DNA of 64,000 nucleotides from Sulfolobus sp. A20 (GTDB lineage: Archaea; Thermoproteota; Thermoprotei_A; Sulfolobales; Sulfolobaceae): assembly GCF_001719125.1 (NCBI RefSeq), contig NZ_CP017006.1, positions 62,001 to 126,000 of the forward strand, written 5' to 3'. Position numbers and translations under genes: made by a program. Below the pieces are notes generated by a model. The model ran no database searches, was not told the origin of the DNA, and worked only from the letters and a program-made list of their open reading frames with translations. Shown here piece after piece: positions 1-64,000 of this stretch (position 1 is the stretch's first letter; each line of letters starts with the position of its first letter).

Positions 1-702
1 TTTACTATCATATGTTACTCTTAACCCCTCATCTTTTAATTTACTAACCTCGAAATTGGTACCAAATGGAAATCCTACTGTAATATAGTTATTGACGCCA
101 TTATTCCAAAAAATTGATTCATAAGCTTTATCAACTAGTAAACCTACGTCACCTTTCCTTATTTCGTCTAAGTCATTTACTTCTAGGAAATCACCTAGGG
201 GCATTCCTAGTATTTCGTTTTCGACGAAATTGACAACTTCCTTTAGATCCTCTCCTTTAAATGGGACGTTAACTTTTTCACTTAAATATTTAGTATGGGG
301 CCATTTGCCTCCAATTCTCTCCATTATTTCTCTTATCTTTCTAGAGTAATAACTTACCTTCCTAAATTTATCACCAGACGGAAAGTCGTATTCGACACCT
401 AATTTTAAATGAGGAAACCAATAGGCATAAGGATGTCTTAGATGACTTTCGACTATCTCTAGCATTACCATTATTTCAATTATCTGCTTGTTTTCTAGAA
501 AAGGTGAAACGTAAGCGTAAATGTGTGATTGACTACAAGTTGCTAATAATCTAGGCAATATTTCATAAAGTTTCAAAGCTTCTTTTCCTATAAACGCTTT
601 CTCAAATCCTCTCAAAACGTTTCCGCTAGATTTTGCCTTTATCACCTTACCATCACTTGTAAAAACGTCTAAATTGATGACTTCTATTTCTGGAGATATC
701 AT
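1..702 (-). CDS. HupK/HoxV-like degenerate hydrogenase large subunit (partial, cut by window edge)
   Basis: An open frame of 234 codons starts with ATG at 702 and runs off the left edge without a stop. The protein follows a [NiFe]-hydrogenase large subunit: an RGFEKAF stretch near residue 31 matches the RGxE region before the L1 motif, and ESHLRHPYAY follows further on. The L1 motif itself is degenerate: the RxCGxC site reads LLATCSQSH, so the first cysteine is lost and the second retained. Large-subunit relatives lacking active-site cysteines are known in bacteria as HupK/HoxV, scaffolds for Fe(CN)2CO cofactor assembly working with a HypC-type partner. It is divergent from two HypC-like genes, which fits that role. 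The C-terminal DPCxxC region is outside the window, so a diverged true large subunit is not excluded. A TATA-like box about 25 bases upstream suggests a leaderless mRNA. Confidence 0.7.
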   Translation of the reverse strand, partial: MISPEIEVINLDVFTSDGKVIKAKSSGNVLRGFEKAFIGKEALKLYEILPRLLATCSQSHIYAYVSPFLENKQIIEIMVMLEIVESHLRHPYAYWFPHLKLGVEYDFPSGDKFRKVSYYSRKIREIMERIGGKWPHTKYLSEKVNVPFKGEDLKEVVNFVENEILGMPLGDFLEVNDLDEIRKGDVGLLVDKAYESIFWNNGVNNYITVGFPFGTNFEVSKLKDEGLRVTYDSK

Positions 703-746
703 ATAAATTAGTTATCTTTTTAAACTTATAAACATAGTTAATTTAT
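703..746. promoter_or_regulatory. Compact divergent promoter between HupK-like gene and hypC-like pair
   Basis: Only 44 bases separate the two divergent start codons. The AT-rich centre (716-733) holds TTTTTAAA in the plus direction and TTTATAAG in the minus direction, overlapping each other. Each lies at about the right distance for transcription to begin at or next to its start codon, so both transcripts are probably leaderless and the two promoters probably interfere or are co-regulated. No recognisable operator was seen. Confidence 0.5.
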
Positions 747-974
747 ATGTGTTTAAGCTTACCAGCTGTTGTGGTTCAGAGCGAGGGAATGGTGGTATTT
801 GTTGATTACGGTAATGGCAATATTCAACCAGTTATAAATACTGAAGTTGACGTTAAGCCTGGTGATAAGGTTATTGTGAGTTATGGGATGATAATTAGTA
901 AGATAAGTGAGGAGGAATTTAAAGAGTTACAACAAATTCAGAAAGAGATGGTGAATTATTTTGAGCAACTATGA
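747..974 (+). CDS. HypC/HupF/HoxL-family hydrogenase maturation chaperone
   Basis: This 75-residue protein starts MCLSLP, the family signature in which Cys2 is exposed after removal of Met and binds the Fe(CN)2CO unit carried between HypD and the large subunit. The rest is the small beta-barrel (VDVKPGDKVIVSYG) plus a C-terminal helix. It differs from the canonical hypC at 3568-3846 and lies divergent to the HupK-like gene, so it is more likely the dedicated partner of that protein, as HoxL is to HoxV in Ralstonia, than the general HypC. That pairing is inference. Its 3' end overlaps the next HypC-like frame by 14 bases, implying one transcript. Confidence 0.75.
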   Translation: MCLSLPAVVVQSEGMVVFVDYGNGNIQPVINTEVDVKPGDKVIVSYGMIISKISEEEFKELQQIQKEMVNYFEQL

Positions 975-1194
975 TCCCTATGATATGGCACACGTTGGTA
1001 AAATAATTGAAATTGTCGGTGACGAGGCTAAAGTGGATTTTAAGGGAGTAATGAGAAAGGTAAATATTTCATTAGTTAACGCTAAGGTAGGGGATTACGT
1101 TTTGGTTCACGCGGGTTATGCTATAAAAGTATTAAATGATAAGGAGATTGAGGAAGATTTAAGGAGCAAAATTAAGAGCTTACTTTCTGACTAA
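961..1194 (+). CDS. HypC-like protein lacking the essential N-terminal cysteine
   Basis: Seventy-seven codons overlapping the preceding HypC-like gene. The body is clearly HypC: AKVGDYVLVHAGYAI is almost identical to the matching stretch of the canonical hypC at 3568-3846. The functional Met-Cys start is absent. A TTG start at 961, eight bases after GGTG, gives MSNYDPYD before MAHVGK; an ATG at 985 gives MAHVGK, with Ala or His where Cys2 should be. It therefore cannot carry the iron ligand set in the usual way and may act as a non-catalytic chaperone or complex subunit. The 3' end overlaps the convergent gene at 1172-1480 by 23 bases. Family call is firm; role is unknown. Confidence 0.7.
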   Translation: MSNYDPYDMAHVGKIIEIVGDEAKVDFKGVMRKVNISLVNAKVGDYVLVHAGYAIKVLNDKEIEEDLRSKIKSLLSD

Positions 1195-1480
1195 TGAGTT
1201 CCTTTACTCTTTTTACTAATTCTTCGTTGCACTTACCGCTAATGAGATAGTTGAACATTTCGTCAATAACCTCAGAGTATAACTCATAAATCTTGCTGTC
1301 ACTCTTTTTCATGTTCTCTATAATCAAGTATCTGTAATCGACTATTGAATCTTTAAGTTGAAACTTAAATAATGCATATTCCTCAAGGCAGTCTAACAAT
1401 GCCGATAGTTTAACGACTGGATCTCTTGATATTTCAGCTAATTCTAATAAATTCTTAGCTAAGTATTCATGAGAGTCCAT
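1172..1480 (-). CDS. Small all-helical protein, last gene of the hyp operon
   Basis: A 102-residue acidic, apparently all-helical protein with no membrane segment or recognised motif. ATG at 1480 overlaps the 3' end of the preceding frame by 14 bases, so it is probably translationally coupled and the terminal gene of the hypE-to-1172 operon. Its end overlaps the convergent HypC-like gene by 23 bases. It loosely recalls the 164-residue helical protein at 36632-37126 in hydrogenase cluster B (both have an 'ISRDPVVKLSALL / NEKIVKLTALL' type stretch), but I cannot establish homology by eye. Operon context suggests a hydrogenase-related role. Confidence 0.6.
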   Translation of the reverse strand: MDSHEYLAKNLLELAEISRDPVVKLSALLDCLEEYALFKFQLKDSIVDYRYLIIENMKKSDSKIYELYSEVIDEMFNYLISGKCNEELVKRVKELISQKVSS

Positions 1481-1745
1481 TCATTATCATCTCTAATCTA
1501 ACGTTTATCTCATCTCGTAAGTAATAGTTTTCAAGTTTAACTTGGTATCCGCATTTAAATACCTCCTTCAATATTTGCAATCCTAAAGCTATTACCAGAA
1601 TTTGTGGGGTGTAAGCTGAGACTGGTCTATAATAGATCGTATCGTTTTCAACTCTAATTAAACCTAAATTTAATGCTGGTATTCCTGTCTCAAGCTCTAT
1701 TACATTCTCCAAGTTTTTAAGACAGCTTTCCTTGTCTTCCGCCAA
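1467..1745 (-). CDS. Uncharacterised 92-residue protein in hyp operon
   Basis: This frame begins at a TTG (1745) inside the end of the aldolase gene, overlapping it by 29 bases, and ends overlapping the next gene by 14 bases. Such tight nesting supports it being real and co-translated. The protein has two cysteines (near residues 8 and 65) and a hydrophobic middle stretch (TPQILVIALGLQILKEVF) that may be an amphipathic helix rather than a membrane span. I do not recognise a family. Its position, in the same operon as hypC, hypD and hypE, makes a hydrogenase maturation role plausible. Confidence 0.55.
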   Translation of the reverse strand: MAEDKESCLKNLENVIELETGIPALNLGLIRVENDTIYYRPVSAYTPQILVIALGLQILKEVFKCGYQVKLENYYLRDEINVRLEMIMNGLS

Positions 1746-2445
1746 ATTTTACCGCCCTAATGTATCCAGCACCAGGTTTTCTCAAGTCTATTAAGGTTAA
1801 TTTGTATTTTATACCCCCTAAAGCCTTTGAAGCTACATTAAATCTAGCCCATTCGTCCAATATCTCCATGAATGCCCTAGCTTCGTGAATGCAAGCACCA
1901 GCTGAAAAAGCTCCATGATTTAGAGTTATTACAACTCTAGGCACTTTCATTCCTTCTCCTCTAAACGCTTCGCCTATCAATTTAGCTAGTTCCTTAGTGC
2001 CTGGGTGAGAATAGGGTACTATTTTAACGTCACCTAATATTGCTGCAGCTTCACCATGTGTAATCTCTAAAAATCCAGATAAAGTGGCTCCCATAACGTA
2101 AGGGGCGTGAGCGTGAATCACTGCATTAACATCTGGTCTGTTCTTATATATAGCTAGGTGAGCATAAGTTTCTATTGACGGTTTTAAATCGCCCTCAATA
2201 ACATTACCTTCCAAGTCTACTGCAATTAAATCATTTGCTGCTAAACTCATCCTAGGATAACCTGAAGGGGTAATCCAAATCTTATTAGACCCCGGTAATC
2301 TAGCACTTTGGTTTCCACCAGCATTAGTCACTAAGCCTTTATAGTAAAAAGCTTTCACCGTATTAACTAATTCTTGTTTTAATTGTTCTTCACTAGTTTG
2401 ACAGAGCTTACAATATGTATTGCCAATCATGTAAACTATTTCCAT
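1717..2445 (-). CDS. Class II aldolase/adducin-family protein inside the hyp operon
   Basis: The protein has the class II aldolase fold signature: GNQSAR for phosphate binding, VIHAHAPYV for two metal-binding histidines, and a third histidine in VPYSHPGT. The family normally cleaves or isomerises sugar phosphates such as fuculose-1-phosphate or ribulose-5-phosphate with a divalent metal. The stop of hypD and an ATG at 2445 overlap as TGATG, so it is translationally coupled to hypD; an upstream GTG at 2448 is also possible. A class II aldolase-like protein (NovR, recalled from memory) has been proposed in bacteria to supply the CO ligand of [NiFe] hydrogenase when HypX is absent. No HypX is seen here, so the same job is an attractive inference. 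An N-terminal CKLC motif is an added oddity. Confidence 0.8.
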   Translation of the reverse strand: MEIVYMIGNTYCKLCQTSEEQLKQELVNTVKAFYYKGLVTNAGGNQSARLPGSNKIWITPSGYPRMSLAANDLIAVDLEGNVIEGDLKPSIETYAHLAIYKNRPDVNAVIHAHAPYVMGATLSGFLEITHGEAAAILGDVKIVPYSHPGTKELAKLIGEAFRGEGMKVPRVVITLNHGAFSAGACIHEARAFMEILDEWARFNVASKALGGIKYKLTLIDLRKPGAGYIRAVKFGGRQGKLS

Positions 2446-3575
2446 CACCTCTTACATCTAGGTACTGCATTAATTATCTTATGATGGGCCCATATCCAGC
2501 ACGTACCCTCTTGGGATACCATAGGAGCTCCCTTAGGATCTTCTGGAGTACAACTCTTCATGTATAGCGGGCACTCTGGAGGATCAATTAGACCCATAAC
2601 CACTTCACCACATCTAGCGCCGGTTACGTATTCGTCTTGTGTAGATATTCCCTTCCTTAAGCCATATTTTTCTCTAGCGTCAATATGCCTAAACTCGTCT
2701 TTTATTCTAAAACCAGCCTTAGGAAAGACTGCAACTCCTCTAACATAACCGTCCTCTAAATCAAATACTTTTTCCATTACCTCTTGAGCTTTAATATTAC
2801 CCTCCCAAGTAACAGATCTCGTATACTCGTTCTCCATCTTCGGCTTACCTTCATAAATTTGCTTCAATAACATATAAATTGATAATAGAACGTCTATTGG
2901 CTCAAAACCTGAAAACACAACCGGCTTTTTGGTTCTCAGAAAATATTCATAATAAGGCTTCATCCCGGTTATAGTTGCTGAGTGCCCAGCAGAAATGAAC
3001 GCATCTATTCCTAAAACGTTAGACTCCATTACTGACCCTTGTATAGATGGAGTGTATCTATAACTAACTAAAAAGCTCACATTTGGAGGAATCCCTTTAA
3101 GTATTTCAAACGCCGTAGCTGGGGCTGTAGTGTCCATTCCTACTGCGAAGAATAGAAATTCTTTATTCGGCTCTTTTCTAGCCATAGTTATAACGTCTTG
3201 AACTCCATAAACGATTCTGACATCAGCTCCTAAAGCTTTTGCGTCTTGTAAACTCATCTTCGTGCCCTTTGACCTACTCATATCTCCATAAGTTACAACT
3301 GTTACTCCATCTAATGATAACTTCACAGCATCATCAATATCAGTTGCTGGCGTTATACATACCGGACATCCTGGTCCAGCCCTAATTTGTACGTTATCTG
3401 GCAAAAGCGTTCTAATCCCATAATGTGTTATGGTCCACTCATGTGAGCCACAAACGTGCATAATTTGGATGTTTTCTTCAATCTTCTTCGCTAACTGGTT
3501 AATCTTCTCAGCTAATACCTTAGCTAATTCTGAATTTCTATAGTACTTTAAAATTTGGGGTAGTCTCTCACTCAT
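2445..3575 (-). CDS. hypD: HypD, Fe(CN)2CO cofactor assembly protein
   Basis: A full-length 376-residue HypD. With HypC and HypE it forms the scaffold on which the two cyanides and the CO are added to the iron of the [NiFe] active site. Visible signatures are MHVCGSHEW with Cys42, GPGCPVC with Cys70 and Cys73 (redox-active thiols), and a C-terminal cysteine set (CGEVVMG, CPLYMKSC, SQEGTCWIW) that holds the [4Fe-4S] cluster. It overlaps the 3' end of hypC by 8 bases and runs into the aldolase through TGATG, so the three are one translational unit. Confidence 0.95.
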   Translation of the reverse strand: MSERLPQILKYYRNSELAKVLAEKINQLAKKIEENIQIMHVCGSHEWTITHYGIRTLLPDNVQIRAGPGCPVCITPATDIDDAVKLSLDGVTVVTYGDMSRSKGTKMSLQDAKALGADVRIVYGVQDVITMARKEPNKEFLFFAVGMDTTAPATAFEILKGIPPNVSFLVSYRYTPSIQGSVMESNVLGIDAFISAGHSATITGMKPYYEYFLRTKKPVVFSGFEPIDVLLSIYMLLKQIYEGKPKMENEYTRSVTWEGNIKAQEVMEKVFDLEDGYVRGVAVFPKAGFRIKDEFRHIDAREKYGLRKGISTQDEYVTGARCGEVVMGLIDPPECPLYMKSCTPEDPKGAPMVSQEGTCWIWAHHKIINAVPRCKR

Positions 3576-3846
3576 TTACCCCACCCCCTATTGCCTCATA
3601 TAGATCTCTCCTCCTCTGTTCTTCATTTAATCCTTTAGTCATCTCCTCCCACATTTGAATAGTTTTCTTAGCTTCTTCTTCATCAACTACTTGTATTGCA
3701 TAACCTGCATGGACTAAAACGTAGTCTCCTATCTTAGCGTTAACTAAAGAGATTAATACATTATCCTTAATTGTTCCGAAGCCGAAATCGACCTTAGCGA
3801 AATCCCCATTTATTTCGATTACTTTTCCAGGGTATGCTACGCACAT
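3568..3846 (-). CDS. hypC: HypC, hydrogenase maturation chaperone
   Basis: Ninety-two residues beginning MCVAYPGKVIEI, the canonical HypC start with Cys2, followed by the beta-barrel (VNAKIGDYVLVHAGYAI) and a longer charged C-terminal helix. HypC binds HypD and the immature large subunit and carries the iron with its diatomic ligands. It sits directly before hypD with an 8-base overlap and 2 bases after the metal-knuckle gene, in the usual C-D-E neighbourhood, so I take this copy as the general HypC and the two copies at 747-1194 as specialised ones. Confidence 0.93.
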   Translation of the reverse strand: MCVAYPGKVIEINGDFAKVDFGFGTIKDNVLISLVNAKIGDYVLVHAGYAIQVVDEEEAKKTIQMWEEMTKGLNEEQRRRDLYEAIGGGVNE

Positions 3847-3848
3847 CT

Positions 3849-4103
3849 TTAAATACCCCCATAAATTTTTTTCATCTCCTCTATTTCAGCTTTTGTGGGT
3901 TTAGAAATTGGGAAATAATCCTCATCAAAGTATAGCATAGGTACTGAACAATGTAATGGCATAAACATTTCATGCCCACATATCTTACATCTTAAATAAT
4001 CAACTTTTCTAAAACTCCCCTTCTGTATATACTCCATTTCCATACCACAATGCATGGGAACTTTTTCTTCATGTTCACAGACCATACAAATGAGCTTAGC
4101 CAT
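3849..4103 (-). CDS. Small protein with two tandem CxxC-x8-HC metal knuckles
   Basis: Eighty-four residues between hypE and hypC. It is an internal duplication: C6-x2-C9-x8-H18-C19 and C39-x2-C42-x8-H51-C52 have identical spacing, offset by 33 residues, and each ends in a methionine-containing strand (MHCGMEM, LHCSVPM). Each repeat could bind one metal with four ligands, or both could build one domain. Zinc is the default guess; nickel or iron handling would fit the operon. I do not recognise a named hydrogenase protein. It is 12 bases downstream of hypE and clearly in the same operon. Confidence 0.75.
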   Translation of the reverse strand: MAKLICMVCEHEEKVPMHCGMEMEYIQKGSFRKVDYLRCKICGHEMFMPLHCSVPMLYFDEDYFPISKPTKAEIEEMKKIYGGI

Positions 4104-4115
4104 CCTTTTTCCCTC

Positions 4116-5171
4116 CTAACATATTCTTGGAACTGGATCACCTACTGGTCTATTTACTAACCTTTTACCCCCTACTACTGTTTCTAATATAACACCCTCA
4201 ATATCTTTTTTAACTTCACCTATTATGTTAGCATCTTTACCCCAAGGAGTCTTTTTTAAAGCATCTAAGACATCATTAGCTACTTCTGGGGATACAGCGA
4301 GTACAGCTTTTCCCTCATTTCCTAATTCCAATAAATCCAGTCCTAAGAACTCAACGGCACTTCTAACCTCTTCTTTTACTGGAATATCAGCCTCTCTTAT
4401 ATAGATTCCTAAACCAGATTTGTCAGCCCAATCGTTTAATAAGTCAGCTAGACCTCCCCTAGTAGGATCTTTAGCGTCAGCTACACCCCCCACTTCTAAA
4501 ACACTCTTCATCATCTTATTTAAGGGAGCTACGTCAGATGATATGTTAATCTCAAACTCTATCCCCTCTCTAGATGATAAGATGGCAATGGCGTGATCAC
4601 CTATAGTTCCCGACACTATTATCTTATCATTTGGTCTAATATTCATTGGCACTAACCATTCATACTTAACTTCCCTAGATTTCCTTAAAACCTTGAAGTT
4701 ATATTTTAACTCCGGCGAAGGTAAGCCTATTCCACTAGTATTTATTATAATTTTATCCAATGAACCCTTCTCCATCACCTTAGTATCTCCAGTAACTATG
4801 TGCACCCCTGCCTCTTCTGAAGTCCTCTTTATACTTTCAACAATCTTGGCTAGATCCTCCTTAGGAAATCCCTCCTCCAAAACAATTGCTAAACTTAACG
4901 CTATTGGATCAGCTCCCATCATTGCTAAATCATTTACAGTTCCAGAAACTGCTAACCTACCTATATCTCCTCCTTTAAAGAATATTGGTCTAACGGTGAA
5001 GGAATCAGTTGTGAAAGCTATTCCATTTACAATTGCTCCATCATCTAACACATTTAGCCCAACTTCGCCAAAGCCGTCATAAAGAGGTAAGAAGTATTCT
5101 TTAATTAAACTATGCATATAACTTCCTCCTGCGCCATGTAAAAGTGTGACAACCTTTTTAGGATCACTCAT
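4116..5171 (-). CDS. hypE: HypE, cyanide-ligand forming enzyme
   Basis: A 351-residue protein of the PurM/AIR-synthase-like family. It ends in PRIC, where the terminal Cys351 receives the carbamoyl group from HypF and is dehydrated to thiocyanate with ATP before cyanide transfer to iron in HypCD. Near the N-terminus are the glycine-rich LLHGAGGSYM and the DDGAIV region; GDTKVMEKG and TRGG follow in the nucleotide-binding fold. Length and C-terminus are canonical. It is the first gene of the leftward hypE-to-1172 operon, and a palindrome lies just before its start codon. Its partner HypF was not found in the window. Confidence 0.95.
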   Translation of the reverse strand: MSDPKKVVTLLHGAGGSYMHSLIKEYFLPLYDGFGEVGLNVLDDGAIVNGIAFTTDSFTVRPIFFKGGDIGRLAVSGTVNDLAMMGADPIALSLAIVLEEGFPKEDLAKIVESIKRTSEEAGVHIVTGDTKVMEKGSLDKIIINTSGIGLPSPELKYNFKVLRKSREVKYEWLVPMNIRPNDKIIVSGTIGDHAIAILSSREGIEFEINISSDVAPLNKMMKSVLEVGGVADAKDPTRGGLADLLNDWADKSGLGIYIREADIPVKEEVRSAVEFLGLDLLELGNEGKAVLAVSPEVANDVLDALKKTPWGKDANIIGEVKKDIEGVILETVVGGKRLVNRPVGDPVPRIC

Positions 5172-5176
5172 CCATT

Positions 5177-5202
5177 AATTCACAAATTAAATAATGTGAA
5201 TT
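5177..5202. promoter_or_regulatory. Inverted repeat before hypE, possible operator
   Basis: AATTCACA at 5177-5184 and TGTGAATT at 5195-5202 form a perfect 8-base inverted repeat with a 10-base AT-rich spacer, 6 bases before the hypE start codon. A TATA-like CTTAATAATC lies upstream at about 5204-5215 in the minus direction, so the repeat would cover the expected transcription start. This is where a repressor dimer would act. I did not find the same repeat before the other hydrogenase operons, and a chance palindrome in AT-rich DNA remains possible. Confidence 0.4.
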
Positions 5203-5230
5203 GCGATTATTAAGTATTGTGGTTTATCAT

Positions 5231-5989
5231 TTAAAAAATAGCTCGTGACAAGACTAACTCCCTAATTCTCTGCCTAACTACACCATTGTAGTTCTGAATA
5301 TTTCCTATGAAAGCTTCTATCTCTGTATCAATTGGCAACTCAAAGAATTTTATACCATATTTTTCAGACAACTCTTTTATTATCTTTACATCCCCAAATG
5401 GTCTTACCACTTTATCACCACAGTTAAAATACGACATGTTTACTAAAAGCATTGGTTTAACTTTCCTCTCGTTAACTAAATATTTGATTAAATACTCTAC
5501 TACTTTCACAGAGACTTTTGACGGAGTAGTTACTACAATCGGAGCGTAATCTCTGTCTGCAACTCTTTCTATTACTAACAATTCATCTCCTAAACCGGGC
5601 GGTAGATCAAAGACCACATTCTTAGCCTCTTTTAAGTTTCCAAAGGCTATTATAGACTCTATCACTTTGTCTTGACTAATACCGGGTAAAATTACGTAAT
5701 TGTCCTTTACAACTCCACTTAGACTAACTAATCCTAACGAGTTGTTTATCATAAAGGGCTCTACACCTAGCTTACTAACCTCGTGTAGTCTTCCCTCTAA
5801 TCCAAATAGCTTTGCTATTGCCATAGTGTGCACATCAACGTCTATAACGGTAGTCTTCTCACTCTCTGATAAAGAAAGTGCTAATAGAGACGAGATTATA
5901 CTTTTACCCACACCACCTTTAGCACTCATTACCACAAATACTCTTTTACCCCTAAGCTTCTCCTTAGCCAACTGTCTTAATGGTTCCAC
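5231..5989 (-). CDS. hypB: Mrp/MinD-type HypB, ATPase for nickel delivery
   Basis: A 252-residue deviant Walker A ATPase (SAKGGVGKS at residues 22-30, and [10 protein letters not shown] as the switch/Walker B region). Bacterial HypB is a SIMIBI GTPase, but Thermococcus uses a Mrp/MinD-family ATPase as HypB, in complex with HypA, to load nickel. This gene starts with GTG at 5989 inside the end of hypA (26-base overlap, GGTGAGG just before the start), which supports the same assignment. A cysteine in SYFNCGDK could take part in metal binding; the CPHCG-type pair of Mrp/NBP35 iron-sulphur carriers is absent. A ParA or Mrp function unrelated to hydrogenase is less likely given the overlap. Confidence 0.85.
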
Positions 5990-6410
5990 CTTCCCTCACC
6001 ACTATCTCATCTATTGTTATATCGTCTAACTGAACTACAACATCATGTGACACACATCTTGGACAAGTTAAGAATGATGAGGCTAATGAGGGAATTAAGT
6101 GCAAAGGATATTCCTCACCATATTCACTTCTCACCTTGTCAAGTTGATCCTTTACTTGGTCAATTGTAAACACATTGTCACAGTTCCTACACTTAAAGGT
6201 AGGATCCTTAAACTTTACCTCTAGAGTTGCATTATCTAAAATTACTGATCCTTTCTTCATCGTATCAAAAGCTTCTTTCAGAATGTCTACTTCAAGGAAA
6301 GTGAAAGATGGGATCCCCACTTTAACTTTCTCTATTTCCTTCACGTTGTTCTCATTAGCCCAATTTATTAAAGCCCTTATTATCGAATCGGCAACTGACC
6401 ACTCGTGCAT
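5964..6410 (-). CDS. hypA: HypA, nickel metallochaperone
   Basis: 148 residues beginning [10 protein letters not shown], where His2 (with Met1 and Glu3) forms the nickel site. The zinc site is made by C74-x2-C77 and C116-x2-C119, with an insertion of about 38 residues between the pairs, as in Thermococcus HypA. It hands nickel to the large subunit with the help of the MinD-type HypB encoded by the overlapping downstream gene. It is the first gene of its unit; the 235 bases between it and the next gene on the right contain only AT-rich promoter-like sequence. Confidence 0.93.
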
Positions 6411-6645
6411 AAATAAATTGTGAGAAGGAAGTTAAAAAGAATATGCGTGTAAAGGGGAGGTTAATGTTTTCTCCTTTATTTTTTAGGTATAATAGCAAAT
6501 CCCATAAAACTGAATAATACTCTTCTACTTTTTTTAATTTTTATTAAATATATTTTATCTTATATATCAACTAAATATCATCATCTTAATGTAGTTCTGA
6601 TAGCTAATTAAAAAGGTTAAAAAAGCTATCATCATATTTTAAAAT

Positions 6646-7653
6646 GTGGTTTCCACTCTAGTACTAGTTTACATTATAGACATCATTCTAATGACAATAT
6701 TACTATCAATAACGCTAGAGAGAGGCATGAGAAATAATGAGGATAAATACGCTTTCTTATCAATGATTTTAGTTTACATACAAACTGTAGCTTTCTTAAT
6801 TGCATTTTCACTCGATAGCCTCGTAATCGCATTATCCATTTCAATTATTTTATTTATCATCCCAATAACTCTGAGAAATTTAGGTTTTTGGAGAACATCT
6901 CTTATCATATTTTTATTATCAAACGAGATAATCATGAGCTTATTGTACTATGTAATTTTAAGAGGGTTCAATAATGCGTTAGTTACCTTATTTGTATATG
7001 GAACTGACATTCCAGCTATTTCAATTAATTCTTTATCACAAATTTTCATGTCACTAGCTGAGCTTGCAAATTCATTCATGTTCTTCTTAATGATCTTCCC
7101 AGAAATAGTCTACTTCTCCTTAAGGAGTAAAGACTATTATCCAATACTCTTAAGCTCAATTGCCTTAAGTGGACCAAACATTGCATCTGAAATGACGCAC
7201 TCCATTCTTCCACTACCTTACGATCCAGTCAGAGAGGCTTCAATTTTGGTCACGTTGATCTCCTTTTCCTTGTCAATATATGTCACTTATCTGGTAATTA
7301 GAGGCAAAATGAGTGTGAATAAATTTGTAACTTTCGTCATTTTAAATCTTGCCTTAAGTACGTCATCTCTATATTACTCTATAAGTATTAACGAGATACC
7401 TTATGGCTTATTAACATTAATAGCAATTTATTTGTCTCTAAGTATGGCTCAAACTAAGGCAAATCCTATCAACGTTAAACTACTTTATATTGATGAAGTG
7501 ATTTTAGCAATCTCACAGTTTTTATGGGGCGCATCGATAGCTTTATGGTATAATTTAATTTATCTGCAACTTTCAATAGGACTTTCACTACTACTCGTTT
7601 ATCTACTTTCATCATTTTACGTCATTAGAAAAGTGTCCTCACAACGTCTCTGA
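6646..7653 (+). CDS. Polytopic membrane protein of unknown function
   Basis: 335 residues, almost entirely hydrophobic, with about nine to ten predicted membrane helices and short polar loops (for example around SGPNIASEMTHSILP). The start is GTG at 6646. No transporter signature, cofactor motif or conserved charged pattern was recognised; it looks like one of the many lineage-specific membrane proteins of Sulfolobales. It is monocistronic, reading toward the convergent CPBP protease-like gene with a 14-base gap. Confidence 0.6.
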   Translation: MVSTLVLVYIIDIILMTILLSITLERGMRNNEDKYAFLSMILVYIQTVAFLIAFSLDSLVIALSISIILFIIPITLRNLGFWRTSLIIFLLSNEIIMSLLYYVILRGFNNALVTLFVYGTDIPAISINSLSQIFMSLAELANSFMFFLMIFPEIVYFSLRSKDYYPILLSSIALSGPNIASEMTHSILPLPYDPVREASILVTLISFSLSIYVTYLVIRGKMSVNKFVTFVILNLALSTSSLYYSISINEIPYGLLTLIAIYLSLSMAQTKANPINVKLLYIDEVILAISQFLWGASIALWYNLIYLQLSIGLSLLLVYLLSSFYVIRKVSSQRL

Positions 7654-7667
7654 AACCATTCGTTACT

Positions 7668-8183
7668 TCACATTAGCCTTAAAACATTACTACAGACATG
7701 GGCTATAATACATGGCATAATACCATATTTCTTAGAAATTAGTCCTAAAATTACACCTATAAAAAGAGTATAAATCATGAAAATTGGTCCATCTAAAATG
7801 TGGTTAAACGACCAGAGGACTGCTTGAATATAAACGTCATATTTTCCTTCTTCTAGAATATAACCCCTATAAATATACTCTTCACATATTCCCCCTATAA
7901 TTGCTGGAAATAGTAGTAATGGGTATTTGAAAATTATTGGACTGCTTGAAGGAAAAATTATCATAATAATTATCATTGGTATTGAAAGGAAGATTCCTCG
8001 ATTATAAGACATTCTCAGTTTATTCTTAGTTATTTTCTTGACCAATAGAAGGGAGACTATTTCAGCTATTGAGACCACTAACGCTCCTAAATATAATGAT
8101 CTATCTAAAGAATATGCGTATAATTCCCAAGGGATTGCTAATAAAGGTAAAATTATTCCTGAAAATAAACACTCTATTCTCAT
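7668..8183 (-). CDS. CPBP (Abi/CAAX) intramembrane metalloprotease family protein
   Basis: A 171-residue membrane protein with the CPBP motifs in order: EEYIYRG (EExxxR) near residue 101, FNHILDG (FxxxH) near 126 and a C-terminal HVCSNVLR. These residues form the putative zinc site of the glutamic or metallo intramembrane proteases that include Rce1. About five to six helices are visible. The archaeal members are mostly uncharacterised. No partner gene is adjacent; it converges with the membrane protein on the left and has a decayed region on its right. Confidence 0.75.
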   Translation of the reverse strand: MRIECLFSGIILPLLAIPWELYAYSLDRSLYLGALVVSIAEIVSLLLVKKITKNKLRMSYNRGIFLSIPMIIIMIIFPSSSPIIFKYPLLLFPAIIGGICEEYIYRGYILEEGKYDVYIQAVLWSFNHILDGPIFMIYTLFIGVILGLISKKYGIMPCIIAHVCSNVLRLM

Positions 8184-8255
8184 TAAAACATCATACGCAA
8201 AAACACTTATAAACTACATATTTAGAGAATTCTAGAAACATTACGACTACTCTAG

Positions 8256-8342
8256 TGGGCAATTACGGAGACTCTAGCAGGTAGGATATGCTGTAGGTGC
8301 GGACTCAAGCATAAGCGGAAAAATAATACTGTTTGTTTGTGA
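8256..8342 (+). pseudogene. Possible remnant of a TnpB-type zinc-finger end
   Basis: A short open frame reads TLAGRICCRCGLKHKRKN and then NTVCL before a TGA at 8340-8342. The CxC-basic-x-C pattern resembles the C-terminal zinc ribbon of IS200/IS605 TnpB proteins. No upstream transposase sequence is recognisable, so at best this is a tail fragment, and a chance frame is possible. Confidence 0.28.
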
Positions 8343-8363
8343 ATAATCCTTTTTTACCCGTTT

Positions 8364-9335
8364 CTAACCTTTTTTCCTTTTCACTAATAACACGATTAAG
8401 AGAGATAGAATTAAGCTAAGTGGGATTAAATAGTAAAAAGTGTTTTGCCCAGACCGTTGTTGCTGACGTATTGTAATGTTAGTTATACTATACGACGGAG
8501 TAATCGAATTTATAGTAGTATTAAATGCATAAAATTGATTTTTAGTATTATTATAGAAAGTGTTTCCTTGAGATACAAACGGGATAGGATAATAAACGAT
8601 AAGTAATCCGACAAATTTAGCACTTTGAATTACGTTATATCTTAAGGTAAGATTGTATATTTCTTTTCCCAAATAAACACCAACTAAATTATTTGAAATG
8701 TGGTTTGATAGAACATTCACTACACTAGAATACTCTATCTCTATTCCCGCATCATCTTCTTCAACTAAATTATCATAAAGGCTAGTATTACTGACGTTAT
8801 ATAAGTAAATTCCATAATACATTGAATTCGTGATATTGTTATTCTTAACTACTATATTTAAAGATGTTAATAGAACGATACCATATTTATTTTCAATAAT
8901 ACTATTATTGGAAATAAATATATTATTACTAAAATACCAAATAGTAATTCCATCACCATTAGTATTGTTAAATATAATATTTCTCTCTATCACAGTATTG
9001 TTAGACTGTTTGATGCTAATTCCATCATAATAATTCGATCCTATTTTATTGTCAATTATACTAACATTTGATGAATTGTAAACAAATATTCCGTAATATT
9101 CACTTCCAAAAATTGTATTGTTATAAATTAGTACATTATGTGAATTTATTACTGTGATATTACCTATAATCTTCATGCCTTCAATAATAACATTATTCTT
9201 TTTCACAATAATTATTGAATTGCTAGAAATTGAGCCAGCTAAAATATTAGGTGATACTAGAATAGGCACAATGATAAGAAGTAGTAATATAAAAGAAACT
9301 ACTTTTCTTCTCATTAATTTAGATTTTAATTTCAT
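8364..9335 (-). CDS. Secreted right-handed beta-helix (NosD-like) surface protein
   Basis: 323 residues: a signal or anchor helix at the N-terminus (about residues 12-33), then a long series of about 22-24-residue asparagine-rich repeats of the type 'NNTIFGSEYYGIFVYNSSNVSI' typical of parallel beta-helix NosD/CASH domains, and a C-terminal membrane helix followed by KRKKG. Many NxS/T sequons indicate a glycosylated cell-surface protein. Family members bind or process polysaccharides or, in NosD, help insert copper into nitrous oxide reductase; nothing here supports the copper role. It is monocistronic. Confidence 0.75.
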   Translation of the reverse strand: MKLKSKLMRRKVVSFILLLLIIVPILVSPNILAGSISSNSIIIVKKNNVIIEGMKIIGNITVINSHNVLIYNNTIFGSEYYGIFVYNSSNVSIIDNKIGSNYYDGISIKQSNNTVIERNIIFNNTNGDGITIWYFSNNIFISNNSIIENKYGIVLLTSLNIVVKNNNITNSMYYGIYLYNVSNTSLYDNLVEEDDAGIEIEYSSVVNVLSNHISNNLVGVYLGKEIYNLTLRYNVIQSAKFVGLLIVYYPIPFVSQGNTFYNNTKNQFYAFNTTINSITPSYSITNITIRQQQRSGQNTFYYLIPLSLILSLLIVLLVKRKKG

Positions 9336-9444
9336 ATATAAAAACTTTCACATATTTATTCAAAGGACAATTTCCTACTCCAAGTCCTTCCATTGATACA
9401 TATTTATACCACATTATCCAAGTTAATATATAAGTGATTAAGCT

Positions 9445-9777
9445 ATGACATCTAATATTGAAGTTGAAGATTACATCATTAAAGTTGCAAGAACGTTAAG
9501 TATATCTGATCTTAGAGCATTTAATACCAGTATAGTATCTGACTATCAAAAATTTTTCGACCTTATCCTTCCAAAAGATGTCATTAATGTTTTAGTAGTA
9601 TTACCATTAAACGAGAATGATATGGCTAATAAGATTAGGGAAGCAATAAGTAAAGTCAGACCTAGTGCGTCACTTACTATAATGTATAGTAAAAATGCTA
9701 GCCAAAAAATTTACATGGGATACTACTCTTCAGCTAGTAAAATTCAAGATTTAGCTAAAAAATACAGCATTAGATAA
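9445..9777 (+). CDS. Conserved-looking small cytosolic protein
   Basis: A 110-residue soluble protein of mixed alpha/beta character with no cysteines and no signal peptide. A TATA-like element lies shortly before the ATG (TATTTATACC in the 9400-9415 region). I do not recognise the family. It is a single-gene unit between the beta-helix protein and the decayed tnpB element. Confidence 0.5.
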   Translation: MTSNIEVEDYIIKVARTLSISDLRAFNTSIVSDYQKFFDLILPKDVINVLVVLPLNENDMANKIREAISKVRPSASLTIMYSKNASQKIYMGYYSSASKIQDLAKKYSIR

Positions 9778-9870
9778 TCTCAAATTTGCACTAATATAGT
9801 AAAACAACTTTACCACTCATGTCAACAGTGCTTAGAAGTACGTTTATAATCTCATGATAAAAAGAACGCA

Positions 9871-10646
9871 AACCTCGCCTTTTAAGGCGGGGTAAGTTTT
9901 TAAACCTTTTCCCCATCTTCTCCTATTGCACTCCATTCTGATCAACTTCATAAAGATGAGGAGCGGGAGACGACTATTACTCTCGCAATACCAGAAGGGA
10001 GTGTACGTACAATCGTTGTTAGATTGTTCCCTAATGGAGCACAGGAAAGAAAACTGAGGAAGTTGGCAGACTCATGGTTGCAGAGTTAGACAGACTAAAG
10101 GCTGAAGCTGAGAAGATACAAAGAGACTGAAGCTAGGGAGGAAGTGTTAAGGGAAAGAGAGAGACTTTTTAAGAAACTGTATCGCAGATTAATACACTTT
10201 AGCTTCTCACCTCGCTAAGTCGTTGTGGGAGTTAGGAGTCTTAACAGTCTACCTTGGTTACCCTTACTTTATCTCTCAAGATAAGGGTAACAAGTTCACT
10301 GTGAATATCTGGTCTTATCGTAAACTAACTGAGGCAATAGTGTATAAACTCTACGAATATGGTATAAAGGTGTTTCTCGTTGTCGAGTATAATACTTCAA
10401 AGCTCTGTGCTTTCCATGACGTTAAGATTGAGAGGAAGCCTAGAGGGATTATCAATTGCCCTTTAGGTCATAAGCTTCACAGTGACGTTAATGGTGCTTT
10501 AAACATAATGAAGAGAGCAATAAATAGGATTGTAAGCGTACTAAAGAAGCCCCTTTCCTTTCTCGTAACGTCAAATGGAGTAATAAAGGGGAGTAACGCT
10601 TTAGACCTTGGCAAAACCCTTTAGGGCGGGGAGGAGGTCAGAGTCT
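9871..10646 (+). mobile_element. Decayed IS200/IS605-type element (tnpB only)
   Basis: The left side has a short hairpin, CCTCGCC-TTTTAA-GGCGGGG (9873-9892), and the right side has CCCTTTAGGGCGGGGAGGAG followed by GTCAG (10618-10640). Structured, non-inverted ends of this kind are typical of IS200/IS605 elements and the right end is where TnpB guide (omega) RNAs are encoded. Between them is a broken tnpB. No tnpA is present. The element is inactive as a protein-coding unit, but a similar right end occurs alone at 48755-48787. Confidence 0.65.
9955..10624 (+). pseudogene. tnpB pseudogene (RNA-guided nuclease family), frameshifted
   Basis: A first segment (9955-10083) encodes a TnpB-like N-terminus including VRTIVVRLFPNGAQERKLRK. 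It then meets stops, and pieces such as EAREEVLRERERLFKKLYR continue in other frames. A longer open segment (10223-10624) holds the C-terminus: SLWELGVLTVYLG, a degenerate zinc ribbon (TSKLCAFHDV, INCPLGHKLH) and the RuvC III motif HSDVNGALNIMKRA. The second cysteine of the first zinc pair is missing and at least two frameshifts are needed, so this is a dead gene. Confidence 0.75.
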
Positions 10647-10681
10647 TTAGCTATTTAACTTAAAAAAGTCTCCTCCTTCTT

Positions 10682-12106
10682 TTAAGCTGCGAATTCCTTT
10701 ACTTCCATCTTCCTTGAGAGATAAATGAAAGGAATTGAAAACGTCATTAATCCTGCAAATACATATGGGAAATCACCACCTATGGTGGATGGGCTGTAAA
10801 AAAGTCCTAGGGCTATTATTGCACCAAGGGAAAGGGAGGCTATGATAGATACTACCCTGTAAGCCCAGTGAATGTGTGGGCTTAGCTTCTCTTTCCCCAT
10901 TGGCGTATGCTTTATCCAGAAAAACAGTACTCCGCTGACACTATCTAGGAAGAATTCCATGGCTAGAAAGATTCCAGCAGCACTAAGCAATAAAGTAAAG
11001 AAGGACTCAACTGAGGGGGAAATTAACATTAATACATTTACTAGAACATTGAGACCAGATATTAAGAGTATACTACTCCAAGGACTCTTGAATCTTTCAT
11101 GTACCCAGCCAAAGAACGAGGGCAAAAGCTTGTCCCTAGCCATGGCGTACCACGCTCTACTGAGTATAAATGCAGTGAGCCAGAGAGAGCTTGCAGTAGA
11201 GGTAAGCACTGCAATGTCCATAAGCCAGGAATATGAAGGTACCACATATTGAGTCCAAGTAAATAAGGGATCTACGCTCTGTGCTAGAGGTTTTAAGGGG
11301 GTTTCTATGGTCATTAGAGGCATGGTAACACTATATATTAATAGGACTGAGAGGAGGCCTATTATTCCACTAAGTCCTGGCCACCTTCTAGGTCTTTTAG
11401 ATTCCTCAGAGGCATAACTATCTATTTCCCATCCATCAACAATTGTGGCTGCAACAATCATTGCGAGTACTAATCCAGTCCAATTAACTTTAGTAGAGAA
11501 GAACCAGCTCCAGCTAAATGGGTTCACCACCTTAAAGTTTGCAAAACCGAGGCCTAAGAAGAGGCCCAATACTATAAGCTCCGTAATGAGAAAGGCCTCA
11601 GTAAATCTAGCTGTTGGCTTAGCCCCTAACATAAGAGGGATTGCTGCGATTAAGACCCAAATTATGCCTACTACGGAAACCCAAAACTGGGATGAGTAAA
11701 CAGAGTATTGGATTAATCCAAGCGAATAAAACAGAGCTAGCGTGTATTCTCCAGCGGGGATTACTATAGGGGGGATAGATAAGAAGTACGCAAGAGTTAC
11801 CACCCACGCTTGAAAGGCACCAAACTTTTTCCCCAAAATCTTACATCCCCAATGATAGGATGCCCCAGCATGTGGAAAGTGCAGATTAAATTGTCTAAAA
11901 ATCAATGCAACGAGTAGAAATGGTACTGCCGTAAGGAAAGTAGCCATTATAGCTTGGGGACCAGCTAGGGAGACCATGACACCGTAAGCTGCGGCTATAC
12001 TGAAGGTAGGGGCAACCGAAGAGGTAGACAGAGGGACGAGGTCTAGGATATGTAGCACTTCACTTTTAAGATCTGTAATTTTGGTATGAAAACTATGCCT
12101 TTTCAT
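10682..12106 (-). CDS. APC-superfamily amino acid permease
   Basis: 474 residues with about twelve membrane helices. The N-terminal region (GVMVSLAGPQAIMATFL, then HFPHAGASYHWGCKILGKKFGAF) shows the glycine-rich unwound helix 1 and the helix 2-3 region of APC transporters, which take up amino acids or polyamines with protons. Helix 6 carries VDGWEIDSYASEE. The gene is visibly richer in G+C (about 45-48 percent in sampled stretches) than neighbours at about 35 percent and lies directly beside a decayed IS element, which suggests acquisition from another lineage. Substrate cannot be predicted. Confidence 0.85.
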   Translation of the reverse strand: MKRHSFHTKITDLKSEVLHILDLVPLSTSSVAPTFSIAAAYGVMVSLAGPQAIMATFLTAVPFLLVALIFRQFNLHFPHAGASYHWGCKILGKKFGAFQAWVVTLAYFLSIPPIVIPAGEYTLALFYSLGLIQYSVYSSQFWVSVVGIIWVLIAAIPLMLGAKPTARFTEAFLITELIVLGLFLGLGFANFKVVNPFSWSWFFSTKVNWTGLVLAMIVAATIVDGWEIDSYASEESKRPRRWPGLSGIIGLLSVLLIYSVTMPLMTIETPLKPLAQSVDPLFTWTQYVVPSYSWLMDIAVLTSTASSLWLTAFILSRAWYAMARDKLLPSFFGWVHERFKSPWSSILLISGLNVLVNVLMLISPSVESFFTLLLSAAGIFLAMEFFLDSVSGVLFFWIKHTPMGKEKLSPHIHWAYRVVSIIASLSLGAIIALGLFYSPSTIGGDFPYVFAGLMTFSIPFIYLSRKMEVKEFAA

Positions 12107-12206
12107 TCCTACCGCTTTATCAATTTAGCTTAATTAAAGATTTAAAAATTTTTCTTTCTAAACTTTCTAGAGAGGGTCTGCGTATTTTTATTGTAAAAGT
12201 AATTTC

Positions 12207-12683
12207 TCATCTTTTGCTTCTCTCAAACTTAAAAATAGCATACGTTACGATTGATAAGGAGGCTAAAGAAGTTAGATCTAGGGTAATTAAATAAGGTAAA
12301 TAGTATGTCACAGACGTAAACTGGTAAATTGGTAGTTTAAATAAAAGTGTAACGATCAGGCTAGAGAACCAGATTATGAGTGTTAAAAGGGAAAGAAGCT
12401 TTGAAAAAGTTAGTTTATATGTTAAATAAGTTATTGTAAAGACGTTCACAATGGGTATAATCATAAGTAATGAGACGTATTTGATATTGCTATAGATAAA
12501 TGCAGTAAACAACCTAGCTATTAATGTTAAAAGTGTTATTATCCCTACTACGTAGTTAATATAGGATATGTAAGGAATATTTATCTCATAAATAGCCGAA
12601 ATAACCTCAATTGAAAATATGATTTGCGTAATTATGACAAAACTTACAAAAAGTCTAGTGAGGAAAGAGACCATATACTTCAC
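12207..12683 (-). CDS. Small membrane protein of unknown function
   Basis: 158 residues with four to five hydrophobic helices and a basic C-terminus (FERSKR). The start overlaps the end of the upstream thioredoxin-like gene by 29 bases, so the two are probably co-transcribed and possibly functionally linked. No motif is recognised. Confidence 0.55.
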   Translation of the reverse strand: MKYMVSFLTRLFVSFVIITQIIFSIEVISAIYEINIPYISYINYVVGIITLLTLIARLFTAFIYSNIKYVSLLMIIPIVNVFTITYLTYKLTFSKLLSLLTLIIWFSSLIVTLLFKLPIYQFTSVTYYLPYLITLDLTSLASLSIVTYAIFKFERSKR

Positions 12684-13920
12684 CTAAAGTTAATGCGTAT
12701 ACAGCTTGATTAAAGTAAGTGTATATTGTAAAGGACTCGATTAAAGAGTCCAAGATTTTCTTAGCCTCATTAATCATTCCAAGATTAATGAAGGCTTGGG
12801 CTAAAATAGAATTATCGTAGAGGAAAGTGTACCTACCAATCCTCTCTTCACTCGCGTGTTTCAATGTCACATCATAATATGCACCCTTATTGCTTTCATA
12901 ATTACTAAGAATATTGAAAATTTCTTTATTATTCTTTTTTAGGTAAGAGGAAAATTTTAGAAAACGCGCAATATCAATTAGGAAAAGGGGAGAGTCAGGG
13001 TTATCTAGATTATGAGTGAGTTTACGAGAGACAATATTATTATACAATTCTTCAGCTATCTCTAAATATTTACTATCCTCAGTCTCCTTATACATTCTGA
13101 ATAAAGACTCTCCAACAACACTGTTTACACTCAAAAAGGCTCTGCTATCCACTTTATCAATCACTTGTGCATTAGGAAATAATCCATCACTCCTCCTATT
13201 CCTTATCATCCACTCTATAGACTTTACTGCATAATCTAAATAATTGTCATCCCCTATCTTCTCATAGGCTTCAAGAAGAGTGCTAACTAACTCTGCATTA
13301 AAATCATATAACTTTGCTTTATAAGGAGTTTTCCAATCACTAGTTATGGAGTATGCATAGAATCCATCATCCCACAAATTAGATATAACGTTATCTAACG
13401 TAGCAACTACCATAGACGTATGATAGAAATCATTAAGCTTTAAAAATAAGTTTAATACTTCCGGAGAAACGAATTTAGGTTCTCTTTCAAATCCCCCATT
13501 TATCCAATCATAATATCCCTCACAATTTCTTAATACCTCACTTACTACATACTGAGGGCTAACGCTAAGTTTATGCACAGAGATTTTAGGTAACGTAACG
13601 AGTTTTCGTTTACCTTCTGTAAGCTCTATAGCTTGAGTTAAAATCTCTCTAATCTTATTCCTTTTGACTAAACCATAAGTACCACCAATTACCGTAGATT
13701 TACTTATTAAACTAATAGATGGATAAATTTGCGGAGTATATCTAACTGCTAGATCAAGTCTCTCATCAGCATCCTCTTTAGTAAAAGATATTTGTAGAAA
13801 TTCTTCGTCAAGGCCTTCAATTTCCTTCTCTTGCTGATAGCAATCTATACACCAGCTAGCATTCATGAAGAGGGCTATTAGTTCCTTATTATAAGCTAAC
13901 CTCCATGGAACGAACTTCAT
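12655..13920 (-). CDS. Short DUF255/YyaL-type protein with thioredoxin-like N-terminus
   Basis: 421 residues. The N-terminal 100 residues are thioredoxin-like with WCIDCYQQE (CxxC near residue 23), followed by a cis-proline-type TPQIYPS. The remainder is an all-helical (alpha/alpha barrel-like) region with WINGGFEREPKF, NLWDDGFYAYS and DGLFPN, as in the DUF255/YyaL/spermatogenesis-associated protein 20 family. Typical members exceed 600 residues, so this is a shortened version; the start is well placed with no room for a longer N-terminus. The family's biochemical role is unclear, although a redox and sugar-binding combination has been suggested. It overlaps the small membrane protein gene downstream. 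Confidence 0.75.
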   Translation of the reverse strand: MKFVPWRLAYNKELIALFMNASWCIDCYQQEKEIEGLDEEFLQISFTKEDADERLDLAVRYTPQIYPSISLISKSTVIGGTYGLVKRNKIREILTQAIELTEGKRKLVTLPKISVHKLSVSPQYVVSEVLRNCEGYYDWINGGFEREPKFVSPEVLNLFLKLNDFYHTSMVVATLDNVISNLWDDGFYAYSITSDWKTPYKAKLYDFNAELVSTLLEAYEKIGDDNYLDYAVKSIEWMIRNRRSDGLFPNAQVIDKVDSRAFLSVNSVVGESLFRMYKETEDSKYLEIAEELYNNIVSRKLTHNLDNPDSPLFLIDIARFLKFSSYLKKNNKEIFNILSNYESNKGAYYDVTLKHASEERIGRYTFLYDNSILAQAFINLGMINEAKKILDSLIESFTIYTYFNQAVYALTLGEVYGLFPH

Positions 13921-14087
13921 CTAACATTAATTTAATAATGCAAATAAATAAGTCTTGCACTTTAATCATTCTTATATTTCAGTCTTAATATTCTAAAAAT
14001 AAAGTTAATTAAATGTATCCTAACTTAACTAATATTCAAGGTAAATTTTATTAATCTGGTTTACTTAAGTATACCTAGTGTGAGAGA

Positions 14088-15437
14088 GTGAAGGAGGTAA
14101 AATCAAAGGAACTTAAAGTTGGAATTAGTAGAAGAGACTTCATGAAGCTGGCAGCTATGTCCGGTTTAACAGCTTGGATGGTCGAGAAGGGATTAACATG
14201 GAAGGACTTGTTTAATATGGCTAGTGACACACTGGCAGATCCAATAAACATCATATGGACTGGTAACGGATGGTGTGGAGGAAACACTATAGCCTTCATA
14301 GACGCGATGAATCCAGCTGTGGAAGATGTTGTAACCCAAGTTACGTTCAATTTACAGCCAATACAATTAAGGCAACCATCGATACCCCAGCTTGGCAACG
14401 TTAACTTAGTTTATCACCCAATCCTAATGCCACAAGATGATATGGCATATCCAACCATGGAAGCGGCTTTAGCTGGACTATTTGATCCTTACGTTTTAGT
14501 TGTTGAAGGGACTATGTTTGACGAATTTGGACTGTATTATCAAAAGCCATCAGGTTCCTTCTGGTGTTCTGCCGGTAGAACTCCCAGTGGAGAAGTATTG
14601 TTATGTGATCAGTTCGTGTTTAATTTAATGAAAAGGGCAGCACTAGTATACGCAACAGGTGCATGTGCAACCTATGGAGGAATACCTTCTACTACAAACG
14701 GTTTAGGTCAAAGGACTCCTACATATACGATGGGTATGTTAGATGACCCATATAGAGGCATCTTAGGGTTCCCAGCTTATTTACATGAAGTATATGAAAA
14801 AGGTTTAGGAACTTTTAACGGAGAAACCGTAATAGATGAGGACATTTATGCAGTAACCAACTCACCTTATAATACAGCCTATCCTGGTCCAAGTTATCAT
14901 TGGCAAAGTAAATTGGGTCAACCAATTGTAGCAATCGCCGCTGACCCTCCAGCCGGGGATTGGATAATGAGAACCTTAGTAGCTGGAGTTTTATACGCTA
15001 GAGGCTTAGCTCCACCACCCTCTTCTTATCTTGACATTTTTAATAGACCTAAGTTCTTCTACGGGAACGAAACGCACCAGAACTGTCCAAGGGCTGGTTT
15101 CTTCGCTCAAGGAATTTTCGCAAAGGAATTTGGAGATCCTCAATGTACTTATAGTCTAGGGTGTAAGGGTACTGAGGCTAATAGCCCAGCTCCATTATTG
15201 GGTTGGGTCGGTGGTGTAGGAGGATGTACAAGAGGGGGAGTATGCATTGCTTGCACTGCCCCAGGATTTCCGGACTTATACGAACCATTTTACGCTCCTC
15301 CAAATGCTCCCACATTACCTTCAACTACGCTTCTTGCAGCTGCAGCTGGAGTTGGAGTAGTTGTTGGTGTAGGTTCTTACTTATTATCCAGAACTAGGAG
15401 AAAACCCTTAACCCCTAAGGCTAAGGAGGTGAGCTAA
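14088..15437 (+). CDS. Tat-exported [NiFe]-hydrogenase small subunit (Isp-linked, group 1g-like)
   Basis: 449 residues. SRRDFMKLAA (residues 14-23) is a Tat signal; a C-terminal helix (about 405-430) followed by RTRRK anchors the protein outside the cytoplasmic membrane. Iron-sulphur ligands are partly non-standard. Of the proximal set only Cys63 and Cys193 are seen: the CxxC partner is Asn66 and the GCPP cysteine is Asp286. The distal set is complete (His330, Cys333, Cys353, Cys359). In the medial set Cys386 and Cys389 are present, the first cysteine is missing, and Cys380 may replace it. Extra cysteines at 160 and 173 lie in an unusual segment. Start GTG is 14088, just upstream of the twin arginines. 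It is the first gene of cluster A and passes electrons from the large subunit to Isp1/Isp2. Confidence 0.88.
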   Translation: MKEVKSKELKVGISRRDFMKLAAMSGLTAWMVEKGLTWKDLFNMASDTLADPINIIWTGNGWCGGNTIAFIDAMNPAVEDVVTQVTFNLQPIQLRQPSIPQLGNVNLVYHPILMPQDDMAYPTMEAALAGLFDPYVLVVEGTMFDEFGLYYQKPSGSFWCSAGRTPSGEVLLCDQFVFNLMKRAALVYATGACATYGGIPSTTNGLGQRTPTYTMGMLDDPYRGILGFPAYLHEVYEKGLGTFNGETVIDEDIYAVTNSPYNTAYPGPSYHWQSKLGQPIVAIAADPPAGDWIMRTLVAGVLYARGLAPPPSSYLDIFNRPKFFYGNETHQNCPRAGFFAQGIFAKEFGDPQCTYSLGCKGTEANSPAPLLGWVGGVGGCTRGGVCIACTAPGFPDLYEPFYAPPNAPTLPSTTLLAAAAGVGVVVGVGSYLLSRTRRKPLTPKAKEVS

Positions 15438-15438
15438 A

Positions 15439-17694
15439 ATGGCTAGCTCATATTTATTTAAGTATGATTGGACAAAGCCTGTAGTTATAGAGCCCATAGT
15501 GAGAATAAAGCCAGAATTAGGAATACAAGTTACTGTCAGTACTGATGAAAATGGGAGTATAAGAGCTACTGAAGCATACGCTGGTGCTGGAATGTTCAGA
15601 GGATTTGAGATCTTTATGAGAAATAAGCCAGCGCCGGATATAATAATGTTATCCTCAAGGGAGTGCGGAATCTGTGGAGAACATCATCAATTCATAGAAA
15701 GAATAGCTCAAGAGATGGCAATGGGTGGTTATGCTCCTCCACCCTTAGGTTTAGAGACGATAATGTTAGCAAATGATGCTGCAATGATGTATGACCACAC
15801 AGCCCACTTAACTGCTTTAGGAGGCCCCGATTGGAGTTCATTATTCTTTAAAATAGCTGGGTACTATCCTCCTGACATTTATCAATTAGCTACACAAACA
15901 CCGATAAGTAAGGTTCTAGATTACTCAGAGGCTTTTCCAAATGGAGCACCTAGTCAACTTCAATTTGCTGGAGTAACTATGAGGACGGTTGCTGATATAA
16001 TGGATGGTTTAGTTCCTATTATTGGTGCAATATTCTTAGAAGGGGCTTACGTTTGGAGGATAATGCATGAAGCAGAACTGTTATATTACTTGAGAATACC
16101 ACATCCAATTACGATGGTCCCAGGAGGAATTGGAGTTCCCGCCACTGTAGAGAATTTGCAAGCATACTTACAGAGGTTAATAGACGGTACTGCCTATATG
16201 AAAAAGCAAGCAGTAGTATGGGAAGTACTATCATTATTCTTAAACGATTACGATAACGTTTTCGGAGTTCAAGCGTATTACGATACACATTTCAACAACT
16301 TAGGTTTTGCTGAACTAGGAAATAGACCAGCTAACTTCGTATCTTATGGACAAAGTGATGTAGCTGAAGCTCCAGAGGTTAGTCCTTCATCCACTACAGT
16401 AGCTCCTTATGATGCAACTTATGAAAATGCTGGAGCTTGGGGAAGAGCTAGGGTGGTTAAGCCAGGATTAGTCATTCAGCCTAGTCTAACTTCCCCGCCA
16501 CAAATAGTTACAAACAGTTACATCGATATTAATCTAGCAGTCCATGAATTCGTAGAGTCCTCATTCCAAGCAGACTGGACACAGTCTCCATATAGCTCGC
16601 AAGTACCTTCTGAAGTTTCCGGTATAGAAGTAGATCCGATTGGGAATAAGGTAAATGCTTATCACCCGTGGAAGAAGTGGACGATACCAACTCCTCTGGC
16701 TAGAGGATATCCATTTGGTTCTGGCAACCAGTACGGAAAGTATAGCTGGGGAGTGTCCCCTAGATTCGTTCCATATCAAGGACATAAGCCCATTTCAAGC
16801 TACTTCTATAATGTAGAAGCAGATCCGATGGGCTTAATGTATGCTCAAGTATTACAAGGTAGTGCACCGGAGCCCATATACACAGCGACGTATAGCATAG
16901 CAGGAATAGAAATACAATACGGGAATGCCAGCAATCAATACGTGAAATGGAACTTACCTCAAACTATAAGTCCTAGGGTAGTTTTGCCTCAAGAACTACA
17001 AGGTGAAATAGAGCTAAACTACTTATCTCCATGGCAAATAACCAATGGAAAATTCATCACTAACGCTGTAGAGAGAATGAGAGCAAGAGCCTTCGCAGTA
17101 GCTTTAGAGGCAGCTGGAGCCTGGGTAGCATGGTTCTCTGCAGTAAACTATATAAAGAATGGACAAACTGCTGTTAGTAGAGGAAATCAGTATGACTGGG
17201 AGTACAAGGCTAACACGAATACTGGGGTAGCAATAGGAGTGGGGATGAAGGAAGCTCCGAGAGGAGCGCAGTATCACGCTAATGTGATAGCTACTGGCAA
17301 AGGACCAAATGTGCCAGCAATAAATCCACAACAAATGCAACCTACGACGGTTAACCTAGGGCCAAGAGTGAAGAATTCTTATGATGACGGAATTCAAACA
17401 GTTAGTCCAGCTCCATCCTTGGCACAAAACGATGGTGCTGGCACATTTGAAGAGACAATACAAGGAAATAAGGGATACAACATACCCGGTTCACCTAAAC
17501 TAACAGTAACTCCACTAGAGCAGTGGGATGGATTTGAGTTTGCAGCGGCGTTAAGGTCATTCGATCCATGCTTCGTCTGCGGAGTCCACGTTGTTCTACC
17601 AAATGGTAAGGTGAGATATTTGACCTTAGGAGCTCCAATTGATTTAAGTGAAGCAATAAAGGCTTTCTATAAGTTCGCCATGAAGGTTAAATAA
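15439..17694 (+). CDS. [NiFe]-hydrogenase large subunit, cluster A
   Basis: 751 residues, longer than the usual 550-600. The nickel-iron site ligands are present: R74-E-C76-G-I-C79 (L1) and DPC711-FV-C714-GVH (L2). Cleavage after His717 by the maturation protease would remove 34 residues, more than the usual 15-20. It carries no signal of its own and would be exported with the Tat-bearing small subunit encoded 1 base upstream. Extra length is mostly in the region around residues 300-470 and 560-690, rich in Pro, Ser and Asn, as expected for a protein facing acid outside the cell. It oxidises H2 for the membrane-bound chain. Confidence 0.93.
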   Translation: MASSYLFKYDWTKPVVIEPIVRIKPELGIQVTVSTDENGSIRATEAYAGAGMFRGFEIFMRNKPAPDIIMLSSRECGICGEHHQFIERIAQEMAMGGYAPPPLGLETIMLANDAAMMYDHTAHLTALGGPDWSSLFFKIAGYYPPDIYQLATQTPISKVLDYSEAFPNGAPSQLQFAGVTMRTVADIMDGLVPIIGAIFLEGAYVWRIMHEAELLYYLRIPHPITMVPGGIGVPATVENLQAYLQRLIDGTAYMKKQAVVWEVLSLFLNDYDNVFGVQAYYDTHFNNLGFAELGNRPANFVSYGQSDVAEAPEVSPSSTTVAPYDATYENAGAWGRARVVKPGLVIQPSLTSPPQIVTNSYIDINLAVHEFVESSFQADWTQSPYSSQVPSEVSGIEVDPIGNKVNAYHPWKKWTIPTPLARGYPFGSGNQYGKYSWGVSPRFVPYQGHKPISSYFYNVEADPMGLMYAQVLQGSAPEPIYTATYSIAGIEIQYGNASNQYVKWNLPQTISPRVVLPQELQGEIELNYLSPWQITNGKFITNAVERMRARAFAVALEAAGAWVAWFSAVNYIKNGQTAVSRGNQYDWEYKANTNTGVAIGVGMKEAPRGAQYHANVIATGKGPNVPAINPQQMQPTTVNLGPRVKNSYDDGIQTVSPAPSLAQNDGAGTFEETIQGNKGYNIPGSPKLTVTPLEQWDGFEFAAALRSFDPCFVCGVHVVLPNGKVRYLTLGAPIDLSEAIKAFYKFAMKVK

Positions 17695-17706
17695 AGGTGT
17701 AAAGGT

Positions 17707-18594
17707 ATGATAATAGTGCACGCAGCTATAGGTGCCAATGGAGGACCAGGGACACCATTAAGTCTATATTGGTGGGGATTAAACGTAATATTTCCTCTAG
17801 GAATATTATTTTTTATATTTGGTTTAGTCTATAGGATAGGGAGGGAGTTCATATTCAGAAGATCTAATATTCCGGGTGAAGCTGGTCTTTCAAGAGAATT
17901 TAAGGAGGCAATAACTGCAATACCTAGACCTTTTGGGCGAGCATCTAGGCACGACCCATTATTGATAGTTGAAACGATCTTCAATCATATCTTCATATTA
18001 GGATTAATAATAGTTGTTGGAATACATATAATAGCGTGGAATTATATTTTTAGTGGTATATTCGGAGTTCCTAACATCTTAGGATGGCTAATGCCAGCTT
18101 CCGTACCAGAATCATTCACTTCTGGATACCAGCTAGGAATCTTAGGTGCAACATCATATTCACATGGAGGTATTCTAAACCCAGTTGGGGCATGGAATTC
18201 AGCTGAAGTTGCAACTAATACAATTTCACCTTGGGGTGTTTTATCAGTAATAGTTAACGGGAGTTTCATGGCATTGCTAGCTTTTGCAGGGTTAATAGGC
18301 TACCTAGTTACAAGGATTATAGATGACATAACTAAGCATAGGCCTTTAAGTAGTATAGGTGATTACGTATTCCTAATCTTACTGGCAGCAATAATAGTTA
18401 CTGGTTTAGGAGCAGCTTATGATTGGGGAGTTCCTTATCTTGGAGTTCCAAACCAAGCTAACTGGTACGGATTACACATAGCCTTAGTAGGAATATTCAT
18501 AGGCTACACACCATTCAGCAAGGCATTCCACATGTTCTGGTACTATGTAGGTAAGGGTTTTGCAGGTTATTCATATGGGAGAAGAAGAGTTTAA
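17707..18594 (+). CDS. isp1: Isp1, membrane cytochrome b-like hydrogenase subunit
   Basis: 295 residues with about five to six membrane helices. Candidate haem ligands are histidines within helices, for example IFNHIFILG and VVGIHIIAW near residues 92-112 and WYGLHIALVG near 260. Isp1 belongs to the NarI/DsrM-type b-cytochromes and, with Isp2, takes electrons from the exported hydrogenase to the quinone pool, as described for Acidianus-type hydrogenases. It follows the large subunit by 12 bases and overlaps isp2 by 20 bases. Confidence 0.85.
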   Translation: MIIVHAAIGANGGPGTPLSLYWWGLNVIFPLGILFFIFGLVYRIGREFIFRRSNIPGEAGLSREFKEAITAIPRPFGRASRHDPLLIVETIFNHIFILGLIIVVGIHIIAWNYIFSGIFGVPNILGWLMPASVPESFTSGYQLGILGATSYSHGGILNPVGAWNSAEVATNTISPWGVLSVIVNGSFMALLAFAGLIGYLVTRIIDDITKHRPLSSIGDYVFLILLAAIIVTGLGAAYDWGVPYLGVPNQANWYGLHIALVGIFIGYTPFSKAFHMFWYYVGKGFAGYSYGRRRV

Positions 18595-19846
18595 ATGTGG
18601 GGGATTTAAGGTGAAGGGCAATAGAGTAGAGATAAATAGGAACTTAGCCTCAAGGACATTTGACGAATTAGGTCCAGCCGACGTTTATGGACTAGAAAAT
18701 TGCATGAGATGTGGAATTTGCTCTTATACCTGCCCATTTTGGTTAGTTACTAAGAGACCAATTGATGTTCCAGCGTGGAGGACGTATGAGATTAACAAAA
18801 TCTATTCAATGTTTTACACTGGCTATGGGATTGTAGCTAGATATCTGAGGTTAAGAAGGATTAGCAATAAGGAATTCATGAGGTGGACTGATTCCGCATA
18901 CAATTGTACAGCTTGTGGAGCTTGTACGGAAACTTCGCCAATGGAGATTCCAAACTGGTACACCGCAATATTAATGAGAAGGATATTACATTATTCTGGA
19001 TTCAATTATGAGACTGCTGAAAAACTAGCAAAAAACACTAAAGAGTTAGGTAACGCTTTAGGAATATCTAATTGGAAAGAAATGGCTTCGAAAGTTGGAT
19101 TTCAGGTAGATAAAAAAGGTTCTGAATATCTTTACATTCCCTCACCACTGGAAATTCAAGACATGGAAATCCTACAATCTATAGCATCAATATTCTCTAA
19201 GATGAAGATTTCAGTTACTGTAAGCTCAGCGGTAAGTGACCCCGGTTATTATGCATATCTTGTAGGAGACTTCGAGACTGCTAGGTCAGTGTTTGTAAAG
19301 GTACTAGAGGAGGCTAAAAGGTTAGAGGTTAAGAAAATAATTACAACTGATGGTACTTCCTATTTCTGGTTAAGGTGGCAAGGACCTAAATCCTCAGGAG
19401 TAAAGTTGCCCATACCAGTAGAGCACTTAACACAAACAGTTTATGAAAAGTATAAGCAAGGGTCTATTAAGCTAAGTAAGGCTGACGTTAAGGGACCAAC
19501 TAGTGTACATTACTCTGAATTCCTAAGTAGGTTAGGGGGAGTAGAAGAGCCTGTTAGAGAAATATTAAGGCTTACAGCGCCTCAATTTATTGAGCCAAGG
19601 GATTCACCATCCTCACATAAGTTATATACTTGTACACACCACTTAGAGCTAATCAGCGAGAAGAAGGAAATTGTAAAGAGGGCTAGAGAGTATGTTATTA
19701 ATCAACTAAGTAGATGGGGGAGTAAAAATGTAATAGTATTTGACCCTAACTGCAAATTATCATTAGGTAATGCTATTGCAGATAAGCAAGCTAATTTTGA
19801 TGTAACTTACTTTACTATCATATTAGAAAGAGGTATAAAGATATGA
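18575..19846 (+). CDS. isp2: Isp2, HdrD-like iron-sulphur hydrogenase subunit
   Basis: I place the start at ATG 18575 rather than the TTG at 18560 because it gives the smaller overlap with isp1. The N-terminal third has two ferredoxin-type clusters: C43-x2-C46-x2-C49-x3-C53 is complete, while C111-x2-C114-x2-C117 is followed by Ser121 in place of the fourth cysteine. The C-terminal part corresponds to the CCG domains of heterodisulfide reductase HdrD, but the CCG cysteines are largely missing (HYSEFLSRLGG, TCTHHLELIS). It is therefore probably an electron relay only, without disulfide chemistry. Cytoplasmic side of the membrane, paired with Isp1. Confidence 0.85.
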   Translation: MGEEEFKCGGFKVKGNRVEINRNLASRTFDELGPADVYGLENCMRCGICSYTCPFWLVTKRPIDVPAWRTYEINKIYSMFYTGYGIVARYLRLRRISNKEFMRWTDSAYNCTACGACTETSPMEIPNWYTAILMRRILHYSGFNYETAEKLAKNTKELGNALGISNWKEMASKVGFQVDKKGSEYLYIPSPLEIQDMEILQSIASIFSKMKISVTVSSAVSDPGYYAYLVGDFETARSVFVKVLEEAKRLEVKKIITTDGTSYFWLRWQGPKSSGVKLPIPVEHLTQTVYEKYKQGSIKLSKADVKGPTSVHYSEFLSRLGGVEEPVREILRLTAPQFIEPRDSPSSHKLYTCTHHLELISEKKEIVKRAREYVINQLSRWGSKNVIVFDPNCKLSLGNAIADKQANFDVTYFTIILERGIKI

Positions 19847-20160
19847 GCTCTTCTTTTTTAATCAAACTTTTAGGATTAGATAAAGTACTTAAGGAAATAG
19901 TTAACGATCTAGGCGATAATGATCTCTATCTTGTTTTACCCAAAGTAAAGAGACGTGAAAACTCTATTGAAATTTTAAGAGAGATATTGAAGAGTTATGG
20001 TTTAGAGATTAATATAGAGGAAGTTAATGGTTTAGTGGACGATAGAAGAAAATTAACTGCCTTAGCTTCTAACATAAGTCCCCTTAACTTGAAAGAGCCG
20101 GAGAAGATATTATGGGAATTGGCACAGTCAATAAAGCCAAAAAAGGTAGATGAAAGGTGA
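19843..20160 (+). CDS. Uncharacterised 105-residue hydrogenase-cluster protein
   Basis: A small, charged, mainly helical protein without cysteines. Its ATG overlaps the isp2 stop (ATGA) and its own stop overlaps the next GTG, so it is translationally coupled on both sides. I do not recognise a family. It may be an assembly factor or a chaperone for the exported complex; the position is the only support. Confidence 0.6.
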   Translation: MSSSFLIKLLGLDKVLKEIVNDLGDNDLYLVLPKVKRRENSIEILREILKSYGLEINIEEVNGLVDDRRKLTALASNISPLNLKEPEKILWELAQSIKPKKVDER

Positions 20161-20588
20161 TTGGTGCAGTTGGTTATTGGTATAAGGGCGACTATTATAT
20201 ACCTCTATTAGTAATGGAGGAATTGAATAAAGAGGGATTCCAAATAATTGATTTGAGTGGAGCTATCAAGTCAATTACTTTTTTATCTGATGTTAGACCT
20301 AAGAATTTAGTAATTTTAGCCAGTGCTAAAAGAGGGGAAAAAGAGCTAAGACGTTATAGTTTTGAATCATCAGAGAGTCCTCTTGCTGATTGGGCTGAAA
20401 TTTATGCTAATTTTAAAGCTTATTATAGCGACATTGACACCTTTCTAAGGATGTTGAGTGCATTTAGGATAATAGAGCGTGCTGAGATAGTAGAGTGTGA
20501 AGTGGTAAACGAGGATGGGGAGTTAAGCGATTGGGGAAGAATGTGTAAGGAATTAATGAAAAGTGAGGTGTTAAGGCTATTAAAGTAA
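20157..20588 (+). CDS. Degenerate hydrogenase maturation protease-like protein, cluster A
   Basis: 143 residues starting with GTG. The order of elements follows the HyaD/HybD/HupD protease fold: IGAVGYWYKGDYYIPLLV for the GxGN..DDGxG start, NLVILASAKRGEK for the VIIIDA strand, and RAEIVECEVVNEDGELSDW for the final IGCxPxxxxxxxGLS segment. The nickel-sensing residues are not kept: the first-site Asp may survive, but the second Asp (IIDA) is Ala and the His (SSHxxG) is absent. It is therefore probably not a peptidase and may serve as a chaperone for the large subunit. A true protease is encoded at 21902-22426. Cluster B has an equivalent pair. Confidence 0.6.
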   Translation: MIGAVGYWYKGDYYIPLLVMEELNKEGFQIIDLSGAIKSITFLSDVRPKNLVILASAKRGEKELRRYSFESSESPLADWAEIYANFKAYYSDIDTFLRMLSAFRIIERAEIVECEVVNEDGELSDWGRMCKELMKSEVLRLLK

Positions 20589-20596
20589 AGGAACAA

Positions 20597-21088
20597 ATGT
20601 ACACCATCTCGTTTTTGAGACCTATCCCTTTATACATCATAAATAAAATATTCAATACTAATGATTTGGAATTTAATCTAAAGGAAACTAGAGTTAGTCT
20701 TTTAACTGATGAGAGAAATGAGAGTTTTCTCAAGCAAATATCTTTTTTCAATGGAGATGTACAATACTGGGCTGATTCATTCTTATCTAGCTTAGAAAGG
20801 GCATTTAAAATAAGGCTAGGTGATGTGGTTTGGGCTTATGAGGCTTATGTAGAGGTTGATAAGAAAGTTAAGTTAAATCTCAATTTACCTAACGTTTTAC
20901 CATTATTGGGAAATGTGATAAACTATGGGATTATTGTAAGTAACGACCCTGACATGAAGATGAGAGTGAGGAATTTCACAACTATTCAAATAGATAGAAC
21001 AATTAAAGTTATTAGAAGATCAGAAAATTATTTTAAAATTCAGAATATATTAGATGAACTGGAAAAAGTTATTAAATTGTTTGAGTGA
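20597..21088 (+). CDS. Uncharacterised hydrogenase-cluster protein, 163 residues
   Basis: A soluble alpha/beta protein with no cysteines and no known motif. The ATG is 8 bases after the preceding stop, within the cluster A operon. Notable is a run of hydrophobic beta-strand-like segments (KVKLNLNLPNVLPLLGNV). It has no counterpart that I can see in cluster B. A weak TATA-like element in the gap after it (21090-21130) suggests that a second transcript may start before the next gene. Confidence 0.55.
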   Translation: MYTISFLRPIPLYIINKIFNTNDLEFNLKETRVSLLTDERNESFLKQISFFNGDVQYWADSFLSSLERAFKIRLGDVVWAYEAYVEVDKKVKLNLNLPNVLPLLGNVINYGIIVSNDPDMKMRVRNFTTIQIDRTIKVIRRSENYFKIQNILDELEKVIKLFE

Positions 21089-21137
21089 AAAATAAAACAT
21101 AAAAAATATATATCAGAACTACGTATTATATTTTGGT

Positions 21138-21902
21138 ATGTCTGGATTAACACCTTTTGATGTTATGATGAGAAAGGATATAGAGAAGACCTTCAATGAG
21201 TTACTGGTAGAGGCTAGAAATATATATGAAGAGGCTAAGAAAGATGGGATTAAGCCGTTACTTTATGGCTCTGTTGCTTTCTATTATAAAGCAAAGGAAA
21301 ATAAGGTCGCAGTAGAATTACTAAAATTGTATAGAAAAAGTGAAGATATAGATATTAACTTCTTGGTAAAACCGGAGGATAGGGATAAGTTTAAGGGATT
21401 AATTACTAACCTCGAATACACTCCATATTTTCATCTAGAGAAGGTTTTAGGGGATGTAGCGGGAATGTTCTTCAAAGAGAATGTTATAGTTAAGGTCTAC
21501 TACTTTAACGAAATGAGATTTAACCATGTAATTCCGGTCAATTGGGATTCTGATTTTACCCTTGATGACGAGGATCTAATCCTATCTAAATTACAGAGAC
21601 ATAATCCAGTAAATAAAGACTTAGCAGACATAGCCTCACTACTACTAGTGAAAGATGTTAAAGAAGATAAGATACTTGAATTGACTTCAGCCGATTGGGG
21701 GTTATGGAAAGATGTGACTGACAATTTAATGAAATTAAGGCAACTCCTTTCAAATTTAGTAGCCGATGAGATTAAAGAGAGAGAGGAAGTGATGCCAGTC
21801 ATTTCCAAAGTCGTAAAGCTTCACGGTAAGATAATGAATCATCCTAAGAAGGAGAGTTGGAAACCACTACCTCTTGATGCAAAATATTGGAGTGACTTTT
21901 AA
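21138..21902 (+). CDS. Nucleotidyltransferase-fold protein in hydrogenase cluster
   Basis: 254 residues. LLYGSVAFYY (Gly-Ser near residues 44-45) and SEDIDINFLV (Asp70 and Asp72) match the GS...DxD active-site pattern of the polymerase-beta-like nucleotidyltransferase fold, in the AbiEii/MNT style. Such enzymes usually modify proteins, tRNA or small molecules with AMP or another nucleotide. The stop overlaps the start of the maturation protease (TAATG), so it is coupled to it. No antitoxin-like partner is next to it, which argues against a toxin-antitoxin unit. The role in hydrogenase biology is unknown; protein modification or cofactor handling are possibilities. Confidence 0.6.
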   Translation: MSGLTPFDVMMRKDIEKTFNELLVEARNIYEEAKKDGIKPLLYGSVAFYYKAKENKVAVELLKLYRKSEDIDINFLVKPEDRDKFKGLITNLEYTPYFHLEKVLGDVAGMFFKENVIVKVYYFNEMRFNHVIPVNWDSDFTLDDEDLILSKLQRHNPVNKDLADIASLLLVKDVKEDKILELTSADWGLWKDVTDNLMKLRQLLSNLVADEIKEREEVMPVISKVVKLHGKIMNHPKKESWKPLPLDAKYWSDF

Positions 21903-22426
21903 TGAAAAGAATTGCAATAGTCGGGGTTGGTAATATTTTAATGAGTGATGATGGTTGCGGTTCACATATAGCAGAAGCTTTAATGAATAGTATTGAAGGA
22001 GTTGATGTTATAGATTTAGGCAGTACTGGAATAGCTGGAATAGAGAGTTTAAAGGATTACGACGTTTTAATAATAATTGACGCTATGTTAACGGATAAGG
22101 AAGTCGATGTAGTAAAAATTAACTTAGAAGTTAACCTTGATGAAGTTGCGTCAACTGTTTTAGATCTAAAGTATTCTGGATCTCACGGTTTGGGAATACA
22201 AAGCGTGTTGACAATGCTTAAGTTAATGGGATCATCGTCGGAAGTTTACATCATTGGTTGTAAGCCTTATAGCCTAGAACCTAAAATTGGTCTATCTGAA
22301 GAGGTTAAGAAAAATTTGCCTAAAATTGCAGAAGCTCTCTTAAAAGTGATGTCTGATTTTAAAATAAACTACGACGAGGAAGAAATTAAAAGGAGGGTAT
22401 TGCAGGTTGCTAATAGATGTCAGTAA
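21902..22426 (+). CDS. Hydrogenase maturation protease (HyaD/HybD family), cluster A
   Basis: 174 residues with the canonical pattern: GVGNILMSDDGCGSHIAE (first Asp ligand), VLIIIDAML (second Asp) and SGSHGLG (His ligand), then IIGCKPYSLEPKIGLSE. The enzyme recognises nickel in the folded large subunit and removes its C-terminal tail after the DPCxxCxxH motif. By location its substrate should be the large subunit at 15439-17694. It follows the nucleotidyltransferase-like gene by a TAATG overlap. Confidence 0.92.
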   Translation: MKRIAIVGVGNILMSDDGCGSHIAEALMNSIEGVDVIDLGSTGIAGIESLKDYDVLIIIDAMLTDKEVDVVKINLEVNLDEVASTVLDLKYSGSHGLGIQSVLTMLKLMGSSSEVYIIGCKPYSLEPKIGLSEEVKKNLPKIAEALLKVMSDFKINYDEEEIKRRVLQVANRCQ

Positions 22427-23051
22427 CGAAAATGACATTTTAGAGGAATTTGTAGGCGAGATTCCTTACAACCTCCTTTTAATTCTAAACATTAACTTCT
22501 GGATTTTAAAAGAAATGATAACGGGTAGTCTTAAAGAAATTCCTACAGCAAAATATTTATTAGAATTTTTGCCATCTGATATAATACTTTCACAAATATT
22601 TAATGGGAAACTGAAGATAGGTAATTTAAGTTTCAGTATAAGTAAGCCAAGTATAATAATAGCACCGTTTTATGTTATGAAGACTTTGAAGGAGTGGGAT
22701 CTTATCGTGCATTCTCAAAAAATAGGTAGTGAGGGAATAGTGGTAACTAACACAAGGGATATATGTGAGGAAAGTGAGATAGCTGTAAGAGAGTATGATA
22801 TATCTAGCAAATTATTTGAAAAGAAATACATTTCCACTTGTGGTAAGGATAAATATGAAAAGTTAAGGTTATTTAAGGCTAAGATGAATGAAGTGTTAAA
22901 GAGAGAAGTGGCAGTAGTTTATCGTAATGAAGTTAAAGATAACTTTCTAGATCTTGAGATAAGCGTAGATTTCTATATTATCCTCTTTAAGAATCCATCA
23001 AAGGAAGAAGTTGAGGCTTATGAAAAATTAAGATCCGTGATAAAATTATAA
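22407..23051 (+). CDS. Uncharacterised last gene of hydrogenase cluster A
   Basis: 214 residues starting at TTG 22407, overlapping the protease gene by 20 bases, with AGGAGGG about 10 bases upstream. It appears soluble, with two scattered cysteines (in RDICEES and ISTCGKD) that may pair. I recognise no family. The unit ends here: the following 230 bases are AT-rich and lead into a convergent gene, with no obvious stem-loop terminator but several T-rich tracts. Confidence 0.6.
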   Translation: MLIDVSNENDILEEFVGEIPYNLLLILNINFWILKEMITGSLKEIPTAKYLLEFLPSDIILSQIFNGKLKIGNLSFSISKPSIIIAPFYVMKTLKEWDLIVHSQKIGSEGIVVTNTRDICEESEIAVREYDISSKLFEKKYISTCGKDKYEKLRLFKAKMNEVLKREVAVVYRNEVKDNFLDLEISVDFYIILFKNPSKEEVEAYEKLRSVIKL

Positions 23052-23284
23052 CTTTAAGGCTTTATCATTAAGTTCTTATGTCTTACAAACCAGTTTAGCC
23101 ATCATCGATTTATTAGTTTTTAAGCTTATATGAGTTAACTAAAATTGTAAATAAATTTATATTTCCAAATTAAACACAATTAAATGATATATAATGTAAA
23201 AATACGGTAGCTACTATCATCTATTTTCATAAGATATACTGTAAAATACCTTAGATCCTTAGGAAATAAAAAAACGTACCTTTT

Positions 23285-23836
23285 TTATTTAGTTATCCTA
23301 ATTGGCTTAAGTAAGACGTTTAATATCCTACTATAAATTGCTACAACAGTAGCAAATCCGCTAGCATATAGGTGTTCAAAAATTAAGTGTAACATTATTC
23401 CCCCAGCGAAAGGAAATCCTATCGAAGCTGCTGGTGCTAATGGATTTACCATCCCCATTATCATTGAATGAGAGAAGTTGATTCCATAGAGCAGGAATGT
23501 TAATCCACCTATGAACATCAATATTCGTAAGAATATCCAATACGGTTTACTACCATTAAGTATAAAAGACTTCATTAATTTTGGATATACACCAAAAATG
23601 AGTAATAGAATCCCCATACCTAAGAAATACGTTGGTATAAAATATTTCCCCGGTAACACAATTGGGGTATAATAAAATAGTCTAAATCCCATCATCATCA
23701 TACCCATGCCCATTCCCATCATTCCCGTCATTGTTAAGTAGCTTATAACCTCGTAAAGTCCGCTCCATATTAAGATTACTCCTGCTATCCCATTTATAGC
23801 TCTAAATATTAATACACCTATTTTTGATGATTCCAA
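23285..23836 (-). CDS. Methionine-rich four-helix membrane protein
   Basis: 183 residues with four to five membrane helices. The loop or helix near residues 32-48 reads TMTGMMGMGMGMMMMGF, an extreme methionine cluster of the kind that binds soft metals such as Cu(I), though methionine-rich hydrophobic helices are also common in acidophile membranes. Histidines (HLIFEHLY) occur near the C-terminus. Another Met-rich membrane protein is at 25256-26224, and an HxlR regulator lies between them. The function is not recognised. Confidence 0.5.
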   Translation of the reverse strand: MESSKIGVLIFRAINGIAGVILIWSGLYEVISYLTMTGMMGMGMGMMMMGFRLFYYTPIVLPGKYFIPTYFLGMGILLLIFGVYPKLMKSFILNGSKPYWIFLRILMFIGGLTFLLYGINFSHSMIMGMVNPLAPAASIGFPFAGGIMLHLIFEHLYASGFATVVAIYSRILNVLLKPIRITK

Positions 23837-24000
23837 ATTTCTCTACCTATACCTAGTTACTCTTTTTAAACTTTATAAATCTTTTTTAATAATGTATCAA
23901 ATGATTGCGTAATTATAAAATATTCAGAAAAAATTAAATATACCAATAATAATTAATACCTTTAAGAAAAATCTTGAAAATAATTAGTTAGCTCGCAAAT

Positions 24001-24348
24001 TTATGGCGTATCGCAACAGCCACACTTATTTAAGTACTTAGGATTAGAATACATATAATTTATCAAAGGTTGTAAAGCATCCCAGAATTTCTTACCTTCG
24101 TCAGTCAGACTGTACTCAACTTTAGGTGGTTTAGTCTCATAAACCTTTCTCTGAATTAAACCAACATCCTCTAGTTCCTTGAGCGTATCTGCTAACATTT
24201 TAGAGCTAATATCATTAATTAATTTTTTTATATCATTAAACCTAGCGTTATTCAAATATCCTATTGAAGCAATAACTAAAATGCTCCATTTTCTCTTAAA
24301 AACTTCAGATAACACATCTACTGGGCATCTACAATCGTTTACTATCAT
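24001..24348 (-). CDS. HxlR-family winged-helix regulator with terminal cysteines
   Basis: 115 residues with the HxlR/YodB pattern: CPVDVLSEVFKRKWSILVIA at the start, RFNDIKKLI...ISSKMLADTLKELED as the recognition region, and the PPKVEYSLTDEGK wing. Members often sense electrophiles, metals or oxidants through an N-terminal cysteine. Here there are CRC at residues 6-8 and CGCCDTP at the end, a richer thiol set than usual, consistent with a redox or metal sensor. Likely targets are the flanking membrane proteins or the FmdE-like gene. Confidence 0.85.
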   Translation of the reverse strand: MIVNDCRCPVDVLSEVFKRKWSILVIASIGYLNNARFNDIKKLINDISSKMLADTLKELEDVGLIQRKVYETKPPKVEYSLTDEGKKFWDALQPLINYMYSNPKYLNKCGCCDTP

Positions 24349-24405
24349 AAATTACCATTATCTTCCATAAGATAAAAAGTTTTCGAATAAATGAATGAAA
24401 AAATT

Positions 24406-25167
24406 TTATCTCTTTATCTTAAGAATGTCATCTAACTTTACTCTAATAGGTGTTTTGACATTTAACGTCCATACTTCACTTCCAGCACAATCGGCACAGT
24501 AGAACTTCTCCTCTTTAATTACACCTTTACTCTCTAACGTCATTTCCCCACAGCCTTCACATTTTTTCCACTTAGTTGAAACTTCTTGAGTATTGAGGTA
24601 CTCTACTGTCAACTCCTTAGCATCAAACAATTCCTCATCTCTTGGCTGTAACAGTTCAAATGAAGCTTTATTCATAAGATCTCTGAATCTATTAAGCTCC
24701 TCGCGTGTGGCTTTCTCCCTCTTTATCATTATCTTTTCAAATAATTTTAAAAATTCTGGATCGTTAGCCGTTTTTATAATTGTGTGTGGATCTACTTTTA
24801 ATGAGACTCTTACAGCCTTACTGGTATTCCTATCAATTAATGTTAGAACGTGCTTGCCAGTGTCCCTATAAATTAGACCTCCATTACCTAATGTTGTACC
24901 TGCAACCATTTGGACTCCATCGGCGAAGCAAGTATTAGTTTCTACAATTGCAATTAATCTTTTCGTCAAGTGTTGACCAACTCCTTGAACGTTCTCTGTA
25001 ATTGAATTTAATTTCTTAGTGGCATATAGCGCAGCTCTCACACCCAGTGAAAGACCTATGCAGAAGTGACCATGAAGAACTGCGGACTTTATCAGTAAAT
25101 CTTGAAGATTATTTTCTCTAATATCTTCCTCTATCTCCTTCCTAGGATTGAACCTTAATTCTTCCAT
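24406..25167 (-). CDS. FmdE-family protein with C-terminal zinc ribbon
   Basis: 253 residues. The N-terminal domain has HGHFCIGLSLGVRAAL and ETNTCFADGVQMVAGTTLGNGG, characteristic of the FmdE (formylmethanofuran dehydrogenase subunit E-like) family, with conserved Cys/His for a metal or iron-sulphur site. The C-terminus carries a zinc ribbon (CEGCGEM...FYCADC). Sulfolobales do not make methane, and FmdE homologues outside methanogens are associated with molybdenum/tungsten or other metalloenzymes, without a settled function. A single-gene unit between the HxlR regulator and a membrane protein. Confidence 0.8.
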   Translation of the reverse strand: MEELRFNPRKEIEEDIRENNLQDLLIKSAVLHGHFCIGLSLGVRAALYATKKLNSITENVQGVGQHLTKRLIAIVETNTCFADGVQMVAGTTLGNGGLIYRDTGKHVLTLIDRNTSKAVRVSLKVDPHTIIKTANDPEFLKLFEKIMIKREKATREELNRFRDLMNKASFELLQPRDEELFDAKELTVEYLNTQEVSTKWKKCEGCGEMTLESKGVIKEEKFYCADCAGSEVWTLNVKTPIRVKLDDILKIKR

Positions 25168-25255
25168 ATAAGTTATTATGTTATTCAGTACTATAAAAAC
25201 TTTTTCTTCTAAATTAACTTGTAATCATTTTATTAAAAACAAAAAATTAAAAAAA

Positions 25256-26224
25256 TTAGATTTGTACCTTTGTTTTTAAGGTGTAAAATATTATGTTTCC
25301 TATATTCACTAATCCTCCCGCTACTACACTTGCTATTGATAATAATCCAATTCCTTGAGTTAGATTTACTAGCCATGAAGGAGGCGTCCAACTTGATATC
25401 CACGTTCCAATACCGTTAGTTACCAGAGATAATACTATTCCAGCAGAGAACAGATACATTCCTAAAATAGCATTCTTCTCGTTAAAGCCTACGTTTAATT
25501 TACTAACTACCAAATATATTAACCCAAAGGCTTGGAAAAGAGAATAATATGCTAATGTGAAGACCATAGTTCCACCAGGCCAATACAACATGCTAATTAT
25601 ACCATAGGAGATGGGAACCATTGACATAGGAACCATTGATGATTGTAAAAAGAGATTCCATACTTCTGCAGCTAACATTATCGGTAAAGTCAATAACATT
25701 AAAAATGGACCAAAGAAAAAGATATATTTAAACCATATAGGAAACTTTACATTGCTTTTAAATCCCAAATATACTAAGTATATTGATGAGAATAGTAACC
25801 CAATACCTGCTATTAAAAATCCAATGAACCCAACTTCAGCCATTCCAACATTAGTGGGTGGAGTTCCCATCATTCCTCCCATCGAGGAAGAAGATGGTCC
25901 TAAATACCACATGAAGGCTGTAGTTCCTACCATACCCAATAATATTCCGACGTTAACTAACGCTAAGGGAACCAACAATGTCCTAAATTTAACGTTAACC
26001 TTAAGATAATATAATCCTAGAAGGGTTAGAAATATTGCTAGCTCTGCTGCAATACTAAAACCTAATCCTTGATATGAACCTGGAGAAAAATTGTATGAAA
26101 GGGGACCTTTCGGAAATAATCCTAGGACAGGGTTAGTAGCTATATAGATTATAGACCAAATCAATACGCTTGTCCCGAAAGCTAATATACCATTTATACT
26201 CTCCTTGTTACTCATTTTTATCAC
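25256..26224 (-). CDS. Polytopic membrane protein with Met-rich loops
   Basis: 322 residues, about eight to nine membrane helices. Loops contain SSSSMGGMMGTPP and SMVPMSMVPISYG, so methionine is again enriched near the membrane surface. There are no histidine pairs of the kind expected for haem-copper oxidase, and no transporter motif. It is similar in style to the 183-residue protein at 23285-23836. The start is ambiguous (MIKM or the Met four codons later). Confidence 0.5.
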   Translation of the reverse strand: MIKMSNKESINGILAFGTSVLIWSIIYIATNPVLGLFPKGPLSYNFSPGSYQGLGFSIAAELAIFLTLLGLYYLKVNVKFRTLLVPLALVNVGILLGMVGTTAFMWYLGPSSSSMGGMMGTPPTNVGMAEVGFIGFLIAGIGLLFSSIYLVYLGFKSNVKFPIWFKYIFFFGPFLMLLTLPIMLAAEVWNLFLQSSMVPMSMVPISYGIISMLYWPGGTMVFTLAYYSLFQAFGLIYLVVSKLNVGFNEKNAILGMYLFSAGIVLSLVTNGIGTWISSWTPPSWLVNLTQGIGLLSIASVVAGGLVNIGNIIFYTLKTKVQI

Positions 26225-26306
26225 TTCTTTTTGATACTAGGTTTTCTTAATTATACTAACTATTTTCAGAGTTAATAAGTTTTTCTCTGAATATCTCAAA
26301 TGTTTC

Positions 26307-27023
26307 CTATCTAAACTTATTATCATTAAGTAATCCATTAGCTAAAGTCCTTACATAAAGATCATCGTAGCCCCTAAGTTCTTCAATCTTACCTCTTGCT
26401 ATTATCTTCCCCTTCCTCATAACAAAAACTGTATCAACACATGACATGTCAAGAACATTATGAGATATTATTATTGATATTGCAGAATTATTTGAGCATA
26501 TTAAATCAAGAACTTCTCTCCTATTCATAGAATCTACCATGGATGTAGGTTCATCATAAATAATGACCTTTGGATTTATTAGCATAGATCTTAAAATGTT
26601 AATTCTCTGCCTTTCTCCACCGGAAAGTTCATATATTCTTCTATTAAGTAATTCAGTGATTCCAAACCTATTCACATAATAGTTAAACATTTCATCGTTA
26701 ACGTGAATCTTTAATATTTTAACTCCCTCTAATATGGTATCTATGACCTTAGCTTCTGGATCCAACGAAGTATAGGGATCTTGCAAAACTAACTGTATTA
26801 GCCTACCTCTCTCTTTTCTGCTTATCTTAAAGATATCTCTACCATCAATAAGCACGTAACCGCTTACAGGTTTAATAAGCCCTGCCATAACTTTGGCTAA
26901 CGTACTTTTACCATTTCCCGATTCACCTAATATTCCAATTACTTTAGATCCTTCAATCAGAAAATTTATTTCAGTCATAAAAAGGGGTAATATAAGTTTC
27001 CTTAACTCAAGAGTTAGTGCCAT
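26307..27023 (-). CDS. ABC transporter ATPase, oligopeptide OppF/DppF type
   Basis: 238 residues with Walker A GESGNGKST (about residues 33-41), Q-loop VLQDPYTSLDPE, signature LSGGERQR and Walker B VIIYDEPTS. QDPYTSLDP is typical of the dipeptide/oligopeptide subfamily. The gene faces away from the oligopeptide transporter at 29049-33266, which contains only one ATPase; this protein is the probable second ATPase needed to complete the OppD/OppF pair. A divergent promoter region of about 290 bases separates it from the surface protein gene. Confidence 0.85.
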   Translation of the reverse strand: MALTLELRKLILPLFMTEINFLIEGSKVIGILGESGNGKSTLAKVMAGLIKPVSGYVLIDGRDIFKISRKERGRLIQLVLQDPYTSLDPEAKVIDTILEGVKILKIHVNDEMFNYYVNRFGITELLNRRIYELSGGERQRINILRSMLINPKVIIYDEPTSMVDSMNRREVLDLICSNNSAISIIISHNVLDMSCVDTVFVMRKGKIIARGKIEELRGYDDLYVRTLANGLLNDNKFR

Positions 27024-27313
27024 TATATAAATTAAGTGAACTTGAATGAATAAAAATTTTAACTAGTTTTTATTCGCTACGTCCGAATTAGTGACGTTTC
27101 AAGGATAAAGATTGTAATAGGGAAATTGTTTTCAACTATTAGTATTTAGTTTTCTGGTACATAATGCGGGCATGTTATTTATTAATGACTAAACCAATTT
27201 TGATGATCTTAAATTCTATATTTTATGCAATTTATATTATAGAGATAAAAATGAGATTAATTAAAGGCTTATATGGAAAAGATTTATAATGTTTAAGATG
27301 ATGTAATTAGGCG

Positions 27314-28966
27314 ATGAGAAACGTCTCATGGTTCCTCATAGGTTTTCTAGTTCTTAGCCTACCTTTTTTAGTAATATCGTCGGCAACTTCAGCATCATCA
27401 CCCACGATGCATGTATTATATGAAAGATACGGAAGCATATATCACGTCACCTCCTCTCCATTGCTACAAACTGTTGAATATACTGTAAGTGCAGTTACCT
27501 ATAACGCTACAGTTACAAATGAGACCGGAAGTACCGTGATAACCTATAATAAAACTACATATTTATTAACGTTCTCGAATGTGGTAAAGAACTTCACCGG
27601 TGAAATTGATGCAACTGTAATGTCTAATATGTCATTAGACGTTAAGACTAATATACCAAATTTGATAAGAGTATTAGTTAACTCTTCTGGAGAATTATCA
27701 CTTGTCTGGGCTGGAATTAACGCAAGTGAAATAAATACGTTTGCTTATGTTAATGGAACTGGATACTTACTATTACAGTTTGCAAATGGGTCTTCCATAA
27801 CTACGATTACAATACCTATAAAAGTAAACGAGACCGTAAGTGAAAAAGTGAGTTTAACATTAGAGGAAGTTAATCAAGAACAAGTGAAAACGATAGTTAC
27901 TGGCAAGAGTGTTGTACAATTTAACGTTCCGAGAAGATACACACCAATATTCTTTAATACAGAATTCAATGGAACTTACTCTAATTCAACCAGCCATGGA
28001 TACATAGCTACAATGGCTTACTTTAATGGCTCTCTTACCCCAGCCCTAGTATGGAAAGGTGAAGGGATAGCATTAGGAGGGTTTTTAAGAGGGCAAATGG
28101 AATTTAACTTTGAGACAATAGAATTCTATGGAGTTAATGGTACGGTTTTAGGTTACGTACATGAGTCGACTGCTAACTCTACTGTAATGTTAACATTAGG
28201 AAAGATATCAGTTTCATCTTTCGGTTATTTCAGCGAAGTTAAAATTATTACTATAAATGGCGTTAAGCCGATTAAAGCTGAATTCGTTGCTCACACTTAC
28301 ATTAATGGTTTACCAGTGGTTATAGCTGGAAACTCTAGTGGGAATATAACGTCAACCGCTAACGTAATGTTATCCCATAAGGTTGTAGTAAACTCTACAC
28401 TAGGAGTTTTAGCATATCTAAACATTAACAGCACCGTAAAAGTGGTTGTTGTTACTCAAACTAATAGTAGTTATAACGTAACTTTAGTAAAGCCGGAAAA
28501 AATAGTTATGGCAAACATTACTGTAAACGGAAAGACGTATCTCTCGCAAGAAGTTTATGTTAACGCTACTAGTCAAAATATTGTATTTAACGTTAGTGTA
28601 ATTAATAACTTAACACTAGTAGGAGTATATAAATTGGTTAATGGACATTTAGCCAGGCTAAATGGTTCAAATTACTTTATGCTTAACGGAAAAATAATAG
28701 TCTATGACGATCCAGCTAGTGAATATTACATAGCTTACTCTACCCCGCAACAGACTATTACATCCACGACCTCAAGTAGCGTGATCTCTGTAACAACTTC
28801 CACGGCAACAACGTCATCTATGCCTACTACTTCTTCATCATCTATGATCAGTACTTCAACTACAATAACTAAACCAACGTCTAGTTTCATCCTACCTATC
28901 GCCATAGCAATAATTATTATAATAGTAATAGTTGTTGGATTAATTTTAGTTAGGAGAAGAAGTTAA
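27314..28966 (+). CDS. Large secreted, C-terminally anchored surface glycoprotein
   Basis: 550 residues: a signal peptide (about 1-25), a beta-rich extracellular body with many NxS/T sequons, a Ser/Thr-rich stalk (TSSSVISVTTSTATTSS) and a C-terminal membrane helix followed by RRRS. The C-terminal domain (YFMLNGKIIVYDDPASEYYI) is closely similar to the end of the protein at 61909-63417, so the two are paralogues. It is encoded just upstream of an oligopeptide-binding protein and may assist in nutrient capture, but no catalytic motif was recognised. Confidence 0.7.
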   Translation: MRNVSWFLIGFLVLSLPFLVISSATSASSPTMHVLYERYGSIYHVTSSPLLQTVEYTVSAVTYNATVTNETGSTVITYNKTTYLLTFSNVVKNFTGEIDATVMSNMSLDVKTNIPNLIRVLVNSSGELSLVWAGINASEINTFAYVNGTGYLLLQFANGSSITTITIPIKVNETVSEKVSLTLEEVNQEQVKTIVTGKSVVQFNVPRRYTPIFFNTEFNGTYSNSTSHGYIATMAYFNGSLTPALVWKGEGIALGGFLRGQMEFNFETIEFYGVNGTVLGYVHESTANSTVMLTLGKISVSSFGYFSEVKIITINGVKPIKAEFVAHTYINGLPVVIAGNSSGNITSTANVMLSHKVVVNSTLGVLAYLNINSTVKVVVVTQTNSSYNVTLVKPEKIVMANITVNGKTYLSQEVYVNATSQNIVFNVSVINNLTLVGVYKLVNGHLARLNGSNYFMLNGKIIVYDDPASEYYIAYSTPQQTITSTTSSSVISVTTSTATTSSMPTTSSSSMISTSTTITKPTSSFILPIAIAIIIIIVIVVGLILVRRRS

Positions 28967-29048
28967 TCTTTTAAAAAGTCATTTTTTCTTCATTTCATTA
29001 CCAAAAGTTTATTAGGTATCCTTTAATATACTTAGTTAAGTGGGTTAA

Positions 29049-30803
29049 ATGAATTTTAGACGTAAATATGAGGTGAAAAAGGTAATTCCTAGGTTACTGT
29101 TGTTATCTCTCCTAATAATGTCCATGATGATAACACCATTTATTCTGAGATCAGAAACAATTCAAACGTATACTATTCAAACGTATACTATAGCTTGGTC
29201 TGATGTTGGTTACCCACAACCATTTACTCTATACCCTTTTGGTCCATTCTATACCGTAACTGCCCTTATTTTCGATACATTAGCGTGGTATGGTCCAAAT
29301 GGAATAATTCCTTGGTTAGCTGAAAATTTTACACAAATAAATTCCACAACGTGGCTAATTACTTTACGTAAAGGCGTAGATTTCACTAATGGTATGCCAG
29401 TTACTGCTGAGGACGTAGTTTTCTCTTATAACTATACTAAATATGTTGACACTCATATAGGATATATATGGTATGCATCATATATAATATACGTAAAACA
29501 GATTCAAGCTATAAACAATTATACAGTTCTGTTAACATTAAATAGATCGATTCCAGCTGATCTGGTCGAAAAGAACTTGTTTGCATCTATATTCATAGTA
29601 CCAGAAAGTATATGGAAGAACGTAACGGATCCGACGCATTTTACCTCACCTCAAGCTTTCATAGGATCTGGTCCATTCGAGCTTGAAAGCTACCAACCCG
29701 GTGTAGGGTATACATTTGTAGCTAATCCTAACTATTTCATGGGTAAACCTGTCGTCAACACTCTAAAAATACTAGTGGTGTCTTCGTCACAATTACCTAA
29801 TATGTTGTTAAAAGGGGAAGTCGACGCAGGGAGTTTCGATAATTATTTTGATATAATCCCATTCTTGAATAACTCGCAATTTGGAATAGTAGCATATTCA
29901 CCTGGTCTAGAGTATACTTTAGAATTTAATTTGCTTAGATATCCATTCAATATAACAGAGTTTAGGCAAGCACTAGTATATGCAATAAATCTAACTGCAA
30001 TATATGACGCACTGGGAGGAGAAAAGGCTGGCTATATGGGTGGACCATTCGTAGTAGCACCTAACACACCATATTTTAATCCTAATTTATATCATTATTA
30101 TAACTACAGTCCTCAAAAGGCTTTAGAAATACTGCAAGACTTAGGCTTTAAATACGTTAATGGTCAATTATTATCTCCCCAAGGACAGCCAGTTTCATTC
30201 ACTCTCATAATTCCATCAGATGATACGATAGCACAGACAATTGCAAGTTATATAAAGAATTTCATGTCTAATATTGGCATTAGCATCACTATTAAGTCAG
30301 TACCTAGTAATTTAAGAACTCAATATATGGCATCGGGAGATTTCGATATGATGATAAATATTTTCGGGGGTGCTTTAGTACCCTATGCTTTAGCCTATTT
30401 CGTAAAGGGGAGTGTACAGTATATTCCAGGCTTTAATAACGCTACAATTAAACAGATTTTAAATCAAGCCCAATTCGTAAATCTTAGTGAGAGAATAGTT
30501 CTAATGAACGAATTTAATAAATATTTTGCACAATTAGTCCCAGAAATATCAATATACTTCCCATATTTCTTCTGGGTCTATAATAAGCAAGCAGGAATAA
30601 CTAATTGGTTCTTTAACCCTGATTATGAGTCTGGACCACCATGGATTCTAAATAAAATAGTATTCCTACCCATGATGCCACAAACATCAATGCCTAGTAT
30701 GACTAGTACTGCGACAAGTAATCTAACAATTACTTACGTGTTAGTAGGCATAGTAATAATGGTAGCAGTGGTAGTCTTCGTCGTAATGAGGTTAAGGAGA
30801 TGA
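29049..30803 (+). CDS. Oligopeptide-type (SBP family 5) solute-binding protein
   Basis: 584 residues. After an N-terminal hydrophobic signal (about 14-33) the protein follows the SBP_bac_5 family: WLAENFTQINSTTW, LRKGVDFTNGMPVTAEDVVF and FRQALVYAINLTAI, which is standard. The C-terminus has a Ser/Thr linker and a membrane helix ending RLRR, the usual crenarchaeal way of anchoring these proteins. A 15-base direct repeat just after the signal encodes IQTYT twice. Substrates in Sulfolobales can be peptides or oligosaccharides; the sequence does not decide. First gene of the transporter operon. Confidence 0.88.
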   Translation: MNFRRKYEVKKVIPRLLLLSLLIMSMMITPFILRSETIQTYTIQTYTIAWSDVGYPQPFTLYPFGPFYTVTALIFDTLAWYGPNGIIPWLAENFTQINSTTWLITLRKGVDFTNGMPVTAEDVVFSYNYTKYVDTHIGYIWYASYIIYVKQIQAINNYTVLLTLNRSIPADLVEKNLFASIFIVPESIWKNVTDPTHFTSPQAFIGSGPFELESYQPGVGYTFVANPNYFMGKPVVNTLKILVVSSSQLPNMLLKGEVDAGSFDNYFDIIPFLNNSQFGIVAYSPGLEYTLEFNLLRYPFNITEFRQALVYAINLTAIYDALGGEKAGYMGGPFVVAPNTPYFNPNLYHYYNYSPQKALEILQDLGFKYVNGQLLSPQGQPVSFTLIIPSDDTIAQTIASYIKNFMSNIGISITIKSVPSNLRTQYMASGDFDMMINIFGGALVPYALAYFVKGSVQYIPGFNNATIKQILNQAQFVNLSERIVLMNEFNKYFAQLVPEISIYFPYFFWVYNKQAGITNWFFNPDYESGPPWILNKIVFLPMMPQTSMPSMTSTATSNLTITYVLVGIVIMVAVVVFVVMRLRR

Positions 30804-31690
30804 TGAAGGAAAAGTACATAAGGTATATAGCTAGAGCAATAGTTAGTGTAATTTTACTAGTAATTTTAGATTACGTTTTAGCTAGAAAGTCAACATCATT
30901 TTATACACTAATATCGCTATTATCACAAAATGGGTATAGTTTAACACAAGGAGAGATTAGAAGCTTAGAGATGCTATATGGCTATAATTCAAATCTTTTC
31001 TATTCAGTTTCAAATTATTTAATCAGTTTTTTTACAGGAAATTGGGGCTATTCTATCTTCTATGGAAGACCCGTGATAAGCTTAGTGTTAGGGGCACTTA
31101 TTAGATCATTAATACTCATAGCGGGCAGTTTAGGAATATCAATTCCCTTAATTCTATTGATAACGTACCTTTCAATTAAGTATCTAGGCAGTTTTCAAGA
31201 TAATTTTTTGAACACAATTTTGATCATACTTTATTCAATCCCCGAAGTAGTAATTGCTACTTTACTTTTCATATTATTACCTCCTAATATAATCTCTCCC
31301 ATGCTCACATTAGCGGTGATTGAATTGACGTTCTTATATATGTTCGTTAGAAGGAATTTAACCCAACTACTAGTAGAGCATTACAACATGATTGAGTTCT
31401 TCGTCTCTCTGGGTCTTGATGGAAGAATAATAAGTAAGGAAATACTTAGACTTACAGTACCATTATTGTTAGTGGCTATAACTTATTCCATTTCTACATC
31501 AATTCCTGCCCTAATTTTTGTCGAAACTGTATTTAATTACCCCGGTATAGGATACATGATGGTTCAAGCTATTAATAATTCAGATTATCCCTTAGCGTCT
31601 GGATGTTTTATATTATTTAGTATAATTTCAATTATTTTAAATTTAATAGCTGATGTTACTAATAGTAAGGTAGATTGGAGGGTGAAGTAA
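30800..31690 (+). CDS. ABC transporter permease, DppB type
   Basis: 296 residues, six membrane helices. The N-terminal helix, the periplasmic loop and the EAA-like motif (EFFVSLGLDGRIISKEIL) followed by PALIFVETVFNYPGIGYMM are characteristic of the DppB/OppB subfamily. The ATG overlaps the stop of the binding-protein gene by 4 bases, and the stop overlaps the start of the second permease by one base. Confidence 0.88.
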   Translation: MMKEKYIRYIARAIVSVILLVILDYVLARKSTSFYTLISLLSQNGYSLTQGEIRSLEMLYGYNSNLFYSVSNYLISFFTGNWGYSIFYGRPVISLVLGALIRSLILIAGSLGISIPLILLITYLSIKYLGSFQDNFLNTILIILYSIPEVVIATLLFILLPPNIISPMLTLAVIELTFLYMFVRRNLTQLLVEHYNMIEFFVSLGLDGRIISKEILRLTVPLLLVAITYSISTSIPALIFVETVFNYPGIGYMMVQAINNSDYPLASGCFILFSIISIILNLIADVTNSKVDWRVK

Positions 31691-32508
31691 TGAGGATAAG
31701 AAAAATGTTTGTAGGAGTATCAATAATAATATCGTTTGTTATAGTTTACATTATAAGCCTATTTATGAAACTATCTCCCACTGCCCAGCCGTATTTACCT
31801 CCCTCGCCTCAATATCTTCTAGGTACTACGTGGAGTGGGGAAAGTATGCTAGTATATGACCTAAGAGCATCTGGCGTATCATTAATGTTTGCAATTCTAG
31901 CTCCACTCTTCTCAACATTAATAGGCTTAGGATTATTAATGAGTATTTTTAACTCGTTTATCGATAATGCGGTAAATGAGATAACGATATTCTTTATCTC
32001 AATACCTAAGTATCCACTATTTCTAATATTATCCTTTGTACTCCCACCAAATAATTATGTCACACTAGGAGTAATGGTACTCGTACTGTGGACTCTGCCT
32101 GTAAGAATATTAAGACCAATATTTAAACAGCATTTAAATAGTAACTACGTCATCTCATACTTTATGCTAGGTGCTAATAATCTTTATATTTTAAGAAAGA
32201 TAATTAGAAAAAATATTAATATAATATTTTCCCAATTCTGCACTAATGCTATAGTTGCAATTTCGATGCAAGCAGGATTAGCTTTTTTAGGAATTGGAAA
32301 TGTTAGTGTTCCTAGTTGGGGATATTTAATAAGAGTTGCAATCGATACTCCTAGAGTAATATACACGAATGCATGGATCTGGTGGATTTTACCACCTTTA
32401 GCTTTCCTCATTCTTTTAGACATGTCATTTTTATTGATAATCTTAGACCTTGAGAGAAATTATAATATATCTACACTATCAGCTAAGCTATTGAGAGCCT
32501 TTTGGTGA
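31690..32508 (+). CDS. ABC transporter permease, DppC type
   Basis: I place the start at ATG 31690, preceded by GGAGGGTGA at a good distance, rather than at the TTG 15 bases upstream. The 272-residue protein has the DppC/OppC pattern: LLGTTWSGESMLVYDLRASGV after the first helix, an EAA-type loop (SYFMLGANNLYILRKII), and GLAFLGIGNVSVPSWGYLI near the C-terminus. It forms the membrane channel with the DppB-type protein. Confidence 0.88.
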   Translation: MRIRKMFVGVSIIISFVIVYIISLFMKLSPTAQPYLPPSPQYLLGTTWSGESMLVYDLRASGVSLMFAILAPLFSTLIGLGLLMSIFNSFIDNAVNEITIFFISIPKYPLFLILSFVLPPNNYVTLGVMVLVLWTLPVRILRPIFKQHLNSNYVISYFMLGANNLYILRKIIRKNINIIFSQFCTNAIVAISMQAGLAFLGIGNVSVPSWGYLIRVAIDTPRVIYTNAWIWWILPPLAFLILLDMSFLLIILDLERNYNISTLSAKLLRAFW

Positions 32509-33266
32509 TATACTTGCCGATTATTTTAGATAATTTAAATGTATATTATGATAGCCTTCACGTAATTAAAGGAGTGAGTTTTAACTTAGATGATTCAATA
32601 GCCATATTGGGTCCATCAGGCAGTGGGAAGACTACAATAGGTAAGGCTATATTAAAGATATTACCTCCAATTTCTAGAGTCAGTGGAAAGATATTCATTG
32701 ATGACGTAAACGTAATAGAATCGGATATAAAACATCTGAGATGGAAAGTGATCTCCTATATTCCTCAAGGTGGATCATATACATATCTAAACCCCGTAAG
32801 GAAAATAACTGATCATATAAAATTGATATGTAGAGCTAATAATATTAGCGTAAATGTGGACGAATTAAAATATTTAATGGATAATTTAGGTCTTAGTCAA
32901 GACCTCTTAAATAGGTATCCTTATCAGCTTTCTGGAGGAGAAATACAGAGAATACTGATTTTAATAGCGTTATTACCTAAACCTAAATATATTATTGCAG
33001 ATGAGCCTACGTCTTCACTTGACGTAATATCTCAATTAAGAGTATTAAGAGTTTTAAATGAATATAAGAAAAAATTTAACTCACGAATACTTCTCATAAC
33101 GCACGATTTATTGGTAGCGTACAAGATGAGCAAAGAGGTAATTATAATAAGCCAAGGTAAGATAGTAGAGAGTGGTAATATCAATGAAATAATTGAAAAT
33201 CCCAAGAATAAATTAACTAAAAAGATAGTAGAGGGTTCAATGATTAAGAGAAGAGATCAGTTATGA
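32505..33266 (+). CDS. ABC transporter ATPase, DppD/OppD type
   Basis: About 253 residues; the start may be GTG 32505 or TTG 32502, both overlapping the permease stop. Walker A is GPSGSGKTT (about residues 38-46), Q-loop SYIPQGGSYTYLNP, signature QLSGGEIQR and Walker B YIIADEPTSSLD, followed by the H-loop ITHDL. Last gene of the transporter operon; its 3' end overlaps the convergent gene by 23 bases. The complementary ATPase is probably the divergent gene at 26307-27023. Confidence 0.88.
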   Translation: MIYLPIILDNLNVYYDSLHVIKGVSFNLDDSIAILGPSGSGKTTIGKAILKILPPISRVSGKIFIDDVNVIESDIKHLRWKVISYIPQGGSYTYLNPVRKITDHIKLICRANNISVNVDELKYLMDNLGLSQDLLNRYPYQLSGGEIQRILILIALLPKPKYIIADEPTSSLDVISQLRVLRVLNEYKKKFNSRILLITHDLLVAYKMSKEVIIISQGKIVESGNINEIIENPKNKLTKKIVEGSMIKRRDQL

Positions 33267-34323
33267 ATTTCTCAAATTTTGAATTACTTGAGAGAAAAGC
33301 GCTGATCAATTCGTCATCCTTCATTCCCGTATTATATAACTGATCTATAAACAGCCTTAAAATGGTAGCAGGTAATAGCTTAAGCTTGGTAGACAGTTTT
33401 CTAGTCATAGATAATGCTGGAAGAGTTAAGTAACCATATTTTGTCTCATTACCACAGATAACACACCTCCTTACCTTATGTCTAAGAGGTATGGTGGTAA
33501 GTAAATTGATATGACCTTTAGAGCATTTCAAACCTAAGCCTATCGCATTTTTCTTCTTAACTTCTCTATCAATTTCGATTAGTTTACCCTTAATATCCAA
33601 TACTTCCCTCAGTTGATTTATATCCATACAATAATACTCCAGATATGATTTACCTATCACTAGTAAGTCACACATCTCATGAGCGTTAATAGTATCGAAG
33701 AAATTCTTCAAGTAGATGGCACAGTAATCATCAGAGAGGGAACAATACGGAATGTTACACTCCACTTCTTTTACGTTATTATTTATTATTGTATTTATTA
33801 GAATTTTACCTATCTTCTCTTCACCTTTTTTAAATGTAAAAATATAATAATTTATACTTGATGGTAATAAATTCAGAAGTTCATCGGGCATTCTTAATCT
33901 CAAAACCTCGTCATTATATATATCCTTGTTTACTAAATCAGCATAGGAAATGATACAAGGACATTTATTACTGAATTTATAAACGCTATTTCCTAAACCA
34001 CTAACTCCCACTAAAACATACTTAACCTTACTATTTATCTTGTCACCTAACTTAACTAGAGGTAATTTAGCTAACTCAGTTTTATCCCACCATCTGATTT
34101 GTACAGCACCCTTGACATTACTTAAATTTAATTCGTTAGAGATTATCATTTGATTATTTTCTAGTTTTATTGGGACAACATAATCTATAATTTTAACATT
34201 ATAACCGAGGCTATTCAGCTCCTCACCTAAGCTTATTGCGCTAGTAGTCTTATATTTACCTAAAAACAAAATTGAAAGATCATCATCAACTATAAGACCA
34301 CTAGCGTTTATTAGAAAGTCCAC
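33244..34323 (-). CDS. Uncharacterised zinc-ribbon protein at the end of the cooC operon
   Basis: 359 residues with an N-terminal alpha/beta domain and a cysteine-rich C-terminal part: LKCSKGHINLL and RRCVICGNE form a possible C-x2-GH...C-x2-C zinc site, and ten or so further cysteines are spread over residues 120-235 (KCPCIIS, CNIPYC, DDYC, EMCD, EYYC). I do not recognise the family. It overlaps the TrmO-like gene by 23 bases at its start, so it is the last member of the leftward operon led by the CooC-type ATPase. A metal-linked role for hydrogenase cluster B is possible but unproven. Confidence 0.55.
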   Translation of the reverse strand: MDFLINASGLIVDDDLSILFLGKYKTTSAISLGEELNSLGYNVKIIDYVVPIKLENNQMIISNELNLSNVKGAVQIRWWDKTELAKLPLVKLGDKINSKVKYVLVGVSGLGNSVYKFSNKCPCIISYADLVNKDIYNDEVLRLRMPDELLNLLPSSINYYIFTFKKGEEKIGKILINTIINNNVKEVECNIPYCSLSDDYCAIYLKNFFDTINAHEMCDLLVIGKSYLEYYCMDINQLREVLDIKGKLIEIDREVKKKNAIGLGLKCSKGHINLLTTIPLRHKVRRCVICGNETKYGYLTLPALSMTRKLSTKLKLLPATILRLFIDQLYNTGMKDDELISAFLSSNSKFEKFITDLFS

Positions 34324-34840
34324 TATCCGTCACCTTCACTTTAAATATATCTATCCCATATCTTTCCTTTGCTAAATTATATAAATTAATTAACCATTGG
34401 GGAATTGTCACATTTTCTGGACATCTATTTGGGGTGAAGGGCTTAATGTCAAGAATTGGTGTACCATCATATAGATCGCAATCGTCAACGTGCAATAGAT
34501 TTCTTTCCCTTTTCACTAACTTCATAATACTAACTGCAATTGGATTAGGTCTTCTAGGAGACGCTGTACAAAATATACCAACTTCAGGCAGTTCATCAAT
34601 ACTTAGCCCTATCCTAGTAAAGCCCTTTGGCTTAATTATCAAACTACCTTGAGGTGTAGATAAGTGCAGATGAGCTATAACAATTATATGGGAGAATCCA
34701 TCAATTCCTTTAAGCCCTTCCTCATACTCTGGTATTATTTCTAGGATTGCCTCGTATCCTCTATTCCACAGTTTATCTATTTCCTCCTTAGTTCTCTTAG
34801 TCCTCACGAACCCTATTGGTGTATATTCAATCCTCATCAA
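34301..34840 (-). CDS. trmO: TrmO/TsaA-family methyltransferase-like protein
   Basis: 179 residues with the family motifs IGFVRT at the start, GIDGFSHIIVIAHLH, FCTASPRRPNPIAVS and DGTPILDIKPF. TrmO proteins have an unusual beta-barrel S-adenosylmethionine fold and methylate N6-threonylcarbamoyladenosine at tRNA position 37. The odd point is the company: it lies inside an operon with a CooC-type ATPase and unknown proteins next to a hydrogenase, with start and end overlapping its neighbours. Either a housekeeping tRNA gene was caught in the operon or this paralogue has another substrate. The first residue could be either of two methionines or TTG. Confidence 0.8.
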   Translation of the reverse strand: MMRIEYTPIGFVRTKRTKEEIDKLWNRGYEAILEIIPEYEEGLKGIDGFSHIIVIAHLHLSTPQGSLIIKPKGFTRIGLSIDELPEVGIFCTASPRRPNPIAVSIMKLVKRERNLLHVDDCDLYDGTPILDIKPFTPNRCPENVTIPQWLINLYNLAKERYGIDIFKVKVTDSGLSNKR

Positions 34841-35213
34841 TTTTTAATAAATCTTCAAGAACAATATAAGCATATTTGCAATCGCTAAATTCAAACTTAA
34901 ACTTATTATTACTCTTTTCACCTTCTATGATCACAAGAGGTTCAGGGAATAAATTAACCTTCATGACCAAATACCCTTTATCTTGAATTTGCTTATAAAA
35001 TAGAAGTAACTCATCAGCGTTAATAGTCTCACAATTATCATTTATAATTACATTTAATTTATTTATTTCGTTAGTATTAGATTTAAGAGTGAGTTGTAAC
35101 GAATGATTATTTTTCTGGACGTCTAAAAGGATATACTCTTTATTTATGCAGGAGAGCATCGAGTTTAACTTATTTAAAATCTCATCTGCTAACTCTTGTG
35201 AATTACAATCCAT
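34827..35213 (-). CDS. Uncharacterised 128-residue protein in cooC operon
   Basis: A soluble alpha/beta protein with four cysteines (near residues 3, 22, 64 and 110), with no clear metal motif. It overlaps the TrmO-like start by 14 bases and abuts the previous stop, so it is co-translated. No family is recognised; it is presumably a specific partner of the CooC-type ATPase or the adjacent small protein. Confidence 0.5.
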   Translation of the reverse strand: MDCNSQELADEILNKLNSMLSCINKEYILLDVQKNNHSLQLTLKSNTNEINKLNVIINDNCETINADELLLFYKQIQDKGYLVMKVNLFPEPLVIIEGEKSNNKFKFEFSDCKYAYIVLEDLLKIDED

Positions 35214-35530
35214 TATCTCACCGCGTTAGGGCATGCAGGACCTTGTCTTATAAATATATCGACATTATTATCAATCATTTTCATAAAATCATCAAACTTA
35301 ATCTCCTCAATACTATCATCATTAACTCTTTGAGTAGTATAGATTTTAACACCATTATTTATTAATTCAGATATTATTTGTTTAAATTGATTATTTGATA
35401 AAAATGAATTATTTAAAAATAAAATATAAACTTTATAACCTTTTTTACTGAACCTTTCAGCATCAATTAATGTGAGATAAACCTCGTTTGAGTTATCATC
35501 ATTAATAGTTATAAAAACATTAGGCATCAT
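35213..35530 (-). CDS. Small DsrE/F-like protein in cooC operon
   Basis: 105 residues of alternating strands and helices: NVFITINDDNSNEVYLTLID, GYKVYILFLNN, and NNGVKIYTTQRV resemble the DsrE/DsrF/YchN fold, which moves sulphur on conserved cysteines. The only cysteine is near the C-terminus (RQGPACPNAVR), which is not the usual location, so sulphur transfer is doubtful. It overlaps the upstream cooC-type gene by 4 bases. Confidence 0.5.
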   Translation of the reverse strand: MMPNVFITINDDNSNEVYLTLIDAERFSKKGYKVYILFLNNSFLSNNQFKQIISELINNGVKIYTTQRVNDDSIEEIKFDDFMKMIDNNVDIFIRQGPACPNAVR

Positions 35531-36285
35531 TTCATCCTTATTATTTGATCCGCAACCCTTTGAAGGCCTAGGACAAAATTAGAATTAGGTGAAACGTCAA
35601 TTACAGCCATTCCTAATTTATCAGCCTTTACCACCGCCTCGTCATAAGGAAGTACACCTAAAACCTCGACACCATTCTTATCTAATATATCCCTAACTAG
35701 TTTCTCCTCTTCCTCGTGCTTGACCTTATTTATGATTGCAAAAACTTTCTTAACACCTAACTCGCTGGCTAACTTGTAAATCTTAATTCCTGTTTGTATA
35801 GATTTATAGTAAGGTTCTATTACGGTAAATATCACGTCTGAATGCATAGGAGTAGCCCTACTAAGGTTTTCTAAGCCGGGTTCCATATCCATTATTACTA
35901 TCTCGTTTTCCTTAGGTATTATATGTCCTACTAGCTCTCTAACAGTGGCGTGGGCACCACAAGCACAACCAACACCTGCCTTTTCTATTTTAGTCATTAT
36001 TAGAAGATCAATATTATCTGGACCTCTTATTGAGTAATTCTTAATTATCTCTTCTGGAGGCATTAATATTTCTAGCCTATCTCCTACTCTAGCCAGAATT
36101 CTTGTCGGAATAGGATTTGAACTCTCTAGCTTATCCCAGCTTATTCCCAAGGTTAAGGCTAAATTAGGATTATCGTCTGCATCTATTGCAATTACCTTAT
36201 AACCCCTCATAGATAAGATACGCGCTAAAGTACCAGCTATCGTAGTTTTGCCAGTTCCTCCTTTACCTGTTATTGCTATTTTCAA
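35527..36285 (-). CDS. CooC-type nickel-insertion ATPase
   Basis: 252 residues with a MinD-like deviant P-loop GKGGTGKTT (7-15), IDADDNPNLALTLG, and the CooC hallmark C107-x-C109 in GVGCACGAHATVREL, where two subunits share a nickel or zinc ion. CooC loads nickel into carbon monoxide dehydrogenase. No CODH gene is seen here; instead, the divergent neighbour is hydrogenase cluster B, so a nickel role for that enzyme is a reasonable inference. It heads a five-gene leftward operon. This makes a second MinD-family ATPase beside the HypB at 5231-5989. Confidence 0.85.
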   Translation of the reverse strand: MKIAITGKGGTGKTTIAGTLARILSMRGYKVIAIDADDNPNLALTLGISWDKLESSNPIPTRILARVGDRLEILMPPEEIIKNYSIRGPDNIDLLIMTKIEKAGVGCACGAHATVRELVGHIIPKENEIVIMDMEPGLENLSRATPMHSDVIFTVIEPYYKSIQTGIKIYKLASELGVKKVFAIINKVKHEEEEKLVRDILDKNGVEVLGVLPYDEAVVKADKLGMAVIDVSPNSNFVLGLQRVADQIIRMK

Positions 36286-36631
36286 CTTATCACCTAATAT
36301 TACATTAATAAAAGTTAGATTTAAATCTATATTTAATAAAGACCATTAGACTAACTAACCAGAGGAAATTAACTTCCTCACCATGAGGATTCCTCATTTT
36401 GTATTTTAGATAAAACTCTATTGAGATTTACTGACAAAATGTTTTAGGATGAAATTAAAACACTCCATTATCTGCACACTTAAGGTAAGTCTAGTGTTAA
36501 TAAGGTATATTTTAGACTTATCTAAGACTGCGGTGAACTATACCTCACATCCTCCCTGCCTTAAGACTTGCCCTCTTTTTATCAATGACTTTCATAAACG
36601 TTTATTAATACATATCTAACGATACTTAATT
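36286..36631. other. Divergent intergenic region between cooC operon and hydrogenase cluster B
   Basis: 346 bases without a gene. It contains promoters for both directions (an AT-rich TTTATTAAT at about 36600 before the plus-strand gene), a short self-complementary stretch around GAGGAAATTAACTTCCTC (36362-36379), and a CTCCCTGCCTTAAG block (36552-36565) similar to an IS200/IS605 right end in reverse orientation. Nothing else was recognised. Confidence 0.5.
36541..36566 (-). repeat. Possible partial IS200/IS605 right end
   Basis: Read on the minus strand the sequence is CTTAAGGCAGGGAGGATGTG, which resembles the right end of the tnpB element (CCCTTTAGGGCGGGGAGGAG at 10618) and the solo end at 48755. 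The stem-forming half is missing or diverged. A weak match that could be chance. Confidence 0.3.
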
Positions 36632-37126
36632 ATGGATGAAGAAAAATTTTTAAAGGCAATTAAGTCTGCTAAAGAAGGTCTATGGATATATAATTTAGAT
36701 AGCAATGAGAAAATAGTAAAATTAACTGCCCTACTAATTCTCTTAAAGAGCTATGCAGATGAATCTGAAAGGAAGGAAATTCTAAATAAGATCCATGAGA
36801 TTTTAAATACAGAAAGTGAGGATGAGACGAGGAAACTCTTAGAAGTAGCTTCTGCAGTAGCGTTCAGAGAAGAGCTCGAAAGATTGGAGAACATAGTTAA
36901 CAGAATCCTTGAGTTACCTATGGGAAAGGATCTTTTACCACAATTTTTCAATATTATCTTAAAGGACTACCTCTATGATATAGCCGAGGAAGACATGGAT
37001 ACTGCTAGATATCTTGCATTGGAACTTTTTACAAACATGTTCTACATACTTAGAGATTTCATGCCGTCAAGTATTGAAGTCGTGAAAATTCAAGAGGCTA
37101 TTAACAAGTTAGTTAACAATAACTAG
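36632..37126 (+). CDS. Helical protein preceding hydrogenase cluster B
   Basis: 164 residues, highly charged and predicted all-helical, with no cysteines or known motif. It is encoded 59 bases before the small-subunit start, in the same direction. A palindrome overlapping its stop codon may act as a terminator or operator, so it may be a separate transcript. Compare the small helical protein at the end of the hyp operon (1172-1480). No function assigned; its context suggests a hydrogenase accessory protein. Confidence 0.55.
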   Translation: MDEEKFLKAIKSAKEGLWIYNLDSNEKIVKLTALLILLKSYADESERKEILNKIHEILNTESEDETRKLLEVASAVAFREELERLENIVNRILELPMGKDLLPQFFNIILKDYLYDIAEEDMDTARYLALELFTNMFYILRDFMPSSIEVVKIQEAINKLVNNN

Positions 37127-37143
37127 TTACTCTACAGTAACTT
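37126..37143. promoter_or_regulatory. Inverted repeat before hydrogenase small subunit, cluster B
   Basis: AGTTAC-TCTACA-GTAACT is a perfect 6-base inverted repeat beginning at the last base of the preceding stop codon. A TATA box (TTTATAAA, about 37150-37157) follows, so the repeat sits where an upstream-binding regulator would act. It is short and not repeated elsewhere in what I examined. Confidence 0.33.
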
Positions 37144-37185
37144 ATCAATTTATAAACTTAAAAGATGAATATTTATGCGATAAAT

Positions 37186-38178
37186 ATGGGAGAAAAGAAA
37201 ATTGAGAAAATTTATGTCCTATGGATGAGCACTGGTTTAGGCTGTGACGGTTGCTCAATATCTGTGACTGGAGCTACTAACCCGTCAATAGAGGATGTCT
37301 TAGCTGGAAGATTACCGGGTGTTCCTCCGGTAGTTCTAGTACACCCAGTTTTAGCTGTAGAAGCTGGTGAGGATTTGATTGAATATTATAGAAAAGCTGA
37401 AAGAGGAGAACTAGATCCATTCGTACTAGTATTGGAAGGTTCAGTACCAGATGAGAGTATAGCTGAGAAACAACAAGGATGGTGGGCTGCTTTTGGATTT
37501 GATAAACAAACATACAAACCAATCACTACCGTAGAATGGTTAAAGAGACTAGCACCTAAAGCAGCAGCTGTAATAGCTATTGGTACTTGTGCTGCATGGG
37601 GAGGGATACCAGCAGCGCGAAATAATCCAACAAACGCTATGGGATTAATGGACTTATTGGGAAAGGATTTCAAGAGTAAACTAGGTTTGCCAATTATTAA
37701 CGTTCCAGGATGTCCGCCTCAAGGAGATAATTTCATGAAGACAGTTGCATTATTAATCTTAGCCGTGCTTGGCTTATCACCGCCACCTGAATTAGATGAA
37801 CTAGGTAGACCAGTTTTCGCATATGGCGAAACAAATAGACAAGGTTGCCCAAGAGCAGGTTTTGCAGAAGAAGGTACTTACGCGCAGGAATTCGGAGCGA
37901 AAGAATGCTTATTATCCTTAGGCTGTTGGGGACCGGTGGTTAAATGTAACGTGAATAGAGTGGGATGGATAAATGGAGTGGGTGGAGTTACTAATATGGG
38001 TGGTCCATGTATCGGTTGTACGATGCCTGGTTTCCCCGATGCCTTCTCACCATTTTACACAAGACAATCTGAACACATGCTAAGCTTAAGATTTGGATTC
38101 TTACCGGGTTCTATTAAGAAGTCTGCTAGATTAAACACTATGAAAACTAAAACTGATAAATCACCTAGGTGGAAATAA
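37186..38178 (+). CDS. [NiFe]-hydrogenase small subunit, cytosolic type (group 2e-like)
   Basis: I prefer ATG 37186 over ATG 37165, because the TATA box at about 37150-37157 predicts transcription start near 37180. This gives 330 residues, without a Tat signal or C-terminal anchor, so the enzyme is cytoplasmic. Numbered from this start, the proximal cluster is complete (Cys20, Cys23, Cys135, Cys176) and so is the medial one (Cys254, Cys275, Cys278). The distal cluster has Cys221, Cys241 and Cys247, but the position of the usual histidine (HxxC) is Arg218. The combination resembles the aerobic crenarchaeal hydrogenases of the Metallosphaera type; group assignment is tentative. The large subunit follows after 3 bases. 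Confidence 0.88.
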   Translation: MGEKKIEKIYVLWMSTGLGCDGCSISVTGATNPSIEDVLAGRLPGVPPVVLVHPVLAVEAGEDLIEYYRKAERGELDPFVLVLEGSVPDESIAEKQQGWWAAFGFDKQTYKPITTVEWLKRLAPKAAAVIAIGTCAAWGGIPAARNNPTNAMGLMDLLGKDFKSKLGLPIINVPGCPPQGDNFMKTVALLILAVLGLSPPPELDELGRPVFAYGETNRQGCPRAGFAEEGTYAQEFGAKECLLSLGCWGPVVKCNVNRVGWINGVGGVTNMGGPCIGCTMPGFPDAFSPFYTRQSEHMLSLRFGFLPGSIKKSARLNTMKTKTDKSPRWK

Positions 38179-38181
38179 AAT

Positions 38182-39993
38182 ATGTGCTTAGATAAGCTAT
38201 CCCCAGAGGAATGTAAAGAATTAGATCCCCCTGGATCTCAATCTTCTAACGTTAGAGAGATATTTTGGGACCCAGTTTCTAGGGTTGCTGGAGATCTAGC
38301 GTTTTACGTAAAAGTGGATTTAAATGCTAGAAAGGTTATAGAAGCTAGAAGTGTTGCAGCATTATTTAGAGGTTATGAAGTTATTTTGAGAGGTAGAGAT
38401 CCAAGAGATGCTGCTATGATAAGCAGTAGAGCATGTGGGGTTTGTGGTGGGGTACATTCAGTCACTTCAGTGATGGCACAAGAAATGGCTTATGGTGTAA
38501 CACCTCCACCGTTAGCTGTTGTAATGAGGAATCTTGCAGGAGCCGCAGAGATGATGTATGATCATCCGTTACATCTATTCTTATTAGCTGGCCCAGATTA
38601 CTCTGCTGCCATAGTTTCAAAAACTAATCCCACGTTATATGAAACAGCTAAGAAAACTCCTGCTGAGCATAGAGATATTCACGGTTTCAGTACCATTGGA
38701 GATCTTATGGAAGCGTTAAACCCATTAAGCGGAAAATTATACTTGGAAGCTATCCAAATCACCAGGATAGCTAGGGAAATGTTTAGTTTAATGTTGGGTA
38801 GATATCCTCACCCATCAACCTTAGTACCTGGAGGTGTATCCACTACATTAAGGCCAGATCTATTTACTGACTACTTAGTGAGATTGACAAAAATTTATGA
38901 TTGGGCAAAAACGGTTGCGTTAATATGGGAGGATTTGGTTAACTTCTTTTATAAAGAAGTTCCAGAGTATGAAAATGTAGGTAAAGCTTCTAAAATAAAC
39001 ATAATATGTGGTGGAATTTATGATGATCCAGAGCTTGCTGAATCCGGGGATCTCTACAAGTACGATAAAGCTAAGGAGTGGGGAGAGAGGAGAATGGTAA
39101 CTCCAGGCGTCATAAAGGATGGACAGTTGGAGACTACTAGTTTAATTGACGCAAATGTAGGGCTAGAAGAATTCGTTACTCACTCTTATTATGAAGAGTG
39201 GGAGAAACAACCAAAAATCCTGGAAAAAGATCCATTAGGTAACCCTTTAAGTGTTGACCATCCATGGAATAAGATAACAATTCCTAAACCCGGACCATTG
39301 AATTGGCGTGAAAAGTACACATGGGATACGGCACCAAGGTGGAATAAACTAGTAGTAGAAACTGGTGGGGGACCATTAGCTAGACACTGGTTAACTGCTA
39401 TCGCTAATAAAATCCCATCAAATCCTTTCATAAAGGCCGGAGGTGGAAGACTCAAAATAACAGTTCCTAAAGGAGCTACGTTACCGGAAATGGAATTAGA
39501 GTGGAAAGTACCTAAAGTAATTAACGCATTAGAGAGAAATAGGGCTAGAGCCTATCATATACCATATGTAATAGGAGTTGCCATGAATTTCTTGCTAAAG
39601 GCTTTCGAATACTTAAGAGCAGGAAAGACTAAAGTATGGAATAAGTTCGAAATACCAAGAGAAGGTATTGGAGTAGGCTTTTATGAAGCTGGAAGGGGAT
39701 GGCTATCACATCACTTGATAATTAAAGACTACAAGATTTATAATTATCAGATAATAACTCCATCTACTATAAATGCCTCACCAAGGGATCCATTAGATCA
39801 ACCTGGTCCATATGAAGAAGCAGCATTAAATACACCAATAGTTGAAAAGTTTACTACACCAGAACAATTTACTGGGATTGATATCTTAAGAAGTATTAGA
39901 AGCTTCGATCCTTGTATGCCTTGTACAGTACACATGTTCACTGGAGGCAGAGTGATAACAAGAGATGTAACTACATGTGCATGTAGCATATGA
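38182..39993 (+). CDS. [NiFe]-hydrogenase large subunit, cluster B
   Basis: 603 residues. Nickel ligands are in place: R83-A-C85-G-V-C88 (L1) and DPC578-MP-C581-TVH (L2). Processing after His584 would remove 19 residues, the usual length. The released tail includes TTCACSI, an unusual cysteine pair. It has no export signal and pairs with the small subunit directly upstream. It is about 150 residues shorter than the cluster A protein, lacking its insertions. It would oxidise H2 in the cytoplasm; the electron acceptor is not encoded next to it. Confidence 0.94.
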   Translation: MCLDKLSPEECKELDPPGSQSSNVREIFWDPVSRVAGDLAFYVKVDLNARKVIEARSVAALFRGYEVILRGRDPRDAAMISSRACGVCGGVHSVTSVMAQEMAYGVTPPPLAVVMRNLAGAAEMMYDHPLHLFLLAGPDYSAAIVSKTNPTLYETAKKTPAEHRDIHGFSTIGDLMEALNPLSGKLYLEAIQITRIAREMFSLMLGRYPHPSTLVPGGVSTTLRPDLFTDYLVRLTKIYDWAKTVALIWEDLVNFFYKEVPEYENVGKASKINIICGGIYDDPELAESGDLYKYDKAKEWGERRMVTPGVIKDGQLETTSLIDANVGLEEFVTHSYYEEWEKQPKILEKDPLGNPLSVDHPWNKITIPKPGPLNWREKYTWDTAPRWNKLVVETGGGPLARHWLTAIANKIPSNPFIKAGGGRLKITVPKGATLPEMELEWKVPKVINALERNRARAYHIPYVIGVAMNFLLKAFEYLRAGKTKVWNKFEIPREGIGVGFYEAGRGWLSHHLIIKDYKIYNYQIITPSTINASPRDPLDQPGPYEEAALNTPIVEKFTTPEQFTGIDILRSIRSFDPCMPCTVHMFTGGRVITRDVTTCACSI

Positions 39994-40009
39994 TGGTGAA
40001 AATGCAAAG

Positions 40010-40588
40010 ATGAAATCTTTTCTTATAGGAGGTATAGGTTATCATAGATTATCTGATTATGGAATAGGACCGTTAATTGTCGATATATTGAAAAATTTGA
40101 ATTTGCCTAATAACATCCTTATTGAAGATTTAAGTTATAACGCAGTTGCAGTTTATCACAGATTGAATGAGATTAACGTAGATGAGATAATTCTTGTGGG
40201 AGCAATAAAGAAAATGGAAAAATTAGGCAAAATTCACATATATCATCTAGATGAGATAAACCTAATTGAGCAAGATAAAATACAAGAACTCATAGGAGAA
40301 TCAGTAAGCGGATCAGTAGATATAAATGCAATAATATATTTTTTGAAATATTTTGCAAATGAAGATTTAAGGAGGAAAATAAAAGTAATCGAAGTTGAGG
40401 TAGACGAGATAAGAGAGAACAATATGTTAAGTGAGGAAATAGTATGGAGTATATTAGCCGTTTTAAAAATTATTATTAAAGAAATAGAATTAAATGAAAA
40501 ATTATATGATATAGTTAAAATTGCCTCAAAAGTTATAAGGGAGGAATACGGTATGAATATTGAGGAGGTTTTTAAAATTGGGAGATGA
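40010..40588 (+). CDS. Degenerate hydrogenase maturation protease-like protein, cluster B
   Basis: I take ATG 40010 (GGTGA 11 bases before) rather than the GTG at 39977. The 192-residue protein begins FLIGGIGYHRLSDYGIGP, close to the GxGNxLxxDDGxG start of HyaD-type proteases, and the strand DEIILVGAI matches the VIIIDA strand. The second Asp is Gly and the nickel-binding His (SHxxG) is absent, so peptidase activity is unlikely. It therefore parallels the degenerate protein at 20157-20588 in cluster A, while a canonical protease is encoded at 41597. The C-terminal helices are longer than in true proteases. Probable role: large-subunit chaperone or protease partner. Confidence 0.6.
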   Translation: MKSFLIGGIGYHRLSDYGIGPLIVDILKNLNLPNNILIEDLSYNAVAVYHRLNEINVDEIILVGAIKKMEKLGKIHIYHLDEINLIEQDKIQELIGESVSGSVDINAIIYFLKYFANEDLRRKIKVIEVEVDEIRENNMLSEEIVWSILAVLKIIIKEIELNEKLYDIVKIASKVIREEYGMNIEEVFKIGR

Positions 40589-40994
40589 TTGGGAGACTTT
40601 AGGGGTATTAGACGAAATATTTCAAGTGTGCTACTTTTTGCAGATATACGCTGGTTTAAATAAATTTTGTATTAATGACGTAGTTAAGTTTAGTGGAATG
40701 GAAACTGAGATAATTAATGATTGCCTAGATAGGTTATGTAAATATGGGTATCTAATTAAGGAAGACAATGGTTACTATATCTTATCCTCTATTGGCTTAA
40801 ATGAGGCAAAAAGTAGATATGAAGAGGAGTTTAAATTTTTCCACGGATCTGCACACGGATTATGCAACGATCCTAAATGTGCTTGCCACGAGAAAGGACC
40901 ACTATATTGTAACCTTACCATTAATGAGAGTTTTAAGTTTAAGATAGATACTAAAAGACCATTAAGAATTAATAGTCTTCACGAGTTGTCATAA
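40578..40994 (+). CDS. Winged-helix protein with C-terminal cysteine cluster
   Basis: A strong TGAGGAGGT (40561-40569) fixes the start at TTG 40578, overlapping the previous gene by 11 bases. Residues 1-80 look like a winged helix (VVKFSGMETEIINDCLDRL as recognition region, then GYYILSSIGLNEAKSRY). The C-terminal part has HGLCNDPKCACHEKGPLYC, a compact four-cysteine, histidine-rich motif that could bind zinc, iron or an iron-sulphur cluster. This may be a metal- or redox-sensing regulator of cluster B, or a structural protein. The combination was not recognised as a named family. Confidence 0.6.
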   Translation: MGDDWETLGVLDEIFQVCYFLQIYAGLNKFCINDVVKFSGMETEIINDCLDRLCKYGYLIKEDNGYYILSSIGLNEAKSRYEEEFKFFHGSAHGLCNDPKCACHEKGPLYCNLTINESFKFKIDTKRPLRINSLHELS

Positions 40995-40995
40995 A

Positions 40996-41604
40996 ATGCT
41001 TGATATATCAATGAGAGTTTTAGACATCAAGCCGCATCAGTTTTCAGTATCTCCAACAATTATTCTTACAGTTGAATTTAACAATAAAAATGTAGAAGAG
41101 GAGATATTGGGAATAATAGGAAAGATAGGAATCTTTATACAATACACTCAGCACTATGAGGGATACGTACAACTAGAGAGAGAATATCTAACCTCATCAA
41201 CTTTTTCCACACCTAGATTTAAGGGAAATGTTAAAGTTGATATTACAGTTCCGATTACGGGTGAAATGGATGTGGCATTGCTCTTAAGGTTTAGGGAGAG
41301 AAAGGAAAAGAAATTGACCTTAGCATTTGCGATAGATGGCATGATTATTTATTATAAAGATAATAAGTTGACCTTCTCTCAATTACCACAAGAACCACCA
41401 ATTGAGACAATTTATGATTTAGATTTCGATACATGGAATAATATAATAAGGACATTTTACGGAGCTGATATAATATGGATAAAAATTAGAAGAGACGTTC
41501 TGGAAAAGCTGGAGGAGCTTAAGAGAAAGAGGTTTTATCCAAGTTATAGTGAGGCTATAGAAGATCTTATAAAGATAGCTGAAAAGGAGAAAGAAAATGT
41601 GTGA
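40996..41604 (+). CDS. DUF6084-like hydrogenase accessory protein
   Basis: 202 residues, beta-rich in the first two thirds (FSVSPTIILTVEF, VPITGEMDVALLLRF, SQLPQEPPIE) with a helical C-terminus (GADIIWIKIRRDVLEKLEEL). From memory this order resembles DUF6084, a protein found with oxygen-tolerant group 1h-type hydrogenases in actinobacteria; a profile search is needed to confirm it. The gene begins 1 base after the previous stop and overlaps the protease gene by 8 bases. Suggested role: assembly or stabilisation of the large subunit in air. Confidence 0.55.
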   Translation: MLDISMRVLDIKPHQFSVSPTIILTVEFNNKNVEEEILGIIGKIGIFIQYTQHYEGYVQLEREYLTSSTFSTPRFKGNVKVDITVPITGEMDVALLLRFRERKEKKLTLAFAIDGMIIYYKDNKLTFSQLPQEPPIETIYDLDFDTWNNIIRTFYGADIIWIKIRRDVLEKLEELKRKRFYPSYSEAIEDLIKIAEKEKENV

Positions 41605-42094
41605 AAAGAAAATATTAGTAACGGGTTTTGGAAGCCTTTTAAAAGGTGATGACGCTTTTGGTATTGAGCTTGCTAAAAGGCTAGAGAAATATGCTAATGA
41701 GTGTATAAACGTCATCGATGTCGGAAATAGCGGAATTTCATTGGTTCATGAGTTGATTTCTGATCACTTCGATGTTCTGATTATCCTTGACGCAATTAAG
41801 AGAAATGGAAAGCCAGGCAATTTATATGTTCTAAAAATCCCTTATGATAGTATACCTATAGAAGATATTAATGACTCTGTAGCCTATCTTCATGAAATAG
41901 ATCCAGAGAGAGCGTTAATAATAAGCAAAAAGTTAAATGCTTTACCTAAAGAAATTTATGTAATAGGTTGTGAGCCGGAAGAGTATGAGGATTATAAAAT
42001 TGGGCTAAGTAAAAGTGTCGAAAACGCCTTATTAAAGGCTGAAGAGAAGTTTAAACAACTCCTAGTTTCCATTAATGCTCACTTACTCATTTAA
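41597..42094 (+). CDS. Hydrogenase maturation protease, cluster B
   Basis: 165 residues with a canonical HyaD/HybD arrangement: TGFGSLLKGDDAFGIELA, VLIILDAIK and, at the histidine position, VAYLHEIDPERA, then VIGCEPEEYEDYKIGLS. The Asp, Asp and His nickel-sensing residues are all present, so it should remove the C-terminal tail of the large subunit at 38182-39993. Last gene of cluster B, overlapping the DUF6084-like gene by 8 bases; a convergent gene starts 9 bases beyond its stop. Confidence 0.92.
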   Translation: MCEKKILVTGFGSLLKGDDAFGIELAKRLEKYANECINVIDVGNSGISLVHELISDHFDVLIILDAIKRNGKPGNLYVLKIPYDSIPIEDINDSVAYLHEIDPERALIISKKLNALPKEIYVIGCEPEEYEDYKIGLSKSVENALLKAEEKFKQLLVSINAHLLI

Positions 42095-42103
42095 GAAAGT
42101 TTC

Positions 42104-42610
42104 TTACATAGGTATTATCTTAGAATACAAGGATAGAAATTGTTTCAATGAAATTATCCTCTTATCAACGAGAAAATTAATGTAATTAAGTTCAATAAAA
42201 CAGTCCCTTAAAAATGAGGGACTAGTATTGCTAGAAATGAGTTTCTTATATTCCTCAATAACATCATATACGTTAGTATTTTCATCAACATCAATTTTAG
42301 GTAAACAATTTAACATAGGAGGGGTTAAGATAAATTTTTTACCTCCTATCCTTAACAGTTCTTCGTCTAGCGTAAAATACTTCATGTAATAATTAAATGC
42401 TTGTACATATCTTAGATACTTCTCAAGGACGTTATCTAAATACTTAAATAATATATTTTTTAGCTCGATATCATTTACATTTAATATTTTTAAATTTTCC
42501 TTAATATTTTCCTTACATTCCTTTTCATCCTCTATCTTATCATTGTTACAAATAGTCCTAATCCATATCTCTCTATCTCTTTTATCATTTATATTAAATC
42601 TATTATTCAT
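42104..42610 (-). CDS. Uncharacterised helical protein convergent to cluster B
   Basis: 168 residues, charged and mainly helical, with four to five cysteines (around residues 17, 31, 117 and 143), without paired spacing. The beginning (NNRFNINDKRDREIW) is strongly polar. No family was recognised. It ends 9 bases from the end of the protease gene; a T-rich tract between may terminate both. It may have no link with the hydrogenase. Confidence 0.5.
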   Translation of the reverse strand: MNNRFNINDKRDREIWIRTICNNDKIEDEKECKENIKENLKILNVNDIELKNILFKYLDNVLEKYLRYVQAFNYYMKYFTLDEELLRIGGKKFILTPPMLNCLPKIDVDENTNVYDVIEEYKKLISSNTSPSFLRDCFIELNYINFLVDKRIISLKQFLSLYSKIIPM

Positions 42611-42656
42611 AGTATATACTTGTAATACATGATATTTAAAAATTATCTAACCTAGT

Positions 42657-42915
42657 TTATAACTGAAGTTTCCATAATTCCTCATACGCTTCTTCATGAC
42701 TCTTCTCTATCTACCTAATGATCCTTAGTTAAAATTTTGACCTTCCTCTTACGAGCATCAATAAGAACTCGTCCCAACTCATTTCCCATTTTCCAAAGAT
42801 TTCTTTATTAGGAATTGTATCATAACTATCCTTCCAGCAATTATAAAGTTTTCACTTATTAACTCTAATCCGCTCAATCCCTCATCTGAAATGACTATTA
42901 AAAAATCTTTAAACT
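42657..42915 (-). pseudogene. Decayed protein gene, family unknown
   Basis: Protein-like segments appear in sequence in different minus-strand frames: FLIVISDEGLSGLELISEN with FIIAGRIV, then IPNKEIFGKWEMSWDEFLLM, then SHEEAYEELWKLQL before a stop at 42657. Their order and amino-acid character suggest one gene broken by at least two frameshifts. I cannot name the family. The region has no intact gene. Confidence 0.35.
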
Positions 42916-42962
42916 TAATTATGTTATAAAATTTTTTATTTTCTAACTTTTTTCATCTTGAT

Positions 42963-43496
42963 CTAGGATAGTTGAGTTCCACAGTTACTACAAAATCTAG
43001 CATAAGGAGGATTTTGAAATCTGCAATTAGGGCATACTTTAAACTGTTGTGTAGGAACATAGTACTGTTGTTGTGGCATATAGTATGGCTGCTGAATATT
43101 CATGTTAACTAGACCACTTTTTATTAATCTCTCTATCTCTTTCATTGTCTCATGTTCTATTTCTAAGTTCCATAACCCTTCTCCACCCTCTATCAATAAA
43201 CCTAGTGGTCCTAGAATCAGGTCTCCAATCAAAGCTTCGGTAACATCTTCTGCTTTAACCCAATTGGCCACACCAATATCTACATCCAAATAGTTTGGAT
43301 ATCCAATGATCTTAACTGTGAAAGCTCTGTCTGCAGCAAATAAATGTCTTAGTAATCCTTCTTTCTTAGCTTGAACTATATAGCTGTTACCATAGCCATA
43401 ATATTGTGAAATATAACCTTTTAACCTAAACCACTCAGCTAAACTTTGAGCTAACTGTTGAACATTTACGTTAACTCCTTGAAAGGTCTTTCGCAT
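42963..43496 (-). CDS. Zinc-ribbon domain protein
   Basis: 177 residues. The N-terminal 120 residues form a mixed alpha/beta domain (AQSLAEWFRLKGYISQYYG, then DVDIGVANWVKAEDVTE) that I do not recognise but that is a common type in Sulfolobales. A Gln/Tyr-rich linker (PYYMPQQQYYVPTQQ) leads to a double-CxxC zinc ribbon: CPNCRFQNPPYARFCSNCG at the C-terminus. Such ribbons usually mediate protein contacts. Single-gene unit. Confidence 0.65.
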   Translation of the reverse strand: MRKTFQGVNVNVQQLAQSLAEWFRLKGYISQYYGYGNSYIVQAKKEGLLRHLFAADRAFTVKIIGYPNYLDVDIGVANWVKAEDVTEALIGDLILGPLGLLIEGGEGLWNLEIEHETMKEIERLIKSGLVNMNIQQPYYMPQQQYYVPTQQFKVCPNCRFQNPPYARFCSNCGTQLS

Positions 43497-44236
43497 ACGT
43501 TTTATTATTAGATAAGATATTTAATATTTATTGTTGCCTAGGCTAAGTTCATACTTTCCATGATTACGTCACATTACTCAACAAAACGAATTTTTATCTT
43601 ACTATAAATGGGAAGAAGCCTTTCATAAAGTGGTAATGTATATTACGATATTTCTTATCCTTTAATAAGACTAAATTAGTACTAAATCTACAGTATAATA
43701 TGGGAGATAACTTTCTAAAACGAACCAATATTGTTGAAACTTTAAAAATTTAATGACAATTGTTGGAGGAGATTTAATCAGGATAAACTGTATAAATATT
43801 TGTTTTTATGAAAATAAGAATCTCATCTAATCCTTTCTGGAGAGTATGAAATGTCTTGAAAATTATATTCAATAGTTATCATATGATACATTAAACCTAC
43901 TCTAATTTCTAAAGAACATAACATGAAATATTCACCTTCATTATACAATTGTTTAAAAATTTTCTGACTTTAAGGGGCAGTAATTTATCTTCTATAAACA
44001 ATTGATGAAAACAGAATTTTTAAAAAATTTGTAAAAATACTATTTAGAAAAAAGTTTTAAATAAAAAATTCATAAGACCTTGATTTAACTTAGAATTTTT
44101 CTGTCACTAATCTTTCCAAAGGTTAACTGATATCACTAAAGCAGTATAATTTGTTGATATCCTAGGATTTTGGGAATAAAATGAGACTGAAGATAAAAAA
44201 TTTTTGAATGACTAAGGAGTTACAATATTTAAAGGT
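43497..44236. other. AT-rich gene-free region
   Basis: About 740 bases with no frame above 60 codons, no tRNA-like clover leaf, no repeat array and no recognisable coding remnant on either strand. A TATA-like element for the zinc-ribbon gene lies near 43500-43530. I see nothing else that can be supported. Confidence 0.5.
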
Positions 44237-44839
44237 TTAATTCTCTTTCTTAGACGAACCTAAAATATCTCTTTTAGGATCTTCAAAAATCACATTGATA
44301 TCAATTTTCTTGTACTCTTTAAGTAGAGCTACGAATAGGAATAAGATTATTACACCTTGAGCACTCTCAAAGTAGTAATAGTATGACGTTATAGGCAGAG
44401 AAGGAAAAAATATATAGATAGGGAAAGATAACGATGTAGAAATTACTAAGATTAGGAGCATTATATTAAGTATTTTACCATATAATTTTATATTTTTCGA
44501 AATTTTCTCCACCTCTTCTATCTTTCTTGTTTTTTCGAGAACATAATTCAACTCATTCTCGATTGGTTTTAACTTCTTAATGGTAGTCTCATAAATTGCT
44601 TTTACATCTCCCCCTTTCATTGTAGTAATGTAAACTAAAATCTCCTCTAAGAGATTACTAGTATTACTATTACCTAAAACTGAAGTAAGAGCTATGAGAA
44701 AATCTAAAGTTCTTTTCATACTCATCTCTCTCTCCTTATCCTCTAAAATCTTCATATATTCTTTCATTATTGACATCAATAAAATAGCCAGAATCAAACT
44801 TAAAAGAAATTGTAATATAAGTGATAATTCTCCTATCAA
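44237..44839 (-). CDS. Membrane protein with cytosolic coiled coil, near pilus locus
   Basis: 200 residues. An N-terminal helix (about 5-23) is followed by a long charged helical segment (about 25-115, including KKLKPIENELNYVLEKTRK) and two further membrane helices (about 120-142 and 153-170), then a polar tail. It is 27 bases downstream of the winged-helix regulator gene and probably co-transcribed with it. This arrangement can suggest membrane-linked regulation, but the fold is not recognised. Confidence 0.55.
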   Translation of the reverse strand: MIGELSLILQFLLSLILAILLMSIMKEYMKILEDKEREMSMKRTLDFLIALTSVLGNSNTSNLLEEILVYITTMKGGDVKAIYETTIKKLKPIENELNYVLEKTRKIEEVEKISKNIKLYGKILNIMLLILVISTSLSFPIYIFFPSLPITSYYYYFESAQGVIILFLFVALLKEYKKIDINVIFEDPKRDILGSSKKEN

Positions 44840-44866
44840 AGAAATAAGCCTCTTACTATTAGCTTG

Positions 44867-45145
44867 TCACTTATCAATCTCCTTCCTTAACTCTTCTAAT
44901 TTCTTAGCTAACTCTAAGTATTCCCTAGCTCTTTGTAAATATTTCATACCTTTTTCAGTTAATTTGTACAAATTTCCTTCTCTTTTTATATACCCGCTTT
45001 TTACCAATTGATTTAAATATTTGTTGAAGGGTCTGGTACTGAGGTTAACCTTATACATGAGTTTTGTCTTATTAATACCATCTGTACAAGCTTCCAACAT
45101 GGTAATAGTTATCTCTAGGCTATTCCTCTTTTTCTTTAAAAGCAT
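44867..45145 (-). CDS. Winged-helix regulator, COG3432-like
   Basis: 92 residues: ITMLEACTDGINKTKLMYKV for the first helices, NKYLNQLVKSGYIKREG for the recognition helix and wing, LTEKGMKYLQRAREYL before a C-terminal dimerisation coil. It closely resembles the protein at 48871-49167 (KTKLMY, LTEKGEK at the same places), so two paralogous regulators flank the secreted-filament operon. Likely DNA-binding regulators of that locus. Confidence 0.8.
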   Translation of the reverse strand: MLLKKKRNSLEITITMLEACTDGINKTKLMYKVNLSTRPFNKYLNQLVKSGYIKREGNLYKLTEKGMKYLQRAREYLELAKKLEELRKEIDK

Positions 45146-45267
45146 ATATATTTATATTAGACAAACCTTTTAAAGATTACGGCTAATCAAAGAAGGACGT
45201 AAACAAAGGGAAAAATATTAATTCTTACTCGATAAAAAATTATTGTTCTTAATTTTTGCTACAAAAA

Positions 45268-45405
45268 TCATGAATTATAGGAATACAAATAAACTACATT
45301 GTCATGTATAAAGTAATATCCACTATCAAACCGTATGGCTCTAGCGTTGTAGTGTCTCATCATTTTCATGAAGTCCTCCAAGGAGTTAACCTTTATTTGT
45401 GTCAT
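45268..45405 (-). CDS. Translationally coupled 45-residue protein in filament operon
   Basis: A 45-codon frame starts with an ATG that overlaps the stop of the preceding gene as ATGA (45402-45405), the classical sign of coupling. The peptide (MTQIKVNSLEDFMKMMRH..., ending FIHDNVVYLYSYNS) is soluble, with one amphipathic helix followed by beta-strands. It is too small for default gene finders. No function is recognised; it would be a cytoplasmic partner of the membrane protein encoded just before it. Confidence 0.5.
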   Translation of the reverse strand: MTQIKVNSLEDFMKMMRHYNARAIRFDSGYYFIHDNVVYLYSYNS

Positions 45406-46211
45406 ATTAGTCGGTGGGGCGGTCCTCTGATTGAATTCCTATTTATTATTTTCATAGCATCTGGAGTAACTATGAAGAAAGCTGATATTCCAAAGAGTAT
45501 TAAGAAAAACGCTCCATAAAAGTAAGTATAGTTATACCCAGATGTTGCCTTGATTAAAATCTCTCTATAGAAAGAACCTGACACTGTTGAATCGTTATAG
45601 TTTAAGACAGAAATATTAAATGAACTATTCTCTATTACAATTCCGTCTCTAACATAAATTGGCTCTTCGCCATAAGGATATTTTAAATTAGCGTAAACAC
45701 TTATGTTTAAAATAACAATGTATGATATCCCTTGTATTTTTAACTGATTATTTATTTCTTTAACTAAATTATTGTAGTATGTAAAGTTAGGACTATAGGA
45801 TAAGAAATGGGAGGTCAAATTGCCTTTTCCTATAGTTCCTAAAAGCTTTGACCAATAAGGAGTTTTTATAGTCAAATTTGCCGTGTAATTCCCTTGATAA
45901 TAATTAGCCGTTGTATTGAAATAACCATTGATTACTAGCTTTTCCGTTAAGGCACTAAACATTGAATTAGTATTTATTACAGTATCATTGTTAAAAAGTA
46001 TAGACCTATTTATATAAAAGGTTGTAACATATTTAGTTTCAGCAAAATATGAACCTATTGACGCTCGTTGTGGAATAAATACTATAGAATTGGATTTTAA
46101 ACCTAAATATACTAGAAAAACTCCCGAGATTATTAAAGCCAGCATAACGCCTAATCTTATATACTTAAGCTTAATACTCCAACACCTCCATAATATGTAA
46201 ATATAATCCAA
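45402..46211 (-). CDS. Two-helix membrane protein of secreted-filament operon
   Basis: Up to 269 residues. An N-terminal membrane helix (LALIISGVFLVYLGL), a beta-rich extracellular domain of about 200 residues with many NxS/T sequons, and a C-terminal helix (GAFFLILFGISAFFIVT). The start is uncertain: the long version begins at TTG 46211 and overlaps the previous gene by 55 bases, while an ATG at 46145 is the first standard start, but it removes the basic residues before the first helix. It probably anchors or assembles the secreted subunits at the cell surface. Confidence 0.65.
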   Translation of the reverse strand: MDYIYILWRCWSIKLKYIRLGVMLALIISGVFLVYLGLKSNSIVFIPQRASIGSYFAETKYVTTFYINRSILFNNDTVINTNSMFSALTEKLVINGYFNTTANYYQGNYTANLTIKTPYWSKLLGTIGKGNLTSHFLSYSPNFTYYNNLVKEINNQLKIQGISYIVILNISVYANLKYPYGEEPIYVRDGIVIENSSFNISVLNYNDSTVSGSFYREILIKATSGYNYTYFYGAFFLILFGISAFFIVTPDAMKIINRNSIRGPPHRLI

Positions 46212-46564
46212 ACTTTTATGTTTTGGGGATTAGTAGTATAGAATTGAATTAGAGGATTAATAAATGGTCCTGACAAAATTACTTGATTACTACTAGTTAC
46301 GTATCCATCTACTGTAAGATCAGTGTAGTTACCTCCTTGAATAACTACTTTTATACTGTTAGCTGTTGAAAGGAGTTGCTGATTAATGTAAACTTTCACC
46401 ACTGTAGACCCATTAAGTTCGCTAGTCACTAACTGAGCAGGGGGAATTATATGAGAAACGGAATCATTAGATACCACAAAAGCAGGAGTAAATGAACTCA
46501 AATACAATAATGATGACAATATTAAAATCATACTGATAATAAAGGTTATAAATATCTTCACCAT
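46157..46564 (-). CDS. Small secreted protein, putative minor filament subunit
   Basis: 135 residues: a hydrophobic signal (about 1-25) followed by TPAFVVSNDSV, echoing AGFVVSNST in the main subunit at 47680-48429. The mature part is beta-rich (VKVYINQQLL, SIKVVIQGGNYTDLTVDGY, KVWIIFTYYG). A shared mature N-terminus behind a class I type signal is expected for subunits joined by donor-strand exchange. It overlaps the signal peptidase gene by 7 bases. It may be a cap, base or minor subunit. Confidence 0.6.
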   Translation of the reverse strand: MVKIFITFIISMILILSSLLYLSSFTPAFVVSNDSVSHIIPPAQLVTSELNGSTVVKVYINQQLLSTANSIKVVIQGGNYTDLTVDGYVTSSNQVILSGPFINPLIQFYTTNPQNIKVWIIFTYYGGVGVLSLSI

Positions 46565-47631
46565 TCTTCACCTCTTGCTATAATAACTGATATTGGAAAT
46601 AATAAACATAGCGTATCAAGAGCAGAGTAGAGAAACAACGTATATAATGGACTACCTAATAACTCTCCGAGAGGTATAAGTGCTACTATAACATAAACCT
46701 TGATTAATAGTTGATGTAAGCCTTCATAACCTTTTCCCACAACCGTCAAGTTCACTAATTCACTTTTCCCGGGATATAAAGTAATAATTTTTGGATTAAC
46801 CGTATATGTCCCATTTCCCTCAACAGTGATAATTACTACCTCTGGTAACATTAGTTTGTCAGTCACGCTAAAAGTATATGACTTACTTTGGTTATATAAG
46901 AGTACTTGTAAGTTAATTGCTGAAACTTCATTCACACCTCCCGCTAAAATACCTTCTTGATGAGAGACTGAGTAGACTACGAAGAAACTATAAGTTGACG
47001 TGCTTGAAATTATAATAAAAATAGAGAATAGAACGATGGTGAAAAAGAGCAATAAAGCTCTTCTTGGCAAAGCTACCCTTCTAATCTTCTTTCTCTCATC
47101 TATCCCTACGAGGACAGCTATTAATATTGCGAAGATTACGATGGTGGTTATGATATTCCCTCTCGCGGAAAGTAATATTTGACCTAGGTATGGTATTACT
47201 AAGGGCTTTCCGTCTATTAGGACAGCCTTCGCATATATCTCTGAAGGAGTTACCGGGGGCATGTAAATCTGGTCGATAAAGTTATCATTAACCCCCTTAG
47301 TTATAAACGTATCATTAGGTAGAACTGAAACAACTTCGTGTATTATGTATGGGGGATACCCCGGGATTTTGCCATAATCTGGATCCCTAAACACGATAAT
47401 ACTACCATTAGTTATTTTTCCCGCTAAAGGTTCCGGTATTGCAATTACTATATCCCCAGACTTTAACACGGGGTACATACTATAGCCATTCGTTATAGCA
47501 ATGAAAGTTGGTCTACCCAATAGGTTTGCAGATGCGAGTAAGATGGAAAATATAAATAGTAATATTACGAGTATATTTAAAAATATTTTCAAAAAATTTT
47601 TTAAAGAATAAGTGAGTACATATGTAGACAT
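46558..47631 (-). CDS. SipW/Sec11-type signal peptidase with long extracellular tail
   Basis: 357 residues. The first 160 are a signal peptidase I of the archaeal/ER type: one membrane helix, GYSMYPVLKSGDIVI with the catalytic serine, YIIHEVVSV with the histidine and KGVNDNFID with the aspartate. Two or more further helices and a beta-domain of about 130 residues (TYSFSVTDKLMLPEV, NLTVVGKG) follow, ending in another helix. Extended, dedicated signal peptidases are encoded with TasA in Bacillus (SipW). The gene is 48 bases downstream of the proline-rich subunit, so it probably processes that protein and the 135-residue one. Confidence 0.85.
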   Translation of the reverse strand: MSTYVLTYSLKNFLKIFLNILVILLFIFSILLASANLLGRPTFIAITNGYSMYPVLKSGDIVIAIPEPLAGKITNGSIIVFRDPDYGKIPGYPPYIIHEVVSVLPNDTFITKGVNDNFIDQIYMPPVTPSEIYAKAVLIDGKPLVIPYLGQILLSARGNIITTIVIFAILIAVLVGIDERKKIRRVALPRRALLLFFTIVLFSIFIIISSTSTYSFFVVYSVSHQEGILAGGVNEVSAINLQVLLYNQSKSYTFSVTDKLMLPEVVIITVEGNGTYTVNPKIITLYPGKSELVNLTVVGKGYEGLHQLLIKVYVIVALIPLGELLGSPLYTLFLYSALDTLCLLFPISVIIARGEEW

Positions 47632-47679
47632 AAAAAAACAACCCTCCCTTTTAAATTATATTCTCTTTTCTATTATCCT

Positions 47680-48429
47680 TTATGCTTGATAGCCATATAA
47701 GTTCAATGCTGCCGTGAATGTTGCTGCAGATGCACCTATAACGCCATAAGATGGCAATAATACTAGTATATAGATCACCTCTCCATTACTCCCTCCACTG
47801 CCTATAGTGACTGTAGTATTACCTATTGCAGTTGCAACAGAAGATGGTAAGCCATATGTTGATAATACTGCAAATTGCTCGCCATTAATATCTACCTCAC
47901 CATTACCCATAGGCATTATGTTAATTGCATTGTTAGGGAATGTAGTTATTGCTTGTTCACTAGAACCATGAGTTCCAAGTACTATTATTTGAATTGGGCT
48001 ATTGTTCATAACATGCTCTAGTGATGCCCCTAGATATGCCATCGTGTTATTATTACCAGGATAGTTGAACTCTGCCTCAACTACTGCAAATAGGTAGGCT
48101 GCAGAGTAGCTTGCAACTACTTTAGCGCTAGGCGGAGGACTTGGAGGAGGTGGAGGCGGTGGAGGAGGAGATGGAGGATCATATATAAATGCAGCATAGT
48201 CAGCAGTACCAGGTCCTATTGCAGGTAAAGTTATTGATAATCCGCCATTTCCCGAAATTTGGCTAAACTCTAATGGATCTAACTGCAGTAATGCGTTTTC
48301 TGAATCTATTTGCACTACGCTACCACTCGTTGAGTTGCTTACCACGAAGCCTGCTACAAATGCTTGATATACTAGCAGTGTTGCTAAAACTATTGCTACA
48401 GATATTGCGGCTAAGACTTTTAGGTTCAT
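47680..48429 (-). CDS. Secreted filament-type subunit with nine-proline tract
   Basis: 249 residues. A signal (1-26) is followed by GFVVSNSTSGS, then two beta-rich domains joined by a polyproline linker: PPSPPPPPPPPPSPPP at 85-100, including nine prolines in a row. No positively charged class III pilin motif is seen, so it is not a type IV pilin; the features fit thread/AbpA/TasA-like fibres built by donor-strand exchange after signal peptidase cleavage. First gene of a leftward operon with a strong TATA-rich upstream region. Few lysines and many Asn/Ser/Thr fit an acid-exposed surface. The fibre assignment is inferred. Confidence 0.65.
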   Translation of the reverse strand: MNLKVLAAISVAIVLATLLVYQAFVAGFVVSNSTSGSVVQIDSENALLQLDPLEFSQISGNGGLSITLPAIGPGTADYAAFIYDPPSPPPPPPPPPSPPPSAKVVASYSAAYLFAVVEAEFNYPGNNNTMAYLGASLEHVMNNSPIQIIVLGTHGSSEQAITTFPNNAINIMPMGNGEVDINGEQFAVLSTYGLPSSVATAIGNTTVTIGSGGSNGEVIYILVLLPSYGVIGASAATFTAALNLYGYQA

Positions 48430-48754
48430 TTTTGGTCTAATCTCTTATTGTCATCCCAATTTAAAAAGATGAGGTTACACTAACGTTAGTTAGGCATATA
48501 CTACAATCCTCCTGATATACGTTTTGTGATAAGAGCTTAACATATAAGTATTAATGAAGCAAGGATATTTGTTATCAAACAAAATTTCTATCATATCTGG
48601 AATAATGTAATATATTATATATATCAAATAACAGCCACGATATTAAGGTTTAAGCATTTAATCTTAGAACCTTTTTTAGTACCTCATTCACTACGGATGA
48701 TACTATATACTTCCAGTTTGAGGATAGACATAAAATAATTACAAAGTAGGGAAA
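48430..48754. other. Promoter region of filament operon
   Basis: Gene-free stretch of about 325 bases upstream of the leftward filament operon. It has long A/T runs (TATATTATATATAT near 48610-48624) and a probable TATA box close to the gene. No inverted repeat longer than 6 bases was noticed. It borders the isolated IS200/IS605-like end. Confidence 0.4.
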
Positions 48755-48787
48755 CCCTCACCCTTTAGGGCAGGGAGGAGAGGTCAG
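48755..48787 (+). repeat. Solo IS200/IS605-type right end
   Basis: CCCTCACCCTTTAGGGCAGG followed by GAGGAGAGGTCAG matches the right end of the tnpB element at 10617-10642 (CCCTTTAGGGCGGGGAGGAG, GTCAG), including the palindromic CCCTTTAGGG. No transposase sequence adjoins on its left. It may be the leftover of an excised element, a short non-autonomous copy, or a source of an omega-like RNA. Confidence 0.6.
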
Positions 48788-48870
48788 ATGTATAGATTAT
48801 TAAATATAAAATTAAGTGATTTTACAAGACGGTGGATAGATAAATTTATATTTATAGAATCAGAAGAAAG

Positions 48871-49167
48871 ATGATGAGTAATATGGGCATAAGAAGAGAA
48901 AGAATAGAGATAATTTACATCATTCTTAATGGATGTAAAGAAGGCAGTAAAAAGACTAAGCTGATGTATAGTTCTGGACTTAATTATCAAGTATTTATGA
49001 GATATATAAGTGAATTAGAGAACTTAGGTCTGATAAAATTTGAAAATGGGAGCTATTTCTTAACAGAAAAGGGGGAAAAGACGTTAGAGTTAATAACCGA
49101 ATACATGAAAACAAGGAATAGGTTAATGGAGATGAGGAGGTACTTAAGCGAACTTTTAAAAAGTTAA
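48871..49167 (+). CDS. Winged-helix regulator, paralogue of 44867-45145
   Basis: 98 residues (first or second ATG): IEIIYIILNGCKEGSKKTKL, LNYQVFMRYISELENLGLI as recognition helix and wing, FLTEKGEKTLELITEYMK, then a coil ending RRYLSELLKS. It is of the same COG3432-like type as the regulator at the other end of the filament locus. A TATA-like TAAATTTATATTTATAG lies about 20-30 bases upstream. Possibly opposes or partners the paralogue in controlling the secreted fibre. Confidence 0.8.
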   Translation: MMSNMGIRRERIEIIYIILNGCKEGSKKTKLMYSSGLNYQVFMRYISELENLGLIKFENGSYFLTEKGEKTLELITEYMKTRNRLMEMRRYLSELLKS

Positions 49168-50358
49168 CGATCGTGAGAATGAATACTTTAGTTTATTTCA
49201 CAACAAAATATGAATAGGTTTATACGAATTAACAGTTTATTAATAAATATTTTTATAAGTATAGTGTAAATATAGTACAGTCATAAAATCAGAATTTTCA
49301 ACCCTCTTCATATGGTAGGTAAAAGGAAGCAAGTTTATAGGGATATACCTTGTAGGAGTTAGTATAAACAATAATTTTTGATATAAATTGATTTTCTTCA
49401 TTGCGGAAAAGATTTTGAGTGAGGTTATCTATTGGGGTCAGAGTTGATTTCCTCACCCAAGTTTAGAGCCTAGGTTTTTACTGCTGGACGAGATTTCATT
49501 AGCCTTGACCTTTCGTCAAATTGAAGGACTTTATTACCTTACACTGCTTTGCTTTCACTGGTTGGCTAATATTAATTATAGGGTTGATGTTATGATGAGC
49601 ATTACTATTTATGAGTCTAGAAAAAATGATTTCCGCGTCTATGTGATGTTAATAAGAGGGAAAAGGTTACACAATAAGGCGTGATTCTACAATGCCTTCT
49701 ATTTGTTTAACTCCGAGGTTCGACAAGATAAGCTTAGTAGAACTGGCATTCAGATTAGCATAGCTAGCATGGAACTCAACAAGACGAGATAGTTGAAAAT
49801 ATTCTTCATATAATTTACTCGAAATCCGTAAGTATAAGTCGGAATAAAATTTTATCGAGATGAACGAAATTATCTTTCATACATCCTAAATTCTAACCCA
49901 ATTCTCTTTAAGATTATATATGCTAGAACTGTCTTAACGAAATATACAATACAAGTGGAGGTATATAGATAATTGGTGGTTTAAACATCTATTAATCAAT
50001 TCAGAGATTCGTATTAGCTTATGAGTAATATCAAGTTTTTTAAGAAGATAAAATAGTTTTAGAATGCTATAGCTCCAAGTTTGATTTGATTTTTTAAATT
50101 GATACATAGTTGATTTTTACATAATAAGTGCGAAATAACGTACTAATTTTTTGCTAATTCGAAGTTTTTATTATCCTAGAATATAGTACGTTTTAAGGTA
50201 TATTACGTTAGATTATATATAAGTATGACAAGAAATATTTACCTTATTATCATATATACTTTAACGAATTAGGTAGATAACTTTAAACGTTAATGGAGCT
50301 GTAAAAATATTACGGTTTAGCGATAGCTTTTAAATTTTTACATAATAGCTTTAGATCC
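49168..50358. other. 1.2-kb decayed region before malA
   Basis: No intact gene. 49475-49792 contains the transposase-like remnant described separately. The rest is AT-rich; the final 60 bases hold a TATA-like TTTTAAATTTTTAC about 25 bases before the malA ATG, implying a leaderless transcript. No array, tRNA or rRNA is visible. Confidence 0.5.
49475..49792 (+). pseudogene. Decayed protein gene, probably a transposase
   Basis: One frame runs 69 codons from 49475 to a TGA (49682-49684), and then continues in the same frame for 35 codons to a TAG. It contains LTFRQIEGLYYLTLLCFHWL, KNDFRVYVMLIRGKRLHNKA and, after the internal stop, FYLFNSEVRQDKLSRTGIQI. The end loosely resembles the conserved YxxRxxIExxxR region near the catalytic Glu of IS4/ISH3-type DDE transposases. 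The start is missing. The pseudogene call is firmer than the family. Confidence 0.38.
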
Positions 50359-52413
50359 ATGAGAATAGAGGCTTATGAGAAAAGTGGGATATTTAGGCTA
50401 ATGATAAATGATCCTATTCCTCCCATAGATTTTGGATTTAGGGGAAGTAAAATAGAGATTAAGGATTTCCCCTTAGAGATAAAGGAAGAAGGTAATCATC
50501 TACTTATAACCAAACCGTTAGGACTTAAAGAACATATACTAGGCTTAGGTGAGAAAGCGTTTGAACTAGATAGGAAAAGGAAGAGATATTTCATGTATAA
50601 TGTAGATGCAGGAGCTTATAAGAAATATGATGACCCATTATACGTTAATATTCCATTCTTCATCTCTGTTAATGATGGGATAGCTAAAGGATATTTCATA
50701 AATTACGCTGGTAGGCTAATAGTTGACGTTGGGTTTAAGGAATATAATAAAATAATAATAGAAGTTCCGGAAAGATCTGTGGAAATATTCGTATTTGAAG
50801 GACCTACGATAGAAAAAGTAATTGAAAAATATACTGACTTAACTGGGAAACCCTACTTATTGCCGTATTGGGCTTTAGGTTATATGATATCTAGGTATTC
50901 CTATTTTCCTCAAGATAGTGTGATAGAATTGGTTGATTTGATGCAAAAGGAGGGATTTAGAATAACTGGAGTATTTCTAGATATTCACTTCATGGACTCT
51001 TATAAGCTCTTCACGTGGCATAGGGAGAGGTTTCCCGACCCTAAGAAAATGATCGAGGAATTGAAGAAAAGAAACGTTAAACTGATCACTATAGTAGACC
51101 ATGGTATTAGAGTGGACCAGAATTATAACGTTTTCATATCTGGCATTGGTAATTATTGTGAGTTGGATAACGGCAGTATGTTCGTAGGCAAACTTTGGCC
51201 AGGGTATACTGTTTACCCAGACTTCTTTAGGGAGAAGACAAGGGAATGGTGGGCTAACCTAATCTCTGAGTGGTTATCTCAAGGAGTTGATGGGATTTGG
51301 CTAGATATGAATGAGCCTACAGATTTTACAAAAATTATGGAAATAAATAACGTTTTAAAGGATCTACCAATAAAGGTAAAGGATGACCGACTCTATTATA
51401 CTTTTCCAGATAATGTAGTTCATGATGGGAAGTTTTATCACTGGCAAGTTAGGAATGCATATCCTTACTATGAGGCTATGGCGACATTCGAGGGATTTAG
51501 GAAAGCAGGGAGGAGTGAAGTGTTTATCCTAAGTAGGGCTGGGTATGCTGGAATACAGAGATACGCTTCAATATGGACTGGTGATAACACTCCATCATGG
51601 GATGATTTAAGATTGCAACTAAAACTAGTTTTAGGCTTATCAATTAGTGGAGTACCTTATGTTGGAATTGACATTGGTGGATTTCAAGGTAGAGGATTTT
51701 ATGAAATAGAGAACTCTCCAGAACTACTCATGAGATATTATCAATTAGCATTATTCTTTCCATTTTACAGAAGTCATAAGGCAACAGATGGTATTGACTC
51801 CGAGCCTTTAAACCTTCCCTCATTTTATAAAGAGAAGGTAAAAGAGGCTATAAATATAAGATACAAGTTTTTACCATACTTATATTATTTAGTAAAAGAA
51901 TCTAATCTCTACGGTCATCCAATAGTTAGACCACTATTTTATGAATTCCAGGATGATGAAAGTTGCTATTATATTGATGACGAATATATGGTTGGCAAGT
52001 TCTTATTGTATGCTCCAATAGTCTACCCTAACCAAGAGAAGAGAAGAGTTTATCTTCCTAATGCCAAGTGGTTTGATTACTGGAGTAATGAGATATTGGA
52101 AGGAAAGAGTTGGGTATACTCTTCATATGACTTACCAATATATATCAAGGAGGGAAGTATAATACTCTTAGAAGATAATGAGCTATTAGTTTTCGGTAAT
52201 GGGGAGATTAGATATGACGATATTGTAATTAAGAGTGAAGAAAAACGAATTTCGTTCTCCAATAAGTTTTACGTAAAGAGGTTATACTGGATAGAAAGAG
52301 ACGATATTAAAAAGGTAATTGTTAATAAAGAGAAGGATAAGAGTTTTGAGAGGAAAAACAATCTCTTTATCATACACATAGGGGAGGAGGTAAAGGATAT
52401 ACATTTAATCTGA
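50359..52413 (+). CDS. malA: Alpha-glucosidase MalA, glycoside hydrolase family 31
   Basis: 684 residues, closely following Saccharolobus MalA (693 residues): [35 protein letters not shown] and, in the barrel, [11 protein letters not shown] with the catalytic nucleophile Asp, and [13 protein letters not shown] with the acid/base Asp. The enzyme releases glucose from maltose and malto-oligosaccharides, in the cytoplasm (no signal peptide). The promoter is leaderless. The convergent maltose-type ABC transporter at 52676-56628 supplies its substrate. Confidence 0.95.
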
Positions 52414-52675
52414 CTTCCTTCTCGCTCTAAAAGTCGACCCTTATGGAATCTCATCGGTTTCCCTCATATATAATCACATCTCCCATGTGTCGAGAGGCTC
52501 GGGAAACCTATAGATTTTAGAAATCATCCACAAATGGTTAGGCTTTTCTCGTCTTGTAAAAGAATTTTTGTAGATTTTTTACTTTACATAAGATGTTGTA
52601 ATTTTAAAAGTTTCAATATGATGGCATATATATTCTAGAATTTAAATAAAGAATTAAATAGAAATAAAAAATAGT

Positions 52676-53650
52676 TTATTCCTTATCTATTAAAATACCA
52701 TCTTTATATTTCCTAAACTTCTCTATCTTAAAAGTTACCTCATCACCCACATCGAACATCTCTTTAGATTCTATTATCACCCTTTTATCATCTTTTAATT
52801 TACAAGATAGATATATTGAGTCTCCAACTACTTCTACAGACTCTACCGTACCCTTAAACTCTCCTCCTAATTTTACCCAGGCTGGTCTGAATCCTATTTC
52901 GATACCTTGCATTCCTAATATATCACCGGGTAGAAAGTTCATGGGGAAGTCTCCTATGAACTCTCCAACCCATTTAGTCTTAGGGTATTCGTAAAGATCT
53001 GTTGGTGTTCCCACTTGTTCGAATTTTCCGTTATGTAAAACTGCTATCCTATCAGCTAAGCTCATGGCTTCTTTTTGATCGTGAGTTACGTAGACGAAAG
53101 TCCCATTTAGTTCCTTTTGTATTCTTTTTAATTCTCCCCTAGCTATAAATCTAGTTCTAGCATCTAAATTTGATAAAGGCTCGTCTAACAAATAAAACGA
53201 AGGTTCTCTGACTATAGCCCTAGCTAATGCTACTCTCTGCTGTTGACCTCCACTTATTTTAGTAACGTTTTTGTTGAGAATTTCAGAAATCCCTAATAAC
53301 TTAGCAACTCTCTCTACTTTCTTCTGAATTTCCTCTTTTTTCATACCTCTCATCTTTAAGGGAAATGCAATATTATCATATACTGTCATATTAGGATATA
53401 ATGCATAGTTTTGGAAGACCATAGCTATATTTCTCTTCTCTGGAGGAAGATTTGTTATATCTTTGCCATCTACTACAATTCTTCCCTTATCTGCTCTTTC
53501 TATTCCAGCTAGTACTTTCAATAAGGTTGACTTTCCAGCTCCACTAGGGCCTAATATCACGAAAAACTCTCCACTTTCAATTTTTTCAGATATACCATTT
53601 AATACAATTAAGCTACCATACCTTTTAATAATATTATCTAATTCAATCAT
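52676..53650 (-). CDS. Sugar ABC transporter ATPase, MalK/UgpC type
   Basis: 324 residues: Walker A GPSGAGKST (about residues 34-42), Q-loop VFQNYALYPNMTV, signature KISGGQQQR, Walker B FYLLDEPLSNLD and the H-loop YVTHDQKEA, followed by a C-terminal regulatory domain of about 90 residues with an OB-like beta fold. That tail and the sequence type place it in the carbohydrate CUT1 family. Its start overlaps the permease stop by 4 bases. Confidence 0.92.
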   Translation of the reverse strand: MIELDNIIKRYGSLIVLNGISEKIESGEFFVILGPSGAGKSTLLKVLAGIERADKGRIVVDGKDITNLPPEKRNIAMVFQNYALYPNMTVYDNIAFPLKMRGMKKEEIQKKVERVAKLLGISEILNKNVTKISGGQQQRVALARAIVREPSFYLLDEPLSNLDARTRFIARGELKRIQKELNGTFVYVTHDQKEAMSLADRIAVLHNGKFEQVGTPTDLYEYPKTKWVGEFIGDFPMNFLPGDILGMQGIEIGFRPAWVKLGGEFKGTVESVEVVGDSIYLSCKLKDDKRVIIESKEMFDVGDEVTFKIEKFRKYKDGILIDKE

Positions 53651-54450
53651 GCTTTTATCCCTCCGGTTAAATATTCACCTTTCAAATATTTTTGAAGAAT
53701 AACGGTTAAAATTATGACAGGTATCGTGAAAACTAAGGAAAAAGCTACTGCAGCTAGTTCGTTCCCCCTAGTTATATTTATATAGATTTCTACAGGTAAG
53801 GTTGGATGAATGGGGGAGAGAATAACTGCATATGTGAACTCGTCCCAAGAGAACATCCATGAGATAAGGAACGCAGCTATAATTCCCGGCAATGCTGTAG
53901 GAACGAGAATGTTTGCTATGTAGGATAAAGCTGAAGCTCCATCTATCCTAGCTTGATATTCTATCTCCTTAGGTATGGCTGAGAAGGTACCTTGCATTAT
54001 GAAAGTTGCTAATGGTAATGTTATTAATTCTTGAACTAAGGCTAATCCTATTGGGGTATCGAATAAATGTAGTTTTATGAACTCTGCACTTATCGGTATT
54101 GCAACTACTATTCCCGGAACCATGTTCGTTATTAATAGTAAAACTAAAACGGGATAGGCTATCTTAGCTGGTAATCTACTTAATCCATAACCTGCGGGAA
54201 TTCCAACTAGTAATGCTATAATTCCCACTAACGTAGCTACTATAAGGCTTTTTATAAAAGGTTGAAGAAAATTATATTGCGTAAACGCGAATATTAGGTT
54301 ATTTAATGTAAATTGTTTAAAAATAGGTGGAGGATATAATGACTCTATCGTGTATTTTGCCGGGCTAAAAGCTACAAGCAATAATATGTATAGGGGAAAT
54401 AAGAAGTATATAGTAAATATTGCGAAACCTACGTAAACTATTTTACTCAT
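53647..54450 (-). CDS. Sugar ABC transporter permease, MalG type
   Basis: 267 residues, six helices, with the EAA loop EYQARIDGASALSYIANILVP before helix 5, as in MalG-type CUT1 permeases. It overlaps both neighbours by 4 bases. It forms the channel with the protein encoded immediately upstream. Confidence 0.9.
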   Translation of the reverse strand: MSKIVYVGFAIFTIYFLFPLYILLLVAFSPAKYTIESLYPPPIFKQFTLNNLIFAFTQYNFLQPFIKSLIVATLVGIIALLVGIPAGYGLSRLPAKIAYPVLVLLLITNMVPGIVVAIPISAEFIKLHLFDTPIGLALVQELITLPLATFIMQGTFSAIPKEIEYQARIDGASALSYIANILVPTALPGIIAAFLISWMFSWDEFTYAVILSPIHPTLPVEIYINITRGNELAAVAFSLVFTIPVIILTVILQKYLKGEYLTGGIKA

Positions 54451-55268
54451 CTTCTCCCACCTAATTTTATGTTTAAGACTATTAGGACAGAGATAAAGGC
54501 TAGGAGTATAACTGCAGCAGCGGATGAGAGATATATTGTAGTAGTGGAGTAAAGCTCGTACGCAAGAGTAGTCAAGATAAGTGGATGAAATCCTATTAAT
54601 ACTAAAGGTAATGCAAAAATATTAAATTCACTAACTCCTCTTATAATTAGAGCTATTGCGATATAGGATTTAAGGTTAGGCAACGTAACGTAGAAAAATC
54701 TTCTCACTGGTCCTGCCCCATCTAATGAGGCAGCGTAATATAAATCCTTAGGTATTGACATCATCCCAGCTAGGAGTATCAACGCCACTATAGGTGTGTT
54801 TTTCCAACTATCAGCAATCATTACCACTAGAAGTGAGATGTAACTATTAGCGTACCAATTTACGGGATGTATCTTTAACATCGTAAGGAAGGTATTAGCG
54901 TAACCCCCAGCCGTTTGAAATATGAACGAAAATGCTATAGCTGAAACTACTGTTGCTACTCCCATTGGGACAATACTTAATGTGGAGAAAAAACTCTTAC
55001 CTCTGAATTCCCTAGCTAAGATTGATGCTACACCCAAGCCTAACAATAACTGGATCAGAAGGGCTCCTATAGTTACTATTATTGTATCGATAATCGTACC
55101 GTATATATTGAAATAAAATAATTCTTTATAATTATTCAACGTAAATTGCCCATCTGATCCAATAAAGCTTAAAAATACTGCATCAAAAGCTGGATAAAAC
55201 GCGAAAACACCTATGTAAACAATTGCAGGAATAGTAAAAAATAGATACCTTAAGTCCTCTCTATTCAT
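54447..55268 (-). CDS. Sugar ABC transporter permease, MalF type
   Basis: 273 residues, six helices. The EAA loop is DLYYAASLDGAGPVRRFFYV, followed by LPNLKSYIAIALI. Members of the CUT1 family pair MalF- and MalG-type permeases as here. It begins 7 bases after the binding-protein gene. Confidence 0.9.
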   Translation of the reverse strand: MNREDLRYLFFTIPAIVYIGVFAFYPAFDAVFLSFIGSDGQFTLNNYKELFYFNIYGTIIDTIIVTIGALLIQLLLGLGVASILAREFRGKSFFSTLSIVPMGVATVVSAIAFSFIFQTAGGYANTFLTMLKIHPVNWYANSYISLLVVMIADSWKNTPIVALILLAGMMSIPKDLYYAASLDGAGPVRRFFYVTLPNLKSYIAIALIIRGVSEFNIFALPLVLIGFHPLILTTLAYELYSTTTIYLSSAAAVILLAFISVLIVLNIKLGGRR

Positions 55269-55275
55269 AATTTAT

Positions 55276-56628
55276 TCACCCGTATAATGGCTGGAATACC
55301 CCTTGTTCATACTCTTGAGCTACCGTTTGGTTATAGTTAGTTTCCAGATACTTATACATCTCAGCGTTAGCTTGGCTCAAAATAGCTGGAATTTGTGAAG
55401 TCGGTGCATGATTTACTACTATTTCATCAAATACTTGATCTGCTATTGTGTCCCAATAGCTTATCCATGGCACAGGTTCTCTGAAGAAAGCGTTCTGGAA
55501 AGCCTCTTCTTCTACTTTAAACAATGCTGATATGTTAGATGGTAGATTCTGATAAGCCTGTGAGTTAACCGCTGGCTCTCCCAATACCATTATAATTTCT
55601 CTCTGAACTTGTGTTGATAGTAAGTATCTAACGAATAACAATAGGTCATAAATGTGTGTCGCACCTTTCGGTATTGCTAAGACGTCTCCTCCTACTAGGT
55701 GGTCATTATTTACAGGACCAGCGGGACCAGGATAGAAACCAATATTTGATACATTTACTCCCTCAGATGCCATTACTGAATAAATATAAGGCCACTGATA
55801 ATCCAAAATGTAATATTGTCCATCAACTAAACCTTTGTAGCTTCCCCAATAACCATGGATGTACTCTGGATTAAAGTATTGAGATAATTCGTCTAAGAAG
55901 GTCATAGCTTGAATATCCCCACTATCATTGAATACAAATGGATTTCCTCCAGCTTGAACCATCCACTGATAAAGCTCAGTAGATGTACTTGCCCCACCAT
56001 GGCCTTGGAACATTACGGGTTTAGCACCCGTCTTCTCATATATGATCTTAGCGTCTTGCATTAACTGGCTCCAATTTTGAGGGACGGGCAAATTGAGCTC
56101 TTGGAAGACTGTTTTGTTATACCAGACTAATGGGATGTTTCCTCTGAATGGAATGAAATATATGCCGTGATATACGCTCTCCTCATATTTCATTAAATTG
56201 GTCATAGATGGAATCATACTAGGTATCTCTATCATTGACGAATATGGTGATAAATTCATCAAGTCACCGGCGTATAATAACTCTCCTATTACTAAGTTAT
56301 CCTCAGCTATCACTACCGGACCCACATCCCCAGCTTTCTCTAATGCTTCTATGCTATTTACTATGTCACCCGCACTTTCAGATACTAGATTCACCGTTAT
56401 ATTTGGATACATTTTTTCAAACTGAGGAATAATTAATCCATCAAAGACCTTAGCTTCTGACGGGGCTAGGTCGTCATAATATGTTATAGTTACGTGTTGA
56501 GAAGTGACGTGGTGTGACGTAGTTACGAAATAATATCCTGCACCAGCTGCAGCAGCAACTACTATTATTACTACGATAGCTATTACGAGAGTCCTACTTA
56601 ATGCTCTATATAGAATTTTTTTATACAT
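55276..56628 (-). CDS. Sugar-binding protein of the maltose-type ABC transporter
   Basis: 450 residues of the SBP family 1 (extracellular): after a basic N-terminus and a hydrophobic segment (VIAIVVIIVVAAAAGAG, about residues 15-34) comes a typical maltose/trehalose-type binding protein (TITYYDDLAPSEAKVFDGLI, VPQNWSQLMQDAKIIYEKTG). The short N-terminus with basic residues before a long hydrophobic stretch resembles the pilin-like class III signals used by Sulfolobus sugar-binding proteins for PibD cleavage. First gene of the operon. Maltose or malto-oligosaccharides are likely ligands because malA is next door. Confidence 0.88.
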   Translation of the reverse strand: MYKKILYRALSRTLVIAIVVIIVVAAAAGAGYYFVTTSHHVTSQHVTITYYDDLAPSEAKVFDGLIIPQFEKMYPNITVNLVSESAGDIVNSIEALEKAGDVGPVVIAEDNLVIGELLYAGDLMNLSPYSSMIEIPSMIPSMTNLMKYEESVYHGIYFIPFRGNIPLVWYNKTVFQELNLPVPQNWSQLMQDAKIIYEKTGAKPVMFQGHGGASTSTELYQWMVQAGGNPFVFNDSGDIQAMTFLDELSQYFNPEYIHGYWGSYKGLVDGQYYILDYQWPYIYSVMASEGVNVSNIGFYPGPAGPVNNDHLVGGDVLAIPKGATHIYDLLLFVRYLLSTQVQREIIMVLGEPAVNSQAYQNLPSNISALFKVEEEAFQNAFFREPVPWISYWDTIADQVFDEIVVNHAPTSQIPAILSQANAEMYKYLETNYNQTVAQEYEQGVFQPLYG

Positions 56629-56941
56629 TAGTAGACACCGTATTACATTCTACTTTAATTATATAAAAATTTATCCATAAGTCATAAGAAGTTTATGTAA
56701 TTATAAATTAATTTAATATTTACTATAATACTTATATAGTATATGTTCCTAACATTTAGTAATGTAGGATAAAATAACGACCGTTGATTAACCCTACTAG
56801 TAAAATTCAAAAATGGAAAAGTATTAGTTAATATAATTAATATAAATATTTTTTAAGATTAAAATAAATTATATAATGTGAATAAGTAATTAAGCCCAAA
56901 TAGTAGAATAATGAAGAATTGTTATAGCTTCTGCCCAGACA
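56629..56941. other. Intergenic region upstream of the sugar transporter operon
   Basis: 313 gene-free bases. The promoter of the leftward transporter operon lies near 56640-56690 (ATTATATAAAAATTTATCC on the plus strand). The rest is A/T-rich with no coding sign and no obvious operator. Confidence 0.45.
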
Positions 56942-57934
56942 CTAGTCCAAACTTTGGGTAATTACTCTATAAGCATTTTTCCACATTAACTGTTCCTCAT
57001 GACCTTCTATAGCCTTTACTAACTCCCTTACTTTAAGTATATTCTCAAAGCCTTTAGGAACTTGACTAATGCCTAAAAAATCAGTACCTAACGCAACGTA
57101 GTCCCAACCAAATGACTCTCCTATGTATTTTACGTTTTCTACGATAGAATTTATATTTGCCTCTCTTAAAGTGGAGACTATTGCGGTAATTCCTATGACT
57201 CCTCCAGTTTTCACTACAGCCTCTATCTCCTCGTCGTCTAAATTCCTCTTATGATCCTTTAATCTTTTAACATTTGCGTGAGAAACTATAACAGGCTTTT
57301 TAGTAATTGACGCAACGTCTAATACTGTCTTCTTACTGGCATGGGCCAAATCTATTATTATACCCAGAGAGTTTGCAAGCTTAACTAATTCCTCGCCTTC
57401 CGACGTTAAGCCATAATCCTTCTTAGACATACAAGATGAGGCAAACTTATTATCATAGTTCCACGTTAAGCCTAGGTTTAGAACGTGTAATTCTTTTAAA
57501 ATGTATAAGTCAGTATAATCTCTTAAAACGTCCGTACCCTCTAAGGATAGTAATAGTTTAACTCCATTATTACTAATGTCATCCATACTCTTAATTATTT
57601 TGGCAACCCCTTTTCTGTCTAAGTAATAATAAAACTTAATTTGGTCTATGAACAATTCGAACGAGAAATTAGTGGATCTCGTAAAATTGCCATAGAGTTT
57701 TGTTAACTCCTCACTCCTCTCATCTATTGTATCTACGTGCGGAAATATCGATGCGAAAACTAAAGCGTCTTTAAACTCATTGAGCATTTTAATGCTAGAT
57801 TGATAATCTCCATTAATCACATCAATTCCCTGTTGGTTGGAGTAAGCTAAATCCTCATGTAAATCTATTAACATTTTGTAAACGTTCATTTCCAAGTATT
57901 TAAGGACATCGCTCAAATTGTCTAATAAATCCAT
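56942..57934 (-). CDS. Membrane-dipeptidase-type (M19) metallopeptidase
   Basis: 330 residues of the renal dipeptidase family, which hydrolyses dipeptides with a two-zinc centre in an amidohydrolase barrel. Visible ligands: DLHED (DxHxD, about residue 23), LSLEGTD (bridging Glu), IDLAHAS (His) and VIVSHANVKRL (His), and the C-terminal ALGTDFLG with Asp. No signal peptide, so cytosolic. It might use peptides brought in by transporters such as that at 29049-33266; its immediate neighbours are unrelated. Confidence 0.88.
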   Translation of the reverse strand: MDLLDNLSDVLKYLEMNVYKMLIDLHEDLAYSNQQGIDVINGDYQSSIKMLNEFKDALVFASIFPHVDTIDERSEELTKLYGNFTRSTNFSFELFIDQIKFYYYLDRKGVAKIIKSMDDISNNGVKLLLSLEGTDVLRDYTDLYILKELHVLNLGLTWNYDNKFASSCMSKKDYGLTSEGEELVKLANSLGIIIDLAHASKKTVLDVASITKKPVIVSHANVKRLKDHKRNLDDEEIEAVVKTGGVIGITAIVSTLREANINSIVENVKYIGESFGWDYVALGTDFLGISQVPKGFENILKVRELVKAIEGHEEQLMWKNAYRVITQSLD

Positions 57935-58045
57935 GAGATAGTCAAGACCTAAAGTTTCTCATAGCATCCACATCTTAAAATTTTTGAGAGAACTAACTAC
58001 ATAAATCTAGAAATGTTTAAAACCTTGTAAACTATATATGCGTCG

Positions 58046-59203
58046 ATGTTAAACAAGCTAATCCCATATTGGGTCTTAGTATTCTCAATAGGCTTTGGCT
58101 GGTTCATATTATCTCCTATCATACCAGTATTGAGTAATTTGTTCAAAGTCTCAATTAGCTCAATACTGTTAATTATCTCGTCTTACGGATATTCAATGGC
58201 AATTTTGGGAATCCTAGCAGGCTACTTATCAGCCAGATTTACTGTAAAGACTTCTCTAATACTTTCTAGCATTATCTCATTGATTGGACTTATTGGCAGA
58301 GCACTATTATTGAATTTCACTACTTTTCTAACCTTTGGGATAATAGCGTCTCTTGCGTATCCATTAGCAGTTGCTCCAGTGGGGAGTATAGCTGAGGCAT
58401 TCTTTAAAAACAGATCACATACAATAGTGGGCATAAGTATTGGCTTACTTTTTTTGGGAATGGCTATGGGCTCTTTCATTGGACCTTTTATATATGATTA
58501 CTTAGGTTTATCTTTAACTCTATGGATCCCAACAGTATTGTCCCTTATAGCGTTTATATTAGTTTTACTAGGTACAAGGGATTACCCTAAGAACTTTAAG
58601 AGGTCTTTAAGGGGAAGTTTTAATCTAGGAATGATAAAGAACTGGTACGTAGGATTAGCAATAGCTTCAGTTTCAGTAATGTTCGGGAGTATAGCGTCAA
58701 CAGTATTAATCTTACATAAGGTAATTCCCTTGATTGCCATTAGTTTAGGAGGATTATTTGGAGGATTAACCTTCTTAGGATCAGCTTTAGGAGCGATTAT
58801 ATTGCCTTCCATATTCGAATCCTTTAACTTAAGGCTAGGGTTAATCATTGCAGCATTGCTTTCCTTCATATCTATAGTAATAATGTCGATGAGCTTAACC
58901 CTTAACTTATCATTTACTCTAATAGGCTTAGGTTACTTCCTATTTGGATTCTTTGGCAATGCCTATTGGTCAATGGCACTAACCTCTGTTACAAACTACG
59001 TTTCAGATCCTGCAGATGCAGGGTTAGCTACTTCGATGTATAGTGCAATTACTAACGTAGGAGTTGCAGTGATTCCCGTATTTATGAGTAGTTTATTTGA
59101 TAATCTATCAACGATGCTAGAGGGCGATGGTATAGTAATAATTATGGAACTAATAGCCTTTATACTGTCTTTCACTTTAAGGGTTAAGAAAGTAGAAACG
59201 TGA
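58046..59203 (+). CDS. MFS transporter
   Basis: 385 residues with about twelve helices. The loop between helices 2 and 3 (GYLSARFTVKTSLIL) has the G-x3-D/S-R-x-G-like pattern of the major facilitator superfamily, and the second half repeats the arrangement. No substrate is predicted. A likely leaderless start (ATATATGCGTCGATGTT region). It ends next to the small cysteine gene on the other strand, with no overlap. It may or may not be functionally related to the peptide operon downstream. Confidence 0.85.
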   Translation: MLNKLIPYWVLVFSIGFGWFILSPIIPVLSNLFKVSISSILLIISSYGYSMAILGILAGYLSARFTVKTSLILSSIISLIGLIGRALLLNFTTFLTFGIIASLAYPLAVAPVGSIAEAFFKNRSHTIVGISIGLLFLGMAMGSFIGPFIYDYLGLSLTLWIPTVLSLIAFILVLLGTRDYPKNFKRSLRGSFNLGMIKNWYVGLAIASVSVMFGSIASTVLILHKVIPLIAISLGGLFGGLTFLGSALGAIILPSIFESFNLRLGLIIAALLSFISIVIMSMSLTLNLSFTLIGLGYFLFGFFGNAYWSMALTSVTNYVSDPADAGLATSMYSAITNVGVAVIPVFMSSLFDNLSTMLEGDGIVIIMELIAFILSFTLRVKKVET

Positions 59204-59353
59204 TTAATCATCAACAGTATATTTTCTTTTCTTTGTGATAATAAGACGCTTTTTCCCCTCTTCAATATAATAATACAGAGGATTATCACAAATTTCCTGT
59301 CCTTTAATAATTACACAACCAATAGTACAAGCTATCTTTTTGTACTCTCGCAT
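59204..59353 (-). CDS. Leaderless 49-residue cysteine protein next to the RiPP-like operon
   Basis: A 49-codon frame from ATG 59353 to TAA 59206-59204, starting MREYKKIACTIGCVIIKGQE and ending KKRKYTVDD. A TATA element (TTTATATATAA, 59373-59383) sits 25 bases upstream, exactly right for a leaderless archaeal gene. Three cysteines (residues 9, 13 and 22) lie in ACTIGCVIIKGQEICDN. The motif KGxxICD also occurs in the candidate RiPP precursor at 59545-59652. It may be a second precursor, a small zinc-binding regulator or an immunity protein. Confidence 0.5.
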   Translation of the reverse strand: MREYKKIACTIGCVIIKGQEICDNPLYYYIEEGKKRLIITKKRKYTVDD

Positions 59354-59498
59354 ATTTTACTACATAAAAGATTATATATAAAAACTTTACTATAATTACT
59401 TATTAGTATATGTGTTGATTTTTAAAGCATTTTTTAAGTGTTAATTGTTAGTTCTTAAAGATTTTATACTTTACGACAAATTATTAATGAAAGGTATT

Positions 59499-59541
59499 AA
59501 GAGGAATATATATATAAATGAAATATAAATATTTGGGTGAG
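59499..59541 (+). promoter_or_regulatory. Promoter and ribosome-binding site of the RiPP-like operon
   Basis: GAGGAATATATATATAAATG (59501-59520) looks like a BRE plus TATA element, and GGGTGAG at 59535-59541 is a ribosome-binding site a few bases before the ATG at 59545. The spacing predicts a transcript that begins about 5-10 bases before the start codon. Confidence 0.5.
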
Positions 59542-59544
59542 AAA

Positions 59545-59652
59545 ATGTCCGAGCTTCAAGGAGCATTATTATCTCACATAGCATCAATATTTGCTGGTTT
59601 AACAAGTTGTGGTAAAGGGACAGTAATTTGCGATACAGGTACAGTGGGTTGA
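59545..59652 (+). CDS. Candidate RiPP precursor peptide (35 residues)
   Basis: A 35-codon gene preceded by GGGTGAG and followed 14 bases later by a SPASM radical-SAM gene. Residues 1-19 (MSELQGALLSHIASIFAGL) can form an amphipathic helix, as leader peptides do. Residues 20-35 are TSCGKGTVICDTGTVG, with Cys22 and Cys29 among Thr, Ser, Gly and Val. This size, position and composition are those of a precursor whose cysteines are linked to backbone or side-chain carbons by a radical-SAM enzyme (sactipeptide or ranthipeptide type). No GG cleavage site is seen. It is too small for default gene calling. The function of the product is unknown. Confidence 0.65.
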   Translation: MSELQGALLSHIASIFAGLTSCGKGTVICDTGTVG

Positions 59653-59666
59653 GGTGATTAATAAAA

Positions 59667-60743
59667 ATGGGAGAAAATGAAAGAGACCTTTTTTATATTT
59701 ATACTACATTAACGTGTAATCTATCTTGTACACACTGTTACGTTCCTTCCTCACCTAAATTGATTATTAAAAATGAACTCTCTTTAGATGAGTTTAAAAA
59801 GATCATAGATTACGCTGAAAAATTAAAGGTTAAAGAAATTAGACTAACAGGGGGAGAACCACTTTTAAGAAAGGATATTATAGAAATAATTAATTATACA
59901 ATTTCCAAGGACATTACGGTAAGTATAGAGACTAATGGTCTTTTAATAGATGATAATTTTCTGAAATCAATTTCTGACCTAAGCAAAGTACATATAAGTG
60001 TAAGTTTGGATGGCCCTAAGGAAGTTCATGAAAGTATTAGAGGAGCTAACACCTTTGAAAGAACAGTTAATTCCTTACACCTTTTAAAACAATATAATGT
60101 AAAAAGGACAATAATAACTACCCTTGTAATAACAGACTGGATATATAATGAAGAAAAAATAAATAGTTTTATTGACCTCCTTATTAACCTATCCCCTAAT
60201 GTATGGTACGTCCACGTATGGGTAAGCCCAGAGGGTAGGGCAAAACTACTTAAGCCTACTAAGGTTAAAGAGATTTACGATGCAATAAGACTATTCTATT
60301 CATTAAGAATAAAATTAGATGGAAAAATTCCCATAGTCTTAAACGTTCCCCCAGCAGTAATTCCAGAGGAATTTACCGAATTCATGCTAAAGGACACTCT
60401 ATTAAATTTGGGTTGCCATTGGTGGAGAATAGCTGGAATCAGTAGTAATGGTAATGTATCAATCTGTCATAGATTCACACTATTCCCAGAAATGAGAGCT
60501 GGAAATGTGAGGAGAGATGACTTAAACAAAATCTTCTCGCACGAGATACTCAACAGAAAGGAAATAAAGCTTAAGGGTATCTGTGGAAAATGCCTAATAA
60601 AAGACTATTGTAGAGGCTTTTGCAGAGCTGATGCATACGAGTTCTACAGGGACTTTAACGCACCACATCCATTATGTCAACTATTTTATGAAAACGGTCT
60701 CCTTAACAGAAACTTCATAGCAGGGGAGGAAGATGACGGATGA
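59667..60743 (+). CDS. SPASM radical-SAM peptide-modifying enzyme
   Basis: 358 residues. The radical-SAM cluster is C17-x3-C21-x2-C24 (TCNLSCTHCY), followed by the SAM-binding TGGEP at 61-65. The C-terminus has the whole seven-cysteine SPASM signature: C250, C267, C306-x2-C309-x5-C315-x3-C319 and C337, which binds two auxiliary [4Fe-4S] clusters. Enzymes with this build cross-link or oxidise ribosomal peptides (AlbA, PqqE, SCIFF maturase, anSME). No separate RRE domain is visible. The preceding 35-codon gene is its obvious candidate substrate; GAGGTGAT precedes the start. The stop overlaps the exporter start by 11 bases. An alternative is sulfatase or haem-related chemistry, but no such partner is near. 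Confidence 0.88.
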   Translation: MGENERDLFYIYTTLTCNLSCTHCYVPSSPKLIIKNELSLDEFKKIIDYAEKLKVKEIRLTGGEPLLRKDIIEIINYTISKDITVSIETNGLLIDDNFLKSISDLSKVHISVSLDGPKEVHESIRGANTFERTVNSLHLLKQYNVKRTIITTLVITDWIYNEEKINSFIDLLINLSPNVWYVHVWVSPEGRAKLLKPTKVKEIYDAIRLFYSLRIKLDGKIPIVLNVPPAVIPEEFTEFMLKDTLLNLGCHWWRIAGISSNGNVSICHRFTLFPEMRAGNVRRDDLNKIFSHEILNRKEIKLKGICGKCLIKDYCRGFCRADAYEFYRDFNAPHPLCQLFYENGLLNRNFIAGEEDDG

Positions 60744-61872
60744 CAAGCGTAGAAAACTTACACTTAGATATTATATTTACACGGTAGACTACTTGACCAG
60801 CTTTATAAGCATGGTAAGAAATTTAATTTTCCCGATTTACGCATATGAGTTGGGATATTCTCCCTTAATAATTGCCTCTTTCTTTGGTACATATTATATA
60901 CTATCCGCGATATTATCATATCCATCTTTATTCGTGGTCAAGAGAATAGGGGCAAGAAATTCAGTATTATTATCTAATCTAGTAGACGCGATATCGCTTC
61001 TCCTGTTATCATTTAATTCCTTAACGTTCTTCTATTTATCGTTTGGACTACTGTCGCTAGCCCAGGTCTTTATAACGCAGTTTAGAACACTAATTGTATA
61101 TAATTTTGATGAGAATGAGTTAAAGGGAATCTACTCAAAAAGGTATAGTATCACAGTGATGGGCTACTTATCTTCTATAGGCTTATCAGCTATTACAAAT
61201 TATTTCGGAATAGTCAAGTACATATTCTTACCGTTAGGGATATTTTATTTAACTACAATATTCTTCATCTTATTGTTTAGACCAACTACGTCTGAAGTGA
61301 AGAATTTCAAATTAGTACCATCTAAGGAGGCTATTTTTGTAGTGATTATACCTAGCTTCATAGCTTCTTTTGTAACTGCTATAGTGATGAAGCTACTTCA
61401 AGTCTTTTATTTAAAATTAGATTTAAATGGCTTTACTGTAAGCATAATATATCTGTTAGAGTATGTTGTAAATCTAATATCGTTTAGAGTAGCTGATAAG
61501 GTTAAAGAGGAGACTTTGATTAAGTATTACATCCCATTTTCTATTATCTCAAGCGTTCTAGTCTCTTTAATATCATTAAGAATTTATATAGCGAGTGTAT
61601 CAGCACTACTGGCATCAGATTTTATTGATGCACTAATAACCGTTGTAAACTCTATCCTATTTGTTAAGTTATTGAAGAGACTTGGCCAGGTTGAAGTTAG
61701 TAATGTATTGCAAGAAATGTTCGGAAGGTTCGGACAAACACTTGGAGTTATTATGGAAGGATATCTATTATCAATAGGGTTTTATGCAATACCGTTTATA
61801 ATAGGGGCTATTGTTAGTTTAGTATTCCGAGTTTACGGTTATGAGTTCTATAAGAAAATAAAGGTAATTTAA
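60733..61872 (+). CDS. MFS-type exporter of the RiPP-like operon
   Basis: 379 residues with about twelve membrane helices in two halves (FPIYAYELGYSPLIIASFFG, VVKRIGARNSVLLSN in the helix 2-3 loop). The start lies 11 bases inside the end of the radical-SAM gene, so the two are translationally coupled. By context it would export the modified peptide, or protect the producer by pumping it out. It is not closely similar by eye to the MFS protein at 58046-59203. Confidence 0.8.
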   Translation: MTDDKRRKLTLRYYIYTVDYLTSFISMVRNLIFPIYAYELGYSPLIIASFFGTYYILSAILSYPSLFVVKRIGARNSVLLSNLVDAISLLLLSFNSLTFFYLSFGLLSLAQVFITQFRTLIVYNFDENELKGIYSKRYSITVMGYLSSIGLSAITNYFGIVKYIFLPLGIFYLTTIFFILLFRPTTSEVKNFKLVPSKEAIFVVIIPSFIASFVTAIVMKLLQVFYLKLDLNGFTVSIIYLLEYVVNLISFRVADKVKEETLIKYYIPFSIISSVLVSLISLRIYIASVSALLASDFIDALITVVNSILFVKLLKRLGQVEVSNVLQEMFGRFGQTLGVIMEGYLLSIGFYAIPFIIGAIVSLVFRVYGYEFYKKIKVI

Positions 61873-61908
61873 TGAGAAGGTAAAGAAAAGTTTAAAATAA
61901 AAAATAGT

Positions 61909-63417
61909 TTACTTTCTCCTGTTTATAACTAATACTAAAGCAATAATTATGACTAAAACTACAACTGCTATCATTAATATTTCGACGTTGGTAAATGGCG
62001 TCTGTATTGATGGTTTATAGCCGTAAACTATGTAATAAGTAGTTGATGGATCGTCGAAGACGATTATCTTCCCGTTATATATAAAATAGTCGTTAGGATT
62101 CAATTGAACCATACCATTACTAGTCTGTTTAAACACAACAAAAGTCTCATTCTTTAGCAAGCTTACATTGAAAACTATGTATCCACTTATTGTACTATTA
62201 ACTTTAACAACTTGAGCAGTGTAGTGATTAGAGTTTAGAGTAATATTGGTAACGTTAACATACGAGGGAGAAGCTATTCTAACATACTCAGCGGTTCCGT
62301 TTGGGAATACGGTCACGTATTCCCCATAGCCGTTAACATTAACGCTAACTAACATCGCAGGCTCTATTACTACAACTTGATGATATAATTGAACTTCAGC
62401 TGTACTCTCCACTCCCTTATCAGTTATCTCAATCACGACTGGAATATTACTAACGCTTATCATGCTTGATACCTTAGCCTTTCCGTACTCTGCATTAGGA
62501 TTGATCACAAGCTTCATATGGGACTCCACGTTATTGATAGTCAGATTGAATAAGAATCCATTATGAGAGAAATAGGATGATACGTAAGAATTGTCTAAAT
62601 CTCCTATTACACTACCATTTACTCCAAAGAACTCAATATTAGTAAACTGAGCATCAATTTGCAAATTAAATGAGGAGAAAGCCGTAAGACCCTTAACTTC
62701 TCCTCTCCAAATCATTGCTGGGACATAGGTTCCATTAAAGTAGGCTATACTCGTATTATATGGTGCCTCACTGGTCATTCCATTGTAAGTGAAGACCTCA
62801 TTACCATATCTTCTTGGAAAAGTATTGGTAAAGCTTAAAGTATATTGTGAATATCCCGATAACGTAAGGTTAACCTTCAAGAGGGATAAGGATACGCTTT
62901 TGGTGTATTGCGTTTCAGTATGTGATATATTAAAAGTTACATTAGTAAAAGTAGTTCCATTCAGAAACTCTAAAACTAAAGTTGCCGTGTTGTTGAAGTA
63001 AGCTATACCAGAAATCTCATTAGAAGTATTTAAGAATCCAGCCCATACTAGTTCTCTGACGAAATTAGGCTCAATTAATATAACTCTAGCTAGTTGGGGA
63101 ATTTGTGAATAAACGTTTATGCTAAATGGTGTTACGTTGATTTGTAGGTTTCCACTATATCTTTGTATACTACCTATTGTTACGTCATATTTATACTGTG
63201 TATAAGTCAATGTTTCCATATTAGTGGTTGATGTTGAGTTGTAAACGATACTAGAATAGCTATAAGTCACCCCGTTTCTAGCAATCATCAAATCTGACGA
63301 ATATTGTTGGTACTTTACTATACTGGCATCTCGTTGATTACTCGCCATTCCTAAGCTAATTAATGATGGAAATGCAAGTAGCACAATAATTACTAAAATA
63401 AGGGATATTTTTCTCAT
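61909..63417 (-). CDS. Secreted, anchored surface glycoprotein; paralogue of 27314-28966
   Basis: 502 residues with a signal peptide (1-25), a beta-rich extracellular part with numerous NxS/T sequons, and a C-terminal helix ending INRRK. DYFIYNGKIIVFDDPSTTYY near the end matches the YFMLNGKIIVYDDPASEYY region of the 27-kb protein, and FFGVNGSVIGD matches FYGVNGTVLGY. It lacks the Ser/Thr stalk of that paralogue. Function unknown; convergent with the exporter gene and followed upstream by a ribbon-helix-helix gene. Confidence 0.7.
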   Translation of the reverse strand: MRKISLILVIIVLLAFPSLISLGMASNQRDASIVKYQQYSSDLMIARNGVTYSYSSIVYNSTSTTNMETLTYTQYKYDVTIGSIQRYSGNLQINVTPFSINVYSQIPQLARVILIEPNFVRELVWAGFLNTSNEISGIAYFNNTATLVLEFLNGTTFTNVTFNISHTETQYTKSVSLSLLKVNLTLSGYSQYTLSFTNTFPRRYGNEVFTYNGMTSEAPYNTSIAYFNGTYVPAMIWRGEVKGLTAFSSFNLQIDAQFTNIEFFGVNGSVIGDLDNSYVSSYFSHNGFLFNLTINNVESHMKLVINPNAEYGKAKVSSMISVSNIPVVIEITDKGVESTAEVQLYHQVVVIEPAMLVSVNVNGYGEYVTVFPNGTAEYVRIASPSYVNVTNITLNSNHYTAQVVKVNSTISGYIVFNVSLLKNETFVVFKQTSNGMVQLNPNDYFIYNGKIIVFDDPSTTYYIVYGYKPSIQTPFTNVEILMIAVVVLVIIIALVLVINRRK

Positions 63418-63466
63418 ACTTATATAGCAAAAAATTATCTAACTAAAAAAGTTTTTCGAGATATAT

Positions 63467-63955
63467 CTAGCTTGTTGGATTCTGTATAGTTATCTTCTTT
63501 ACCATTCTACATTTTTGAAGTAATTTTATCTTATTAATTCCAGAAGGTATAATCAATTCGTCTACCCCATATATTTCACGAATATAGGCGTCTATATCAT
63601 TATCAGTTATCCCAGTTAAGGTAAGCCTCTTGATGTTCTTGAAAACTATTGGTTTACCAGCGCTCATTAGCTCCTCCTTATTTATAATTAACTCATCGAT
63701 GTCAGAGATAGTGATAAGCTCACCTACTCCCTCTCTGAAACCTTCAACAAAAGTTTTACCACTCTCAATAATGCTGGAAGCTGTCTGCTTCGCTGTGTTA
63801 GATAAATCTATGAAAGTTTTAAAGGCTTGATTAGTGACTTCACCAACTGTTTTACCAGAATTCCTAGCAATCTCGGAGAGTTTTCTATACAACTTCTCAT
63901 CTATACCACGTATAGTTATAGTCTTCTTTTGTTGTTCATTATTGTCTTGGCTCAT
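63467..63955 (-). CDS. Ribbon-helix-helix domain protein with C-terminal extension
   Basis: 162 residues. Residues 11-50 (KTITIRGIDEKLYRKLSEIA, GKTVGEVTNQAFKTFI) form a ribbon-helix-helix DNA-binding unit of the MetJ/Arc type. A helical linker and a beta-rich C-terminal part (RLTLTGITDNDID, ELIIPSGINKIKL) follow, the latter leucine/isoleucine-spaced like a short repeat. It is 49 bases upstream of the surface protein gene and reads in the same direction, so it may regulate it. Conserved-looking, specific function unknown. Confidence 0.7.
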   Translation of the reverse strand: MSQDNNEQQKKTITIRGIDEKLYRKLSEIARNSGKTVGEVTNQAFKTFIDLSNTAKQTASSIIESGKTFVEGFREGVGELITISDIDELIINKEELMSAGKPIVFKNIKRLTLTGITDNDIDAYIREIYGVDELIIPSGINKIKLLQKCRMVKKITIQNPTS

Positions 63956-64000
63956 ATGTATTACATGTAATACAAGTTTATAAAGTTTTCTCAGTTTGCA

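Follow-up and report, generated by a model that had tools for sequence, protein, structure and literature searches.

The sactipeptide streptosactin of Streptococcus (GggA/GggB) has 14 residues and two unnested thioethers, Cys25-Ser28 and Cys31-Gly34, and is matured by one SPASM enzyme (PMC8172795). Two other maturases have an AuxI with three Cys: in RumMC2, the bacterial enzyme for ruminococcin C, three Cys are assigned to AuxI (Cys394/413/462) and four to AuxII, its RRE is required and the 44-residue product has four thioethers (PMC8188230), while the thermocellin maturase CteB (PDB 5wgg) combines a full SPASM domain with an AuxI that is held by three Cys and has an open site (PMC10452713). 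From archaea, radical SAM (rSAM) RiPP clusters are on record as antiSMASH bulk predictions, with ranthipeptide and sactipeptide labels among them, and the archaeal RiPP products that a 2025 survey lists as characterised are lanthipeptides (PMC12144867). As to antagonists in the Sulfolobales, only the protein sulfolobicins have been described (PMC10105419).

Here we describe a locus from Sulfolobus sp. A20, an organism of Costa Rican origin (PMC5127849) whose genome is a single contig of 2,688,317 bp; "the window" denotes the whole stretch of 64,000 nucleotides that was analysed. The locus encodes a 35-residue peptide, an rSAM/SPASM enzyme and an MFS transporter, and the cassette recurs in one genome of another genus (G028) and one of the same genus (G402). 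We consider it very likely that this is a RiPP cassette whose enzyme modifies the 35-mer. Like streptosactin, the window peptide has two Cys, each with a candidate acceptor at i+3, and its core, counted from C22, also spans 14 residues; the G402 core CDVGVICGVG even has the identical C-x2-G-x2-C-x2-G-type spacing. In contrast, about 90 N-terminal positions of the StsB-family model are absent from the window enzyme (its residue 7 falls on profile position 94), and it is there that other sactisynthases carry an RRE; the streptococcal cluster also has its own protease, whereas the window cassette has none. The window enzyme resembles CteB and RumMC2 in its predicted three-Cys AuxI, but CteB has an N-terminal RRE and acts on a different peptide. 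It differs from anSME, SuiB and methanogen AhbD, in which AuxI has four Cys, and from PqqE, for which a full AuxI ligand set is reported. AhbD (TIGR04545) likewise unites rSAM and SPASM parts without an RRE, yet the methanogen protein has eight SPASM Cys and no precursor peptide. While the general kind of rSAM RiPP system is already known, what is new here is an RRE-less, MFS-coupled, mobile cassette in an aerobic thermoacidophile.

Layout of the locus

The 35-mer has the sequence MSELQGALLSHIASIFAGLTSCGKGTVICDTGTVG, and the Pfam matches of the two larger gene products (Radical_SAM 107.5, SPASM 27.1 and MFS_1 50.8 bits) all lie above cut-off. An earlier note, made from the DNA letters alone, had described a 35-codon gene with its own ribosome-binding site, a gap of 14 bases to the enzyme gene and an overlap of 11 bases between the latter and the MFS gene. 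All of this holds: GGTGA is found directly 5' of the ATG of the peptide gene, and gap and overlap are exactly as given (Table 1). Together with the strong Shine-Dalgarno motif TGAGGTGAT over the peptide stop codon, which we take to be a perfect complement of the Sulfolobales 16S 3' end, this spacing indicates that the three genes form what appears to be a tight operon. A promoter scan with a sigma-70 model, which is not meaningful for archaea, gave no score above shuffles.

Table 1. Features of the cassette and its upstream region, in window positions.
Feature	Position	Strand	Remarks
Divergent 49-aa ORF, putative optional accessory	59204..59353	-	Cys conserved at three positions (CTxGC...CDNPL); sole orthologue in G402
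Conserved upstream box, probable cassette promoter element	59472..59504	+	ACGACAAATTATTAATGAAAGGTATTAAGAG; three upstream regions aligned
Shine-Dalgarno-like GGTGA ahead of the 35-mer	59536..59540	+	within GGGTGAGAAAATG; GGTGAGAAAATG identical in G028
Precursor peptide gene, 35 aa	59545..59652	+	leader MSELQGALLSHIASIFAGLTS, core CGKGTVICDTGTVG bearing CxxG twice
Strong Shine-Dalgarno ahead of the enzyme gene	59650..59658	+	TGAGGTGAT; overlaps the 35-mer stop codon
RRE-less radical SAM/SPASM enzyme, 358 aa, predicted maturase of the 35-mer	59667..60743	+	3 + 7 Cys
MFS transporter, predicted exporter and/or self-protection	60733..61872	+	74% and 51% identity in two other cassettes

Further genes border the cassette. 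A second MFS gene lies just upstream (58046-59203, +); we rejected it as a cassette member, because its sequence is unrelated to that of the cassette MFS protein and it is absent beside the other cassettes. Convergent with the cassette (61909-63417, -) is the gene of a secreted-looking 502-aa protein that has a hydrophobic segment in its C-terminal part and matches no Pfam family. The divergent 49-aa ORF reads CTIGC...ICDNPL in the window and has no NCBIfam match; its sole orthologue in the 31 genomes, at 40% identity, adjoins the G402 cassette, and it is absent from the G028 genome.

Cysteine inventory of the radical SAM/SPASM enzyme

The SAM-cluster motif CX3CX2C of the enzyme is formed by C17/C21/C24. 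The complete seven-Cys SPASM signature, which the initial reading had already spelled out, is confirmed as C250-x11-G-x4-C267, C306-x2-C309-x5-C315-x3-C319 and C337. It corresponds to the SPASM peptide-maturase motif CX9-15GX4C ... CX2CX5CX3C ... C, which is invariant in the three orthologues, and every orthologue has exactly 10 Cys, three for the SAM cluster and seven for the SPASM domain. By the standard assignment, AuxII would presumably be held by C306, C309, C315 and C337, and AuxI by C250, C267 and C319. With only 3 + 7 Cys at hand, AuxI is predicted to be one ligand short and thus to rest on three Cys. Such a cluster speaks for cysteine chemistry without proving it, as a non-Cys fourth ligand is possible. 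By sequence, the closest solved structure is CteB, which matches across the rSAM and SPASM parts; an AlphaFold2 model from a shallow alignment has a mean pLDDT of 55, falling below 50 in the SPASM part, and is too poor for geometry. None of the NCBIfam equivalog cut-offs is reached: the best score belongs to the heme b synthase AhbD (TIGR04545; 138.7 bits, cut-off 500), the mycofactocin maturase model gives 121 bits and the streptosactin-type StsB model 111.4 bits (cut-off 625).

An RRE, usual though not universal among SPASM peptide maturases, is not fused to the enzyme, whose first cluster Cys is residue 17, and there is no PqqD-like gene in the cassette. PqqE also has no RRE of its own and uses PqqD (PMC8326336). 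Elsewhere in the A20 genome, a stand-alone PqqD-like gene follows the gene for a single-stranded DNA-binding protein (SSB), its start overlapping the stop of the latter (L110, G000:C1 near 2026769); the product, adjoining SSB, is the single PqqD-like protein found in this genome. It is possible that this protein acts as an RRE in trans, but each of the six Sulfolobaceae genomes checked has a PqqD-like match, with or without the cassette (L110, L105-L109).

Conservation and movement of the cassette

The enzyme occurs in two of the 30 other Sulfolobaceae genomes, with 83% identity in G028 and 74% in G402, and the remaining full-length matches in the 31 genomes have 34% identity or less; no fourth copy was found across 229 genomes of the class. 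Within the 31 genomes, the peptide is found in exactly the three that bear the enzyme, such that neither occurs without the other, and the MFS gene stands 3' of the enzyme gene in all three cassettes. The earlier note had claimed an archaeal RiPP operon and had named conservation of the peptide frame beside the enzyme in relatives as one point on which this might fail. Both other enzyme-bearing genomes retain the frame beside the SPASM gene, together with the MFS gene, which lends the claim support.

The homologous ORFs, MSELQRAILNHIQSINPDHVCIIGIVICDVG in G028 (L003:1386-1481) and MLEAIEIPEMSELQLRLLDHISSIEAIGCDVGVICGVGTT in G402 (L035:1354-1476), end just before the enzyme gene; an internal ATG in the latter would yield a 31-mer starting with MSELQ (L035:1381-1476). 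Aligned with the window peptide they have 15 invariant columns, of which S2, E3, L4, Q5, L9, H11, I12, S14 and I15 fall in the leader, with the shared pattern MSELQ..LL.HI.SI, and C22, G25, V27, I28, C29 and G32 in the core, with the shared pattern CxxG-(x)-VI-CxxG. Both Cys and the Gly at +3 of each are thus constant, as is the VI ahead of the second Cys, and the two positions inside each Cys-Gly pair are variable (CGKG-TVI-CDTG, CIIG-IVI-CDVG and CDVG-VI-CGVG); directly after the second Cys stands D, D or G, so that the Asp is not kept in G402. This is the arrangement expected of a RiPP cassette: a short precursor beside the enzyme, with a conserved leader and a core that has diverged around invariant CxxG and VI.

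Searched against whole genomes, the 35-mer finds its best G028 and G402 matches exactly at the ORF next to the enzyme gene (E 0.003 and 0.13). A profile of the three precursors run over the 31 genomes returns its own members at E 3e-18 or better, with the next best at 0.03, but includes its own targets; the fair test is leave-one-out, in which HMMs recover the third precursor at E 2.3e-9, 2.5e-9 and 4.3e-5 per 1e5 ORFs, values that none of 2000 shuffles approaches. Synonymous divergence of the precursor exceeds non-synonymous divergence when the window copy is set against each of the other two (Fisher p 0.03 and 0.01). Taken together, these comparisons show the 35-codon ORF to be a real gene under coding selection. 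Its pN/pS is about 0.5-0.7 and that of the enzyme 0.16-0.25, a stronger constraint on the latter that is expected of a maturase relative to its precursor.

How did the cassette come to lie in genomes of two genera? The surroundings of the three copies are unrelated, and in the enzyme tree the window groups with G028, apart from its genus-mate G402 (100/93). The SSB and PqqD-like proteins, taken as controls, have 56-59% identity between A20 and G028 and 87-89% between A20 and G402, the reverse of the order found for the enzyme. Horizontal transfer of the cassette between genera is therefore the most likely history. Loss is also apparent: G113, a genus-mate of G028, has the flanks of the G028 cassette, but in place of the latter only 142 bp of the enzyme at 93% identity, a remnant that matches over 54 residues; the rest of the enzyme is missing, as are the precursor and the MFS gene. 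This deletion scar (L061, G113:C4, about 9590-9740) is bordered by cdc6 and tRNA-Ala, at the site that the complete cassette occupies in G028. The genome contigs scanned with the enzyme gave only three distant partial matches; viral contigs, compared with the enzyme, with a profile of it and with the outgroup peptide described below, gave weak rSAM matches and no close relative; and among plasmid and phage records the matches listed all have less than 30% identity.

The best enzyme match outside the family comes from another class (G055; 170 bits, the next being 127; 34% identity) and is sister to the Sulfolobales enzymes in the tree (100/93, long branches). It belongs to an apparent RiPP locus (L100, G055:C14, 5902-10726) with an ABC transporter, a 61-aa ORF, a divergent TldD-like protease and a convergent rSAM/SPASM gene. 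The 61-aa ORF, which precedes the protease gene, ends in ACTPGTCGTGNCEAGYCVSGRVIT, with the four CxxG repeats CTPG-T-CGTG-N-CEAG-Y-CVSG. The protease matches Pfam PmbA_TldD and, on the model for housekeeping TldD of archaea, gains only 150 of 635 bits; removal of a RiPP leader by TldD/E is known from microcin B17 (PMC5810440). That a single peptide next to the enzyme's nearest relative has four CxxG units suggests that CxxG is the unit that the enzyme recognises. The two loci share a sister enzyme and a CxxG-repeat core, but L100 differs in its four repeats, in having its own protease and an ABC rather than an MFS transporter, and in its convergent enzyme gene, whose product has extra Cys (e.g. 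C240). These last two features make the link looser, and it is based on a single genome and a long branch. The enzyme is absent from the relatives of G055 in its class. A scan of about 50 distant rSAM loci for small same-strand ORFs with Cys, no more than 300 nt away, returned none that resembles the precursor; the G055 peptide came to light only on inspection of the wider locus. A three-CxxG DNA pattern matched in 42 of 398 genomes, mostly in low-complexity or other-frame stretches, and only the G055 ORF is precursor-like; beyond the Sulfolobales, a CxxG family thus rests on one genome.

A candidate thioether peptide and its alternatives

How might the cassette make and use its product? We envision a scenario whereby the 35-mer is produced with its conserved N-terminal half as leader, and this leader would be recognised by the rSAM/SPASM enzyme without an RRE. 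The enzyme would then cleave SAM and abstract a hydrogen from Gly or another acceptor, and a substrate Cys, held at the open site of AuxI, would close the thioether. Among the possible topologies we favour two separate, unnested rings, C22-G25 and C29-G32, as in streptosactin, each lowering the mass by 2 Da (-4.03 Da in all, which would take the 35-mer from a monoisotopic mass of 3436.704 to 3432.673). An unlinked host protease might remove the leader, which would give a core of 1305.569 if the cut fell directly ahead of C22, and the MFS protein might export the product, protect the producer, or both. The patchy, horizontally moved occurrence of the cassette points to a possible role in competition with close relatives. 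Counter to this scheme, there is no protease gene in the cassette, and neither enzyme nor cassette has an RRE, a domain that is N-terminal in known sactisynthases and required there for modification (PMC8188230). Thioether chemistry of some kind is nevertheless probable. The sactipeptide- or ranthipeptide-like product proposed at the outset is compatible with a three-Cys AuxI, and the conserved CxxG pairs would favour, within that range, two Cys(i)-Gly(i+3) thioethers, a specific topology that we put forward tentatively.

Other chemistry on the same peptide is possible, if somewhat doubtful. The thioethers might be of the ranthipeptide type, joining Cys to a beta or gamma carbon, for instance that of D30/T31, or they might be nested, or a C-C link might form at V27/I28, residues that are likewise invariant. 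CteB is the closest solved structure, and an open-site AuxI has been described for ranthipeptide enzymes (PMC10452713). However, the Asp acceptor is not conserved, the Gly at +3 of both Cys is invariant, and in the outgroup peptide CxxG comes four times, separated by spacers that vary. One may also ask whether the substrate is not the 35-mer but the divergent 49-aa protein, with the 35-mer as an accessory. Three Cys of this protein are conserved, and it is confined to the vicinity of the cassette in A20 and G402, but it is missing from the G028 genome, whose cassette retains peptide, enzyme and MFS gene, and it is transcribed divergently; we regard this reading as highly improbable.

Just as improbable is an enzyme of heme or tetrapyrrole synthesis (AhbD/NirJ-like), or another small-molecule maturase, next to an incidental 35-codon ORF. 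AhbD gives the top NCBIfam score and these enzymes have a SPASM domain of similar layout (PMC10452713); that score is nonetheless far under its cut-off, the enzyme forms a clade distinct from the conserved Sulfolobaceae paralogues, purifying selection acts on the peptide, which accompanies this enzyme alone, and the cassette is patchy and mobile, unlike heme synthesis. Alternatively, the peptide may be the precursor of a signal or a cofactor, as for PQQ or mycofactocin, with the MFS protein exporting or importing a product that is no antagonist. This would fit the score of the mycofactocin maturase model and the lack of an obvious immunity gene besides the MFS gene, but the three sites have no common partner dehydrogenase or processing enzyme, and a core that diverges while the leader stays is typical of antagonistic or signalling RiPPs. 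On balance we consider such a role unlikely.

In the literature searched, with most subscription journals outside its scope, we found no report of a thioether-type RiPP product from Sulfolobus, in agreement with the earlier note, which knew of none from the Sulfolobales. Returning to the thioether reading, it is conceivable, though we propose it with reserve, that the cassette represents a distinct archaeal RiPP family in which an RRE-independent SPASM thioether synthase acts on CxxG-repeat cores, which is mobile in the Sulfolobales and, in another archaeal class within the phylum, takes a four-repeat form accompanied by a TldD-like protease, and whose products serve antagonism between close relatives, in hot acid and in aerobes. 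In this cassette the precursor is defined and the modification motif conserved, the masses can be tested, and A20 is a cultured host. A thermoacidophile would here be the source of a thioether peptide, the RRE-free synthase would be a compact tool, and the known antagonists of the Sulfolobales would be joined by a modified peptide.
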